Shown here piece by piece: positions 1 through 47,069 of a stretch of DNA of 47,069 nucleotides. The notes beneath the pieces were generated by a model. That model was not told the DNA's origin, did not search any database, and saw only the letters and a list, made by a program, of their open reading frames with translations. The translations under genes were made by a program, and so were the position numbers. This stretch comes from Prevotella sp. Its GTDB lineage: Bacteria; Bacteroidota; Bacteroidia; Bacteroidales; Bacteroidaceae. The stretch lies in NCBI GenBank assembly GCA_017410365.1, contig JAFQQY010000044.1, forward strand, positions 1 to 47,069. The letters are read 5' to 3'. Numbering within the stretch: position 1 is the stretch's first letter; each line of letters starts with the position of its first letter.

Positions 1-21
1 AACTGGGCCGTTCGAATATCA

Positions 22-58
22 AAAGTGATGCTTTTAGGAAAGCTAAAAGCACCACTTT
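22..58. terminator. Long hairpin downstream of the DUF3078 gene
   Basis: Arms 22-37 and 43-58 pair at 15 of 16 positions around a 5-nt loop. It lies about 50 nt past the stop of the minus-strand gene that ends at 111, so it probably works as a terminator, perhaps in both directions. The core (tcaaaagtgatgc, then ttagga) recurs at about 43,668-43,695, so this is a copy of a dispersed repeat as well as a local hairpin. Confidence 0.55.
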
Positions 59-110
59 CGTTTAAGAAACAACATAAAAATTGTAGGGTTGAAAGTACTC
101 CCGTCTAAAA

Positions 111-1406
111 TCAGAAAGAATAATCGAAGCCAATAGAACTATACTCATAGAACTGCAGGTAGCCCATGTCATCGTCGCGCTTGGTACTATCGTCAAAGCG
201 TGGATATACAACAAGATTGGCACTGATATACTTGCTTATCTTTAGGGTGAATTTGTTCTCCCACTCCACCAAAGCACGCTTGTAGCTAGTGAAGCCATAA
301 AGACGGGTGTTCCATGAAACGATGTCAGTAATCTGCCAGTCGAGATTAGCGTTTATCTTAGAACCGAAGTCCTCCGCCGTACGATGACCACCCTTTATGC
401 CATAGCGTTCTGCAAGGTTCTTTCTGTCTACATACTTAAAGTTGAACGCCAATGGAGAAAGGTTTATGCTACCCTTCAGGCGGTTGTTCTTCGTAGCCAC
501 GCTGTAGTCCATACCGACAGAGAGGTTAAGGGTGAATGGCGACATGAAGTCGGAATACACCTTGCTGTCATTGCTCTTTAAGCCCTTCGCAAACTGCGTA
601 TAGGCGATGAGTTCCAGCGAATAATACCACTTCTTTGAAGCTTGAAGCCCCAGTTTACCAGTATATCTTAGCACGTCAGTGTTGGTCTTAAACTTATGTA
701 ATGTGTCCTCGCGGGTGTTGCGGAAACCAAGTTGCATCACCAGTTCATTGTCGAACTTAATCTTCTGCTTGTTGTTGTAGTTGGCTTTCAGTCTCACATC
801 AGCGTACATGGTATAGTTGCTTTCGCCACCCTTATGCCAGTTGTCTGAATAGTAGTATTGCTGAAGCTGATAGCTGGTCTTAGCTGAGAACTTCCAGAAG
901 TTTGGCTTTGTGATTACCACGCCCGCAGGTGCATCGTTGCTTGTTGGAGCCACAGGCATTGGTGCCACCTTATCGGCAAGCTTCACCTCTGTCTTTGGCT
1001 TTTCCTCTACATCGTTTCTAATGGTTCCTGCCTTGTCTATTTCCGTCTGCGTCACGTTTATCAGGTCTGGTCGGTTAAGATACAGGTTGAGCAAGGCTGC
1101 ATCTACGGTGCTTTTTGTCTCATCGTCGTCGTCCTGTATTGATAGTTCGTTGCTGGCTGGAGAATGATAGAACGTAACAGGCCCGAAGAGACGGTAGAAG
1201 TCTGATGTGGCCACGGAGTTGTTATCCTTAGCGTCGTCTGACGCCATTTTCGCCGTGTAGGCTTTCAGCGAGTCAACGTAATTGACCACTATATTTTCCG
1301 AATCCGACTTAATCTTTGTGTTAGGGGTATTTTTTGCCGTAGCAGTTGTATAGAAAGCAGCCACGAACAAAGCAATAGAAAATACGATTGTTGATTTCAA
1401 GTTCAT
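111..1406 (-). CDS. DUF3078 family secreted protein (probable outer-membrane associated)
   Basis: 431 aa with an N-terminal signal peptide (hydrophobic residues about 6-22, likely cleavage near TATA-K). Residues about 30-170 are polar and probably unstructured. The C-terminal part from about residue 175 (NFWKFSAK...QQYYYSDNWHKGGESNY) alternates aromatic and polar residues and ends in F (IGFDYSF), as expected of a beta-barrel strand. The NWHKGGESN motif and length match the Bacteroidota DUF3078 family, whose function is not known. The gene is transcribed divergently from yidC, and a TAnnTTTG box at 1426-1433 precedes the ATG. The barrel topology is inference; the family call is fairly firm. 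Confidence 0.8.
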   Translation of the reverse strand: MNLKSTIVFSIALFVAAFYTTATAKNTPNTKIKSDSENIVVNYVDSLKAYTAKMASDDAKDNNSVATSDFYRLFGPVTFYHSPASNELSIQDDDDETKSTVDAALLNLYLNRPDLINVTQTEIDKAGTIRNDVEEKPKTEVKLADKVAPMPVAPTSNDAPAGVVITKPNFWKFSAKTSYQLQQYYYSDNWHKGGESNYTMYADVRLKANYNNKQKIKFDNELVMQLGFRNTREDTLHKFKTNTDVLRYTGKLGLQASKKWYYSLELIAYTQFAKGLKSNDSKVYSDFMSPFTLNLSVGMDYSVATKNNRLKGSINLSPLAFNFKYVDRKNLAERYGIKGGHRTAEDFGSKINANLDWQITDIVSWNTRLYGFTSYKRALVEWENKFTLKISKYISANLVVYPRFDDSTKRDDDMGYLQFYEYSSIGFDYSF

Positions 1407-1425
1407 AAATATATATATTTTCGTG

Positions 1426-1433
1426 CAAAGTTA
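1426..1433 (-). promoter_or_regulatory. -7 box of the DUF3078 gene
   Basis: On the minus strand this reads TAacTTTG, an exact match to the Bacteroidota -7 element, about 20 nt before the start codon. A TTTG lies further upstream (1459-1462) with a spacer of about 25 nt, which is longer than usual, so the -33 element is uncertain. Confidence 0.55.
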
Positions 1434-1505
1434 GAAATTATTATCGAGAATAGTATACCAAAATGAAAAAAATACAAACCGCAAGACATTTTCACGATGT
1501 TATAC

Positions 1506-1536
1506 TTTGCCAATTGCATTAATTTTATTAACTTTG
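1506..1536 (+). promoter_or_regulatory. yidC promoter
   Basis: TTTG at 1506-1509 and TAacTTTG at 1529-1536 with a 19-nt spacer: a full match to the Bacteroidota housekeeping promoter. Transcription should begin near 1543, leaving a leader of about 60 nt before the yidC ATG. Confidence 0.75.
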
Positions 1537-1603
1537 CACATTAGTATTAATTTATTTTTTATAAAGATTTATAATAAAAGTAGCAATAAACAAATAACAT
1601 ATA

Positions 1604-3484
1604 ATGAACAAGAACAATATTATCGGATTTACCCTCATGGCCCTGGTGCTGATTGGTTTCAGCATCTACAACCAGCCGTCAAGCGAGGAGATTGCCGAAC
1701 TAAGAAGACAAGATTCTATTGCCAACGTTGCCAACGAGAAGGCTCTCAAGGCACAACAGCTTGAAGCAGAAGCGCAGAAGGCACAAGCACTTGCTGCACA
1801 GAACGACAGTGCTGCGCTATTTTTCAGTGCTCTGAATGGTACTAACAAAGAGGTGGTGCTGAACAACGGAAAGGTTGAACTGACACTTAATACAAAGGGC
1901 GGTATCATAAAGAAAGCCAAGGTATTAGGATACAAAGACCTTGACGGAGCGGAAGACATCACTTTGTTTGAGGGCGAAGAGCAGAACATGAACTTCATGC
2001 TCGCAGGCAAAACCACAAACATCGTAACCGGCGACCTCTACTTCACCCCTTCTAATGTGAGCAAGACCACTGTCACCATGACTGCTAACGCTGCCAATGG
2101 AGGTAAGGTAATCATAGACTATTCGCTTGGCGAAAACTACATGCTCCACATGTCGTTCAGAACAGAAGGTCTGAGCGGTATCTTCGCACCTAATTATAAA
2201 GAGGTCGATATAGAGTGGAACGAGAAGTGCCGCCAGCACGAGAAAGGTTTTACATTCGAAAACCAGTATTCTACCCTTACCTACAAAATTAAGGATGATG
2301 ATACAGACTACCTGAGCCAGGCATCAAGCGAGAAAGACGAAATCATAGAAGAAACACTCGACTGGGTGGCATTCAAGAATCAGTTCTTCAGCGTAATGCT
2401 CATTTCAAAGGACGACTTTGCAGCCAATGCATCGCTCACAAGCATTCCACAGGAGAAAGGCACTGGCTACCTGAAGTATTACGAAGCAAAACTGAAGACT
2501 GCTTTCGACCCAACGGGTGCCAAGCCAACGGAACTGGAAATGTATTTCGGCCCTAACGACTACCGTCTGCTGCAGAAGGTTCAGAAGCAGAGCAAGTTTG
2601 ACAAGGAATTGGAGATGCAAGACCTCGTTTACCTTGGTTGGCCTATCGTGCGCCTTATCAACCGCTGGTTCACACTCTATGTGTTCGACTGGCTTACAGG
2701 CTTCGGCTTCAACATGGGTATCGTGCTCATTCTCATCACCCTGCTTCTCAAAGCCATCACATTCCCATTGGTCAAGAAGAGCTATATGAGTTCTGCCAAG
2801 ATGCGTGTTCTTCGTCCAAAGATAGAAGAGGCAACAAAGCAGTACAACAAGCCTGAAGACCAGATGATGAAGCAGCAGGCCATGATGACCATCTACTCTA
2901 AGTATGGCGTGAGTCCGCTTAGCGGCTGTCTGCCTATGCTCATTCAGATGCCTATCTGGATTGCCATGTTCAACTTCGTGCCTAACGCCATACAGTTGCG
3001 CGGTCATAGCTTCCTTTGGATTGACGACTTGTCAACCTACGACCCAATCATAGAGTGGACCACAAACATCTGGCTCATTGGCGACCATCTCAGCTTGACA
3101 TGTATCTTGTTCTGCGTGTCTAACGTGCTCTATACAATGATGACCATGCGACAGCAGAAAGACCAGATGATGGGACAGCAGGCCGAACAGATGAAGATGA
3201 TGCAGTGGATGATGTATCTCATGCCTGTAATGTTCTTCTTCATGTTCAACGACTATTCTGCAGGTCTTAACTTCTATTATTTCATTTCACTGTTCTTCAG
3301 TGCCGCCATCATGTGGCTGCTGCGAAAGACCACCAACGATGCAAAGCTTCTTGCATTCCTTGAAGAGCGCTACAAGAAGAACCAGAACAATCCTCAAAAG
3401 GCAAACGGATTGGCAGCAAGATTGGCAGCCATGCAACAGCAAGCTGAGGAACTGAGGAAGCAAAGAGAGAAATACAACAAATAA
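1604..3484 (+). CDS. yidC: Membrane protein insertase YidC
   Basis: 626 aa, full length for the Gram-negative family. It inserts and folds inner-membrane proteins, with or without SecYEG. An N-terminal membrane segment (residues about 5-19) is followed by a K/Q/A-rich linker and the large periplasmic beta domain (about 80-360). The conserved 60K insertase domain occupies about 370-600, with the hallmark stretch FPLVKKSYMSSAKM after the first core membrane segment and further hydrophobic helices near PLSGCLPMLIQMPIWIAMF and LMPVMFFFMF. The C-terminus is basic and charged (KKNQNNPQKA...RKQREKYNK), as in family members that contact the ribosome. It has its own promoter. The next gene lies 110 nt downstream on the same strand and may be co-transcribed. 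Confidence 0.97.
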   Translation: MNKNNIIGFTLMALVLIGFSIYNQPSSEEIAELRRQDSIANVANEKALKAQQLEAEAQKAQALAAQNDSAALFFSALNGTNKEVVLNNGKVELTLNTKGGIIKKAKVLGYKDLDGAEDITLFEGEEQNMNFMLAGKTTNIVTGDLYFTPSNVSKTTVTMTANAANGGKVIIDYSLGENYMLHMSFRTEGLSGIFAPNYKEVDIEWNEKCRQHEKGFTFENQYSTLTYKIKDDDTDYLSQASSEKDEIIEETLDWVAFKNQFFSVMLISKDDFAANASLTSIPQEKGTGYLKYYEAKLKTAFDPTGAKPTELEMYFGPNDYRLLQKVQKQSKFDKELEMQDLVYLGWPIVRLINRWFTLYVFDWLTGFGFNMGIVLILITLLLKAITFPLVKKSYMSSAKMRVLRPKIEEATKQYNKPEDQMMKQQAMMTIYSKYGVSPLSGCLPMLIQMPIWIAMFNFVPNAIQLRGHSFLWIDDLSTYDPIIEWTTNIWLIGDHLSLTCILFCVSNVLYTMMTMRQQKDQMMGQQAEQMKMMQWMMYLMPVMFFFMFNDYSAGLNFYYFISLFFSAAIMWLLRKTTNDAKLLAFLEERYKKNQNNPQKANGLAARLAAMQQQAEELRKQREKYNK

Positions 3485-3499
3485 TATTCTCAAGTTAAC

Positions 3500-3566
3500 A
3501 GTTGACGAGTTGACAAGTAGACAAGTTTATAGTAACAATATCAAATAACACGTTTACTCGTCAACT
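3500..3566. repeat. Intergenic inverted repeat with tandem GTTGAC/GTAGAC motifs
   Basis: Between yidC and the peptidase gene an 11-bp perfect inverted repeat (agttgacgagt at 3500-3510, actcgtcaact at 3556-3566) encloses short tandem motifs (gttgacg, gttgaca, gtagaca). It could fold as a long stem and attenuate read-through from yidC. Related motifs are common between Bacteroidota genes; that statement is recollection, not a search. Confidence 0.5.
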
Positions 3567-3594
3567 CGTTTGCTTATCTACTAAAAAAAACAAT

Positions 3595-5760
3595 ATGCAA
3601 AAATTACTATTAACCGCCGCTACAGCAATACTCATGCTCACTGGCTGCACTAAAACAGAAGAGACATTGAACATCGGTAAAAACAACATCAAGCTTGAAA
3701 GCGACCTGATGACGCCCGAGGCACTATGGGCCATGGGACGAATAGCATCTGCCGAGGCATCGCCTGACGGCAAGCAGATTGTATATCAGGTGGGCTACTA
3801 CAGCGTTGAAGAGAACAAAGGCCACCACGTGCTTTGCATGATAAATGCCGATGGTTCTGACAACCGCCAGCTGACCGAGAGTGCCGGCAATGAGACCGAC
3901 GCCACATGGATTGAAGATGGCAAGCGCATAGCATATATCGCCGACGGACAGATTTGGGCCATGAATGCCGATGGCACCAACAGAACAAAACTGACAGACG
4001 ATGCTACGGGTATAAATGCCTTCAAGTTCTCGCCAGACGGAAAGAAGGTGATACTGCTCAAGTCTATCCCATTCAACGAGATAATAAAGAAGAACCCTGA
4101 CGACCTGCCAAAGGCTACGGGCATCAATGCCACCGACCTCATGTTCCGCCATTGGGACCACTATGTGCAGAGCATACAGCATCCTTATGTAGCCGAGGTT
4201 ACAGAGAACGGCATCACAGAAGGCTATGACATCATGGAGGGCGAACCATACGAGTGTCCTATGGAACCGTTCGGAGGCATCGAACAACTGGCATGGAGCA
4301 CCGACTCAAAGCAGATAGCATATACCAGTCGCAAGAAAACAGGTGTAGATTATGCCATTTCTACCGATTCTGACATCTATCTCTATGACATCGACACAAA
4401 GAAGACCACAAATCTTTGCAAGCCAGCCGACTATGTGGCACCAAAGGTTGACCCGACAAAGACAATGAAGAATCAGGCTGTAAACAGCGAGGAAAACCTC
4501 AAGAACAATCCTGGTTACGACACAAACCCGCAATTCTCTGCCGACGGAAAGTACATAGCATGGCAAAGCATGGCTCGCGACGGTTATGAGGCTGACCGCA
4601 ACAGACTTTGCATCTATACCATCGAGACTGGCGAGAAGAAGTATGTGACCGAGTCGCTTGACACTAACGTGGACTCTTATTTCTGGAATGCCGACTCTGA
4701 AACTCTCACGTTCTTGGCAGTATGGCACGGTTGCGTTAACATCTACCAGACCAACCTGAACGGCGAAGTAAAGCAGTTGACTAACGAACAGGCCGACTTC
4801 GTTTCTGTGGCTCCTGCCAACGACGGAAAGAAACTTCTTGCCATGAAGCAAAGCATGGTTGCACCTACAGACATCTTCATCGTAGAACCAGACACTGCAA
4901 TCGAGAATACAAAAATCAGTCAGGTAACATTCGAGAACAAGCATATCCTCGACCAACTGTCATTAGGTAAGATTGAACAGAGATGGCTCAAGGCTTCTGA
5001 CGGCAAGGACTTACACACATGGATTGTTCTTCCGGCTAATTTCGACCCAAACAAGAAGTATCCTACCCTACTCTTCTGCGAAGGAGGTCCACAGAGTCCT
5101 GTAAGCCAGTTCTGGAGCTATCGTTGGAACTTCCAGATAATGGCTACTCATGGCTATGTAATCATCGCTCCTAACCGTAGAGGTCTGCCAGGCTTCGGCA
5201 GCAAGTGGAACGAGGACATCAGCGGCGATTGGACCGGTCAGTGCATGAACGACTATCTTTCAACTATTGACGACGCTTGCGAGAACCTGCCTTACGTAGA
5301 TAAAGACCGTCTTGGCGCTATCGGTGCCAGCTTCGGCGGCTTCAGCGTTTACTATCTTGCCGGTCATCACGAAAAGCGTTTCAAGTGCTTCATCTCTCAT
5401 TGCGGTGCATTCAATCTTGAAGCAATGTACACCGATACTGAAGAAGCATGGTTCAGCAACTGGGAGTATGATGACGCTTACTGGAATAAGGACCTGACAC
5501 CAAACGCCAAGAGAACATACGAGAACTCACCACATAGATTTGTTGACAAGTGGGACACTCCAATACTTTGCATACACGGTCAGCTTGACTACCGCATCAA
5601 CTACAATCAGGGTATGGGTGCTTTCAATGCTGCACGCATGCGTGGCATACCTGCAGAAATCCTGCTGTTCCCAGATGAGAACCACTGGGTACTGAAACCA
5701 CAGAACGGCATTCTCTGGCAACGCACATTCTTCAACTGGCTGGATAAGTGGTTGAAATAG
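3595..5760 (+). CDS. S9 family prolyl-oligopeptidase-type peptidase, lipoprotein
   Basis: 721 aa. The N-terminus is a lipoprotein signal (lipobox LTGC, Cys18), so the enzyme is probably anchored in the periplasm or on the outer membrane. Residues about 35-450 form a WD40-like beta-propeller with repeated 'SPDGKQIVYQ', 'SADGKYIAW' type motifs. The C-terminal alpha/beta-hydrolase domain carries the triad: Ser579 in GASFGG, Asp665 in GQLDYR and His697 in DENHWV. This arrangement fits the S9C branch (dipeptidyl-peptidase 5 or acylaminoacyl-peptidase type), enzymes that release dipeptides during amino-acid scavenging. Exact specificity cannot be read from the sequence. Confidence 0.92.
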   Translation: MQKLLLTAATAILMLTGCTKTEETLNIGKNNIKLESDLMTPEALWAMGRIASAEASPDGKQIVYQVGYYSVEENKGHHVLCMINADGSDNRQLTESAGNETDATWIEDGKRIAYIADGQIWAMNADGTNRTKLTDDATGINAFKFSPDGKKVILLKSIPFNEIIKKNPDDLPKATGINATDLMFRHWDHYVQSIQHPYVAEVTENGITEGYDIMEGEPYECPMEPFGGIEQLAWSTDSKQIAYTSRKKTGVDYAISTDSDIYLYDIDTKKTTNLCKPADYVAPKVDPTKTMKNQAVNSEENLKNNPGYDTNPQFSADGKYIAWQSMARDGYEADRNRLCIYTIETGEKKYVTESLDTNVDSYFWNADSETLTFLAVWHGCVNIYQTNLNGEVKQLTNEQADFVSVAPANDGKKLLAMKQSMVAPTDIFIVEPDTAIENTKISQVTFENKHILDQLSLGKIEQRWLKASDGKDLHTWIVLPANFDPNKKYPTLLFCEGGPQSPVSQFWSYRWNFQIMATHGYVIIAPNRRGLPGFGSKWNEDISGDWTGQCMNDYLSTIDDACENLPYVDKDRLGAIGASFGGFSVYYLAGHHEKRFKCFISHCGAFNLEAMYTDTEEAWFSNWEYDDAYWNKDLTPNAKRTYENSPHRFVDKWDTPILCIHGQLDYRINYNQGMGAFNAARMRGIPAEILLFPDENHWVLKPQNGILWQRTFFNWLDKWLK

Positions 5761-5763
5761 AAA

Positions 5764-5790
5764 CCTCCCCTAACCCCTCCGAGGGAGGGG
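5764..5790. repeat. C-rich/G-rich intergenic hairpin repeat (copy 1)
   Basis: CCCCTCC at 5774-5780 pairs with GGAGGGG at 5784-5790 around a 3-nt loop, with a second CCTCCC just upstream. It sits 3 nt after the peptidase stop codon and may terminate transcription. Related copies lie at about 10,820-10,850 and 32,371-32,405. Confidence 0.6.
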
Positions 5791-5911
5791 AACTCAGATA
5801 GAGAGAACATATCTTATGGGTATCGTCTTGTATCTTCAGAGTGAGCAAAGCGAGCGGTATCTTCTTATAACTCCATCTAACTCCATAATAAAAATCATAA
5901 ATAAAAAAAAT

Positions 5912-7567
5912 ATGTCAGACAAGATTAAAACATTAAGAGACTCGGCAGCAACCCGTTGGCTGGTGCTGCTATTACTGGCTTTTGCCATGTTCTGTTCATA
6001 TATCTTTATGGACATTCTATCACCTATCAAAGACTTGATGCAGTCAACACGCGGATGGGATTCAACAGCGTTCGGAACAATGCAGGGTTCAGAGACCTTC
6101 CTCAATGTCTTTGTGTTCTTCCTTATCTTTGCGGGTATCATCCTCGACAAGATGGGCGTACGCTTTACAGCCGTTCTTTCTGGTGTTGTAATGCTTATAG
6201 GTGCTGTTATCAACTGGTATGCCGTTACAGAATCATTCATGGGCAGCAGCCTTGAAGTATGGTTCACAAACAATCTCAACTACATACCAGGTTTCTACGA
6301 ACTGGGCATCTCGCCTTTCTATCTCGGAATGCCTGCATCTGCTAAGTTTGCAGCCGTAGGTTTCATGATTTTCGGTTGTGGTGTCGAGATGGCAGGTATC
6401 ACCGTTAGCCGTGGTATCGTGAAGTGGTTCAAGGGTCGTGAGATGGCACTCGCCATGGGTTCTGAGATGGCGCTTGCACGCCTTGGTGTTGCCACATGTA
6501 TGATTTTCTCACCTGTTTTCGCAAAGCTTGGCGGCGACATCGACGTGTCTCGCTCTGTTGCTTTCGGTGTGGTACTTCTAATGATTGCCCTCATCATGTT
6601 CTGCGCCTACTTCTTCATGGACAAGAAGCTTGATGCACAGACAGGCGAAGCAGAGGAGAAGGACGACCCGTTCAAAATCAGCGACCTCGGTCAGATTCTT
6701 TCAAGCAGCGGTTTCTGGCTCGTGGCATTGCTTTGCGTGCTCTACTATTCTGCGATTTTCCCATTCCAGAAGTATGCCGTTAACATGCTCCAGTGCAACC
6801 TCACATTCACAGAGGTTCCTGCTGATTCTTTCTGGGCAGGCAATACCGTAACCATCATCCAGTATTGCATCATGCTTGTTGTGGCTGCAGCTGCTTTTGC
6901 AAGCAACTTCTCAAAGCAGAAGAACATGAAGTTCGGTCTTCAGATTATCGCCGTTGTTGCATTGGTAGTATTCTGTTATATGGGTTACATGCGTCAGAGT
7001 GCAGAGACAATCTTTGCCGTGTTCCCATTGCTTGCTGTAGGTATTACCCCTATCCTTGGCAACTATGTTGACCACAAGGGTAAGGCAGCTTCTATGCTTG
7101 TGCTTGGTTCGGTGCTTCTCATTGCTTGTCACCTCACCTTTGCCTTCGTTCTTCCTATGTTCAAGGGCAATGCCGTTGGCGGCGTAATCATCGCCTACAT
7201 GACAATCCTTGTGCTTGGAGCAAGTTTCTCACTCGTTCCTGCATCACTTTGGCCAAGCGTACCAAAGCTTGTTGACGCTAAGATTATCGGTAGTGCATAC
7301 GCCTTGATTTTCTGGATTCAGAACATTGGCCTTTGGTTGTTCCCAATGCTTATCGGAAAGGTGCTTGATGCCACCAATCCAGAACTTGTTGCCAATCTTC
7401 AGAACGGCACTATCACACCTGAACAGGCTGCCGTATCTTACGATTACACCGCACCGCTTGTAATGCTTGCATGCCTTGGTGTTGCCGCTCTTATTCTGGG
7501 CTTTGCCCTCAAGGCTGTCGACAAGAAGAAAGGTCTTGGTCTTGAAGAGCCAAACATCAAAGACTAA
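5912..7567 (+). CDS. MFS transporter
   Basis: 551 aa from the start MSDKIKTLRDS. An upstream in-frame ATG at 5816 would add 32 residues coded by repeat-like intergenic sequence, and was rejected. At least twelve hydrophobic helices are visible, with a charged cytoplasmic loop near the middle (KKLDAQTGEAEEKDDPF). The MFS-type loop KWFKGREMALAMGSEMALARLG follows one early helix. The substrate is unknown; anion or small organic acid transport would fit the fold but is a guess. It follows the secreted peptidase at 151 nt, so import of digestion products is possible. A strong terminator follows at 7601. Confidence 0.85.
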   Translation: MSDKIKTLRDSAATRWLVLLLLAFAMFCSYIFMDILSPIKDLMQSTRGWDSTAFGTMQGSETFLNVFVFFLIFAGIILDKMGVRFTAVLSGVVMLIGAVINWYAVTESFMGSSLEVWFTNNLNYIPGFYELGISPFYLGMPASAKFAAVGFMIFGCGVEMAGITVSRGIVKWFKGREMALAMGSEMALARLGVATCMIFSPVFAKLGGDIDVSRSVAFGVVLLMIALIMFCAYFFMDKKLDAQTGEAEEKDDPFKISDLGQILSSSGFWLVALLCVLYYSAIFPFQKYAVNMLQCNLTFTEVPADSFWAGNTVTIIQYCIMLVVAAAAFASNFSKQKNMKFGLQIIAVVALVVFCYMGYMRQSAETIFAVFPLLAVGITPILGNYVDHKGKAASMLVLGSVLLIACHLTFAFVLPMFKGNAVGGVIIAYMTILVLGASFSLVPASLWPSVPKLVDAKIIGSAYALIFWIQNIGLWLFPMLIGKVLDATNPELVANLQNGTITPEQAAVSYDYTAPLVMLACLGVAALILGFALKAVDKKKGLGLEEPNIKD

Positions 7568-7600
7568 TGCTTCTTATACTATAAAGCAATAAAATTAAAG

Positions 7601-7636
7601 GCGAAGGCTTCTATAAACGATGTCTTCGCTTTTTTT
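7601..7636 (+). terminator. Rho-independent terminator after the MFS gene
   Basis: gcgaag (7601-7606) pairs with cttcgc (7624-7629), followed by seven T. It separates the transporter from the SUFU-domain gene that starts 21 nt later. Confidence 0.8.
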
Positions 7637-7657
7637 AAATATAGCGCCTCTATATTT

Positions 7658-8404
7658 ATGAAATATAAAAGATTATTTATCTGTATATTTGCAACAACAG
7701 TATTAACAACACTTACGTATGCCTTAACAATAAAAACAATGAAAGAAGACAGAAAAGAAATTGTTCCAAAGTATCATTATTCAGAGAAAGAAATGAATAA
7801 AGTCTATGACTATATTGAGCGGCAATACGGAGTCACTAATTTAGTAGGACATGAAAAATATTCTACAGACATTCATTGCGATATCGTGATAGTAAAACCA
7901 ACAGAGGATCATCCCTATTACAAACTAATCACAATGGGGGCTGGAGCATATAAGATGAATGTTCCGTTGAAATGGGAAACTACGGTATGCGATAGGGCTG
8001 AATACGTTGTATTCCTTCCTGAAAGTTGGAATCTTATATCAGGTAAGGAAGAAGACTACTGGCCTATAAGAATGTTGAAAACAATTGCACGCTTACCTAT
8101 TGAAACCGACAGCTGGCTTTCATACAACCATACGGTTCAATTAACTGATGATAATGGTACTTTGGCAAGTAATGTTGGATACAATTCGTGTGTTCTTCTG
8201 CCTTCCACTGGCATTGATGGCAAGGAGGTCAAACCTGTTAAACTGAGTATTTTTGGAAAAGAAGTGGCTTTCTACCAACTTTTACCATTGTATCCAGAGG
8301 AATTAGAGTACAAGTTAGAACATTCTATTGACGAGCTAATGAACAGATTAAACGCAAAAGACAACCTCATTATAGATATTCATCGCAAAAATAGTTGCAA
8401 ATGA
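7658..8404 (+). CDS. Suppressor-of-fused (SUFU) domain protein with N-terminal membrane segment
   Basis: 248 aa. Residues about 5-24 are hydrophobic (signal anchor or signal peptide). The rest matches the SUFU domain: DIHCDIVIVKPTEDHPYYKLITMGAGAYKMNVP, then WPIRMLKTIARLPIETDSWL, then FYQLLPLYPEELEYKL. Bacterial SUFU proteins were proposed by comparative genomics to serve often as immunity proteins of polymorphic toxins; no toxin is next door, so this could be an orphan immunity gene. The reading frame is visibly more AT-rich than its neighbours, it has hairpin terminators on both sides, and no clear promoter precedes it. These point to an acquired single-gene insertion. Confidence 0.8.
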   Translation: MKYKRLFICIFATTVLTTLTYALTIKTMKEDRKEIVPKYHYSEKEMNKVYDYIERQYGVTNLVGHEKYSTDIHCDIVIVKPTEDHPYYKLITMGAGAYKMNVPLKWETTVCDRAEYVVFLPESWNLISGKEEDYWPIRMLKTIARLPIETDSWLSYNHTVQLTDDNGTLASNVGYNSCVLLPSTGIDGKEVKPVKLSIFGKEVAFYQLLPLYPEELEYKLEHSIDELMNRLNAKDNLIIDIHRKNSCK

Positions 8405-8527
8405 CAAATGCTTAGTTCTGCATCCTAGCTTTAAGAGGTTATTGAAATACCTTTATTGTCACATCAGTTCGATTAGTATATCCATTTATTGAACCTGAAT
8501 AAAAATTAGGAAGAGTTAAGTCATAGT

Positions 8528-8564
8528 AAATCCCAGGAGTATGAAAAAATTACTTCTGGGATTT
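8528..8564 (+). terminator. Hairpin after the SUFU gene
   Basis: aaatcccaggagta (8528-8541) pairs with tacttctgggattt (8551-8564), 14 bp with one G-U pair. It overlaps the -33 region of the promoter that serves the URO-D gene. The roughly 120 nt between the SUFU stop and this stem hold nothing else recognisable. Confidence 0.65.
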
Positions 8565-8595
8565 GTGTTGATATTAAAAATATTATTTATCTTTG
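8562..8595 (+). promoter_or_regulatory. Promoter of the URO-D/MFS operon
   Basis: TAtcTTTG at 8588-8595 is a consensus -7 box. TTTG at 8562-8565 (spacer 22) or TTG at 8568-8570 (spacer 17) may serve as -33. The start codon is 43 nt downstream of the -7 box. Confidence 0.65.
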
Positions 8596-8638
8596 CAAAA
8601 TAAACTTTGTCTTTACCACACAACCCTAAAAAAGAAAA

Positions 8639-10840
8639 ATGCAAAAACTCTGTTCAAAGAAATTACCTGTGAATATAGTGCTACATCCGTCATGGTGGAA
8701 TAAGAATGCTGGTATATCGTTCGACGAAAGTTTCTTCTATGACCCAAGAAGAAGAGTGGAAGATGAAAGACTCATGGAGCAAGTGCTGTTTGAGCGCTTT
8801 GGCGACTTGGGACTTGGCGAGGACCACGATAAAGACCTTCCACAGATTGGTGCCGTACACCTTGCTTCGGGCTACCTACTTTCGGAAATGCTAGGTTGCA
8901 AGATTGAGTATTTCGAAGATTCTGCCCCACAGGTAATCTGTGCCCATCGCGAAGAGTTGAAGATAGACGAGGCTGGCGCATTCAAGTCGGAAGCATTCCA
9001 AAAGTTGGTAAGACTAGTAGAACAACTAAAGGCAAAACACGGTTATGTTGTGGGCGACATTAATTGGGGCGGCGTGCTAAACCTTGCCATCGATGTGCGC
9101 GGTGAAGAGATTTTCACAGATATGATAACACGCCCCGATGAGGTGAAAGCATATTTCCGCTCTATAGCAAATGTCATTGATAAGTTTGTGTGGTATGTGC
9201 AAAGTCTTACAGGCAGTTCGTCTATCTCCGTCAACCGCTCTGCACGATTGTTCGACCACCCCGTAGCCATTCATTCCGAATGTTCGCACACGATGATTTC
9301 TGAACAAGACTACCGCGACTTCATACTGCCTATAGACATCGAATGGAGCAAGAGGCATCAGCCATACGGAATACATTACTGCGGCAAAGACCCTCATCGC
9401 CATGCAGAGGAGTTTGCTAAGATAGAACGACTGGCTTTCCTCGATGTTGGTTGGGGAGGCGACGTGGCTCACCTGAGAAAGCATCTGCCTAATACTTTCT
9501 TCAATATCCGACTCAATCCGGTAGATATTGAAACTAAGACGAAAGACGAGTTGCACGAGATTATTAAGGAGCGTGTAGTGGCAGCAGGCAAAGACCTTAC
9601 GCTGACTGGCTTATGCTGCGTAAACATGGACGACAAGGTGTCTGATGAAAGAATAAGAGACATTTACAACATAGCAAGCGAACTGAGAATAGAGACGGAC
9701 GATGCAAGCGACACGTTCGACTTTAACCTTGCAGATAGTCAAGCAACCATTGTCCACCCTATCCCACCTAAGGATTTCTGTCTGAACGAGTATGAAGACT
9801 ATGCCGCAGAACTTGATGAGCGATGCAAGGAGTTCTGGAATGCCGACGAGGGCATACTTGTTTACAGACGCATGCGAGTTAAAGAGGTTTTTGCTGCCGA
9901 CTCGCGCGACATGGAGAAATCATTGCAATGGCAATTGGGAGCGCTTAAAGAAAGCATGAAGTTCAAGGCAGACATAGCAAACTTCCTTGAACCATGGCAC
10001 GGACTGGGAACAGTGGCATCGGCATACGGATTCGATTATATATGGGAACCGGGACAGGCTCCGGCTGTAAACGGCAAGTTTGCCTCTGCCAATGAGTTGG
10101 TGAATGCTCCATACGTGCCTGTAGTAGAAACAGGCATCGGCAAGTTTACTCTCGACATGACACGCTATTTCGTTGAACAGACGGAAGGGCGAATACCAAT
10201 GTCGTTCTGTGATGTGCAGTCGCCTTTGAACACGGTAAGCAACATCATTGACAGCAACCAGTTCTACATAGACTTTTACGATAATCCTGGCGACATGCGT
10301 ACCGCTCTTAACCGCACGGCACAGTTGCTTACCGACTACACCTTGGAACAACAGAAGATAATAGGCAAGGCACTGGCACGACCCGGTCATGGCTTTGCAT
10401 CAAGCAGGATGTTCTCTGGTCTAGGAATGTCTGACGACACAATAACCATGATGCCCGATGACATTTATTTCGACATGTGCGTGCCACCAATGGTTAAGGC
10501 CGGCATGCCTTTCGGTGGTCCGGTATTCCATTCATGCGGCAATTGGAGCGGAAAGAAAGAAGGCATTGCCAATATAGAAGGTATACGCATGGCTGACGGC
10601 GCTTTCTCGCTTGCTACTGACCCGGGTGCCAATCCTACAGACGGCTATGCCGATGTTTTTGCCGGCAAGGGCATAGTGCTGAATGCAAGAATTGTCGGGA
10701 AACCATCGCTTGTTATCGAAAAGGTAAAGCAGCTTTGGAAACCTGGCATGAAACTGATTGTTGTCACCTATTGTGACACACCAGAAGAACAGGAGTACTT
10801 GTATAAAAAGATAAGGAACCTCTCCCCAACCCTCCCCTAA
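8639..10840 (+). CDS. Tandem uroporphyrinogen-decarboxylase-fold protein, methyltransferase type
   Basis: 733 aa, about twice the usual URO-D length, made of two URO-D-like halves (about 1-355 and 380-725). Each half keeps what look like zinc ligands of cobalamin/thiol methyltransferases: H246-x-C248 (HYCG) with Cys326/327 in the first, H631-x-C633 (HSCG) with Cys712 in the second. HemE, the heme enzyme, does not carry this H-x-C plus C set, so a role in heme synthesis is unlikely. Methyl transfer involving a corrinoid or thiol is the best guess, but no corrinoid protein is adjacent. The last residues (NLSPTLP) are coded inside a GC-rich repeat. It is in an operon with the transporter 49 nt downstream. 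Confidence 0.8.
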   Translation: MQKLCSKKLPVNIVLHPSWWNKNAGISFDESFFYDPRRRVEDERLMEQVLFERFGDLGLGEDHDKDLPQIGAVHLASGYLLSEMLGCKIEYFEDSAPQVICAHREELKIDEAGAFKSEAFQKLVRLVEQLKAKHGYVVGDINWGGVLNLAIDVRGEEIFTDMITRPDEVKAYFRSIANVIDKFVWYVQSLTGSSSISVNRSARLFDHPVAIHSECSHTMISEQDYRDFILPIDIEWSKRHQPYGIHYCGKDPHRHAEEFAKIERLAFLDVGWGGDVAHLRKHLPNTFFNIRLNPVDIETKTKDELHEIIKERVVAAGKDLTLTGLCCVNMDDKVSDERIRDIYNIASELRIETDDASDTFDFNLADSQATIVHPIPPKDFCLNEYEDYAAELDERCKEFWNADEGILVYRRMRVKEVFAADSRDMEKSLQWQLGALKESMKFKADIANFLEPWHGLGTVASAYGFDYIWEPGQAPAVNGKFASANELVNAPYVPVVETGIGKFTLDMTRYFVEQTEGRIPMSFCDVQSPLNTVSNIIDSNQFYIDFYDNPGDMRTALNRTAQLLTDYTLEQQKIIGKALARPGHGFASSRMFSGLGMSDDTITMMPDDIYFDMCVPPMVKAGMPFGGPVFHSCGNWSGKKEGIANIEGIRMADGAFSLATDPGANPTDGYADVFAGKGIVLNARIVGKPSLVIEKVKQLWKPGMKLIVVTYCDTPEEQEYLYKKIRNLSPTLP

Positions 10841-10850
10841 AGGGAGAGAG
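10820..10850. repeat. C-rich/G-rich hairpin repeat (copy 2), overlapping a gene end
   Basis: CTCCCCT and AGGGAGA lie head to head around the stop codon TAA (10,838-10,840) of the URO-D gene. It is the same family as 5764-5790. The repeat supplies the final five or so codons and the stop of the gene. Confidence 0.55.
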
Positions 10851-10889
10851 TAAAGCCCTTTTAAAAGTTGAAGGATTAAACAATAAATC

Positions 10890-12131
10890 ATGAAACAATA
10901 CCGCTGGCGCATAGTCGCCTTGTTGTTCTTTGCAACAACCATCAATTACATAGACCGTCAGGTACTGGGCTTGCTCAAGCCTGTTATTTCAGAAGATATT
11001 TCGCTTAGCGAAGCTGAGTATGGTTATATAGTATCTGCCTTTCAGGCTGCATACGCCATAGGCATGTTGCTTGCCGGACGCTTTATCGACAAGTTTGGCA
11101 CACGCATATCATATACCATTGCCATTGCCGTGTGGAGTTTGGCAGGGTGTCTGCATGCAGCTGCTGCCAACTTCTTCCATCTGGCAGCAGCACGTTTCAT
11201 GCTTGGCGTGGGCGAATCTGCCAATTTCCCTGCAGCCATAAAGACCATTACCGAATGGTTTCCAAAGAAAGAGCGCGCCTTCGCTACCGGTCTATTCAAC
11301 TCTGGCAGTAACATCGGAGCCATAGTAGCACCACTAATCGTTACCTACATAACCGTGGAATATGGTTGGCGCGAGGCATTTATCGTCACCGGACTATTAG
11401 GATTTATATGGATAATAGCATGGTTGGCATTCTATCAGATACCGGCAAAGGCAAAAGGACTATCTAAGGAAGAGTTCGACTATATACATCAAGACAAGAA
11501 AGAAGAGGAGGAAGAAGACAAAGACGGAAAGAAACAGCCTTGGTGGCACCTGTTCAAGCGACGCACCACATTGGGCATTTGTCTTGCACGATTTGTATGC
11601 GACTGGCCATGGTGGTTTTTCCTGTTCTGGACACCTGATTTCCTTAGCAAGACCTTCAACATGGATTTATCGGCAATGCAGGTGCCCATTGTAATAATCT
11701 ACATCGTATCGGACTTTGGCGGAATCGTGGGCGGCTACATCTCATCAAAGATGATGCGCATGGGTCGCACGGCTGCCTTCTCACGCTTTGCCGGTCTGCT
11801 AATCTGTGCACTTATGGTTCTTCCCGTATCGCTTATCCCTTCGGTAGGCACACTTTGGATGGTTATTGCAATAATCAGCCTGGCATGCTTTGCACACCAA
11901 GGCTGGGCTGCCAACATCTATACCGTGGTGTCTGACAACTATCCCAAAAGTCAGGTAGCCACAATGACCGCCCTGGCTGGTTTTAGCGGAAGCATTGGTG
12001 GCATAATAGCAGCATCGGCGGTTGGTCTTATACTACAGATTACAAACAGCTACTATGCCGTGTTCATGGTTGCCGCCACGACATACGTTATAGCATGGAT
12101 TCTGCTACGCTTGCTGGTGAGATACAAGTAA
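10890..12131 (+). CDS. MFS transporter, ExuT/hexuronate (ACS family) type
   Basis: 413 aa, about twelve membrane helices. The N-terminus (TTINYIDRQVLGLLKPVISEDISLSEAEYGYIVSAFQ) is the signature of the anion:cation symporter family that includes hexuronate and sugar-acid importers. A very acidic central loop (HQDKKEEEEEDKDGKKQPWW) lies between the two halves. It follows the double URO-D gene in the same operon, so its substrate is probably what that enzyme acts on, or a donor for it. The family call is firm; hexuronate itself is not certain, as no uronate isomerase or mannonate enzyme is nearby. Confidence 0.85.
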   Translation: MKQYRWRIVALLFFATTINYIDRQVLGLLKPVISEDISLSEAEYGYIVSAFQAAYAIGMLLAGRFIDKFGTRISYTIAIAVWSLAGCLHAAAANFFHLAAARFMLGVGESANFPAAIKTITEWFPKKERAFATGLFNSGSNIGAIVAPLIVTYITVEYGWREAFIVTGLLGFIWIIAWLAFYQIPAKAKGLSKEEFDYIHQDKKEEEEEDKDGKKQPWWHLFKRRTTLGICLARFVCDWPWWFFLFWTPDFLSKTFNMDLSAMQVPIVIIYIVSDFGGIVGGYISSKMMRMGRTAAFSRFAGLLICALMVLPVSLIPSVGTLWMVIAIISLACFAHQGWAANIYTVVSDNYPKSQVATMTALAGFSGSIGGIIAASAVGLILQITNSYYAVFMVAATTYVIAWILLRLLVRYK

Positions 12132-12170
12132 ACCCAAACAGCCATTAGACCTAGGATAACCGGGTAAAAT

Positions 12171-12208
12171 AAAAGGCGTGAAAACAATCTGTCTTCACGC
12201 CATATTTT
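12171..12208. terminator. Bidirectional terminator
   Basis: ggcgtgaa (12,175-12,182) pairs with ttcacgcc (12,194-12,201), with A-rich sequence on the left and T-rich on the right. It serves the convergent transporter (+) and PqqD-like (-) genes. Confidence 0.75.
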
Positions 12209-12230
12209 ATATATAAATGTTTGTATTGTC

Positions 12231-12521
12231 TTATTCAACTATCCCTGCCTTATGCCATTGGGCGAGCAGATTCTCAGCGTCATTCAAAGCTGTTGCTTCA
12301 TCTATGTTATACTCTTCTACTAATAGTTTGCAAAGACTTTCTGCTGTGAAATCATCGTCGCCAACAGAGTTCCAAAGGTAAGCAGACGATTCGTTCATAC
12401 TAATAATCTTAGAAAAATCGATGTTCTCTTTACCATCTGCAATGATTACTTGTTCACCACAAACATCTCTTAATGTAAAACCAGGTTTCTTTTTCATATC
12501 TTCCAACTTGTTAATATCCAA
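12231..12521 (-). CDS. PqqD-like peptide-recognition protein
   Basis: 96 aa. It has the small winged-helix PqqD fold: GFTLRDVCGEQVIIADGKENIDFSKIISMNESSAYLWNSV, then a helical part ending LLAQWHKAGIVE. In RiPP pathways such RRE proteins bind the leader of a precursor peptide and hand it to modifying enzymes. It is the last gene of the rpoD-led run and overlaps the peptidase gene by 11 nt, so translation is probably coupled. No precursor peptide, radical-SAM enzyme or cyclase was found beside it, so the target is unknown. Confidence 0.8.
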   Translation of the reverse strand: MDINKLEDMKKKPGFTLRDVCGEQVIIADGKENIDFSKIISMNESSAYLWNSVGDDDFTAESLCKLLVEEYNIDEATALNDAENLLAQWHKAGIVE

Positions 12522-12963
12522 TGAATTTAAATATAAACAGAAGGTATCTTCTTATAGGATATAATTTCATCCACAACGAAGAATACATTTTCCATTTCTT
12601 GCCTGTAAGGTATTCAGGCTTGTCACTACCCTTCCTAAAGAACTTCACAGTCTTTGCCTTGACATCACTCTTGCGACAATATTCATTCTTCAGATTGCCA
12701 TCGCCAAGCAATGTAATATCATCATTGTCTATGGCAATAATACGATGCAAAACGAAATAACCAGCAGTGATTTCTGCTAATACAACGTCACCCACTTCAA
12801 ACTGTCCATTGGCAAGAACCAACTCTGCTTTATCCCTACCATTTTGCAAGAAAGGACGCATGCTATTGCCCTTCAAGGGAATAGTAACGGTATGACCCTC
12901 TTCCAACATCTTTATCAAGGCTGGTATAAAGGTTGAATTAGTCAATTGTACCGTTGCACTCAT
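12511..12963 (-). CDS. S24/S26-type serine peptidase, probable Ser/His dyad
   Basis: 150 aa. The motif IPLKGNSMRPFL gives the nucleophile Ser34 (SMxP box of signal peptidases and LexA-like proteins). Where bacterial signal peptidase I has a lysine, this protein shows VLHRI with His73, followed by LLGDGN (Asp88). That fits the Ser-His (ER or SipW) branch of S26. There is no N-terminal membrane anchor; only the C-terminus (RRYLLFIFKFIGY) is hydrophobic. It overlaps the kinase gene by 4 nt and PqqD by 11 nt. In this context it is a candidate leader peptidase for a small modified peptide, which is inference. Confidence 0.78.
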   Translation of the reverse strand: MSATVQLTNSTFIPALIKMLEEGHTVTIPLKGNSMRPFLQNGRDKAELVLANGQFEVGDVVLAEITAGYFVLHRIIAIDNDDITLLGDGNLKNEYCRKSDVKAKTVKFFRKGSDKPEYLTGKKWKMYSSLWMKLYPIRRYLLFIFKFIGY

Positions 12964-13841
12964 CTTGATATTTCATTATAGCATACATGAGCAGCCTCGT
13001 CGTCTGGCAAGCAATGCATGGTGTAAACCGGAACGATTCCGATTATCTTTACTATAGTATCGCAAATGTTCTTGTAGATTGTCTTGTCCCACTTCATCGA
13101 CGAGCATGAAGGCAAGAAAGATGCAAAGGCCTGCACAGCAGCATGCTTTTCCACATAATTCCTGTCAGCCCTGCTTATTCTTGTTATGGCTCCCAACTTT
13201 GCCGACTTATTACGATAGCATGGTGTCTTGCCGCTCCATGGCGAACCAAACACATAAGGTGTGCCGTCTAGAACCCTTACCACAGGATTGTCGTCGTTAA
13301 GCAATTCCGTATCGAGAATATTCTTCAGCCATAGCGACGAATGGGTGCTCTTGCCCGTTCCACTTTGCGCGATGAAAGGATAGGCATAGCCATTGTTAAT
13401 GGGACAAGAAGCATGGATTAGCAACGTATCGTGGTAGCTGCCAGCAAAGGCATAGATGAGCATCAAGGCGTTATTTAGTCCGAAACTACGTTGAGACTTG
13501 TCGCCATATATTACACATTTGCATTTGGAGAAGTCGCTGTTGGTAATCAACAGGCAACAATCATTCTTCTTAATATCCTGGATAATGTATTGATAGCTGC
13601 CGTCATCAAACTTATATACTACTGTATATCCATTACCGGTAACACATTCACGAATAAGTTCGCCACCTGTTACTGGTTCAAGATTTGCCAAAACATCAAG
13701 TTCAAACAACAGTTCATCTGGCCTGTCGCTCAATATAAACGGCAGAAAAGAAGGTATCAAAGACAACAGTTCGTCGTCAAGACCGATGAGATTTATACAG
13801 AGGTTATGTTCTGCAACTTTAAAATAATGGCTATTCTGCAT
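12960..13841 (-). CDS. HprK-related serine kinase-like P-loop protein
   Basis: 293 aa from the start MQNSHYFKV. Starting there leaves an 11-nt overlap with the upstream gene; the longer version from 13,871 would overlap by 41 nt. The P-loop AQSGTGKST (residues about 158-166) is followed by HSSLW, then NDDNPVV and YVFGSPWSGKTPCYRN, the pattern of Bacteroidota proteins related to the C-terminal domain of HPr kinase/phosphorylase. The N-terminal 150 residues differ from true HprK, and no PTS genes are near. HprK homologues phosphorylate the C-terminus of some lasso peptides, so a tailoring role with the adjacent peptidase and PqqD protein is plausible. Confidence 0.78.
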   Translation of the reverse strand: MQNSHYFKVAEHNLCINLIGLDDELLSLIPSFLPFILSDRPDELLFELDVLANLEPVTGGELIRECVTGNGYTVVYKFDDGSYQYIIQDIKKNDCCLLITNSDFSKCKCVIYGDKSQRSFGLNNALMLIYAFAGSYHDTLLIHASCPINNGYAYPFIAQSGTGKSTHSSLWLKNILDTELLNDDNPVVRVLDGTPYVFGSPWSGKTPCYRNKSAKLGAITRISRADRNYVEKHAAVQAFASFLPSCSSMKWDKTIYKNICDTIVKIIGIVPVYTMHCLPDDEAAHVCYNEISR

Positions 13842-14280
13842 TATTATATCCCTCATCGTATGACATATCAATGTATTCGAACTTAAAGTTCTTCGGCTCT
13901 AATACACGAACATCATATTTAATGTTTTTCTTATTAGCAACATACTTGTTCATCAACTGGGTATATTTCTTCTCTATGTCCTTCTTCTTTGTTGCGAACA
14001 TCACGATGCACGTGCGATGCGGCATCTGGTATGTTTTTGAAAGGTAGTTCTTTAACTGATATGAATAATTCTCTCTGCTCATAAGGAATTTGGTCTTTGT
14101 ATCAATCCAAGCCGAATCTAATTTCTGAATTTCAGTTACAAAGACTATTGAGTCTTGAAAAGAGGCTGAGAAACCGAATATGTAGACATCCGGCACAGCC
14201 TTGCCTTTAGCAGAGATTTCATTTACGGCGAACGATGACATGAACAACATTACGCCTAAAAGTATTCTAAATATTTTCAT
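13831..14280 (-). CDS. Small secreted protein of unknown function
   Basis: 149 aa. A signal peptide covers residues about 1-24 (MKIFRILLGVMLFMSSFAVNEISAKG). The mature part looks like a small alpha/beta domain (VPDVYIFGFSASFQDSIVFVTEIQKLDSAWIDTKTKFLMSRENYSYQLKN) with a lysine-rich C-terminal half. I do not recognise a named family. It starts 18 nt after rpoD ends and overlaps the start of the HprK-like gene by 11 nt, so it is probably part of the same transcript. It might be the exported substrate of the neighbouring kinase and peptidase, but the sequence does not show this. Confidence 0.7.
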   Translation of the reverse strand: MKIFRILLGVMLFMSSFAVNEISAKGKAVPDVYIFGFSASFQDSIVFVTEIQKLDSAWIDTKTKFLMSRENYSYQLKNYLSKTYQMPHRTCIVMFATKKKDIEKKYTQLMNKYVANKKNIKYDVRVLEPKNFKFEYIDMSYDEGYNNAE

Positions 14281-14298
14281 TTATATATAAATTTCGTT

Positions 14299-15159
14299 CT
14301 ATCCCAAATATGTCTTGAGAATACGGTTATGGGTACACAATCTTAGTCGTCTGATTGCCTTTTCCTTTATCTGCCGTACCCTTTCACGTGTCAGGCCGTA
14401 TTTGATGCCTATTTCCTCTAGCGACATCTCCTTTTGATTGATTCCGTAGAATGCCTCTATCACCTGGCGTTCACGTACTGACAATGAATTTAATGCAGAC
14501 TGGATTTCTGTTCTCAACGATTCAACCACAAGTGCCCTGTCTACTATCGGCGCATCTTCGTTTACAAGCACATCAAGCAAACTGTTTTCCTCGCCTTCTG
14601 CAAAAGGAGCATCCATGGAAACGTGCTTGCCGCTCAGCTTAAGAACATCATCTATTTTATCCTCTGGCATATTTATGCAATCGGATAGTTCTTCAAGCGA
14701 AGGTCGGCGCTCATTCTCCTGCTCAAACTTGCTAAGCAGTCGATTGATTCTGTTTACAGAACCTATCTGATTCTGAGGCAGCCTTACTATCCTACTCTGT
14801 TCTGCCATAGCCTGCAATATGCTTTGCCTTATCCACCAAACTGCATAAGAAATGAACTTGAAACCTCTTGTCTCGTCGAATCTTTCTGCAGCCTTTATCA
14901 ACCCCACATTACCCTCGTTGATTAAATCTTCAAGGGTCATTCCTTGGTTCTGATATTGCTTGGCAACTGAAACAACAAATCTTAGATTTGCTTTCGTCAA
15001 CTTCTCTAAAGCTCTTTTATCACCCTTTTTTATCTGTTGGGCTAATTCCACCTCTTCGTCTACGGTCAAGAGCTCTTCTTTTCCAATCTCGGTCAAGTAC
15101 TTCTCTAAAGCAGCACTATCTCTGTTGGTAATTGATTTGTTGATTTTTAGTTGTTTCAT
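14299..15159 (-). CDS. rpoD: Housekeeping RNA polymerase sigma factor RpoD
   Basis: 286 aa from the start [18 protein letters not shown]. The in-frame start 24 nt upstream would sit at the promoter and is rejected. It has region 1.2 ([14 protein letters not shown]), region 2 ([38 protein letters not shown] and [10 protein letters not shown]), region 3, and region 4 with the helix-turn-helix ([26 protein letters not shown]). The short form without the long region 1.1 is normal for Bacteroidota, whose RpoD reads the TTTG/TAnnTTTG promoters seen throughout this window. The next gene follows at 18 nt. Confidence 0.96.
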
Positions 15160-15180
15160 TGGTATAGGTTTTATGAGTTG

Positions 15181-15212
15181 CAAAGTTAAAGTTTATTTTC
15201 AAGAAAACCAAA
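15181..15212 (-). promoter_or_regulatory. rpoD promoter
   Basis: On the minus strand TTTG at 15,212-15,209 and TAacTTTG at 15,188-15,181 with a 20-nt spacer. Transcription should start near 15,174, which places the upstream in-frame start (15,183) before the transcript and supports the ATG at 15,159. Confidence 0.75.
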
Positions 15213-15291
15213 GAAACAAGCCACAGATTTACCCCACAACCAAACAAACATTTGTATCATAAGAGAAAACCAGTAGCTTGCACTTTAATTA

Positions 15292-16779
15292 TTAATCTTG
15301 CAATGGAATAGCGAAATATGCTTTCTTGCCTGTAGGATAGATACCTTGAATGTACAATACAGGCTCATTGCTTGTAGATGCTTCTTTCACCACATTCTGC
15401 ATATCGTCGATAGTCTTGATTTGCTCATCGTTGACTTTCTGAATGATGAAACCACGACTAATGCCTGCGTCTTTCATCTTGCCGCTGTTGACCTTGATGA
15501 CCTCAATACCTACGTTAATAGAGAGCTGCTTCTTTTGTGCATCGGTTATCTCACGGAAGTTGGCACCAAGCACATCCAAATCAGCATGTTTCATCACATT
15601 AGTGTTGCCCTGCTCATTCTTCAAGATTACAGTTTCCGTATGTTTTTTCTTTTCATGCAGATATGTTAACGAAACCTTATCGCCCGGACGCTTTCTTGCG
15701 ATAATCTCCTGAAGCTCAGCCATGTTTGTTACCTTATGGCCATCAACAGCAACTATCACGTCGCCGTCTTCAATTCCTGCATCTGCGGCAGCTCCGCCAT
15801 CAACAACCTTTGACACATAGATACCCTCCATTGTGCCGAGGTCAACTTCCTTGCCTTGCTCCTTCTGACTATCTACATATTTCTTTACGTCACCACCCTG
15901 AATACCAATCATGGCTCTCTGCACGGTACCATATTTCTTCAGGTCGTCAACAACCTTGTTCATGATGGTTGTTGGAATGGCAAAACCATAACCGCTATAC
16001 GAACCTGTCTGAGAATAGAGCATAGCATTGATACCTATCAGCTGGCCACGAGCATTTACTAAGGCACCACCAGAGTTTCCCTGATTGATGGCAGCATCGG
16101 TCTGTATAAACGACTCGACACCATTTGCACCGAGACTGCGTGCCTTTGCACTAACGATGCCGGCTGTAACCGTGTTGTTAAGTCCAAGCGGATTGCCTAC
16201 GGCCAGCACCCATTCACCAATACGTATATTGTCGCTGCTTGCTATGGAAATAGCAGGCAGGTTGTTGCCGTCTATCTTCAGAAGAGCCAAGTCGGTAGTC
16301 TTGTCATTACCAATTATTCTTGCTGAATATTCAGAATTGTCGTTAAGAGTAACTGTCAGTTCGTCTGCACCCTCAACCACGTGATTATTGGTTACGATAT
16401 AACCGTCTTTAGATATAATGACACCAGAACCAGTTGCTGTGCGTCTTGGAGTCTGAACCTGTCGTTTCTGTCTGCCACCATTACCTCTGCCGAAGAAACC
16501 GCCGAAAGGGTCGGAAAAGAAATCGCTAAACGGGTCGCTCTCCACCTCAACGGTCTTTATCTTACTATTTTGTACATATTTAATGTGTACCACAGAAGGC
16601 AAAGCCTTTTCTGCTGCATAAGTCAAATCGACACGTTGTCCTGGTGTAGCGCTCTCAGTATTCTCAACAGGCTGTGCCGTTTGTGCATTCGATGCTTTTG
16701 CTTCATTAAATGCAGCTACAGAGAAAGCCAATGCCATCAAACTAAAAGCAGGCAAAATGTAATTTACAATCTTTTTCAT
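15292..16779 (-). CDS. HtrA/DegP-family periplasmic serine protease
   Basis: 495 aa. Signal peptide at residues about 1-29, then a trypsin-like domain with the triad His133 (TNNHVVEG), Asp163 (TTDLALLKID) and Ser236 (INQGNSGGAL). A Gly/Arg/Phe-rich insert (about 82-112) precedes it. Two PDZ domains follow (about 285-380 and 400-490). This is a periplasmic quality-control protease/chaperone that degrades misfolded envelope proteins. All catalytic residues are present and the length is normal. A TAaaTTTG box lies about 50 nt upstream of the start. The downstream neighbour rpoD has its own promoter. Confidence 0.95.
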   Translation of the reverse strand: MKKIVNYILPAFSLMALAFSVAAFNEAKASNAQTAQPVENTESATPGQRVDLTYAAEKALPSVVHIKYVQNSKIKTVEVESDPFSDFFSDPFGGFFGRGNGGRQKRQVQTPRRTATGSGVIISKDGYIVTNNHVVEGADELTVTLNDNSEYSARIIGNDKTTDLALLKIDGNNLPAISIASSDNIRIGEWVLAVGNPLGLNNTVTAGIVSAKARSLGANGVESFIQTDAAINQGNSGGALVNARGQLIGINAMLYSQTGSYSGYGFAIPTTIMNKVVDDLKKYGTVQRAMIGIQGGDVKKYVDSQKEQGKEVDLGTMEGIYVSKVVDGGAAADAGIEDGDVIVAVDGHKVTNMAELQEIIARKRPGDKVSLTYLHEKKKHTETVILKNEQGNTNVMKHADLDVLGANFREITDAQKKQLSINVGIEVIKVNSGKMKDAGISRGFIIQKVNDEQIKTIDDMQNVVKEASTSNEPVLYIQGIYPTGKKAYFAIPLQD

Positions 16780-16826
16780 CTTAAATCCACGTTTCTAATA
16801 ATTAAATAATTGTTTTATTTGCAGTG

Positions 16827-16834
16827 CAAATTTA
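16827..16834 (-). promoter_or_regulatory. -7 box of the htrA gene
   Basis: Reads TAaaTTTG on the minus strand, 48 nt before the start codon. No TTTG is found at the usual -33 distance, which may indicate an activator-dependent promoter. Confidence 0.5.
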
Positions 16835-16895
16835 GACGCAAAAATTGTTAAACGCTTAGAACATAGTTAATATTTGTCGCATTTTAACAATTGGT

Positions 16896-16966
16896 TTTGG
16901 CAATTAACGCCTATTTACGAACACTTGACTGATTTTTACAAATGTTTATAACGACCAATTGCCAAA
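16896..16966. promoter_or_regulatory. Inverted repeat upstream of htrA
   Basis: TTTGGCAATT (16,896-16,905) and AATTGCCAAA (16,957-16,966) are perfect 10-bp inverted arms, 60-130 nt upstream of the htrA -7 box. They could bind a regulator or form a stem. Function unknown. Confidence 0.35.
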
Positions 16967-16983
16967 CATTTGCCATGGAGATG

Positions 16984-17016
16984 TAAAAAAGCCCTTCTAA
17001 ACAAGTCAGAAGGGCT
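16984..17016 (-). terminator. Terminator of maeB
   Basis: agcccttct (16,990-16,998) pairs with agaagggct (17,008-17,016). On the minus strand the stem is followed by a run of six T (16,985-16,990). It lies 24 nt after the maeB stop. Confidence 0.8.
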
Positions 17017-17039
17017 CTAATATTGAATAATATAGAAAT

Positions 17040-19331
17040 TTACTTAACCAACTTTTTCAGTTTGTCCACGTATGCATCAATAACAGCAACTGCAGTAATG
17101 TTTACAACGTCGCGCACGCTTGAACCAAAATCCGTAAAGTGGATTGCCTTGTTAAGACCCATCTGTATAGGACCGATTATTTCAACGTCTGCATCAAGCA
17201 TCTGTAGCATCTTGTATGAAGAGCGTGCCGATGTAAGGTTAGGGAATATGAGCGTATTGGCATCAAGTCCCTTTAGACGGTTGAACGGATACATCTCATC
17301 ACGCAAATCCCTGTCAAGTGCGAAACCTATCTGCATCTCACCTTCTATCGCCATTTCAGGACATGATTCCTGAAGTATTCTGACTGCATCGCGAACCTTC
17401 TGTGAACCAACGCTAGTATCAGAACCAAAGTTTGAGTGTGATATCATAGCTATGTTAGGTGTCTCGTTGAAGAATCGTACAGCCGTTGCACTCAGTTTGG
17501 CAATGTCAACCAACTCTTCAGCCTGTGGGTCCTGATTAATCAGAGTATCACCTACAAAGAGAGTACCCTTGGCAGAGTTGATGATGTGCATTGTTGCAAA
17601 ATGCTTATATTCAGGTTTTATTCCAATCACTTCATTTGCCACCTTAATGGTGTTAGAATACTTTGTATATAAACCTGTGATGAATGCATCAGCATCGCCC
17701 GTCTCAACCATCATCATTCCGAAATAGTTGCGCTCGAACATCTTATCGTTAGCTTCCTGGAATGTGTAGCCATCGCGCTGACGCTTCTGTGTGAGGATGT
17801 GCGCATATCTTTCACGACGCTCCTGCTCGCGTGGATGGCGAAGGTTTACAATCTCTATGCCATCGAGATTCAAGTCAAGACTCTTGGCAAGTTTCTCTAT
17901 TGTTTCGTCATTGCCCATCAATATCGGATGACAGATGCCTTCGGCCTTTGCCTGTACGGCAGCCTTGAGCATTGTAGGATGCACAGCTTCGGCAAACACC
18001 ACACGTTGAGGATGATTGCGCGCTGTATCATAGAGTTTCTGTGTGAGTTTTGTTTCCTGACCTAACAACTGGCGCAACTGGTTTTTATAAGCAGCCCAAT
18101 CGGTGATGTGCTTGCGGGCTACGCCACTGTCCATGGCTGCCTTTGCTACAGCTGCAGAAACTTCGGTAATGAGTCGTGGGTCTACTGGCTTTGGTATAAA
18201 ATAGTCGCGGCCAAAGGTAAGATTATTCACCTTATAGACATCGTTGACAACATCTGGCACTGGCTGCTTGGCAAGGTCTGCAATAGCATGAACGGCAGCA
18301 AGCTTCATCTCCTCGTTGATTGCTGTTGCATGAACATCAAGAGCACCACGGAATATGTAAGGGAAACCGATAACGTTGTTTATCTGGTTTGGATAGTCAG
18401 AACGTCCAGTAGACATAAGTACGTCTGGGCGACTGGCCATTGCATCCTCGTAACTGATTTCCGGCACAGGGTTGGCAAGTGCAAATACAATTGGATCTGC
18501 AGCCATTGAACGCACCATGTCTTGTGTCAACACATTGCCCTTAGAAAGTCCTACGAACACATCGGCATCTCTAACTGCCTCTTCCAGAGTATGAATATCA
18601 CGACGGTCTGTAGCAAAGAACTTCTTTTGCTCTGTAAGATTTGGGCGGTCGCTGGTAATGACGCCACGAGAATCAAGCATTACGATATTCTCACGCTGTG
18701 CACCAATTGCCATATAGAGCTTTGTACAGCTGATGGCAGCAGCACCGGCACCGTTGACAACGATTCTTACCTTCTTGATGTCTTTGCCATTTACCTCAAG
18801 GGCATTCTTAAGTCCTGCAGCAGATATGATGGCTGTACCATGCTGGTCATCGTGCATTACAGGAATATCGAGACTCTTCTTCAGTCGTTCCTCGATATAG
18901 AAACACTCTGGAGCTTTGATGTCCTCAAGATTGATACCGCCGAATGTAGGAGCAATCTTTTCTACTGCCTCGCAGAATTTCTCAGGATCTTTCTCGTCGA
19001 CCTCGATATCGAAAACGTCGATGCCTCCATATATCTTGAAAAGCAGTCCCTTACCTTCCATAACAGGCTTGCCTGATACGGCACCGATATCGCCAAGACC
19101 TAGAACAGCTGTACCGTTTGATATAACTGCCACAAGGTTGCCCTTGTCTGTATACTTGTATGCGTCGTCTGGATTCTGCTGAATCTCAAGGCAAGGATAT
19201 GCCACACCCGGAGAATATGCCAACGACAAGTCTGTCTGTGTGCGGTAGGCTTTTGTTGGTTTTACCTCAATCTTACCAGGACGTCCACTCTCATGATATT
19301 CGAGTGCCGCCTCCTTAGATATTTTTACCAT
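17040..19331 (-). CDS. maeB: NADP-dependent malic enzyme with phosphotransacetylase-like domain
   Basis: 763 aa. Residues 1 to about 420 are malic enzyme: SPGVAYPCLEI, GINLEDIKAPECF (132-144), MHDDQHGTAI (159-168) and the dinucleotide-binding NGAGAAAIS (193-201). Residues about 430-763 are a phosphate acetyl/butyryl-transferase-like domain (VFAEAVHPTMLKAAVQA ... TDFGSSVRDVVNITAVA). It converts malate to pyruvate with reduction of NADP; the C-terminal domain usually acts in allosteric control by acetyl-CoA. Length and order match the MaeB class. It stands alone between htrA and a divergent TetR gene. Confidence 0.95.
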   Translation of the reverse strand: MVKISKEAALEYHESGRPGKIEVKPTKAYRTQTDLSLAYSPGVAYPCLEIQQNPDDAYKYTDKGNLVAVISNGTAVLGLGDIGAVSGKPVMEGKGLLFKIYGGIDVFDIEVDEKDPEKFCEAVEKIAPTFGGINLEDIKAPECFYIEERLKKSLDIPVMHDDQHGTAIISAAGLKNALEVNGKDIKKVRIVVNGAGAAAISCTKLYMAIGAQRENIVMLDSRGVITSDRPNLTEQKKFFATDRRDIHTLEEAVRDADVFVGLSKGNVLTQDMVRSMAADPIVFALANPVPEISYEDAMASRPDVLMSTGRSDYPNQINNVIGFPYIFRGALDVHATAINEEMKLAAVHAIADLAKQPVPDVVNDVYKVNNLTFGRDYFIPKPVDPRLITEVSAAVAKAAMDSGVARKHITDWAAYKNQLRQLLGQETKLTQKLYDTARNHPQRVVFAEAVHPTMLKAAVQAKAEGICHPILMGNDETIEKLAKSLDLNLDGIEIVNLRHPREQERRERYAHILTQKRQRDGYTFQEANDKMFERNYFGMMMVETGDADAFITGLYTKYSNTIKVANEVIGIKPEYKHFATMHIINSAKGTLFVGDTLINQDPQAEELVDIAKLSATAVRFFNETPNIAMISHSNFGSDTSVGSQKVRDAVRILQESCPEMAIEGEMQIGFALDRDLRDEMYPFNRLKGLDANTLIFPNLTSARSSYKMLQMLDADVEIIGPIQMGLNKAIHFTDFGSSVRDVVNITAVAVIDAYVDKLKKLVK

Positions 19332-19394
19332 TTCGTTAAAGTTTTATGTTGTTATCTTAAATATTCTTTTTGCCTTAAAACTATTTTCAATCGG

Positions 19395-19402
19395 CAAAGT
19401 TA
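19395..19402 (-). promoter_or_regulatory. maeB -7 box
   Basis: Reads TAacTTTG on the minus strand, 64 nt before the maeB start. It faces away from the TetR promoter about 45 bp to the right, so the TetR-type regulator could affect both genes. Confidence 0.5.
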
Positions 19403-19424
19403 GTAAAAACTAATGAGAACTTGG

Positions 19425-19453
19425 TTGTTTTTTTAAATATTTTAGTATCTTTG
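19425..19453 (+). promoter_or_regulatory. Promoter of the TetR-family gene
   Basis: TTG at 19,425-19,427 and TAtcTTTG at 19,446-19,453 with an 18-nt spacer. Transcription should start near 19,460, so the in-frame start at 19,421 cannot be used and the ATG at 19,472 is chosen. Confidence 0.65.
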
Positions 19454-19471
19454 CGGAGTAATAGATTATTT

Positions 19472-20107
19472 ATGCAAGAAATAAAGAATTCTACGGCATA
19501 TAAGATTGCTCTTAAAGAAAAAATCCTTGAACATGCAATGACAATGTTCATCAATCATGGCATACGCGCCGTGAAGATGGATGACATTGCGAACGACTTA
19601 CAGATATCTAAGCGTACACTTTACGAATTGTACATCAACAAAGAGGAATTGCTGTACGAAGGAATAAAGGTGTCTATGACTAGGCGCGCTGAAGAATTGT
19701 CCAAGATGGTTAGTGGATTAGACAATGTTATGGATATTATTATAGAGGTGTTCAAACGTAAGGTTGACGAATTCAAGACCACGAATCCACAGTTCTACAC
19801 AGACTTAATAAGATATCCCAAGGTGCGTGAATATTTTACCAAGGACAAAGAGAAGGCGCGCATGCAGATGATGGAGTTTATGAAGCGTGGCATTGACGAA
19901 GGCTACTTCCGCCCAAATGTAAACTACGAGTTGTTGGGCAGGATACTCGAATCACAAAGCACGTTTGTCATGTCCGAACGCTTGTACCTTGTCTACTCCA
20001 TGCAAGACATTCTATACAATATGATATTCGTGTTTATCCGTGGCATTTGCACACAAAAGGGCTTGGAGGTGCTTGACGCATTTGCCAATAAATATAAAGA
20101 TTTATAG
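19472..20107 (+). CDS. TetR/AcrR family transcriptional regulator
   Basis: 211 aa from MQEIKNSTAYKIALKEKI. The N-terminal helix-turn-helix is clear (ILEHAMTMFINHGIRAVKMDDIANDLQISKRTLYELYINKEELLYEG, residues about 16-62). The rest is an all-helical ligand-binding domain. The ligand and targets are unknown; divergent maeB is the nearest candidate target besides itself. It ends at a strong bidirectional terminator. Confidence 0.88.
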   Translation: MQEIKNSTAYKIALKEKILEHAMTMFINHGIRAVKMDDIANDLQISKRTLYELYINKEELLYEGIKVSMTRRAEELSKMVSGLDNVMDIIIEVFKRKVDEFKTTNPQFYTDLIRYPKVREYFTKDKEKARMQMMEFMKRGIDEGYFRPNVNYELLGRILESQSTFVMSERLYLVYSMQDILYNMIFVFIRGICTQKGLEVLDAFANKYKDL

Positions 20108-20111
20108 CAAC

Positions 20112-20141
20112 AAAAAGAGTGAAGCAAACTTCACTCTTTTT
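20112..20141. terminator. Bidirectional terminator
   Basis: aaaaagagtgaag (20,112-20,124) and cttcactcttttt (20,129-20,141) form a perfect 13-bp stem with a 4-nt loop. It lies between the convergent TetR-type (+) and DUF4301 (-) genes. Confidence 0.9.
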
Positions 20142-20172
20142 GTTTATCAGTTTTGTTTGACATTCAAAGTGT

Positions 20173-21690
20173 CTATTGATGCTGCTCACGTAGCAAATCA
20201 TTAACAGTTTTAACTGGGTTGAAAGTTGTCAGAGGCACTTCAACGAATACTGTATTCCAGTCGCTCATCGCACCATTCCAAAGACCAGGCAATTCCAATG
20301 CCTTCAGTTCACGGCCGCTCTTGCTCTTGCTGCTTATGAAGCCTGTTGTCTTGTCAACGAATTCTGGCAAACAGAACGGATTGCCTTTATAATCGCGCAC
20401 AGCACATACAAGATCTACAGGATTGAAGTGTGTACCTTCCTTGAACATCTTCATATATTCTTCGTTGGCAGTATCAATCTGTGAACTTTCAAGAATCTGC
20501 AGACTAACTGTGCCATCCTGATTATATGTCAGGAATGGACCGCCACCTGGTTCACCGACATTCTTTACAACACCGCAAATGCGCATCGGACGATTAAGTT
20601 TCTTCTTCAGATAAATGACAAGTTCTGCATCTTCAAGATGCTTGATGTCGTACTTTCTGCAACATAGGTCTTGCTGTACGAAACGTATTATTTCCTCTAG
20701 TTGCTCGTGGCTATAGTTGCCTGTTTCCAAGAGTTTTAGATAATCGAATGCCTTGCTTTGCAAGTCAACCAACATACCTGCCAGCACCTGCTTGTATTCT
20801 ACGGTATCGCTCTTCAGATGGTCTGGCACCACATTGTCAATGTTCTTTATGAAAATGATATCTGCATCTATCTCGTTAAGATTCTCAATCAGAGCGCCAT
20901 GGCCTCCTGGGCGGAACAGTAGCGAACCGTCATCGTTGCGGAATGGCGTATTGTCGGCATTAGCCGCAATTGTGTCTGTTGATGGCTTTTGTTCTGAGAA
21001 AGTTATGTCGAAGGTTATTCCATATTTCTTGGCATAGATATCTGACTTTTCTGCCACGCGTTGCTTGAACATCTCCATGTGTTCATGGCTTACCGTAAAG
21101 TGAACTCTAGCCTTGCCGTTACTTGCTGCATAGAGCGCACCTTCCACGAGATGTTCTTCCATAGGTGTGCGCGCTCCTTCATCGTAGCTGTGGAACAAGA
21201 GCATTCCCTTTGGCAGTTGTCCGTAGTTCATGCCATCGGCTGAGAGCATGGCTTTTGCAATAAGCTTGTAGCCACCTTCCTCTGCAAGTATGTCTATAGT
21301 CTTGCCATAGAGCTGCTTGCAAGTGTCGTTGAGGATATCATAAAAAGCAAACTTCTCAATGCTTTCGAAATATTTCTTTTCAAAGGCTGTAGTTGGCACA
21401 TCATAGTCGGCATCGGCAAAGGCAAACATGTCCTTGAACATTCTACTTGCGGCTCCGCTGGCTGGAACGAACTTCACAATCTGGTGGCCAGATGCCTTAT
21501 AGCTCTCCCACAGGTTGCAATAGTACTTACGCTCTTCGTCATTTGGTGCCACAATACCCTTGCCTACGGCTGCAGCGGCTTCTAGTTTCAAGAAAGGGAA
21601 ACCGGTCTTAAACTGGTTAAGCTGAACTTGTATCTGTTCTTCGCTGATACCTTTCTCCTTAATCTGTTTTAGGTCTTGCTCGTTCATCAT
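20173..21690 (-). CDS. DUF4301 family protein, possible nucleotidyltransferase relative
   Basis: 505 aa. It matches the Bacteroidota DUF4301 family (N-terminus MNEQDLKQIKEKGISEEQIQ; core FVPASGAASRMFKDMFAF; central FRPGGHGALIENLNEIDADIIFIKNIDNVVPDHLKS). The segment VPASGAASRM resembles the glycine-rich nucleotide-binding loop of sugar-nucleotide pyrophosphorylases, and NIDNV resembles their metal-binding region, so a UTP-sugar-type uridylyltransferase activity is plausible but unproven. It is a single-gene unit with its own promoter. Confidence 0.82.
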   Translation of the reverse strand: MMNEQDLKQIKEKGISEEQIQVQLNQFKTGFPFLKLEAAAAVGKGIVAPNDEERKYYCNLWESYKASGHQIVKFVPASGAASRMFKDMFAFADADYDVPTTAFEKKYFESIEKFAFYDILNDTCKQLYGKTIDILAEEGGYKLIAKAMLSADGMNYGQLPKGMLLFHSYDEGARTPMEEHLVEGALYAASNGKARVHFTVSHEHMEMFKQRVAEKSDIYAKKYGITFDITFSEQKPSTDTIAANADNTPFRNDDGSLLFRPGGHGALIENLNEIDADIIFIKNIDNVVPDHLKSDTVEYKQVLAGMLVDLQSKAFDYLKLLETGNYSHEQLEEIIRFVQQDLCCRKYDIKHLEDAELVIYLKKKLNRPMRICGVVKNVGEPGGGPFLTYNQDGTVSLQILESSQIDTANEEYMKMFKEGTHFNPVDLVCAVRDYKGNPFCLPEFVDKTTGFISSKSKSGRELKALELPGLWNGAMSDWNTVFVEVPLTTFNPVKTVNDLLREQHQ

Positions 21691-21726
21691 TTCTTATATG
21701 AAATTAATAATTTGTAAAATGTTCAA

Positions 21727-21755
21727 CAAAAATAATAACTTTTTCTTTAAAACAA
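21727..21755 (-). promoter_or_regulatory. Promoter of the DUF4301 gene
   Basis: On the minus strand TTG at 21,755-21,753 and TAttTTTG at 21,734-21,727 with an 18-nt spacer, about 37 nt before the start codon. Confidence 0.6.
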
Positions 21756-21776
21756 GATTAAATCCGATGTTTTTTG

Positions 21777-21784
21777 TAATTTTG
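21777..21784 (+). promoter_or_regulatory. -7 box of the relA/spoT-family gene
   Basis: TAatTTTG, 70 nt upstream of the ATG at 21,855. It indicates that the transcript begins near 21,790 and that the protein really starts without the missing N-terminal HD segment. No clear -33 element. Confidence 0.55.
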
Positions 21785-21854
21785 CATTGAAAACTATTCC
21801 AAGAGTACTGTAGACAAAGTATTATTTCTTGTCATTCATATAAATAATTGACTT

Positions 21855-23870
21855 ATGATTGAGCAGATAATAAGAGAAGAAATCGGTCTTGGCGAGGACT
21901 CTATAACAGCCATTCGCTTGCGCAAGGATTTTGAAGATGGCAATATTTCCATCGAAGAGGTGCGTGAAAAATATGGAGAGTCCGTTGCTCGCATTCTTCA
22001 CGGACTAAAAAGAATAAGTGAATTATACAGCAAGAACCCTGTTGTTGAAAGTGAGAACTTCAGAAACCTGCTTCTCTCTTTTGCAGAAGACATGCGCGTC
22101 ATTCTGATAATGATAGCAGACAGGGTGGCCATGATGCGACAGATTGATGGCAAGCCGTCGTCGATAAAGGAGGTCGAAGAGGCGGCATATCTATATGCTC
22201 CATTGGCACATAAGCTTGGACTCTATAAACTGAAGAGCGAACTGGAAGATTTGTCTCTGAAATATCTTGAGCACGATGCCTACTATCATATAAAGGAAAA
22301 GCTGAACGCAACGAAGAAGGCGCGCGACCTGTATATAGAAAACTTCATAACACCTGTAAGCGAGAAACTTTCGCAAGCCGGCTTGAAGTTCCATATCAAG
22401 GGGCGCACCAAGAGCATTCATAGCATCTGGCAGAAGATGAAGAAGCAGAAGTGTGCCTTCGAAGGCATCTATGACCTATTTGCAATACGCATAATAATCG
22501 ACGCACCTCTCGACAAAGAGAAAATGCAGTGCTGGCAGGCCTACTCTATCGTTACAGACATGTATCAGCCTAATCCCAAGCGACTGCGCGACTGGCTAAG
22601 CGTGCCGAAGTCAAACGGATATGAGAGTCTTCACATCACGGTTCTTGGACCAGAACAGAAGTGGGTCGAAGTACAGATTCGTACTGAAAGGATGGACGAG
22701 ATAGCCGAGAAAGGCGTGGCTGCGCATTGGCGATATAAAGGCATTAAGAGCGAGAACTCGCTTGACGAATGGCTAAACAGCATACGCGCCATACTTGAGT
22801 CAACGGATGGCATGCAGGCTATGGACCAGTTTAAAATGGATTTGTACGAAGACGAGGTGTATGTCTTCACGCCAAAGGGCGACCTGCTGAAATTTCCTAA
22901 GGGTGCCACCGTGCTGGACTTCGCCTATCACATACATTCAAAGATTGGAAACAGCTGTACCGGAGCCAAGATAAACAACAAGGCCGTATCTATACGTGAG
23001 AAACTGAACAGCGGCGACCAGGTTGAGATTATGACATCTGCCAGCCAAAAGCCTAAGCGCGACTGGCTAAACATCGTATTCACATCAAGGGCAAAGTCAA
23101 AGATACGTCTTGCCTTGAAGGAAACTCAGGTTAAGGACGGACTATATGCCAAAGAAATGCTTAGTCGTAAGTTCAAGAATAGAAAGATAGAACTTGAGGA
23201 ATCGCTGCTGGCTCGTCTGATACCAAAGTTGGGATATAAGGAAGTGAGCGACTTCTACAAGCATATCGTCGACGGTGTGCTTGATGTCAATACCGTAATC
23301 GAACGCTATATTGAACTGAAAAACCGCGAACAGAATCCCAACAGCGACGTACCAGTACGCAGTGCCGGTGAATATGAGTTCAACCCTCAACTTGCAGTTG
23401 GCGGACAAAAAAATTATAATAGCGACGACGTATTGGTAATAGACCGCAACCTTAAAGGTCTCGACTATCAGTTGGCGCATTGCTGCCGCCCAATCTATGG
23501 CGACGAAGTGTTCGGTTTTGTTACCGTGAGCGGAGGTATACGCATTCATCGTGAAGACTGTCCTAATGCACCAGAACTACGCAAGCGTTTTGGCTACAGA
23601 ATAGTAAAAGCGCGTTGGAGCGGCAAAGGTTCTTCGCAATATTCAATAACCCTAAGAGTGGTTGGCAACGACGACTTAGGTATTGTAAACAACCTGACTA
23701 GCATTATCTCCAAGGACGAGCGTCTAGTGCTGCGCAGCATTTCTATCGACAGCAACGACGGTCTTTTCAGTGGCAATCTTGTAGTAATGCTCGACGACAC
23801 ATCGAGACTAGAAACACTTATCCGCAAGCTAAGAAACGTAAAAGGCGTAAAGGCTGTTGAAAGAATTTAG
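21855..23870 (+). CDS. RelA/SpoT family (p)ppGpp synthetase with truncated HD domain
   Basis: 671 aa, shorter than the usual 730-760 aa. The hydrolase (HD) domain is cut: only about 20 residues precede the place where bifunctional enzymes have the HD motif with VEDT, and here it reads AIRLRKDFEDGN (residues 19-30). The later HD helix EDMRVILIMIADR (79-90) remains. The synthetase domain is intact (GRTKSIHSIWQKMKK; RLRD at 243-246; PKSNGYESLHITV; VQIRTERMDEIAEKGVAAHW). TGS (about 340-400) and C-terminal ACT (about 600-671) domains follow. It probably makes but does not hydrolyse (p)ppGpp. RLRD resembles the RxKD rather than the ExDD class. Confidence 0.9.
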   Translation: MIEQIIREEIGLGEDSITAIRLRKDFEDGNISIEEVREKYGESVARILHGLKRISELYSKNPVVESENFRNLLLSFAEDMRVILIMIADRVAMMRQIDGKPSSIKEVEEAAYLYAPLAHKLGLYKLKSELEDLSLKYLEHDAYYHIKEKLNATKKARDLYIENFITPVSEKLSQAGLKFHIKGRTKSIHSIWQKMKKQKCAFEGIYDLFAIRIIIDAPLDKEKMQCWQAYSIVTDMYQPNPKRLRDWLSVPKSNGYESLHITVLGPEQKWVEVQIRTERMDEIAEKGVAAHWRYKGIKSENSLDEWLNSIRAILESTDGMQAMDQFKMDLYEDEVYVFTPKGDLLKFPKGATVLDFAYHIHSKIGNSCTGAKINNKAVSIREKLNSGDQVEIMTSASQKPKRDWLNIVFTSRAKSKIRLALKETQVKDGLYAKEMLSRKFKNRKIELEESLLARLIPKLGYKEVSDFYKHIVDGVLDVNTVIERYIELKNREQNPNSDVPVRSAGEYEFNPQLAVGGQKNYNSDDVLVIDRNLKGLDYQLAHCCRPIYGDEVFGFVTVSGGIRIHREDCPNAPELRKRFGYRIVKARWSGKGSSQYSITLRVVGNDDLGIVNNLTSIISKDERLVLRSISIDSNDGLFSGNLVVMLDDTSRLETLIRKLRNVKGVKAVERI

Positions 23871-23881
23871 AAACTATACAT

Positions 23882-23970
23882 TAAATCTGCCCAATTAGCA
23901 TACCTAAAAGGGCATAATAGCACATCTAAAACGCCCTAATAGCATATCTAAAACGCCCTTTTAGACTTCT
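23882..23970. repeat. Tandem ~22-nt repeats, four units
   Basis: Units at 23,882-23,903 (degenerate), 23,904-23,925, 23,926-23,947 and 23,948-23,970 share the form ctaaaacgccctaatagcat. The last continues into ttttagacttctgaga. The same words in inverse and direct order occur at 43,611-43,660. The array lies in the 3' region of the relA/spoT-family gene, before the shared terminator. The remaining ~40 nt hold nothing recognisable. Confidence 0.7.
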
Positions 23971-24018
23971 GAGAGACCTTGTTTGTTCCTCTAATATATA
24001 AAATAAGGTATAAAAAAA

Positions 24019-24044
24019 GCTCCACTTGCATAAACAGGTGGAGC
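24019..24044. terminator. Bidirectional terminator
   Basis: gctccac (24,019-24,025) pairs with gtggagc (24,038-24,044); seven A precede it and T-rich sequence follows. It serves the relA/spoT-family gene (+) and the C69 peptidase gene (-). Confidence 0.75.
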
Positions 24045-24069
24045 ATCTATTTTGTATACAAACAGAATA

Positions 24070-25710
24070 TCACTCTTCAGGAACAGCGAACTTATCGCCT
24101 GTTTCCTTTATTAGCTTGCGGGCGTATTTCTCCGGAAAACCGGGACGCTCGACATTTGCACCATAGCCGTATTCTGTTTTTAGGAACTTACCGTCCTTTT
24201 CCGGTTTTACAGCCATATCATTGTACTTGACAATGAGATAGTAAGCCAGCTTGCGCCAACGGTCAATCATTTGCTGTGCCTTTGCATTGCTATAGTCATT
24301 AAGCATCTTCTGAGCCATGGCTGTGTCGCGCTTACATAACATCAGAGCCTGTTGCTCCAGTGGCTGCTGGGCTGCATGGTAAGAAAGTTCCAATGAATCA
24401 CGGACAGACTCAAGGCTTGGGAACATCACGTTGTAGCGTGGATAGACCATATTGCTTACCCAGTTGCAAACCCAGAAAGCGTTGTCCATAGAGAAATTCA
24501 AGTCGTCGGCTCCTGGAGTATTGTAGCACAACGGTTGAGTTGTATTGCAGCAGTAGATAGGCGTGAATGGCACCATATTGGCATCGTCATTAGCAAACCA
24601 AAGTACACCACCTACCTGACGTGGAAGCCAAGCACGCATCTGAGAAACCCATACAAAGGCCGACTGCTGTGTGCTTACAGGACGCTCGTTGAAATAGTTC
24701 TTGCCATCAACCTTGTATGACAATGGTGTAGGACGATATGGCATATCCCAGATACCACCACCCATGTCATTGTCGAGAGCAAACGGAGTGCCTTCGTAGT
24801 GGTCGCGCATAGCCATCTTTACATCACGAAGAGACAGCTGTCTATTTGGTACAACCCAAAGAGGCATTGACTCAGCATCCTTTACCTTACCTTCTACGAA
24901 TGGGATGTACTTATCCATTCCGTCGCAGAAGCGGTTGAAGAATGTCCATACGCGTGCTTCGCAATAACGGCGACCACCGAAGTCTGGTGCGGCATAGGTG
25001 TCACGGAAACTGAAATCAGCATCCTTACCATCATACCATCCCATCTTCTTCGCATACTTCACCACATTCTTTGAACACATCACATTGTTCTTGTCTTTCT
25101 GATTGAATGTGGTTATACGACTTTGATTAGCATGAGCACAGATAGCATCGTCTGGAATGCGAAGGGCAACCCACACAACCTGCTTACTGCCAGCACCACA
25201 ACCCATCATCTCCATTATCCATGCCTCATTAGGGTCGCAAATAGAGAAAGTCTCGCCTTCGCTATTATAACCGTATGTCTCGGCCAATGTGGTCATAACT
25301 CGGATAGCCTCACGAGCAGTCTTGGCTCTTTGAAGTCCCAAATCCATCAGTGAGGTATAGTCGAGCATACCTGTTGTATCTACCATTTCGTGGCGTCCGC
25401 CAAAGGTTGTCTCACCTATAGTAACCTGATACTCATTAATATTGCCTATCACATTGTATGTCTCTTCCGCTTCTGGAATATCGCCCCAATACTTGTTTGT
25501 GTCGCGGTCTACAATCTTACGCATTGTTCCCTTAGGATGCTTGGCTGCAGGAAAATGAGTAAGGTTCAGAAACATGCCATAGGAATCGGCACTATAGGTA
25601 CACATTACAGAACCGTCGATACTGGCCTTCTTGCCTACGATGAAGTTGGTACAGGCAGATGCGTAAGCCGAAAGCAACAGCATTGCCAATAATATAGTTT
25701 GTTTCTTCAT
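24070..25710 (-). CDS. C69 family dipeptidase
   Basis: 546 aa. A signal peptide (residues 1-19, ending SAYASA) is followed directly by Cys20 (CTNFIVGKKASIDGS), the N-terminal nucleophile exposed by processing in peptidase family C69 (PepD-like Ntn-hydrolases). Further family motifs are ETTFGGR and ICDPNEAWIMEMMG. It should hydrolyse dipeptides in the periplasm. The ATG lies 2 nt after the nadC stop, so it is the last gene of the cstA operon. Its partnership with CstA, a peptide or pyruvate permease, suggests peptide use. Confidence 0.92.
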   Translation of the reverse strand: MKKQTILLAMLLLSAYASACTNFIVGKKASIDGSVMCTYSADSYGMFLNLTHFPAAKHPKGTMRKIVDRDTNKYWGDIPEAEETYNVIGNINEYQVTIGETTFGGRHEMVDTTGMLDYTSLMDLGLQRAKTAREAIRVMTTLAETYGYNSEGETFSICDPNEAWIMEMMGCGAGSKQVVWVALRIPDDAICAHANQSRITTFNQKDKNNVMCSKNVVKYAKKMGWYDGKDADFSFRDTYAAPDFGGRRYCEARVWTFFNRFCDGMDKYIPFVEGKVKDAESMPLWVVPNRQLSLRDVKMAMRDHYEGTPFALDNDMGGGIWDMPYRPTPLSYKVDGKNYFNERPVSTQQSAFVWVSQMRAWLPRQVGGVLWFANDDANMVPFTPIYCCNTTQPLCYNTPGADDLNFSMDNAFWVCNWVSNMVYPRYNVMFPSLESVRDSLELSYHAAQQPLEQQALMLCKRDTAMAQKMLNDYSNAKAQQMIDRWRKLAYYLIVKYNDMAVKPEKDGKFLKTEYGYGANVERPGFPEKYARKLIKETGDKFAVPEE

Positions 25711-25712
25711 AA

Positions 25713-26564
25713 TCAGTTGACAGCCTTAAAACTCATATCCAATCCCTTAACAGAATGCGTAAGAGCACCTACTGAAATGAAGTCGACGCCACATTCTGCA
25801 TAGTCGCGAAGAGTATCGAACGTGATACCGCCACTCGACTCCACCTCATATCTGCCTGCAACGATATCTACAGCCTTCTTGGTGTTTTCTACAGAGAAAT
25901 TGTCAAGCATGATGCGATTGATGCCACCGCAGTCGATAGCCTGCTGGAGTTCGTCGAAATTGCGCACCTCTATCTCTATCTTCAAATCCAAGTTCTTAGC
26001 CTTGAGATATTCATGACAGCGGTTTATGGCATTGGCTATGCCGCCGGAAAAGTCGACATGGTTGTCCTTAAGCAGTATCATATCGAAAAGACCGATGCGA
26101 TGGTTACAGCCACCACCAATCTTTACCGCCTGCTTCTCAAGCATTCGCATGCCTGGTGTTGTCTTTCGGGTATCGAGCACGCGTGTCTTTGTTCCTTCCA
26201 GACGCTCTACATACTTATTTGTCATAGTTGCAATACCGCTCATGCGCTGCATGATGTTCAGCATCAAGCGCTCTGTCTGCAATAGTGAACGTACCTTGCC
26301 CGTAACTATCATTGCCACATCGCCCTTCTTTACCTTGGCACCATCGTTGATGAGCACCTCTATCTGCATGGTAGGGTCGAAACGGTGGAACACTTTCTTG
26401 GCTACTTCTATACCTGCAAGTATTCCGTCTTCCTTTATCAACAACTGCGACTTGCCCATAGCATCTTCTGGTATGCAACAAAGAGTGGTATGGTCGCCAT
26501 CACCTATATCCTCAGCAAAAGAGAGGTCGATGAGTCTCTCGTCTAATTCTTCTACGCTTAACAT
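25713..26564 (-). CDS. nadC: Nicotinate-nucleotide pyrophosphorylase (carboxylating)
   Basis: 283 aa, normal length. It converts quinolinate and PRPP to nicotinate mononucleotide, CO2 and PPi in de novo NAD synthesis. Family motifs are present: EDIGDGDHTT, the RKTTPGMRMLEKQAVKIGGGCNHRIGL region with the catalytic basic residues, LLKDNH, EIEVRNFDE, MLDNFS and ESSGGIT. It lies third in the cstA operon, 37 nt after the beta-barrel gene. nadA and nadB are not in this window. Confidence 0.96.
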   Translation of the reverse strand: MLSVEELDERLIDLSFAEDIGDGDHTTLCCIPEDAMGKSQLLIKEDGILAGIEVAKKVFHRFDPTMQIEVLINDGAKVKKGDVAMIVTGKVRSLLQTERLMLNIMQRMSGIATMTNKYVERLEGTKTRVLDTRKTTPGMRMLEKQAVKIGGGCNHRIGLFDMILLKDNHVDFSGGIANAINRCHEYLKAKNLDLKIEIEVRNFDELQQAIDCGGINRIMLDNFSVENTKKAVDIVAGRYEVESSGGITFDTLRDYAECGVDFISVGALTHSVKGLDMSFKAVN

Positions 26565-26601
26565 ATTGATTTTTATATTTACGATTACTATTTAATTGCA
26601 A

Positions 26602-27081
26602 TTAAAGATATACACCCAGACCGATGCGGAAACCAATGGTGCTATAGTCGCCGTAGTTCTTGAACGACTGATTATAGTATAGCTCCGGTTCGATAGTCAC
26701 AGAACCGTTGATAAAGAATGAATAGCCCACCTGAACACTTGGCATTACATCGTCGAAGTGGTCAGAATGTGTATAACTAGCAGAAGCACCGAAGTAAATA
26801 CCATTCTGCACAAGATAATAACGCGCACCAAGACCTAGGTTTACAGTATATGGCACATCCGTCTGCTTTTCGTATGCAGCCTGTGCTAGCAGCATAAAGT
26901 TATCTTGCAACAGGTATCCTCCCTTAGCCTGAACGCCCAAAGACAATTCCTTGCTGCCGTTATAACTGAGGTCTAAACCTGACAGTGAAGCACCAATATA
27001 CTTCTTACCTGCTTCAAACTGTGCATAGCATGATACCGAGAGTACCATTGCCATTAAAACCATAACAATTTTTCTTCTCAT
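26602..27081 (-). CDS. Small outer-membrane beta-barrel protein
   Basis: 159 aa. Signal peptide 1-20 (VLSVSCYAQF). The mature chain is short amphipathic strands (KYIGASLSGLDLSYNG, LGLGARYYLVQNGIYFGASASYTHSD, QVGYSFFINGSVTIEPELYYNQSF) and ends IGFRIGLGVYL. This is the OmpX/OmpW-sized 8-strand barrel type. It starts 12 nt after cstA. Function unknown; it may be a minor pore. Confidence 0.8.
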   Translation of the reverse strand: MRRKIVMVLMAMVLSVSCYAQFEAGKKYIGASLSGLDLSYNGSKELSLGVQAKGGYLLQDNFMLLAQAAYEKQTDVPYTVNLGLGARYYLVQNGIYFGASASYTHSDHFDDVMPSVQVGYSFFINGSVTIEPELYYNQSFKNYGDYSTIGFRIGLGVYL

Positions 27082-27093
27082 AAAAAATTAAAT

Positions 27094-28551
27094 TTATAGT
27101 GATTTCTTATATTTTCTATACCAAAGCACAAACCATACCAATGCTACGACAAATACAACACCTCCGATTATGCAACCCAAGGTATAATCGAGATTGAATG
27201 CCTGCTTTGACACCATTAGGAAAGTTGTGCAGACAGTGGTCATAAAAAGCGCCGGTATCATGGTGATGATAAATGGCTTTTTCTCACGTACCAGATAGAC
27301 AGTGAGAGTCCACAAGGTGAATACCGACAGCGCCTGATTAGCCCAACCAAAATACTGCCAGATGATATTGAACCCATTAGGATTCTCTATCTGCCACAGC
27401 AAAAGAGCCACAGACGATGCAAACAACGGTATACATATATATAAACGCTTGCGTTTTGACTGCTGTTCCAAGCCAAGGAACTCGGCTATTATAAGACGTG
27501 CAGAGCGGAATGCCGTGTCACCACTGGTGATTGGGGCTGCCACTACACCAAGCAACGCCAATATGCCACCTGCAATACCAAGCCAATCGTTGCAGATGAT
27601 GTTAACCACAGCCGGTGCAGATGTAAGCATGCCATTGTTAGCCTCTTCGATAATCTGATAGCCCGGAGTGGGTTCTCCATAGAAGAAATATGCTGCAACA
27701 GTAGCCCATATCAAAGCAACAATTCCTTCGGTAATCATTGCTCCATAGAATATCGGACGACCCATACGCTCACTCATGAGGCATCGTGCCATAAGAGGAG
27801 TCTGAGTGGCATGGAAACCACTGATGGCTCCACATGCAATAGTGATGAAGAGACATGGGAAAATCTCGTCGGTCCAACCACTTATGGTTGCCATTCCCTT
27901 ATTGCCCATACCGTCCCAGAACTCTGGTAGTTGCGGCTGCTTGATGAAAAGCATTATGAGCAGCGATAACGCCATGAATAACAGCGAGAAAGCAAACAAA
28001 GGATATATCTTGCCTATAATCTTGTCGATAGGCAACATGGTGGCTATAATATAGTAAATGAAAATAACTATAATCCACATTGTAGATGAGCCCCATATAG
28101 AATGGAGTATCTCTGCAGGGCTATAAACAAACACGGCGCCAACCATTACCAGCAACAAGACTGTAAACACCAGCATGATGTTCTTAGTTGTTACGCCAAG
28201 ATATTTGCCTATCATCTCTGGAAGACTGGCTCCGCCATGGCGTATAGAGAGCATGCCGCTAAGATAATCGTGAGTGGCTCCTGCAAAAATACAGCCAAGC
28301 ACTATCCAGAGATAACTTGACACACCGAACTTGGCTCCCATGATTGCACCGAAAATGGGTCCTGTTCCTGCAATATTTAGGAACTGAATCATAAAGATTT
28401 TCCAGTTGGGAAGAACCATGAAATCTACTCCATCGGCCTTAGATACGGCTGGCGTCACACGGTCGTCAGGACCAAAGACACGTTCTACAAACTTTCCATA
28501 TACGAAATAACCTAGTACCAGGACTACCAAACTAAGCGTAAAGGATACCAT
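27094..28551 (-). CDS. cstA: Carbon starvation protein A family transporter
   Basis: 485 aa, with many membrane helices. The N-terminal core is well conserved (GPDDRVTPA, GTGPIFGAIMGAKFG, GATHDYLSGMLSIRHGGASLPEMIG) as in CstA/BtsT peptide or pyruvate transporters. It lacks the long C-terminal extension of the ~700-aa E. coli protein, as is usual for short CstA proteins. It leads the operon cstA, barrel, nadC, C69 dipeptidase. The link with a dipeptidase supports peptide uptake, but pyruvate is equally possible. Confidence 0.92.
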   Translation of the reverse strand: MVSFTLSLVVLVLGYFVYGKFVERVFGPDDRVTPAVSKADGVDFMVLPNWKIFMIQFLNIAGTGPIFGAIMGAKFGVSSYLWIVLGCIFAGATHDYLSGMLSIRHGGASLPEMIGKYLGVTTKNIMLVFTVLLLVMVGAVFVYSPAEILHSIWGSSTMWIIVIFIYYIIATMLPIDKIIGKIYPLFAFSLLFMALSLLIMLFIKQPQLPEFWDGMGNKGMATISGWTDEIFPCLFITIACGAISGFHATQTPLMARCLMSERMGRPIFYGAMITEGIVALIWATVAAYFFYGEPTPGYQIIEEANNGMLTSAPAVVNIICNDWLGIAGGILALLGVVAAPITSGDTAFRSARLIIAEFLGLEQQSKRKRLYICIPLFASSVALLLWQIENPNGFNIIWQYFGWANQALSVFTLWTLTVYLVREKKPFIITMIPALFMTTVCTTFLMVSKQAFNLDYTLGCIIGGVVFVVALVWFVLWYRKYKKSL

Positions 28552-28599
28552 AACTCGTCATTAACATTAAATTAAAGCTTCTTATTATATTTATATCTG

Positions 28600-28607
28600 C
28601 AAAAGTA
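28600..28607 (-). promoter_or_regulatory. cstA operon -7 box
   Basis: Reads TActTTTG on the minus strand, 49 nt upstream of the cstA start. It lies within 50 bp of the divergent promoter at 28,617-28,647. Confidence 0.55.
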
Positions 28608-28616
28608 ATTATTTAA

Positions 28617-28647
28617 TTTGAGATATGAAAAAATAATGATAACTTTG
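28617..28647 (+). promoter_or_regulatory. Promoter of the GHL10-ruvC-ABC operon
   Basis: TTTG at 28,617-28,620 and TAacTTTG at 28,640-28,647 with a 19-nt spacer, a full consensus match. The leader before the ATG at 28,665 would be only about 10 nt. Confidence 0.75.
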
Positions 28648-28664
28648 CACAAAAATAAATAGAA

Positions 28665-30383
28665 ATGATTACCACAGGAAGACTGCGTCTACATATAAAG
28701 ACTACACTTTTACTTCTCTTGCTCCTACTGTCGATGCCCATAAGTTCACAAGACACATTGCCCAAATACGAGACGAGGGCTGTTTGGCTGACAACATTGA
28801 ACAAACTGGATTGGCCAAAGACAAATGCCACCTCACAAGCGTCTGTAGAGAAACAAAAAAGTGAGTTGTGCCAGATATTAGACCAACTGCAAAAGGCTGG
28901 AGTTAATACGGTAATGCTGCAAACGCGAGTCAGAGCAACCACTATCTACCCTTCTGCCATCGAACCTTGGGATTTCTGTTTGACAGGTACAACAGGAAAG
29001 GCGCCTGGCTACGACCCACTGGCCTATGCCATTGAAGAGTGCCACAAAAGAGGCATGGAACTGCATGCATGGATTGTTACCATTCCTGTTGGGAAATGGA
29101 AAGCTGAGGGGTGCAAGAGGTTGAGAAAGAAGATGCCGGCTGTCATCAAGAAGATTGGCGACGAGGGATATATGAACCCTGAGAAGAAAGAAACAGGCGA
29201 ATATATTGCAAAGATATGCAAGGAGGTGGTAAGCAACTATGACGTAGACGGCATACACCTTGACTACATCAGATACCCTGAAACATGGAAGTTCAACGTT
29301 ACAAAAAATCAGGGCAGAAAATACATAACAGACATTGTAAGGAAGATTCACGCTGCCATAAAGCAAGAAAAGAAGTGGGTAAAGCTAACATGCTCACCCA
29401 TAGGAAAATATGACAACCTTACGAGATATTCCTCAAAGGGTTGGAATGCAAAGACACGTGTGTGTCAGGATGCACAGGAATGGTTGAGGATGGGAATTAT
29501 GGACGGACTCTATCCTATGATGTATTTCAGTGGAAACGACTTCTATCCTTTTGCTATAGATTGGAAAGAACAGAGCTACGGCAGAACCATTGTATCAGGA
29601 TTAGGCATTTACTTTTTGAGAGACCAAAACTGGCCTTTGGAAGAGGTGAAAAGACAGATGAGCGTCAGCAGAAGACTGGGTATAGGACATGCTTATTTCC
29701 GCTCGCAATTCTTTACAGGCAACATAAAAGGCATTTACGATTTTGCCGCTAATGAGTTTGACAACCATCCGGCACTTGTTCCTGCCATGACGTGGTGTTC
29801 TGATGCAAAACCAGACGCACCGGAGTATCTTAATACTGAAAGACTAGCATATGCCGACCATATATCGTGGAATGAAGGCAAGAATAATTCCGACGGCGAT
29901 TATCTGATGTATAACATATATGCATCTGACGAATATCCTGTAGACATTAATGATGCCAGAAACATTGTGAAGAGCAGGGTAAGAGGCAATAGTTATACCA
30001 TCAAGTACGACAACATGTACCGAACAGCAAAAAACTATGCCGTTACAGCCGTCGACAGATACGGAAACGAAAGTGATGCGATACGCACCAAAGCGGTGGC
30101 AAGCTCAAGCAAGTCATACAGCAACAATGGCACTATGTTCAGAATGCCGGCACTGCCTGTATATCTTGATGCACAGTTTTACGTGATTGAGAATACGAGA
30201 AAGGAAATCGTTGCGGCAGTTCCTTACAACAAGGCTACCGACATCAGTAAGCTACGCGACGGAATATACATAGTAAGAACCATTGGTAAGAAAGCAAGAA
30301 CCCACAGAGTCGGGTGGCTAAAGATACACACAGACAGAACAAAGGGCAAAGGATATACTTTGACAACAGTATGGAAAAAATAA
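28665..30383 (+). CDS. Secreted glycoside-hydrolase-like (GHL10/DUF187) protein
   Basis: 572 aa. A signal peptide with a poly-Leu core (about 12-27) precedes the GHL10 domain (about 35-380): [54 protein letters not shown] and [14 protein letters not shown] fibronectin-III-like segment follows (about 410-480, [14 protein letters not shown] ... [15 protein letters not shown]). The fold is a TIM barrel related to GH10/GH13; relatives act on peptidoglycan-like or other glycans, but the substrate is unknown. It is co-transcribed with ruvC, whose start lies inside its 3' end (13-nt overlap). Confidence 0.85.
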
Positions 30384-30928
30384 TATTAGGCATCGACCCG
30401 GGCACAAACATCATGGGATATGGCGTAATTGCCGTGAAAGACGGCAAGGCAAACATGGTGACAATGGGGGTAATAGACTTAAGGAAATTCGGAGATTCAT
30501 ACTTGAAACTTGGTCATATCTTCGAGAGGGTTACAGGCATCATCGACTCGTATCTGCCTGACGAGATGGCTATCGAAGCACCTTTCTTCGGCAAGAACGT
30601 GCAGTCGATGCTAAAACTGGGCAGGGCACAAGGCACTGCCATTGCTGCTGCCATTTGTCACGGTGTGCCCATTCATGAATATGCGCCACTGAAAATCAAG
30701 ATGGCCATAACAGGCAACGGACAGGCATCAAAGGAACAGGTGGCAGGTATGCTGCAGAGACTACTGAAGCTCGACCCGAAAGAGATGGGTACTTTTATGG
30801 ATGCAACAGATGCTCTAGGAGCTGCATATTGTCATTATCTGCAGATGAACAGACCTGAGACAAGCAAGAAATATAGCGGTTGGAAGGATTTCGTAAACAA
30901 GAACCAGGATAGAGTATGCAAAAAATAA
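30371..30928 (+). CDS. ruvC: Crossover junction endodeoxyribonuclease RuvC
   Basis: 185 aa from [12 protein letters not shown]. The longer frame starting at 30,314 lies inside the upstream gene and is rejected. It resolves Holliday junctions made during homologous recombination. The four acidic active-site residues are visible: Asp9 (GIDPGT), Glu69 ([10 protein letters not shown]), Asp144 and Asp147 ([13 protein letters not shown]). The ATG overlaps the GHL10 stop by 13 nt and its own end overlaps the ABC gene by 13 nt, so all three are translationally coupled. ruvA and ruvB are absent from the window. Confidence 0.96.
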
Positions 30929-32358
30929 TAAGCATAAAGGACGGTGTGGCAAGGATGCCAGAGTGGAGAATGGCAGAACCCGTCAACTTCGAGGCGTTAG
31001 ATGGTGAGCAAATTGCTATTGTAGGTCCTAATGGTGGAGGCAAGTCGATGTTCGCGGACATTATCGTGGGCAGACATCCTCTGCTGATGAGAGACCCAGA
31101 GTATGACTTCGCCCCTAGCACCAAACCGCTGGCGGCGGACAACATAAAGTACATAACGTTCCGTGACTCCTACGGCGATAACAACGACGGTACGTATTAT
31201 CTTCAGCAACGTTGGAACCAGATGGAGATAGACAAGGAAACGCCAATCGTAAGGGATGTGCTTGCCAATTGCACCGACGAGATAATCGAACTGCTGCATC
31301 TGGAGCATCTGCTGGATAAATATGTCATACTACTATCTAGCGGCGAACTGAGAAAGCTAAAACTGGCAAAGACCCTGATAACCGAACCAAGAGTGATGAT
31401 TATTGACAATCCGTTTATAGGACTTGATGAAGAAACAAGAGGCCAGTTGAAAACGCTACTGAACACAATAATACAGAAAAGGGCACTACAGATAATACTT
31501 ATATTATCGAAATACGATGATTTTCCTGAGTTCATAACCCACGTAGTTGAAGTGAGAGACATGAAGGTGGGGACAAAACAGACAAGAGAAGAGTTTCTTA
31601 AAAACTATGCCAAGATACCAGAATGCGTGCTGCCTGACTCTGACAGGGAGGCTATACTCGGACTATGCCAGCATGACAATGACTACAACGCCAATGAGGT
31701 AATAAAGATGAGCAACGTTACCATCAGATATGGTGAGCGGGTGATATTGCAGGGACTTGACTGGAGCGTAAAGAACGGCGAATGCTGGGCGGTAAGCGGT
31801 CAGAACGGAGCAGGAAAGTCTACCCTACTCTCTCTGGTTTGTGCTGACAACCCACAGAGTTATGCTTGCGACATAGAACTGTTTGAGCACAAAAGGGGTT
31901 CGGGCGAAAGTATCTGGGATATAAAGAAGCATATTGGCTATGTATCGCCAGAGATGCACAGGTCGTACCACAGGGACATTCCTGCCATTAGAATAGTTGC
32001 CAGCGGACTAAAAGACTCCGTAGGACTGTATGTAAAACCAAACGAAAAGGAATACGAGGTATGCCGTTGGTGGATGAATATGTTCGGACTTAAAGGCAAG
32101 GAGAACGTTTCGTTCATGAAGCTGTCTAGCGGTGAGCAAAGACTGGTGCTACTGGCAAGGGCATTCGTAAAGGACCCGGAACTGCTTATTCTGGACGAAC
32201 CGCTTCACGGACTGGACAACTACAATAGGCAAATGGTGAAAGACATCATAAATACATTTTCGCTGAGAAGAAACAAAACCATAATCATGGTTACACACTA
32301 CAAGGAAGAGATGCCCAAATGCATAACCAACTTCCTGTATCTAAAAAGACACGTATAG
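30916..32358 (+). CDS. Twin-ATPase ABC protein, ModF/PhrA-like
   Basis: 480 aa, two ABC ATPase domains and no membrane segments. NBD1: Walker A GPNGGGKS, signature [13 protein letters not shown], Walker [14 protein letters not shown], where the usual catalytic Glu after Asp is Asn. NBD2: Walker [10 protein letters not shown], signature [14 protein letters not shown], Walker [14 protein letters not shown] with the Glu intact, then the H-loop VTHYKEE. This layout resembles E. coli ModF and the so-called photorepair protein PhrA. No transport partner is encoded nearby. It overlaps ruvC by 13 nt. Its function is not known. Confidence 0.85.
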
Positions 32359-32370
32359 CATAATGGCTTC

Positions 32371-32405
32371 ACCCTCATGCCCCTCCAGAGGGGCAGAGGG
32401 AGGTT
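32371..32405. repeat. C-rich/G-rich hairpin repeat (copy 3)
   Basis: GCCCCT (32,379-32,384) and AGGGGC (32,389-32,394) form a stem with CCCTC/GAGGG outside it. It sits between the convergent ABC (+) and HU/LysM (-) genes, so it probably terminates both. Same family as copies at 5764 and 10,820. Confidence 0.65.
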
Positions 32406-32414
32406 CAAAGCCTA

Positions 32415-33755
32415 TTACTTTTTCTTTCTTTTCCACTCCAACTTAGGAATCTTTATCTTAGTTCCCGCAACCAAAGGAGCGTTGGGTTCCATTTCGTTGT
32501 AAACCTCTATATAGCATGCCATACCCTCACCTAAGGTGCGCTTGCACAGGCGTTTCATCGTTTCACCCTGACGAACCACAACTGTATAGTCGTTGCCAAC
32601 AATCCTATATGCACCGGTACGCACACGGTTGTCCATGCGTTCATATTTCTCAGAGTCAAACTGTGGTTCTGTCTTTAACGCTACGGCAACAGTATCTTTA
32701 TTAACTGGTACGATAGCGCTATCTGCCACATTTTCCTGAGCCATGGAATCAGGCACGACAACATTAAGTGTATCCACAACAGGTTCTGACACCTCAACAC
32801 TATCTGCCGGAGCAACAAATTCAAATGGCGCCTGCTGTTTCCTTGCTGTTTCCAAACCGTATAGATAACCACCATAAGCGGCTAAAGCAATCAAAACAAG
32901 CGATACTGCAGAGAATATCCACCACTTGAGAGTAGACGAGCGCTCTTCTTCCTCCTCATCATTGGCATTCACCTCATCATCTGTTTCATCCTCGTCTTCA
33001 TTGTCAGCCAATTGCTCATCATTGGCGACTTCAGCCACGTCCTGTTGTGCAACAGGTTTATCCTCTACAGATTCTTCTGCAACAGGTTCTTCTAAAACAG
33101 TTTTTTCCTCAACAGGCTCTATAGCAGGCGCTGGTTCTGGTTCTGCAACAAGTTCCTCCTTCACTGAGTCTTCTGCGACATGTTCCTCAACAACATGTTC
33201 TGGTTCTGCAACAGGTTCTTCTGCAACAGATTCCTGCTCCTCGTAATTACCTGCTAAGCTATCTATATATTGTTCGATAGCCTTTTCCCTATCACTATTA
33301 TCAGACAAGGTTACTGATATAGGCTCTTCAGCTACGGCAAAAGGTATTACTTCCGGTTCGTCATCTTTTGCCAGTTCGTCAGAAGACACTTCCTTTTCCG
33401 TAGAATCTTCCTCTTCTATATCGTCAAACTCTACACCTTCGTTCAGAATCACTGTTTCAAACTGAGAGAAAGGTTTGTTGACGAGTTCTTTCATCGACGC
33501 ATCTGGAGTAAAGGTTACCTTGCCGTGACCTTCTATAACCACACGTTCGCCAGAATTGACATTAATACTCTCGCGAGCTTCTACGTCTATAATCTTAAAC
33601 GTGCCTAGTCCTTTGATTTTAACCAACTTATCACGCTCCAGCGCTGTTTGGATAATATCAAACATTGCTGCAACAAAGTTCTCTGCATCCTTATGCGCCA
33701 GTCCTTTATTGTCAACCAGCACTTGCGCTATTTCTGATATCGAGAGTTTACCCAT
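32415..33755 (-). CDS. HU-family protein with membrane segment and LysM-like C-terminus
   Basis: 446 aa. Residues 1 to about 95 are an HU-like DNA-binding domain (ISEIAQVLVDNKGLAHKDAENFVAAMFDII ... GTFKIIDVEARESINVNSGERVVIEGHGKVTFTPD). Residues about 105-270 are an acidic, Val/Glu/Pro-rich low-complexity region with degenerate EEPVAEP repeats. One membrane helix follows (WWIFSAVSLVLIALAAYGGYLYGL, about 275-300). The C-terminus (about 385-440) is LysM-like (YTVVVRQGETMKRLCKRTLGEG ... GTKIKIP). It could tie the nucleoid to the cell wall. It is the last gene of the ftsY operon and follows the small HU gene at 2 nt. Confidence 0.85.
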   Translation of the reverse strand: MGKLSISEIAQVLVDNKGLAHKDAENFVAAMFDIIQTALERDKLVKIKGLGTFKIIDVEARESINVNSGERVVIEGHGKVTFTPDASMKELVNKPFSQFETVILNEGVEFDDIEEEDSTEKEVSSDELAKDDEPEVIPFAVAEEPISVTLSDNSDREKAIEQYIDSLAGNYEEQESVAEEPVAEPEHVVEEHVAEDSVKEELVAEPEPAPAIEPVEEKTVLEEPVAEESVEDKPVAQQDVAEVANDEQLADNEDEDETDDEVNANDEEEEERSSTLKWWIFSAVSLVLIALAAYGGYLYGLETARKQQAPFEFVAPADSVEVSEPVVDTLNVVVPDSMAQENVADSAIVPVNKDTVAVALKTEPQFDSEKYERMDNRVRTGAYRIVGNDYTVVVRQGETMKRLCKRTLGEGMACYIEVYNEMEPNAPLVAGTKIKIPKLEWKRKKK

Positions 33756-33757
33756 AA

Positions 33758-34042
33758 TTATTTCTTGTCACTCTTTAGTTTATCTTTCCATGTTGCATGA
33801 GGCTTGAATCCCAGTACAAGTTTTGGGGGCACAAGCATACGCTGATGAGTAGACGGATTAACCATTATTCGCTCCAGCTTCTTTTTTACTTCAAACGTAC
33901 CGAAGTTTGGAACTGATATAGAGTTATCCTCTAAGAACTTATCGCTCATAGCATCGATAACCGCCGTCACTAACTTCTGCGTATCTGTTGCGGAATATCC
34001 CATTCGCTGGGACAATTCGGAGATAAAATCCTTATTATTCAT
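33758..34042 (-). CDS. HU family DNA-binding protein
   Basis: 94 aa, an ordinary HU/IHF size (MNNKDFISELSQRMGYSATDTQKLVTAVIDAM ... SVPNFGTFEVKKKLERIMVNPSTHQRMLVPPKLVLGFKP). The beta-arm sequence RIMVNPSTHQRMLVPP carries the conserved proline near the arm tip. It bends DNA and helps organise the nucleoid. It sits directly after rimO (start 1 nt beyond the rimO stop) and before the HU/LysM gene; pairing of a soluble HU with a membrane-bound HU suggests a heterodimer, which is inference. Confidence 0.92.
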   Translation of the reverse strand: MNNKDFISELSQRMGYSATDTQKLVTAVIDAMSDKFLEDNSISVPNFGTFEVKKKLERIMVNPSTHQRMLVPPKLVLGFKPHATWKDKLKSDKK

Positions 34043-35338
34043 TTACTTGTCAATTATTGTTGTGCCGTATAAATCAAACTCTTCAGAATCAGTAATCAAT
34101 GTGTTATAGATTCTGCCTACCTTCAATGGGCGCTCATCGGCTGGAATCAACACTTCTGGGTCTACCTCCGGCGATGCATATTCCGTTCTGCCGATGTAAT
34201 AGTTGCCTTCCTTTCTGTCTACAATCACAGGCAATACCTTGCCAACCTTCTCGCTCTGCAGCTCACTGCTTATCTCCTGCTGCAGCATCATGAGGCGGTC
34301 TAGACGGCTCTGCTTCACTTCATCTGGTATGTCGTCGGAATAGTTCTTTGCCGAATATGTGCCTTCTTCTTCCGAGTAGGCGAAAGCCCCCATGCATTCA
34401 AACCTCGCCCAGCGTGTTAACTCCATCAGTTCGTTGAAGTCTTCTTCCGTTTCGCCAGGGAAACCCACCATAAGTGTCGTGCGGATATGTATGCCCGGCA
34501 CCTCACGTCGCATACGTTCTATGAGTTCGTATGTCTGAGCCTTTGTAACACTTCTATGCATACGGTTGAGCATGTTGTCGGAGATATGCTGCAAGGCTAT
34601 GTCGATGTACTTGCACACATTGTCTTTCTCTCGCATCACTTCGAGCAGTTCCCATGGGAAATGAGCAGGATAGGCATAATGCAGACGAATCCATTTTACG
34701 CCTTTTATATCTGCCATGCGCGATATCAGTTCGGCTATATGCTGCTTTCCGTCGATGTCTATGCCATAGTAGGTCAGCTCTTGAGCTATAATCTGAAACT
34801 CCTTAGTGCCGTTGGCTACGAACATCCTTACCTCATCGAGTATCTCGTCGATAGGACGGCTCACGTGCTTGCCTGTTATTATCGGAATGGCACAGTAAGC
34901 ACAATTGCGGTCGCAACCTTCGCTAATCTTGATATACGCATAATGGCGCGGTGTCGTCTGCACCCTAGGACCCGTCACGTAAGAACTGTTCAGGTCGGCA
35001 ATAAGTTGCGGATAGTCGAACTTGCCATAATACTTGTCAACCTGCGGTATCTCTGTTGCCAGTTCCTCCTGATAGCGTTGCGAAAGGCATCCCATGACGT
35101 AAAGGCGCTCGATGCGGCCTTCCTCCTTTGCCTGTGCAAACTCTAGTATGGCATTGATGCTCTCTTCCTTGGCATCTTGTATAAATCCGCAAGTGTTTAT
35201 AACGACTATCTCGCCCTTTGGATTCTTGCTGTCGTGAATACAGTGATATCCATTGGCCTTGAACATACCCATCAGAACCTCGCTGTCTACAAGGTTCTTT
35301 GAGCATCCCATCGTTATTATATCTACAGTCTTTTTCAT
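34043..35338 (-). CDS. rimO: Ribosomal protein S12 methylthiotransferase RimO
   Basis: 431 aa, full length. It adds a methylthio group to an aspartate of ribosomal protein S12 using radical SAM chemistry. The N-terminal MTTase domain has Cys12, Cys50 and Cys84 for the auxiliary 4Fe-4S cluster. The radical-SAM motif is Cys142-x3-Cys146-x2-Cys149 (GCDRNCAYCA). A C-terminal TRAM domain follows (about 365-430). The ATG overlaps the ftsY stop by 1 nt, so translation is coupled. Confidence 0.96.
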   Translation of the reverse strand: MKKTVDIITMGCSKNLVDSEVLMGMFKANGYHCIHDSKNPKGEIVVINTCGFIQDAKEESINAILEFAQAKEEGRIERLYVMGCLSQRYQEELATEIPQVDKYYGKFDYPQLIADLNSSYVTGPRVQTTPRHYAYIKISEGCDRNCAYCAIPIITGKHVSRPIDEILDEVRMFVANGTKEFQIIAQELTYYGIDIDGKQHIAELISRMADIKGVKWIRLHYAYPAHFPWELLEVMREKDNVCKYIDIALQHISDNMLNRMHRSVTKAQTYELIERMRREVPGIHIRTTLMVGFPGETEEDFNELMELTRWARFECMGAFAYSEEEGTYSAKNYSDDIPDEVKQSRLDRLMMLQQEISSELQSEKVGKVLPVIVDRKEGNYYIGRTEYASPEVDPEVLIPADERPLKVGRIYNTLITDSEEFDLYGTTIIDK

Positions 35339-36294
35339 TAGTCTTTATTGAACAACGAATCTACGAACTGACGCTTATTAAACAGCTGGAGGTCTTCCAT
35401 TCCCTCACCGAGACCGATGTATCTTACGGGCACCTTCAACTGGTCGCTGATGCCGATTACCACGCCACCCTTTGCTGTACCGTCAAGCTTGGTTATGGCA
35501 AGCGAGGTGATCTGTGTTACGGCAGAGAACTGCTTTGCCTGTTCGAAGGCATTCTGACCTGTACTGCCATCGAGCACGAGCATTATGTCGTCTGGCGCCT
35601 GTGGGAAAACCTTCTTCATCACGTCCTTAATCTTCTTCAACTCGTTCATCAGACCTATTTTGTTGTGCAAGCGGCCTGCGGTATCGATAATCACCACGTC
35701 GGCACCGTTTGCCTTGGCACTGCTCAAGGTGTCGAAGGCTACAGATGCAGGGTCGCTGCCCATCTGTTGCTTTACAACTGGCACACCTACGCGTTCGCCC
35801 CAGATGCTGAGTTGTTCTACGGCTGCAGCCCTAAACGTGTCGGCTGCACCTAGATAGACCTTCTTGCCTGCCTTCTTGAACTGATATGCCAGTTTACCGA
35901 TAGTTGTGGTCTTTCCTACGCCATTGACACCGACAACCAGTATAACGTATGGGGTGTGGTCTTTGGGCAAGTCCCAGTTGTCATTATCATCGCTATTGTT
36001 CTCAGCAAGAAGGGCAGCTATCTCCTCACGAAGAATGTTGTTTAGTTCCGACGTGCTAACATACTTGTCCCTAGCCACGCGCTCTTCTATGCGCTCAATA
36101 ATCTTAACGGTAGTATCAACACCGACATCGCTGGTTATCAGCACCTCTTCAAGATTGTCAAGAACCTCATCGTCAACCTTTGATTTACCTGCAATGGCAC
36201 GGGCAATCTTGTCAAACACGCTCGTTTTGGTTTTCTCCAAACCTTTATCGAGAGTCTCCTTCTTGTTCTTACTGAAAAAATCGAATATTCCCAT
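35338..36294 (-). CDS. ftsY: Signal recognition particle receptor FtsY
   Basis: 318 aa. An N domain (about 1-105) is followed by the SRP GTPase G domain: P-loop GVNGVGKTT (122-130), DTFRAAAVEQL, DTAGRLHNK and TKLDGTAKGG. The long acidic N-terminal extension of E. coli is absent, which is common outside Proteobacteria. It receives SRP-ribosome complexes at the membrane, upstream of YidC/SecYEG insertion. First gene of the operon ftsY, rimO, HU, HU/LysM. Confidence 0.97.
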   Translation of the reverse strand: MGIFDFFSKNKKETLDKGLEKTKTSVFDKIARAIAGKSKVDDEVLDNLEEVLITSDVGVDTTVKIIERIEERVARDKYVSTSELNNILREEIAALLAENNSDDNDNWDLPKDHTPYVILVVGVNGVGKTTTIGKLAYQFKKAGKKVYLGAADTFRAAAVEQLSIWGERVGVPVVKQQMGSDPASVAFDTLSSAKANGADVVIIDTAGRLHNKIGLMNELKKIKDVMKKVFPQAPDDIMLVLDGSTGQNAFEQAKQFSAVTQITSLAITKLDGTAKGGVVIGISDQLKVPVRYIGLGEGMEDLQLFNKRQFVDSLFNKD

Positions 36295-36313
36295 AATAGT
36301 TTACAATTTGATG

Positions 36314-36321
36314 CAAAGGTA
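36314..36321 (-). promoter_or_regulatory. ftsY operon -7 box
   Basis: Reads TAccTTTG on the minus strand, 19 nt before the ATG. The predicted leader is only about 12 nt. No consensus -33 at the normal spacing. Confidence 0.6.
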
Positions 36322-36353
36322 CGAAAATAAATGAACAATTAAGAATTTTTTAA

Positions 36354-36526
36354 CCCAAATCGGTCATTTAGATTTTAGTGCGTTTGTCTTGTTATTTTTG
36401 AGAAGATTTTTTATGTGTTCTAAAGGAGTACGACTGAAGAGACATGAAGAATATGCCAAAAAGAATAGACAAACGTGCAAAAAGTATTTTTTAATATCAC
36501 AGTTACGGTCTAATGACCGATTGGGG
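36354..36526. repeat. MITE-like element with nested inverted repeats
   Basis: Outer arms cccaaatcggtcatttaga (36,354-36,372) and tctaatgaccgattgggg (36,509-36,526) are inverted copies differing by one indel. Inside, gcgtttgtct (near 36,380) faces agacaaacgt (near 36,470). There is no convincing ORF. This explains most of the 362-nt gap between DUF4295 and ftsY. Confidence 0.6.
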
Positions 36527-36605
36527 TTTTAGAAGAATGAAAATCTGCCTACGGTCAAAATTGCCAAATGTCAATTACGCCCAAGACTTACTGCATAGAA
36601 ACAAG

Positions 36606-36629
36606 AAAACCACAACATTTACGTTGCGG
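36606..36629 (-). terminator. Terminator of the rpmB-rpmG-DUF4295 operon
   Basis: On the minus strand CCGCAAC (36,629-36,623) pairs with GTTGTGG (36,616-36,610), with one G-U pair, followed by TTTTC. It lies 28 nt after the DUF4295 stop. Confidence 0.55.
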
Positions 36630-36656
36630 CTTTCCAGTATTATAGAATCTAAAAAA

Positions 36657-36815
36657 TTAGTTCTTGAAAAAGTCCTTAACAGCTTCGTTAGGAACCATGC
36701 GCTCATCAAAACAGTATGCACCTGTCTTTGGGCTCTTAATCATCTTAATGACCTTTGTGTGAGCACGTCCATCCTTAGAACCCTCGTGAAGGGTTGCGAC
36801 CGCTTTCTTTGCCAT
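36657..36815 (-). CDS. DUF4295 small basic protein
   Basis: 52 aa (MAKKAVATLHEGSK ... EAVKDFFKN), basic and conserved in Bacteroidota next to L28 and L33. Position after two ribosomal protein genes and the basic composition suggest a ribosome-associated protein, but no function is established to my knowledge. It starts 10 nt after the rpmG stop. Read by hand on the minus strand; start and stop are unambiguous. Confidence 0.88.
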   Translation of the reverse strand: MAKKAVATLHEGSKDGRAHTKVIKMIKSPKTGAYCFDERMVPNEAVKDFFKN

Positions 36816-36825
36816 TTCTTATAGA

Positions 36826-37017
36826 TTATTTAATCTCCTTGTGAAGAGTCATCTTCTTCAGGATTGGATTATACTTCATGATTTCCATTCTCTCTGGAGT
36901 ATTCTTACGATTCTTGGTCGTAACATAACGGCTTGTACCTGGAAGACCGCTGTTCTTCATTTCAGTGCACTCCAAGATAACCTGAACGCGATTGCCTTTT
37001 GCTTTCTTGCTTGCCAT
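36826..37017 (-). CDS. rpmG: 50S ribosomal protein L33
   Basis: 63 aa ([24 protein letters not shown] ... [14 protein letters not shown]). It is a component of the large subunit near the E site. The motif ILECTEMK lacks the zinc-binding Cys pairs, so this is the zinc-independent form. Second gene of the operon, 5 nt after rpmB. Confidence 0.95.
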
Positions 37018-37022
37018 AGTTA

Positions 37023-37286
37023 TTATTCTCCTATAACTTTAATATCCTTCCAATCAACAAAGCCTTTAGAAACAGCGCCTTTCAATGCTGCATCAAGACC
37101 AACTTTATTAATCATACGCAGACCAGCAGCGCTGATCTTCAGTCTAATCCAGCAAGCCTCCTCTACATAGTAGAACTTCTTGCTGAACAGATTAACGTCA
37201 AAGCTGCGCTTTGTGCGATGCTTTGAGTGAGACACATTATTACCAATCTGTGCCTTCTTTCCTGTAATCTGACAAATCTTCGACAT
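37023..37286 (-). CDS. rpmB: 50S ribosomal protein L28
   Basis: 87 aa ([42 protein letters not shown]...). The [13 protein letters not shown] core is the L28 signature. The N-terminal C/C zinc pattern is absent apart from Cys5. First gene of the operon rpmB, rpmG, DUF4295. Confidence 0.95.
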
Positions 37287-37335
37287 TTCTATCTAAATTT
37301 TCTTTACTTTTTTATAACTTACTCCAAACAGGGTG

Positions 37336-37343
37336 CAAAGGTA
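37336..37343 (-). promoter_or_regulatory. rpmB operon -7 box
   Basis: Reads TAccTTTG on the minus strand, 49 nt before the rpmB start. A TTG at 37,370-37,368 is the nearest -33 candidate, with a long spacer of 24 nt. Confidence 0.6.
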
Positions 37344-37402
37344 CTGAATTTTATCTATAAAAAAGAACAACCCTCGGAGAAACAGCAAGTTGTTAATGTT
37401 TT

Positions 37403-37912
37403 TTAACTTTCTTTTTCTTCACTACATTCTTCCAACAGGAAATCATAGAACATTTTCATTGCGCTCTTTGCAGCAATGGCAAGGTTGATGTCGCGTCCGA
37501 AATCTTCCTGAATTTTCATTGTCACCTGCTTTTCTATGGTGCCGCAAGCTATCCAAATCGTACCAACCGGCACTCCCTCTTCCGATGTTGTAGGTCCGGC
37601 AAAGCCTGTCACGGAAATGGCATAGTTGGTATTCAGAGTCTTACATGCTCCTTTAACCATTTCGATGGCAACATCCTCTGACACAGCGCCTTTTTCTTCG
37701 AGCAGCTGATGACTGACGCCAAGCAGCGATTCCTTTATCTCGTTAACATAGGCCACCACACTGCCCTTGTAATATTTCGAAGCTCCCGGTATTGACATCA
37801 CGGCTTCGGCAACACGGCCACCAGTGCAACTTTCTGCCGTAGACAGAGTCTTTTCGCTCTCCCAAAGCAGCTGACTGATTTCTCTGCTTATAATCTTACT
37901 TTCAAAATCCAT
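37403..37912 (-). CDS. CinA C-terminal domain protein (NMN amidohydrolase, PncC type)
   Basis: 169 aa, only the C-terminal amidohydrolase domain of CinA. Motifs: TAESCTGGRVAEAV, SKYYKGSVVAYVNEIKESLLGV, VSEDVAIEMVKGA, and SVTGFAGPTTSEEGVPVGTIWIA. It deamidates nicotinamide mononucleotide to nicotinate mononucleotide in NAD recycling. It lies 47 nt after tsaD and is the last gene of the map-tsaD run. Acidic C-terminus EECSEEKES. Confidence 0.93.
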   Translation of the reverse strand: MDFESKIISREISQLLWESEKTLSTAESCTGGRVAEAVMSIPGASKYYKGSVVAYVNEIKESLLGVSHQLLEEKGAVSEDVAIEMVKGACKTLNTNYAISVTGFAGPTTSEEGVPVGTIWIACGTIEKQVTMKIQEDFGRDINLAIAAKSAMKMFYDFLLEECSEEKES

Positions 37913-37959
37913 ATCCTTATAATTTTGTTTTCGTTGTTAATAAATAGCATCTCTGCCGC

Positions 37960-39012
37960 TTACTTGAATGTAACCTTCGAGAAGGCTGGCACTTCTATGC
38001 CGCAGAATTCATTGTCGAGATACTTGAAATAGCCCGTGATGCCTATCATTGCAGCATTGTCTGTGGTATAGCCGAACTTAGGTATGTAGATGGTCCATCC
38101 GTAACGCTTGGCATGGTCGTGGAAAGCATTGCGAAGACCTGTATTGGCACTCACGCCTCCAGCCACAGCCACGTGCTTAATGCCGGTTTGCTTTACTGCC
38201 TTCTTCAGTTTCTTCATCAGTATGTCTACCACCGTAAACTCAAGACTAGCAGCTATGTCAGCTTTGTTCTTCTCTATGAAGTCAGGGTCTTCTGCCACCC
38301 AGTCGCGCAGAGAATAGAGGAACGACGTCTTCAGACCAGAGAAACTGTAGTCAAGCCCTTGTATCGACGGTTCAGCAAACTTATACGCATGTGGATTGCC
38401 TTGACGCGCCAGACGGTCGACAATCGGACCACCGGGATAGCCCAGTCCCATCACCTTTGAACACTTGTCTATGGCCTCGCCGGCAGCATCGTCAATGGTC
38501 TGCCCCAGCACCTCCATGTCGTTGTATGCGTTTACCTTGACTATCTGCGAGTTGCCGCCGCTCACCAGCAGACACAAGAATGGCAATGGCGGAATCTGCT
38601 GAACGTTCTCGGCTCCCTCAACAGGCGGTTCTGTGATGAAATGCGCCATCACGTGACCCTGCAAGTGGTTGACGTCTATGAGCGGAATGCCCAGCGAACG
38701 GGCAAAGCCCTTGGCAAAGCTAACACCAACCAGTAGCGACCCCATGAGTCCGGGACCACGAGTGAAGGCAACCGCCGAAAGCTGTTCCTTGGTTATGCCC
38801 GCCTTCTTGAGGGCTTGGTCTACCACAGGCACCACATTTTGCTGATGTGCTCGTGATGCCAGTTCCGGAACCACACCGCCGTAAGCGTCGTGTACGGCCT
38901 GCGATGCCGTTACATTGCTCAGCAACACATTGTTACAAATCACGGCTGCCGAAGTATCGTCGCACGAACTCTCTATACCTAGTATATAAATTGGTTTGTT
39001 TTCTTTTTCCAT
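37960..39012 (-). CDS. tsaD: tRNA threonylcarbamoyladenosine synthase subunit TsaD
   Basis: 350 aa, full length. With TsaB and TsaE it transfers the threonylcarbamoyl group to A37 of ANN-reading tRNAs. The metal-binding pair His116 and His120 lies in NHLQGHVMAH; other motifs are GIESSCDDTSAAV, GPGLMGSLLVG, LVSGGNSQIV, DDAAGEAIDK and VAGGVSANTGLR. It starts 23 nt after map, so the two are probably co-transcribed. tsaB and tsaE are not in this window. Confidence 0.97.
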   Translation of the reverse strand: MEKENKPIYILGIESSCDDTSAAVICNNVLLSNVTASQAVHDAYGGVVPELASRAHQQNVVPVVDQALKKAGITKEQLSAVAFTRGPGLMGSLLVGVSFAKGFARSLGIPLIDVNHLQGHVMAHFITEPPVEGAENVQQIPPLPFLCLLVSGGNSQIVKVNAYNDMEVLGQTIDDAAGEAIDKCSKVMGLGYPGGPIVDRLARQGNPHAYKFAEPSIQGLDYSFSGLKTSFLYSLRDWVAEDPDFIEKNKADIAASLEFTVVDILMKKLKKAVKQTGIKHVAVAGGVSANTGLRNAFHDHAKRYGWTIYIPKFGYTTDNAAMIGITGYFKYLDNEFCGIEVPAFSKVTFK

Positions 39013-39035
39013 GTGCTATCGAAATATGCCAATGC

Positions 39036-39896
39036 CTAGTAGCTCAGTATTTCCACGCCGTCGTCGGTAATGAGCAGCGTGTGTTCCCACTGGGCGCTTG
39101 GCAGTTCATCTTCTGTTATCACCTCCCAGCCGTACTCGTCTTCAGCATCTATGAACACCTTCCACGTGCCCATGTTAATCATCGGTTCTATGGTGAGCAC
39201 CATGCCTGGCACGAGCAGCATGCCTTGTCCGCGATGTCCGAAGTGTGGCACCTCAGGTTCTTCGTGGAACTGCAGTCCGACGCCATGACCGCACAGGTCG
39301 CGCACCACTCCATATCTGTATTTCTTGCAATGCTTCTCTATGGCATGGCCTATGTCGCCTACGAAGGCAAATGGTTTGGCCTGCTCCATGCCTATTTCCA
39401 GACACTCTTTGGCCACTCGCACCAGTTGCTCCTTCTCTGGTGTTGTCTTTCCTATGATGAACATGCGAGAGGCGTCGGCATAATAGCCGTCGAGTATTGT
39501 CGTGAAGTCTACATTGATGATGTCGCCCTCCTCCAGCACGTCTTCTTCCTTTGGTATGCCATGACACACCACTTCGTTGATGCTTGTGCAGACGCTCTTT
39601 GGATAGCCTTCGTAGTTGAGGCAAGCCGGTATGCCGCCGTGCTTAGTACAGAAGTCGTAGCATATCTTGTCTATCTCAAGCGTGTTCATGCCTGCACGTA
39701 TGTTCTTGGCCACTTCGTCGAGCACAGCCGTGTTCAGCTGCCCCGCCTTTCTGATGCCTTCTATCTGCTCGGGAGTCTTTATAAGGCTGTTGGTGGGAAC
39801 CAGCTTGCCCTTGTTTTCCCAATACATCACCTGCTTGTCAAGTTCTGTAGCTCCGCCAGGCGTGCAATGCCAACGTCTTTTCTTTTTGAAGTTCAT
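39036..39896 (-). CDS. map: Methionine aminopeptidase, type I
   Basis: 286 aa from MNFKKKRRWHCTPGG; the start 27 nt upstream gives a less typical N-terminus. It removes the initiator Met. The metal ligands are visible in VDFTTILDGYYADASRMF (two Asp), GHGVGLQFHEEPEVPHFG (His), TIEPMI (Glu) and AQWEHTLLIT (Glu). The 40-residue basic N-terminal extension (KKKRRWHCTPGGATELDKQVM) is seen in other Bacteroidota enzymes. It leads map, tsaD, cinA-C. Confidence 0.95.
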   Translation of the reverse strand: MNFKKKRRWHCTPGGATELDKQVMYWENKGKLVPTNSLIKTPEQIEGIRKAGQLNTAVLDEVAKNIRAGMNTLEIDKICYDFCTKHGGIPACLNYEGYPKSVCTSINEVVCHGIPKEEDVLEEGDIINVDFTTILDGYYADASRMFIIGKTTPEKEQLVRVAKECLEIGMEQAKPFAFVGDIGHAIEKHCKKYRYGVVRDLCGHGVGLQFHEEPEVPHFGHRGQGMLLVPGMVLTIEPMINMGTWKVFIDAEDEYGWEVITEDELPSAQWEHTLLITDDGVEILSY

Positions 39897-40035
39897 ATAT
39901 ACAATATTATTCAACATTCGCATGCCCCGATTGTCTTTTGATAATAGGAGATAAAAAGGACGGCATATCTTCCTTTCTCTTCCAATAACTTCTTAGACAT
40001 GCGAAACATGTGAGATATTACCTTATTACAAGGTG

Positions 40036-40043
40036 CAAAGGTA
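40036..40043 (-). promoter_or_regulatory. map operon -7 box
   Basis: Reads TAccTTTG on the minus strand. The start codon is about 140 nt away, so map has a long leader that includes a small hairpin (acatg/catgt near 39,998-40,012). Confidence 0.55.
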
Positions 40044-40101
40044 ATAAAAATAAATGAAGAACGGTTATGATAGACAAATTATCTGCTCCTGCTGCCACTT
40101 A

Positions 40102-40608
40102 TCAGACTACACTCTTGATATACTCGCGCATCTGCTTGCGTGCATTTCCAAGCTGATTCTCCACCGTCTTGTATGGTCTGTCGAGCAGGGTCGAAATCTC
40201 CGACACCTTGAGTCCCTCTATCACGTTAAGCCTATAAACCACCTTGCTCTTCTCTGGCAGCAAGTCGGTAACGCCACGCTCTATGATATCAACAAGTTCT
40301 CTGGCCGAATAGTCAGACTCGGCATCATAATGCCCGTTGGTCCATAGCGCTCCGTACAGATAGCGGTAGTTGTTCACGTGGGCACGATGGCGCCAATAGT
40401 CGGAAACCAGATTGCGGGCCACGGTATAGACCAGCGCAGGCAGCGTGACGGGAGTAATCATCTTGTCCGACTGCAATAATTTCAGAAAGACATTCTGCAG
40501 CACATCTTCAGAAAAAGCAGAGTTAGCCATGCCCTTGGCAACATAAGCCAGAAGTTCCTGCCTATGCTGTATATAATAATGTGACACCAACTCTTCTTTG
40601 CTCATCAT
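40102..40608 (-). CDS. ECF-type RNA polymerase sigma factor
   Basis: 168 aa, with region 2 (SHYYIQHRQELLAYVAKGMANSAFSEDVLQNVFLKLLQ ... YTVARNLVSDYWRHR) and region 4 helix-turn-helix (LPEKSKVVYRLNVIEGLKVSEISTLLDRPYKTVENQLGNARKQMREYI). It matches the Bacteroidota SigH-like type. No FecR-like anti-sigma or SusC/SusD pair is adjacent, unlike most ECF factors of carbohydrate loci, so it is probably a stand-alone regulator of stress or housekeeping genes. It is preceded by a TAccTTTG box. Confidence 0.9.
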   Translation of the reverse strand: MMSKEELVSHYYIQHRQELLAYVAKGMANSAFSEDVLQNVFLKLLQSDKMITPVTLPALVYTVARNLVSDYWRHRAHVNNYRYLYGALWTNGHYDAESDYSARELVDIIERGVTDLLPEKSKVVYRLNVIEGLKVSEISTLLDRPYKTVENQLGNARKQMREYIKSVV

Positions 40609-40656
40609 AATATCTTAATGCATTATTACTATCGTTCAGTTTTAGTTTTTCATTCG

Positions 40657-40664
40657 CAAAGGTA
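40657..40664 (-). promoter_or_regulatory. ECF sigma gene -7 box
   Basis: Reads TAccTTTG on the minus strand, 49 nt before the start. No good -33 at normal spacing. Confidence 0.55.
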
Positions 40665-40777
40665 AGAAAATAAATGAAAAATTAAGAACGTTAGACAAAT
40701 AATTTTGACAGCCCGCCATGAAAAAAGGCTGAAAAAAACAAATAGTCCACCCGTTTAAACAGTTTTTCCCACCGTAC

Positions 40778-40867
40778 GTTGGCAGACGCACGCCGACAGA
40801 CATGCACCATACTGCCATAATGCCACCTGCAAAAGCACCTCTAACTGCACCACACGCCAACATTGGC
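40778..40867. promoter_or_regulatory. GTTGGC/GCCRAC inverted motifs upstream of htpG
   Basis: GTTGGC-N8-GCCGAC at 40,778-40,797 (one mismatch) and GCCAA-CA-TTGGC at 40,856-40,867 are related inverted motifs. The first lies about 70-90 nt upstream of the sigma-54 site, where an enhancer-binding activator would bind. The region 40,690-40,900 is GC-richer than other gaps and holds no ORF. Confidence 0.35.
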
Positions 40868-40879
40868 ACGGTATTTGCA
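40864..40879 (+). promoter_or_regulatory. Sigma-54 (RpoN) promoter of htpG
   Basis: TGGCACG-N4-TTGCA, an exact match to the sigma-54 consensus, with the invariant GG (-24; 40,865-40,866) and GC (-12; 40,877-40,878) separated by 10 nt. Transcription would start near 40,890, about 39 nt before the htpG ATG. No TAnnTTTG box is found in this gap on the plus strand. Confidence 0.7.
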
Positions 40880-40928
40880 CATTCGGTTAAGGAAATAAGA
40901 AACAAAAAACAATTAAATAAAATAACAC

Positions 40929-42983
40929 ATGAAAAAAGGTAACATTGGAGTAACGACAGAGAACATATTCCCTGTCATCAAGAAATTCTTATATTCTGAC
41001 CACGAAATCTTCCTTCGCGAACTCGTAAGCAACGCTGTCGACGCCACACAGAAAATAAAGACTCTGGCACAGCGCGGCGACTTCAGCGGCGAGCAGGGCG
41101 ACCTGACCGTAAGGATAGCTGTAGACGAGAAGGCTGGCACCATTACCATCAGCGACCGCGGTATCGGTATGACTGCCGACGAGATAGACCGCTACATCAA
41201 TCAGATAGCATTCTCAGGCGTGTCAGACTTCCTCGAGAAGTATAAGGACAATGCCAACAACATAATAGGCCACTTCGGTCTCGGTTTCTACTCATCGTTC
41301 ATGGTCAGCAAGAAGGTCGAGATAGTAACCAAGTCGTACAAGGAAGGCGCGCAGGCTGTCAAATGGTCATGCGACGGTTCACCAGAATACTCGCTCGAAG
41401 AGTGCGACAAGGCCGACAGAGGTTCCGACATCATACTCCACATCGACGACGACTGCAAGGAGTTTCTCGAGAAGGGCAAGATAGAGGGTCTGCTGCAGAA
41501 GTACTGCAAGTTCATGGCCGTGCCAGTGGCATTCGGAAAGAAGACAGAATGGAAAGACGGCAAGCAGCAGGAAACCGACGAAGATAATATTATAAATAAT
41601 GTAGAGCCGCTGTGGAGCAAGTCGCCGTCTACACTGAAAGACGAAGACTACAAGTCGTTCTACCGCACCCTCTACCCTATGAGCGACGAACCGCTGTTCT
41701 GGATTCACCTCAACGTAGACTATCCGTTCAACCTCACTGGTATACTCTACTTCCCAAAAATCAATTCAAACATCGAACTGCAGCGCAACAAGATTTCGCT
41801 CTACTGCAATCAGGTGTTCGTGACAGATCAGGTAGAAGGCATCGTGCCAAACTTCCTCACCCTGCTCCACGGCGTAATCGACTCGCCAGACATTCCTCTA
41901 AACGTCAGCCGCAGCTATCTGCAGAGCGACCGCGAGGTGAAGAAGATTTCTACATACATCACAAAGAAGGTTAGCGACCGTCTGGCTGCCATCTTCAAGG
42001 AAGACCGCAAGACATACGAAGAGAAGTGGGACCACCTGAAGCTCTTCATCAACTACGGCATGCTGAGCGAGGAGTCGTTCTACGACCGCGCCAAAGACTT
42101 CGCACTCTTCAAGGACGACGAGGGCAAGTACTTCACCTATGAGGAATACCAGACACTTATCAAGGATAACCAGACCGACAAAGACGGCAACCTCATCTAC
42201 CTCTATGCCACAAACAAGGAAGAGCAGTACGCATACATCGAGGCTGCCAAGGAGAAGGGCTACAGCATACTCATGTTCGACGGCGAACTAGACGTGGCTT
42301 GCGTGCAGCTGTTCGAGCAGAAGTTCGAGAAGAGCCGCTTCACACGCATAGACAGCGACATCATAAGCCGACTGATAGCCAAGGACGACCAACCGCAGAC
42401 CACCCTTTCTGACAACGAACGTGACAACTTGGCAGAGGTGTTCAAGAGTCAGATGCCACAGCTCAACAAGACCGACTTCATGGTACAGGTAGAGGCTATG
42501 GGCAGCACAGCACAGCCAGTGGTGATAACACAGAACGAATGGATGCGACGCATGAAAGACATGGCGCAGTTCCAGCAGGGCATGGGCTTCTACGGACAGA
42601 TGCCTGACTCTTACACACTGGTGCTCAACAGCGACCACCCGCTGGTGGCAAGCATACTGAGCGACTGCGACGCCAACACCGCCGAACAGCTGAAGCCTAT
42701 ACTCAGCGAACTGAAGGGACAGGAGGCGCGTCTGGCTGCCATACAGCAACAGCAGGACAAGAAGAAGTACGACGAACTGACACAGGACGACCGCGACATG
42801 AAGTCAGAATGCGAGAAGGCTGTAGAGGAACAGAAGCAGAAGAAGAATGCCGTGCTGCACACCTACGCCAAGCAGAACGCCGTGGTTAGTCAGCTCATCG
42901 ACCTGGCGCTGCTTCAAAACGGCATGTTGAAGGGCGAGGCCCTCTCACGCTTCATCAAGCGCTCAGTAGATTTGATAAAGTAA
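40929..42983 (+). CDS. htpG: Molecular chaperone HtpG (Hsp90 family)
   Basis: 684 aa. The N-terminal GHKL ATPase is clear: FPVIKKFLYSDHEIFLRELVSNAVDA, TISDRGIGMTADEID, and NIIGHFGLGFYSSFMVS. The middle domain carries KISLYCNQVFVTDQVEGIVPNFLTLLHGVIDSPDIPLNVSRSYLQSD. The C-terminal dimerisation domain includes a Gln/Lys-rich coiled stretch (QQQQDKKKYDEL ... VEEQKQKKNAV) typical of Bacteroidota HtpG. It refolds or stabilises client proteins under stress. The gene is monocistronic, with a sigma-54-type promoter and a terminator 24 nt after the stop. Confidence 0.97.
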   Translation: MKKGNIGVTTENIFPVIKKFLYSDHEIFLRELVSNAVDATQKIKTLAQRGDFSGEQGDLTVRIAVDEKAGTITISDRGIGMTADEIDRYINQIAFSGVSDFLEKYKDNANNIIGHFGLGFYSSFMVSKKVEIVTKSYKEGAQAVKWSCDGSPEYSLEECDKADRGSDIILHIDDDCKEFLEKGKIEGLLQKYCKFMAVPVAFGKKTEWKDGKQQETDEDNIINNVEPLWSKSPSTLKDEDYKSFYRTLYPMSDEPLFWIHLNVDYPFNLTGILYFPKINSNIELQRNKISLYCNQVFVTDQVEGIVPNFLTLLHGVIDSPDIPLNVSRSYLQSDREVKKISTYITKKVSDRLAAIFKEDRKTYEEKWDHLKLFINYGMLSEESFYDRAKDFALFKDDEGKYFTYEEYQTLIKDNQTDKDGNLIYLYATNKEEQYAYIEAAKEKGYSILMFDGELDVACVQLFEQKFEKSRFTRIDSDIISRLIAKDDQPQTTLSDNERDNLAEVFKSQMPQLNKTDFMVQVEAMGSTAQPVVITQNEWMRRMKDMAQFQQGMGFYGQMPDSYTLVLNSDHPLVASILSDCDANTAEQLKPILSELKGQEARLAAIQQQQDKKKYDELTQDDRDMKSECEKAVEEQKQKKNAVLHTYAKQNAVVSQLIDLALLQNGMLKGEALSRFIKRSVDLIK

Positions 42984-43006
42984 ACTCCAAATACGTTCAC
43001 CGCTAT

Positions 43007-43040
43007 AATAGACGTGCCATTACTTGGTGCGTCTATTTTT
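43007..43040 (+). terminator. htpG terminator
   Basis: AATAGACG (43,007-43,014) pairs with CGTCTATT (43,030-43,037), followed by TTT. It marks the right edge of the core chromosome segment. Confidence 0.8.
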
Positions 43041-43090
43041 TGTTTTGACAGGAGGACTATTTTAGACAGGAGTACATGAGTACTTGTTTT

Positions 43091-43262
43091 GACATAAAGA
43101 CAAAAGGTTTTAAAGACAGTAAGACAGATTTTTCTTAGACAGAAAGACAGATATATTCTTAGACATAAAGACAAATATCCCTTAAATCCCAAAATCCTTA
43201 GACAGAAAGACACATAAAATCCACAGACAGAAAGACAGATTTTTTCTTAGACATAAAGACAA
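43091..43262. repeat. GACA-N4-GACA repeat array, forward
   Basis: Seven units, each two GACA words 8 nt apart. First words are at 43,091, 43,115, 43,138, 43,162, 43,201, 43,226 and 43,250, so the period is 23-25 nt apart from one 39-nt step. The array continues rightwards into an AT-rich segment (to about 43,407) that is the inverse of 45,094-45,170. Confidence 0.8.
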
Positions 43263-43295
43263 AAGAATATAAGAAGACTTCAATCTTTCACGTGT

Positions 43296-43334
43296 TGATG
43301 AGCTTCAGCGAGTAATTATTCACTACGCTCATCA
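43296..43334. repeat. Hairpin interrupting the left long repeat
   Basis: TGATGAGC (43,296-43,303) pairs with GCTCATCA (43,327-43,334). A block of about 60 nt (roughly 43,290-43,348) containing this stem is present in the left repeat copy and absent from the right copy (45,094-45,190). Confidence 0.6.
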
Positions 43335-43467
43335 GCTTCGCAGTCTTCAATCCTTCAATTCTTCAACTTTTCAATTTTATTTTATCCTTTAAATCCCAAA
43401 ATCCCTAGAAAGAAGTATATCTAGAAAATTATATCCCTAGATTTAAAAAAATCAATTTTCTCATACA

Positions 43468-43539
43468 TCCTACATTTTTGCATATAAAACATTAAGCCAT
43501 AGAGCGTTAAGTGCAGTGTAGGAGGATTTCAATCCTACA
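43468..43539. repeat. Three TCCTACA/TGTAGGA motifs with a small stem
   Basis: TCCTACA at 43,468-43,474, TGTAGGA at 43,517-43,523 and TCCTACA at 43,533-43,539. The last two form a stem with a 9-nt loop; the first could compete for the same strand. Function unknown. Confidence 0.45.
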
Positions 43540-43610
43540 TTATTTGCCCGTTTTTCGGTGCATTTTAGTAATTTTAACAAATTCAGGTAGTAAAAATTGG
43601 TTTTTCTATA

Positions 43611-43715
43611 AGGCCGTTTTAGACTTCTGAAAGGGCGTTTTAGGTATAGTAAAAGGGCCATTTGGGTGTCAAAAGTGATGCATTTAGGAGTGCTAACCGC
43701 ACAACTTCTTCTGCC
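43611..43715. repeat. Composite of two dispersed repeats
   Basis: The left part (ggccgttttagacttctga, then gggcgttttagg) matches the array at 23,904-23,970. The right part (tcaaaagtgatgc, then tttaggagtgctaa) matches the hairpin at 20-45. The window thus holds separated pieces of what may be one larger repeat. Confidence 0.6.
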
Positions 43716-43724
43716 CTTTTACCA

Positions 43725-43829
43725 TTATAGAGTAAACGCATTGATATTGCCATAGTTATTCAAGACTTTTCCTGTCTTGTCTAAAAGCATCCATTTTGAA
43801 TCATTCTGTACGAACTTATTTTCACTCAT
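43725..43829 (-). CDS. Possible 34-aa protein coupled to the upstream gene
   Basis: 34 codons from an ATG that overlaps the stop of the 151-aa gene in the arrangement ATGA. The product contains SKWMLLDKTGKVLNNYGN, which looks like a real folded segment more than random translation. It could be a short partner protein or the remnant of a longer gene cut by the repeat at 43,715. I do not recognise the family. Confidence 0.4.
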   Translation of the reverse strand: MSENKFVQNDSKWMLLDKTGKVLNNYGNINAFTL

Positions 43830-44281
43830 TGTTTTCTACATTTTAGAGATGTAATAAATGCCTGTATATCTTTTATTAAATCTATATAGGCTTCTTTAAC
43901 TTGTTCTATAGGAACTATTTTGTTTATATATTGGTGTGATTCTGAAGTCCCATTTTGATATTTTGACACAGAAATCAGATGACTTGTAAGTTTAGGGTAC
44001 TCAAACTCACCTTCAATCGGAGTGAAGTAATCCTGAACATCCATACTGCACACAGAGATCCCACTCTTTGAGGAAATACATATTTCCAAACAAACAATAA
44101 GACCATTCGGAGAAGAAAAACTATCTTTACTAAAATGCTTAAAGCCTGATAGAATAGCATGAATCTCTGTACACTCACTTTTGTCAACACAATATTCAAA
44201 TGCATCAACATCCAAATCGGGAAGAGTACCACATAAGCACTCCTCCTTTACAGTTGACAATATATCATTCAATAGTTCCAT
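43826..44281 (-). CDS. Hypothetical protein of the repeat-bracketed segment
   Basis: 151 aa, acidic, with five cysteines in the first 85 residues (CLCGTL, YCVDKSEC, VCLEICIS, VCSMD) and no signal peptide or membrane segment, so it is cytoplasmic. The C-terminal part is helical (VKEAYIDLIKDIQAFITSLK). I recognise no family. Size, acidity and company resemble toxin-immunity proteins, but no toxin is encoded nearby. It starts 10 nt after the truncated nucleotidase and overlaps the 34-aa ORF by 4 nt on its right. The coding sequence is AT-rich compared with the core genes. Confidence 0.6.
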   Translation of the reverse strand: MELLNDILSTVKEECLCGTLPDLDVDAFEYCVDKSECTEIHAILSGFKHFSKDSFSSPNGLIVCLEICISSKSGISVCSMDVQDYFTPIEGEFEYPKLTSHLISVSKYQNGTSESHQYINKIVPIEQVKEAYIDLIKDIQAFITSLKCRKQ

Positions 44282-44291
44282 ATTTATATTT

Positions 44292-44699
44292 TTAAATTAT
44301 ATTTAAATATTTGAGCACGCTATCCCAATCAGGGAACTCACTATTTCCGAACTCAATCCACTCGCCTTCAAACTCCTTGGCTCCGTTCTTGCTTCTGTCA
44401 TCAATGAGATAGTCACCCTTCAGTAGATTCTTGCAATTAGTGATGACAATTCGCTTGTGGAACACGTCATAAAGATGCTTTTGAACCCAAAGCAGCTTGT
44501 CCGACCATGCAGTTGGATTGTTCCATGGTGCTGTAGAGAGGATATAAAGTTCGTAACGACCATCCTTTTGGATTCTGTGCATAGCATCAATAGCACCAGG
44601 CATTGGTTCCATCAATGAGAATAGTCCGGGAATTTCATCGAAACGACCAAGGTATTCTTTCTTAACCTCATCGCTCACCTTTGCAAGTCCAGACTCCAA
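44292..44699 (-). pseudogene. 5'(3')-deoxyribonucleotidase (NT5C family), N-terminus missing
   Basis: About 135 codons match the NT5C/HAD family: ESGLAKVSDEVKKEYLGRFDEIPGLF, PMPGAIDAM, YILSTAPWNNPTAWSDKLLWVQKHL, and DYLIDDRSKNGAKEFEG (the C-terminal acidic motif). The family begins with a DMDNVxxDF motif carrying the nucleophilic Asp just before ESGL; here a stop (44,714-44,712) lies four codons upstream of the first possible start, a TTG at 44,699. The catalytic Asp is therefore absent. Either the 5' end was replaced by the element at 44.7-45.1 kb, or the remaining domain serves another purpose. Confidence 0.75.
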
Positions 44700-44725
44700 T
44701 TGAGGAGTTTTTCAATTACTTGTTA

Positions 44726-44733
44726 TAAATTTG
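44726..44733 (+). promoter_or_regulatory. Possible plus-strand -7 box at the junction
   Basis: TAaaTTTG facing right, directly beyond the truncated nucleotidase. It would transcribe the 21-codon ORF and hairpin at 44,788-44,853. No -33 element is visible. Confidence 0.35.
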
Positions 44734-44787
44734 CACTTGCTTGTTGAATTCGCATCATATCTTTTCTTGTTAAAACGGTTAAAACTT

Positions 44788-44853
44788 ATGAAGGCCCGCC
44801 TCTTTACCTTTTTGTCTGGCATGGAGGCGAGCCTTCTATGTCTTGCTCGTTAA
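44788..44853 (+). other. Short ORF folded in a hairpin, possible leader or small RNA
   Basis: A 21-codon ORF starts MKARLFTFLSG and ends at TAA 44,851-44,853. Its sequence contains a stem (AAGGCCCGCCTC at 44,791-44,802; GAGGCGAGCCTT at 44,824-44,835; 11 of 12 paired). A coding hairpin behind a promoter-like box recalls attenuation leaders, but no regulated gene follows closely. The ~240 nt after it (to 45,090) are AT-rich without recognisable content. Confidence 0.35.
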
Positions 44854-45093
44854 TAGCAACCTGTTAATGGTTATCAACTCTCATGCCGTGCCCCATATCC
44901 AGAAATAAAACATCCCTTCGCGCACTTACGCAAATTTACATATTTTTATTTAAATAAGACGCAAATTATTAGGAAAAGTTGAAAACCAGGTTGATTTTAT
45001 GGGCAAAAATTGATAATTTTGGCAAGAGAAATTACTTTTCTTTTAGGAAAAGCCTCTCCCCGCCATCTCCTTGGATTAGATTGGTCCTTATAT

Positions 45094-45249
45094 CTAGGGA
45101 TTCTGGGATTTAAAGGATTTTATAAGAATTGAAAAGTTGAAGGATTGAAAGATTGAAGTGTTCTTATATTCTTTTGTCTTTCTGTCTAAGAAAAATCTGT
45201 CTTTATGTCTAAGAATATATCTGTCTTTATGTCTAAGAAAAAACCTGTC
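45094..45249. repeat. GACA array and AT-rich arm, inverted copy
   Basis: This is the inverse of the left copy: TGTC pairs at 45,175/45,183, 45,198/45,206 and 45,222/45,230, and a single one at 45,246 (period 23-24 nt). The adjoining arm 45,094-45,170 is the reverse complement of 43,265-43,407 apart from the 60-nt hairpin block and small indels. Confidence 0.75.
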
Positions 45250-45315
45250 TATATGGGTTAAATACCACCGATACTGTAAAAATTTCAGAAAAAACAGAAG
45301 AAAGTAGCATCAGAA

Positions 45316-45347
45316 TACTACAATCAGAAATATTTGTAGTACTTTTG
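45316..45347 (+). promoter_or_regulatory. AbiE promoter with overlapping palindrome (candidate AbiEi operator)
   Basis: TACTACAA (45,316-45,323) and TTGTAGTA (45,334-45,341) are perfect 8-bp arms with a 10-nt spacer. The right arm overlaps the -7 box TActTTTG (45,340-45,347). AbiEi proteins repress their own operon by binding inverted repeats in the promoter. The -7 box is so close to the ATG that the transcript should be leaderless or nearly so. Confidence 0.6.
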
Positions 45348-45354
45348 CGCTATT

Positions 45355-45939
45355 ATGAAACAGTATCAAGACATAGAATCAATAATCAATTCCCATGGCG
45401 GGTTCATTAGTAAGAGCGAACTGACAAGCGTGCAATACCACCGTCTGCTTGCAGAGCTTGACAAGGGTAATATTGTCCGTGTGCGCAAAGGGGTATATGC
45501 TTTGCATGATGCACTATTAAACACCATGTATGATATGGGAAAGATTGTGCCTAACGGAGTGCTTTGCACTTTCTCCGCTTGGTCACATTACAATCTTACC
45601 ACACAGATACCGCAGGAAATTTGCCTTGCAGTACGTCGCGGAAGGCGTATTGTTCTTCCCGACTATCCGCCCATAAAGCTATACCATCAGAGTGAAGAGC
45701 TACTGAATATCGGTCGCACAATGGAGGAGATATCAGGATATAATGTGGAAATCTTCGATATTGAACGCTGTGTTTGTGATGCAATCAAATACAGAAACAA
45801 GATTGGCATAGATATCTGCTCGGAGATACTGAAGAACTATTTGAGCCGTAAAGGAATCAATCTGAGCCGCCTCTCTGATTATGCAAAGGCACTGAGAATA
45901 GAAACCGTATTACATAAGTATCTTGAAATTGCTTTATGA
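45355..45939 (+). CDS. AbiEi family antitoxin / autorepressor
   Basis: 194 aa. The N-terminal winged helix (IESIINSHGGFISKSELTSVQYHRLLAELDKGNIVRVRKGVYAL, residues 6-50) is the AbiEi antitoxin DNA-binding domain; the C-terminal domain (about 60-194) matches the antitoxin region (LCTFSAWSHYNLTTQIPQEICLAVRRG, FDIERCVCDAIKYRNKIG). It represses the operon and counters AbiEii in a type IV system, where the two proteins do not bind each other. The ATG is 8 nt past the -7 box. Its stop overlaps the toxin start by 4 nt (ATGA). Confidence 0.88.
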   Translation: MKQYQDIESIINSHGGFISKSELTSVQYHRLLAELDKGNIVRVRKGVYALHDALLNTMYDMGKIVPNGVLCTFSAWSHYNLTTQIPQEICLAVRRGRRIVLPDYPPIKLYHQSEELLNIGRTMEEISGYNVEIFDIERCVCDAIKYRNKIGIDICSEILKNYLSRKGINLSRLSDYAKALRIETVLHKYLEIAL

Positions 45940-46823
45940 AAAACATGACTGATGCCGGCAAGTCAATAAAGACGAAACTTTGGAATATTGCCGTTGCTAA
46001 CAAGAGAGACAAGAACGACAACCAGATATACCAGTTGCTGGCTATCAGATACGTACAAGAACGTTTGCTTTATCGCCTGAGCATAAGTCGTTACCGTGAA
46101 AAGTTCTGTTTGAAGGGCGGAGCCTTGCTTTATGCCTATGACAGATTGGACTCCCGACCTACGGTAGATATTGATTTCCTTGGCAAGAACATCAGCAATA
46201 ACATAGATGTCCTAAAAGGTGTATTTGCAGAGATAACCGCCATAGACTCTCCCTATGACGGTATCACTTTTGACGCAGACAAAATAACCGCAGAAGAGAT
46301 TACCGTAAACAAGGAATATCATGGTATCCGCCTTACACTTGTCGCCCGTTTAGACACAATGGTACAATCCATATCAATGGATGTGGGTTTCGGTGATGTC
46401 ATAACTCCGGCTCCCCAAACCATAGACTATCCCATACTGATACAAGGACTACCAATTCCTTCCATCTTTGCCTATTCGCTAGAGACTGTTGTTGCGGAGA
46501 AATTTGAAGCCATGGTCACATTGGCGGCTGATAACAGCAGAATGAAGGATTACTTCGATGTGTACCGCATCCTGAAGTTCCAAAAATTGGACTTGCACGT
46601 GTTGAAGCAGGCCATTAAAGCCACTTTTGCCAACCGCAACACTCAATTGGAGGAAAATCATCTGCTATTCCGGGATGATTTTGCTAATGACTACCGAAGG
46701 AACTCCTATTGGAAAGGATTCCTCAAAAGAATCAAGTGGAAAGAGGATTTGGACTTCAAGGATGTTTGGACCATCATAACAATCAACCTCAAGAAATACT
46801 ATGACAGTTTACTGAATAATTGA
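45936..46823 (+). CDS. AbiEii family nucleotidyltransferase toxin
   Basis: 295 aa. It has the DNA polymerase-beta-like nucleotidyltransferase motifs of AbiEii: FCLKGGALLYAYDRLDSRPTVDIDFLG (GG at 61-62, Asp78 and Asp80), Lys189 with Glu188 in VAEKFEAMV, and MKDYFDVYRI (Asp205). AbiEii-type toxins block growth, in some cases by adding nucleotides to tRNA 3' ends, and protect the population against phage. All motifs are intact, so the system should be active. Translation is coupled to the antitoxin gene. Repeat arrays lie on both sides of the pair. Confidence 0.9.
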   Translation: MKNMTDAGKSIKTKLWNIAVANKRDKNDNQIYQLLAIRYVQERLLYRLSISRYREKFCLKGGALLYAYDRLDSRPTVDIDFLGKNISNNIDVLKGVFAEITAIDSPYDGITFDADKITAEEITVNKEYHGIRLTLVARLDTMVQSISMDVGFGDVITPAPQTIDYPILIQGLPIPSIFAYSLETVVAEKFEAMVTLAADNSRMKDYFDVYRILKFQKLDLHVLKQAIKATFANRNTQLEENHLLFRDDFANDYRRNSYWKGFLKRIKWKEDLDFKDVWTIITINLKKYYDSLLNN

Positions 46824-46849
46824 AATAATCTTCTGTTCTTATGTTATTA

Positions 46850-46932
46850 TGTCTTAAATACTTATGCCCTTATGTCTTTATGTCTATGAATACTGGGATT
46901 CAAAGATTATTTCTGTCTTTATGCCAAATGTC
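46850..46932. repeat. Third GACA/TGTC array, degenerate
   Basis: TGTC words at 46,850, 46,873, 46,881, 46,914 and 46,929, in the same orientation as the array at 45,175. The intervening words (actgggattcaaagat) also resemble the arm at 45,104-45,118. It closes the AbiE segment on the right. Confidence 0.6.
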
Positions 46933-46938
46933 TTATAC

Positions 46939-47069
46939 TGATATAGGTAGACACATTTAGAGTTAATAATTAAATGTGTAAAACTATGAGTAAAAGAATT
47001 AGAAGATTCATTAGTGAAGAATTTAAATTGTCTGTAATTCGTGACTACTACTCTTCCGGCATGAGCAAA
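46939..47069 (+). mobile_element. Left end of an IS3-like insertion sequence (runs off the window)
   Basis: The element probably begins at the TG of 46,939 (tgatataggtagacacattt). Just inside, ACACATTTA (46,951-46,959) and TAAATGTGT (46,971-46,979) form a perfect 9-bp inverted repeat directly before the transposase ORF. The right end and target duplication lie outside the window, so the exact boundary is not confirmed. Confidence 0.55.
46986..47069 (+). CDS. Transposase OrfA-like protein, N-terminal fragment
   Basis: 28 codons visible, open to the window edge. MSKRIRRFISEEFKLSVIRDYYSSGMSK matches the start of the HTH_8-type helix-turn-helix found in IS3-family OrfA transposases. Cut only by the window end, not known to be broken. 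Confidence 0.6.
   Translation, partial: MSKRIRRFISEEFKLSVIRDYYSSGMSK

Follow-up and report, generated by a model that had tools for sequence, protein, structure and literature searches.

A Prevotella operon for an HprK-like kinase, an S26-type peptidase and a PqqD-type protein resembles the core of linear polyphosphorylated peptide pathways and probably acts on YxxP peptides encoded elsewhere

What does an operon encoding an HprK-like kinase, a small peptidase and a PqqD-type protein modify, and where is its substrate encoded? We addressed this question in a stretch of 47,069 nucleotides from Prevotella sp. (assembly GCA_017410365.1, JAFQQY010000044.1; hereafter the window), which is contig C43 of a genome (G000) of 3.28 Mb in 55 contigs. 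The initial annotation had described four overlapping genes behind rpoD as a possible peptide-modifying system outside any known class. The four genes do lie behind rpoD, all on the minus strand, and the features discussed here are the following.

14299..15183, minus: sigma-70 factor gene (rpoD), with Sigma70 regions 1.2 to 4; context only, outside the system
13831..14280, minus: secreted protein of 149 aa, function unassigned, linked to the trio of genes below; no convincing Pfam family among 50 members
12960..13841, minus: HprK-like P-loop kinase of 293 aa, proposed peptide serine kinase; invariant motifs and HprK-related profiles
12511..12963, minus: S26-type Ser/His peptidase of 150 aa, proposed leader peptidase; Ser34/His73, TIGR02228 below cut-off
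12231..12497, minus: PqqD-type discrete RRE, predicted leader-binding protein, 88 aa from the ATG; PF05402
12175..12201, minus: terminator-like stem-loop 3' of the PqqD gene, proposed operon end; 12 pairs, loop of 3, T run

The overlaps hold from the secreted protein through the kinase to the S26 peptidase, whose genes join end to start, but not for the PqqD gene, whose ATG (12497) lies 13 bases past the S26 stop; a TTG at 12521 is an alternative start. We placed the kinase start at the ATG at 13841, which has GAGGG upstream and overlaps the 3' end of the secreted-protein gene. A kinase of 303 aa starting at 13871 was rejected, as it is merely the longest mechanical ORF. The sigma-70 gene ends 18 bases upstream of the secreted-protein gene, and no site resembling a terminator turned up in this gap. 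The stem-loop after the PqqD gene is a consensus match only: the region has four such sites, and shuffled versions average 2.3. The genes for the secreted protein, kinase, S26 peptidase and PqqD-type protein thus read as one operon.

The folds of the three enzymatic or binding components were predicted from sequence profiles, and the earlier assignments of the kinase and of the PqqD-like protein withstood this search. The PqqD-type protein matches PF05402 (E=9e-15). The kinase alone gave a weak match (TIGR04352, E=0.08). At E<=1, all 27 aligned kinase homologues matched HprK-related kinase A (best 6.4e-8), 21 of them HprK-related kinase B and 12 HPr(Ser) kinase. In Pfam, 20 of the 27 matched PEPCK and nine the Hpr_kinase_C domain; HPr kinase and PEP carboxykinase have a P-loop superfamily in common. 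The motifs SGxGKST, NDD and GxPWSGK are invariant in the aligned homologues. For the S26 peptidase, the single-sequence scores stayed under the cut-offs of PF00717 (7.9e-4) and TIGR02228 (3.5e-5), and the nearest NCBIfam model, below its cut-off, is archaeal-type signal peptidase I. Its Ser34 and His73, 39 residues apart, are invariant in 24 aligned members. Searches of the PDB with the kinase and S26 profiles returned weak superfamily matches only.

To see whether these genes belong together, as the initial annotation had proposed to do, we searched for named relatives with the 27-sequence kinase alignment and kept the best 80 of at least 591 loci. In these best 80, the S26 gene is linked to the kinase in every case and the PqqD gene in 76; among the four loci lacking PqqD, L065 and L118 run into contig ends, and L060 and L096 do not obviously do so. 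The trio of kinase, S26 peptidase and PqqD-type protein is conserved together, and its linkage is far above chance. In the same best 80 of at least 591 loci, the secreted protein was found in 74 and rpoD in 55. As 19 of the 25 loci without rpoD in the examined stretch still carry the secreted protein, the latter goes with the trio rather than with rpoD. Two variations of this layout were seen. In L087 (Prevotella sp. P5-108), the sole such case among the 80 listed, about 4 kb separates the kinase gene from those for S26 and PqqD, which are encoded on the opposite strand. In L038 (8247-9518), L045, L049, L113 and L122, the secreted-protein and kinase genes are separated by a lipoprotein-like gene of the clostripain family (Peptidase_C11), of which the window genome has a homologue (G000:C24:4875-6056, L164) near a truncated NTP transferase.

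Among the matches listed, the relatives are mostly Prevotella, other Prevotellaceae or Bacteroidales, and include Segatella, Hoylesella, Hallella, Palleniella, Alloprevotella, Paraprevotella and one member of the Paludibacteraceae. A kinase homologue is present in 164 of the 201 sampled genomes of the family. In a sample of the phylum, 29 of 395 genomes had a kinase match; five of these matches were strong (E <1e-80), and the remaining 24 reached 1e-23 at best.

The trio does correspond to a published class, contrary to what had been supposed: it is the core of the linear polyphosphorylated peptides (LPP), published in May 2026 and described, in the excerpts of PMC13381572 used here, from the lppAKBSDN genes of Paenibacillus alginolyticus. 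According to these excerpts, LppS is a SipW-like leader peptidase (S29, H68, D93), LppB a discrete RRE, LppK an HprK-like kinase that puts several phosphates onto Ser3 of the core, LppN an NTP transferase and LppD an MsbA-like exporter; the genes often lie in capsule loci, and the class is stated to be restricted to Bacillota. Both systems combine a Ser/His SipW-like peptidase, a discrete RRE and an HprK-like kinase in one cluster, and the spacing of the S26 residues Ser34 and His73 equals that of S29 and H68 in the excerpted description of LppS. All five genes, with the NTP transferase and the ABC exporter, occur together in the Bacteroidota loci L037, L047, L120, L165 and L167, where the NTP transferases match PF14907 (NTP_transf_5; 2.8e-43 to 1.8e-35) and the transporters have ABC membrane and ATPase domains. 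The capsule-type setting recurs as well: L037, L165 and L167 carry polysaccharide-export (PF02563) and chain-length-type (GNVR) genes nearby, and a glycosyltransferase was confirmed in L165.

The RRE offers a more specific point of comparison. We placed the LppB chain against the residue list in the excerpted text of PMC13381572, in which the leader Pro is clamped and the leader Tyr held by N33, I56, Y60, V67 and D70, with D70 hydrogen-bonded to the Tyr so as to fix it. An alignment of 25 PqqD sequences has seven invariant columns, and five of these fall on the pocket positions: N35, L59, Y63, A70 and D73 correspond to the five LppB residues in that order. Since the pocket residues for Tyr and Pro are conserved, a YxxP substrate is predicted. 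The RRE profile as a whole is nearer to the lasso RRE TfuB1 (2.5e-6) than to LppB (9x8z, 0.29), with PbaB1 (9x90) at 0.0028.

There are also differences from LPP. The published class is patchy within Bacillota, as far as the excerpts tell, whereas here the genes are found in Bacteroidota and in most sampled genomes of the family. Window-type operons have an additional linked secreted protein. The window cluster comprises no precursor, exporter or NTP transferase; elsewhere in the genome there is an exporter homologue, an MsbA-like ABC transporter (G000:C14:8371-10029), and the NTP transferase is truncated. The system likely works like LPP, the likeness being one of gene set and motifs; membership of the class by descent, given that the window cluster lacks these three components, is no more than possible.

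Two further families share part of this gene content. In the available portion of PMC9266682, paeninodin-type and pseudomycoidin lasso peptides are phosphorylated on Ser by an HprK-like kinase, have a PqqD-type RRE and receive hexoses from an NTP transferase. The kinase and the RRE are common to both systems, but lasso clusters, by the same account, have a cyclase and a B2 cysteine peptidase, the place of which is taken here by S26. Neither a macrolactam cyclase nor a B2 peptidase was among the five window neighbours scanned, and 21 loci compared by clustering, in which genes were not annotated singly, showed no conserved neighbour of either kind. The other family is HPr-rel-A (TIGR04352/TIGR04353), which joins an HprK-related kinase to a PqqD-like protein. 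One might thus read the operon as a regulatory or polysaccharide-linked kinase system of this kind rather than as peptide maturation, given that no NCBIfam models come closer than HprK-related kinase A and the HPr-rel-A PqqD protein and that L037, L165 and L167 have polysaccharide-export neighbours. We consider this highly improbable, since the window proteins score far below the cut-offs (12 of 200 bits for TIGR04352, 14.7 of 35 for TIGR04353) and since an S26 peptidase and the YxxP peptides described below better suit a RiPP pathway. A peptide-modifying system of the RiPP type, as the initial annotation suggested, is very probable.

Two kinds of substrate had been put forward, the secreted protein and a peptide encoded elsewhere. 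The former would be phosphorylated before or during export, and it has in its favor a place in the same operon, an overlap with the kinase gene and the frequent linkage given above (74 of the best 80 of at least 591 loci). Its N terminus reads as a signal peptide, which would remove it from the reach of cytoplasmic enzymes, and both YxxP and WxxP are absent from the first 20 residues of 50 aligned relatives; the window protein has a single YQMP, at residue 84, which is not conserved. The secreted protein was moreover not found in the five-gene locus L120 and not seen in the five-gene loci L165 and L167. A profile search of the PDB gave one meaningless match. For lack of a YxxP leader and because of its absence from five-gene loci, we rejected it as the substrate and regard this reading as highly improbable.

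The second proposal looks right. In the five-gene locus L037, the chain-length gene and a fimbrillin-like gene flank an ORF of 61 aa (MKKEYIAP...FMAAS...), which exemplifies a candidate substrate family of 40-70 aa peptides (MKKxYxxP...[L/M]x[A/G/T]S...) encoded away from the window operon. As in LPP, these have a YxxP leader and a Ser shortly after it, and no cyclase is seen beside the window operon. We searched DNA for the pattern ATG-K-K-x-Y-x-x-P, with the reversed pattern as control. The window genome has five matches against none for the control; four are small peptides of one type and the fifth is not. Across the 201 genomes of the family there were 680 matches against 85 reversed controls, i.e., 3.65 per kinase-positive genome (control 0.33) and 2.19 per kinase-negative genome (control 0.84). 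The excess in the latter lies in genera that bear the kinase (61 against 17 in 20 genomes), and the 17 kinase-negative genomes of genera g3, g4, g5, g9, g16 and g28 have 20 matches against 14.

Of 115 matched places examined, 80 of them hand-picked from the matches listed and thus not random (g3, g9 and some others were omitted), 93 were ORFs of 35-90 aa. Several features for which the pattern does not select are shared by these 93, nine of which were judged unrelated, kept in these statistics and dropped from the local HMM. In 78 of them a Ser falls 18 to 22 residues after the Tyr, compared with 27 for +26 to +30 and 32 for +8 to +12; a Trp lies within the last 16 residues in 73 and within residues 9-24 in five; and the part after residue 24 is acidic, with 23% D/E and 7% K/R. 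The distance from Tyr to Ser peaks at 19-21, against 18 in the LPP motif YxxPxVLxHQxIxFETxxS of the excerpted PMC13381572. No NCBIfam model was matched by any of five peptides tested and no Pfam model by any of four. We used profiles assembled by eye from 17 (A7) and 42 (A8) peptides. At E<=10 the former matches the window genome in 12 places, 11 of which score below 4e-4. We count 11 YxxP peptides in this genome, so that candidate precursors are many and scattered, unlike in LPP. In L312 (hit at ~5398-5540, plus strand, G000:C47), a peptide of 37 aa with a WCEP leader lies directly upstream of a YxxP peptide as a putative W-type sister precursor.

Peptides and kinase occur together. With the 42-peptide profile (E<=0.001), 152 of the 201 family genomes are positive: 143 of the 164 with the kinase and nine of the 37 without (Fisher p=1.1e-13, a value that shared ancestry inflates). 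Without the 18 genomes that supplied model peptides, the counts are 125 of 146 and nine of 37 (p=1.6e-12, inflated likewise), and among the 87 genomes at least 95% complete, a list compiled by hand from completeness values, 64 of 68 and one of 19. By majority rule, 20 genera have both, four the kinase only, none the peptides only and six neither. Eight of the nine kinase-negative, peptide-positive genomes are 69-94% complete and belong to genera whose other members have the kinase; the exception in quality is G112, 99% complete, with one weak match. G149 has five matches. In the phylum sample, the 17-peptide profile matches six of 395 genomes, namely all five with a strong kinase hit (G000 and G013 among them had contributed model sequences) and, of the other 390, only G422. 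The match in G422 was rejected as false, being the start of a 150-aa ORF that reads as an enzyme.

This co-occurrence partly reflects shared ancestry. The trio might be an LPP-like core that acts on some other peptide or protein, the YxxP peptides merely sharing its lineage; their scattering away from the window operon and the 21 of 164 kinase-positive genomes without a profile match would fit. These 21 genomes, together with the nine of 37 kinase-negative ones that do match, also count against our preferred reading, although one of the 21 (G008) has a YxxP peptide in its cluster (L034) that the profile missed. Four observations make such another substrate unlikely. The YxxP leader motif fits the RRE pocket, the co-occurrence reaches a second family (G202, G556), peptides lie within the cluster in L034 and L037, and in genus g3, where two of 12 genomes have the kinase, the only peptide-positive genome is one of those two.

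Is the precursor then a neighbor of the trio? None was found near the window operon, and we rejected adjacency as a rule after searching 114 stretches (100 trio loci, 14 others) with a relaxed motif, which gave 11 ORFs, four of them accepted by eye (L034, L037, L050, L108). A profile run over 144 partly overlapping stretches (1.94 Mb) likewise found four peptides (L037, L050, L108, L123), no more than the density in the window genome predicts (12 in 3.28 Mb). Precursor-like peptides lie inside the cluster in L034 and L037 only, and there is no general enrichment near the trio.

The peptides have neighbors of another kind. In the window genome, nine of the 11 lie directly downstream, on the same strand, of a large ORF with a GLYIxNGKKxxVK-like C terminus; one of the remaining two begins 66 bases from the end of a contig, and the last lacks a neighbor of this type. 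The same holds for eight of 12 peptides checked in other genomes. In own-genome stretches chosen around peptides, seven of 88 complete ORFs of at least 250 aa have this tail; six stand immediately before a peptide and the seventh after one. These tails resemble type IX secretion sorting domains. Only one of the nine coincides with a match to TIGR04183 (18 matches in the genome), and Pfam found no tail domain in the nine proteins, one LRR region apart, which leaves this identity tentative. In G013 a peptide precedes a fimbrillin-like protein (PF13149), and in G202 and G556 lipoprotein-like ORFs that no Pfam model matches.

Taken as a whole mechanism, the operon probably encodes an LPP-like core for RiPP maturation, acting in trans on scattered YxxP precursors. 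Leader binding, phosphorylation, cleavage and export are modelled here on the LPP and lasso precedents. The PqqD-type RRE would grip the YxxP leader of short precursors encoded elsewhere, and the HprK-like kinase would (poly)phosphorylate the conserved Ser some 19-21 residues past the Tyr. With the leader presented by the RRE, the S26 peptidase would cut roughly between [L/M/F] and AxS, about two residues before the Ser. The released product would be a linear, acidic, phosphorylated peptide of ~20-40 residues, which the MsbA-like transporter may export and whose phosphate an NTP transferase would decorate in lineages that keep this gene.

A broader reading is that one operon matures many YxxP precursors across the genome, each paired with a large surface-type protein (with a T9SS-like tail or fimbrillin-like). 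The linear phosphopeptides would then belong to Prevotella surface assembly in general and would not be a natural product standing alone. We regard this as a tentative proposal, somewhat less likely true than false. The human gut, mouth and rumen all harbor abundant Prevotella and relatives. If peptide phosphorylation is indeed widespread in these bacteria, it would add a new layer to surface or signalling chemistry. The number and short length of the peptides, and their frequent pairing with surface-type proteins, make their biological role testable by deletion and mass spectrometry. The LPP class would extend beyond Bacillota, where the excerpts of PMC13381572 place it, and the LPP-like system looks like a core trait of the family, against the patchy distribution that these excerpts give for LPP.

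We found no report of the trio or of YxxP peptides in Bacteroidota among the titles and abstract openings of open-licence PMC papers. In the available part of PMC10352776, on RiPP mining in Bacteroidales, PqqD appears once, in the reference list, and neither S26 nor YxxP appears; PMC12710340 has no mention of HprK, kinase or Bacteroid. Two other loci came to light. In a stretch around a distant HprK-like kinase in G210 (L177, 12355, minus strand), an ORF of 93 aa with a WxxP start and a body rich in Gly and Cys is perhaps another type of precursor. The window genome also has a separate RiPP-looking cluster (L330, 8244-12966, G000:C48), which holds two radical SAM-like ORFs, a Cys-rich peptide of 64 aa, a ClpP-like ORF and an ABC transporter.
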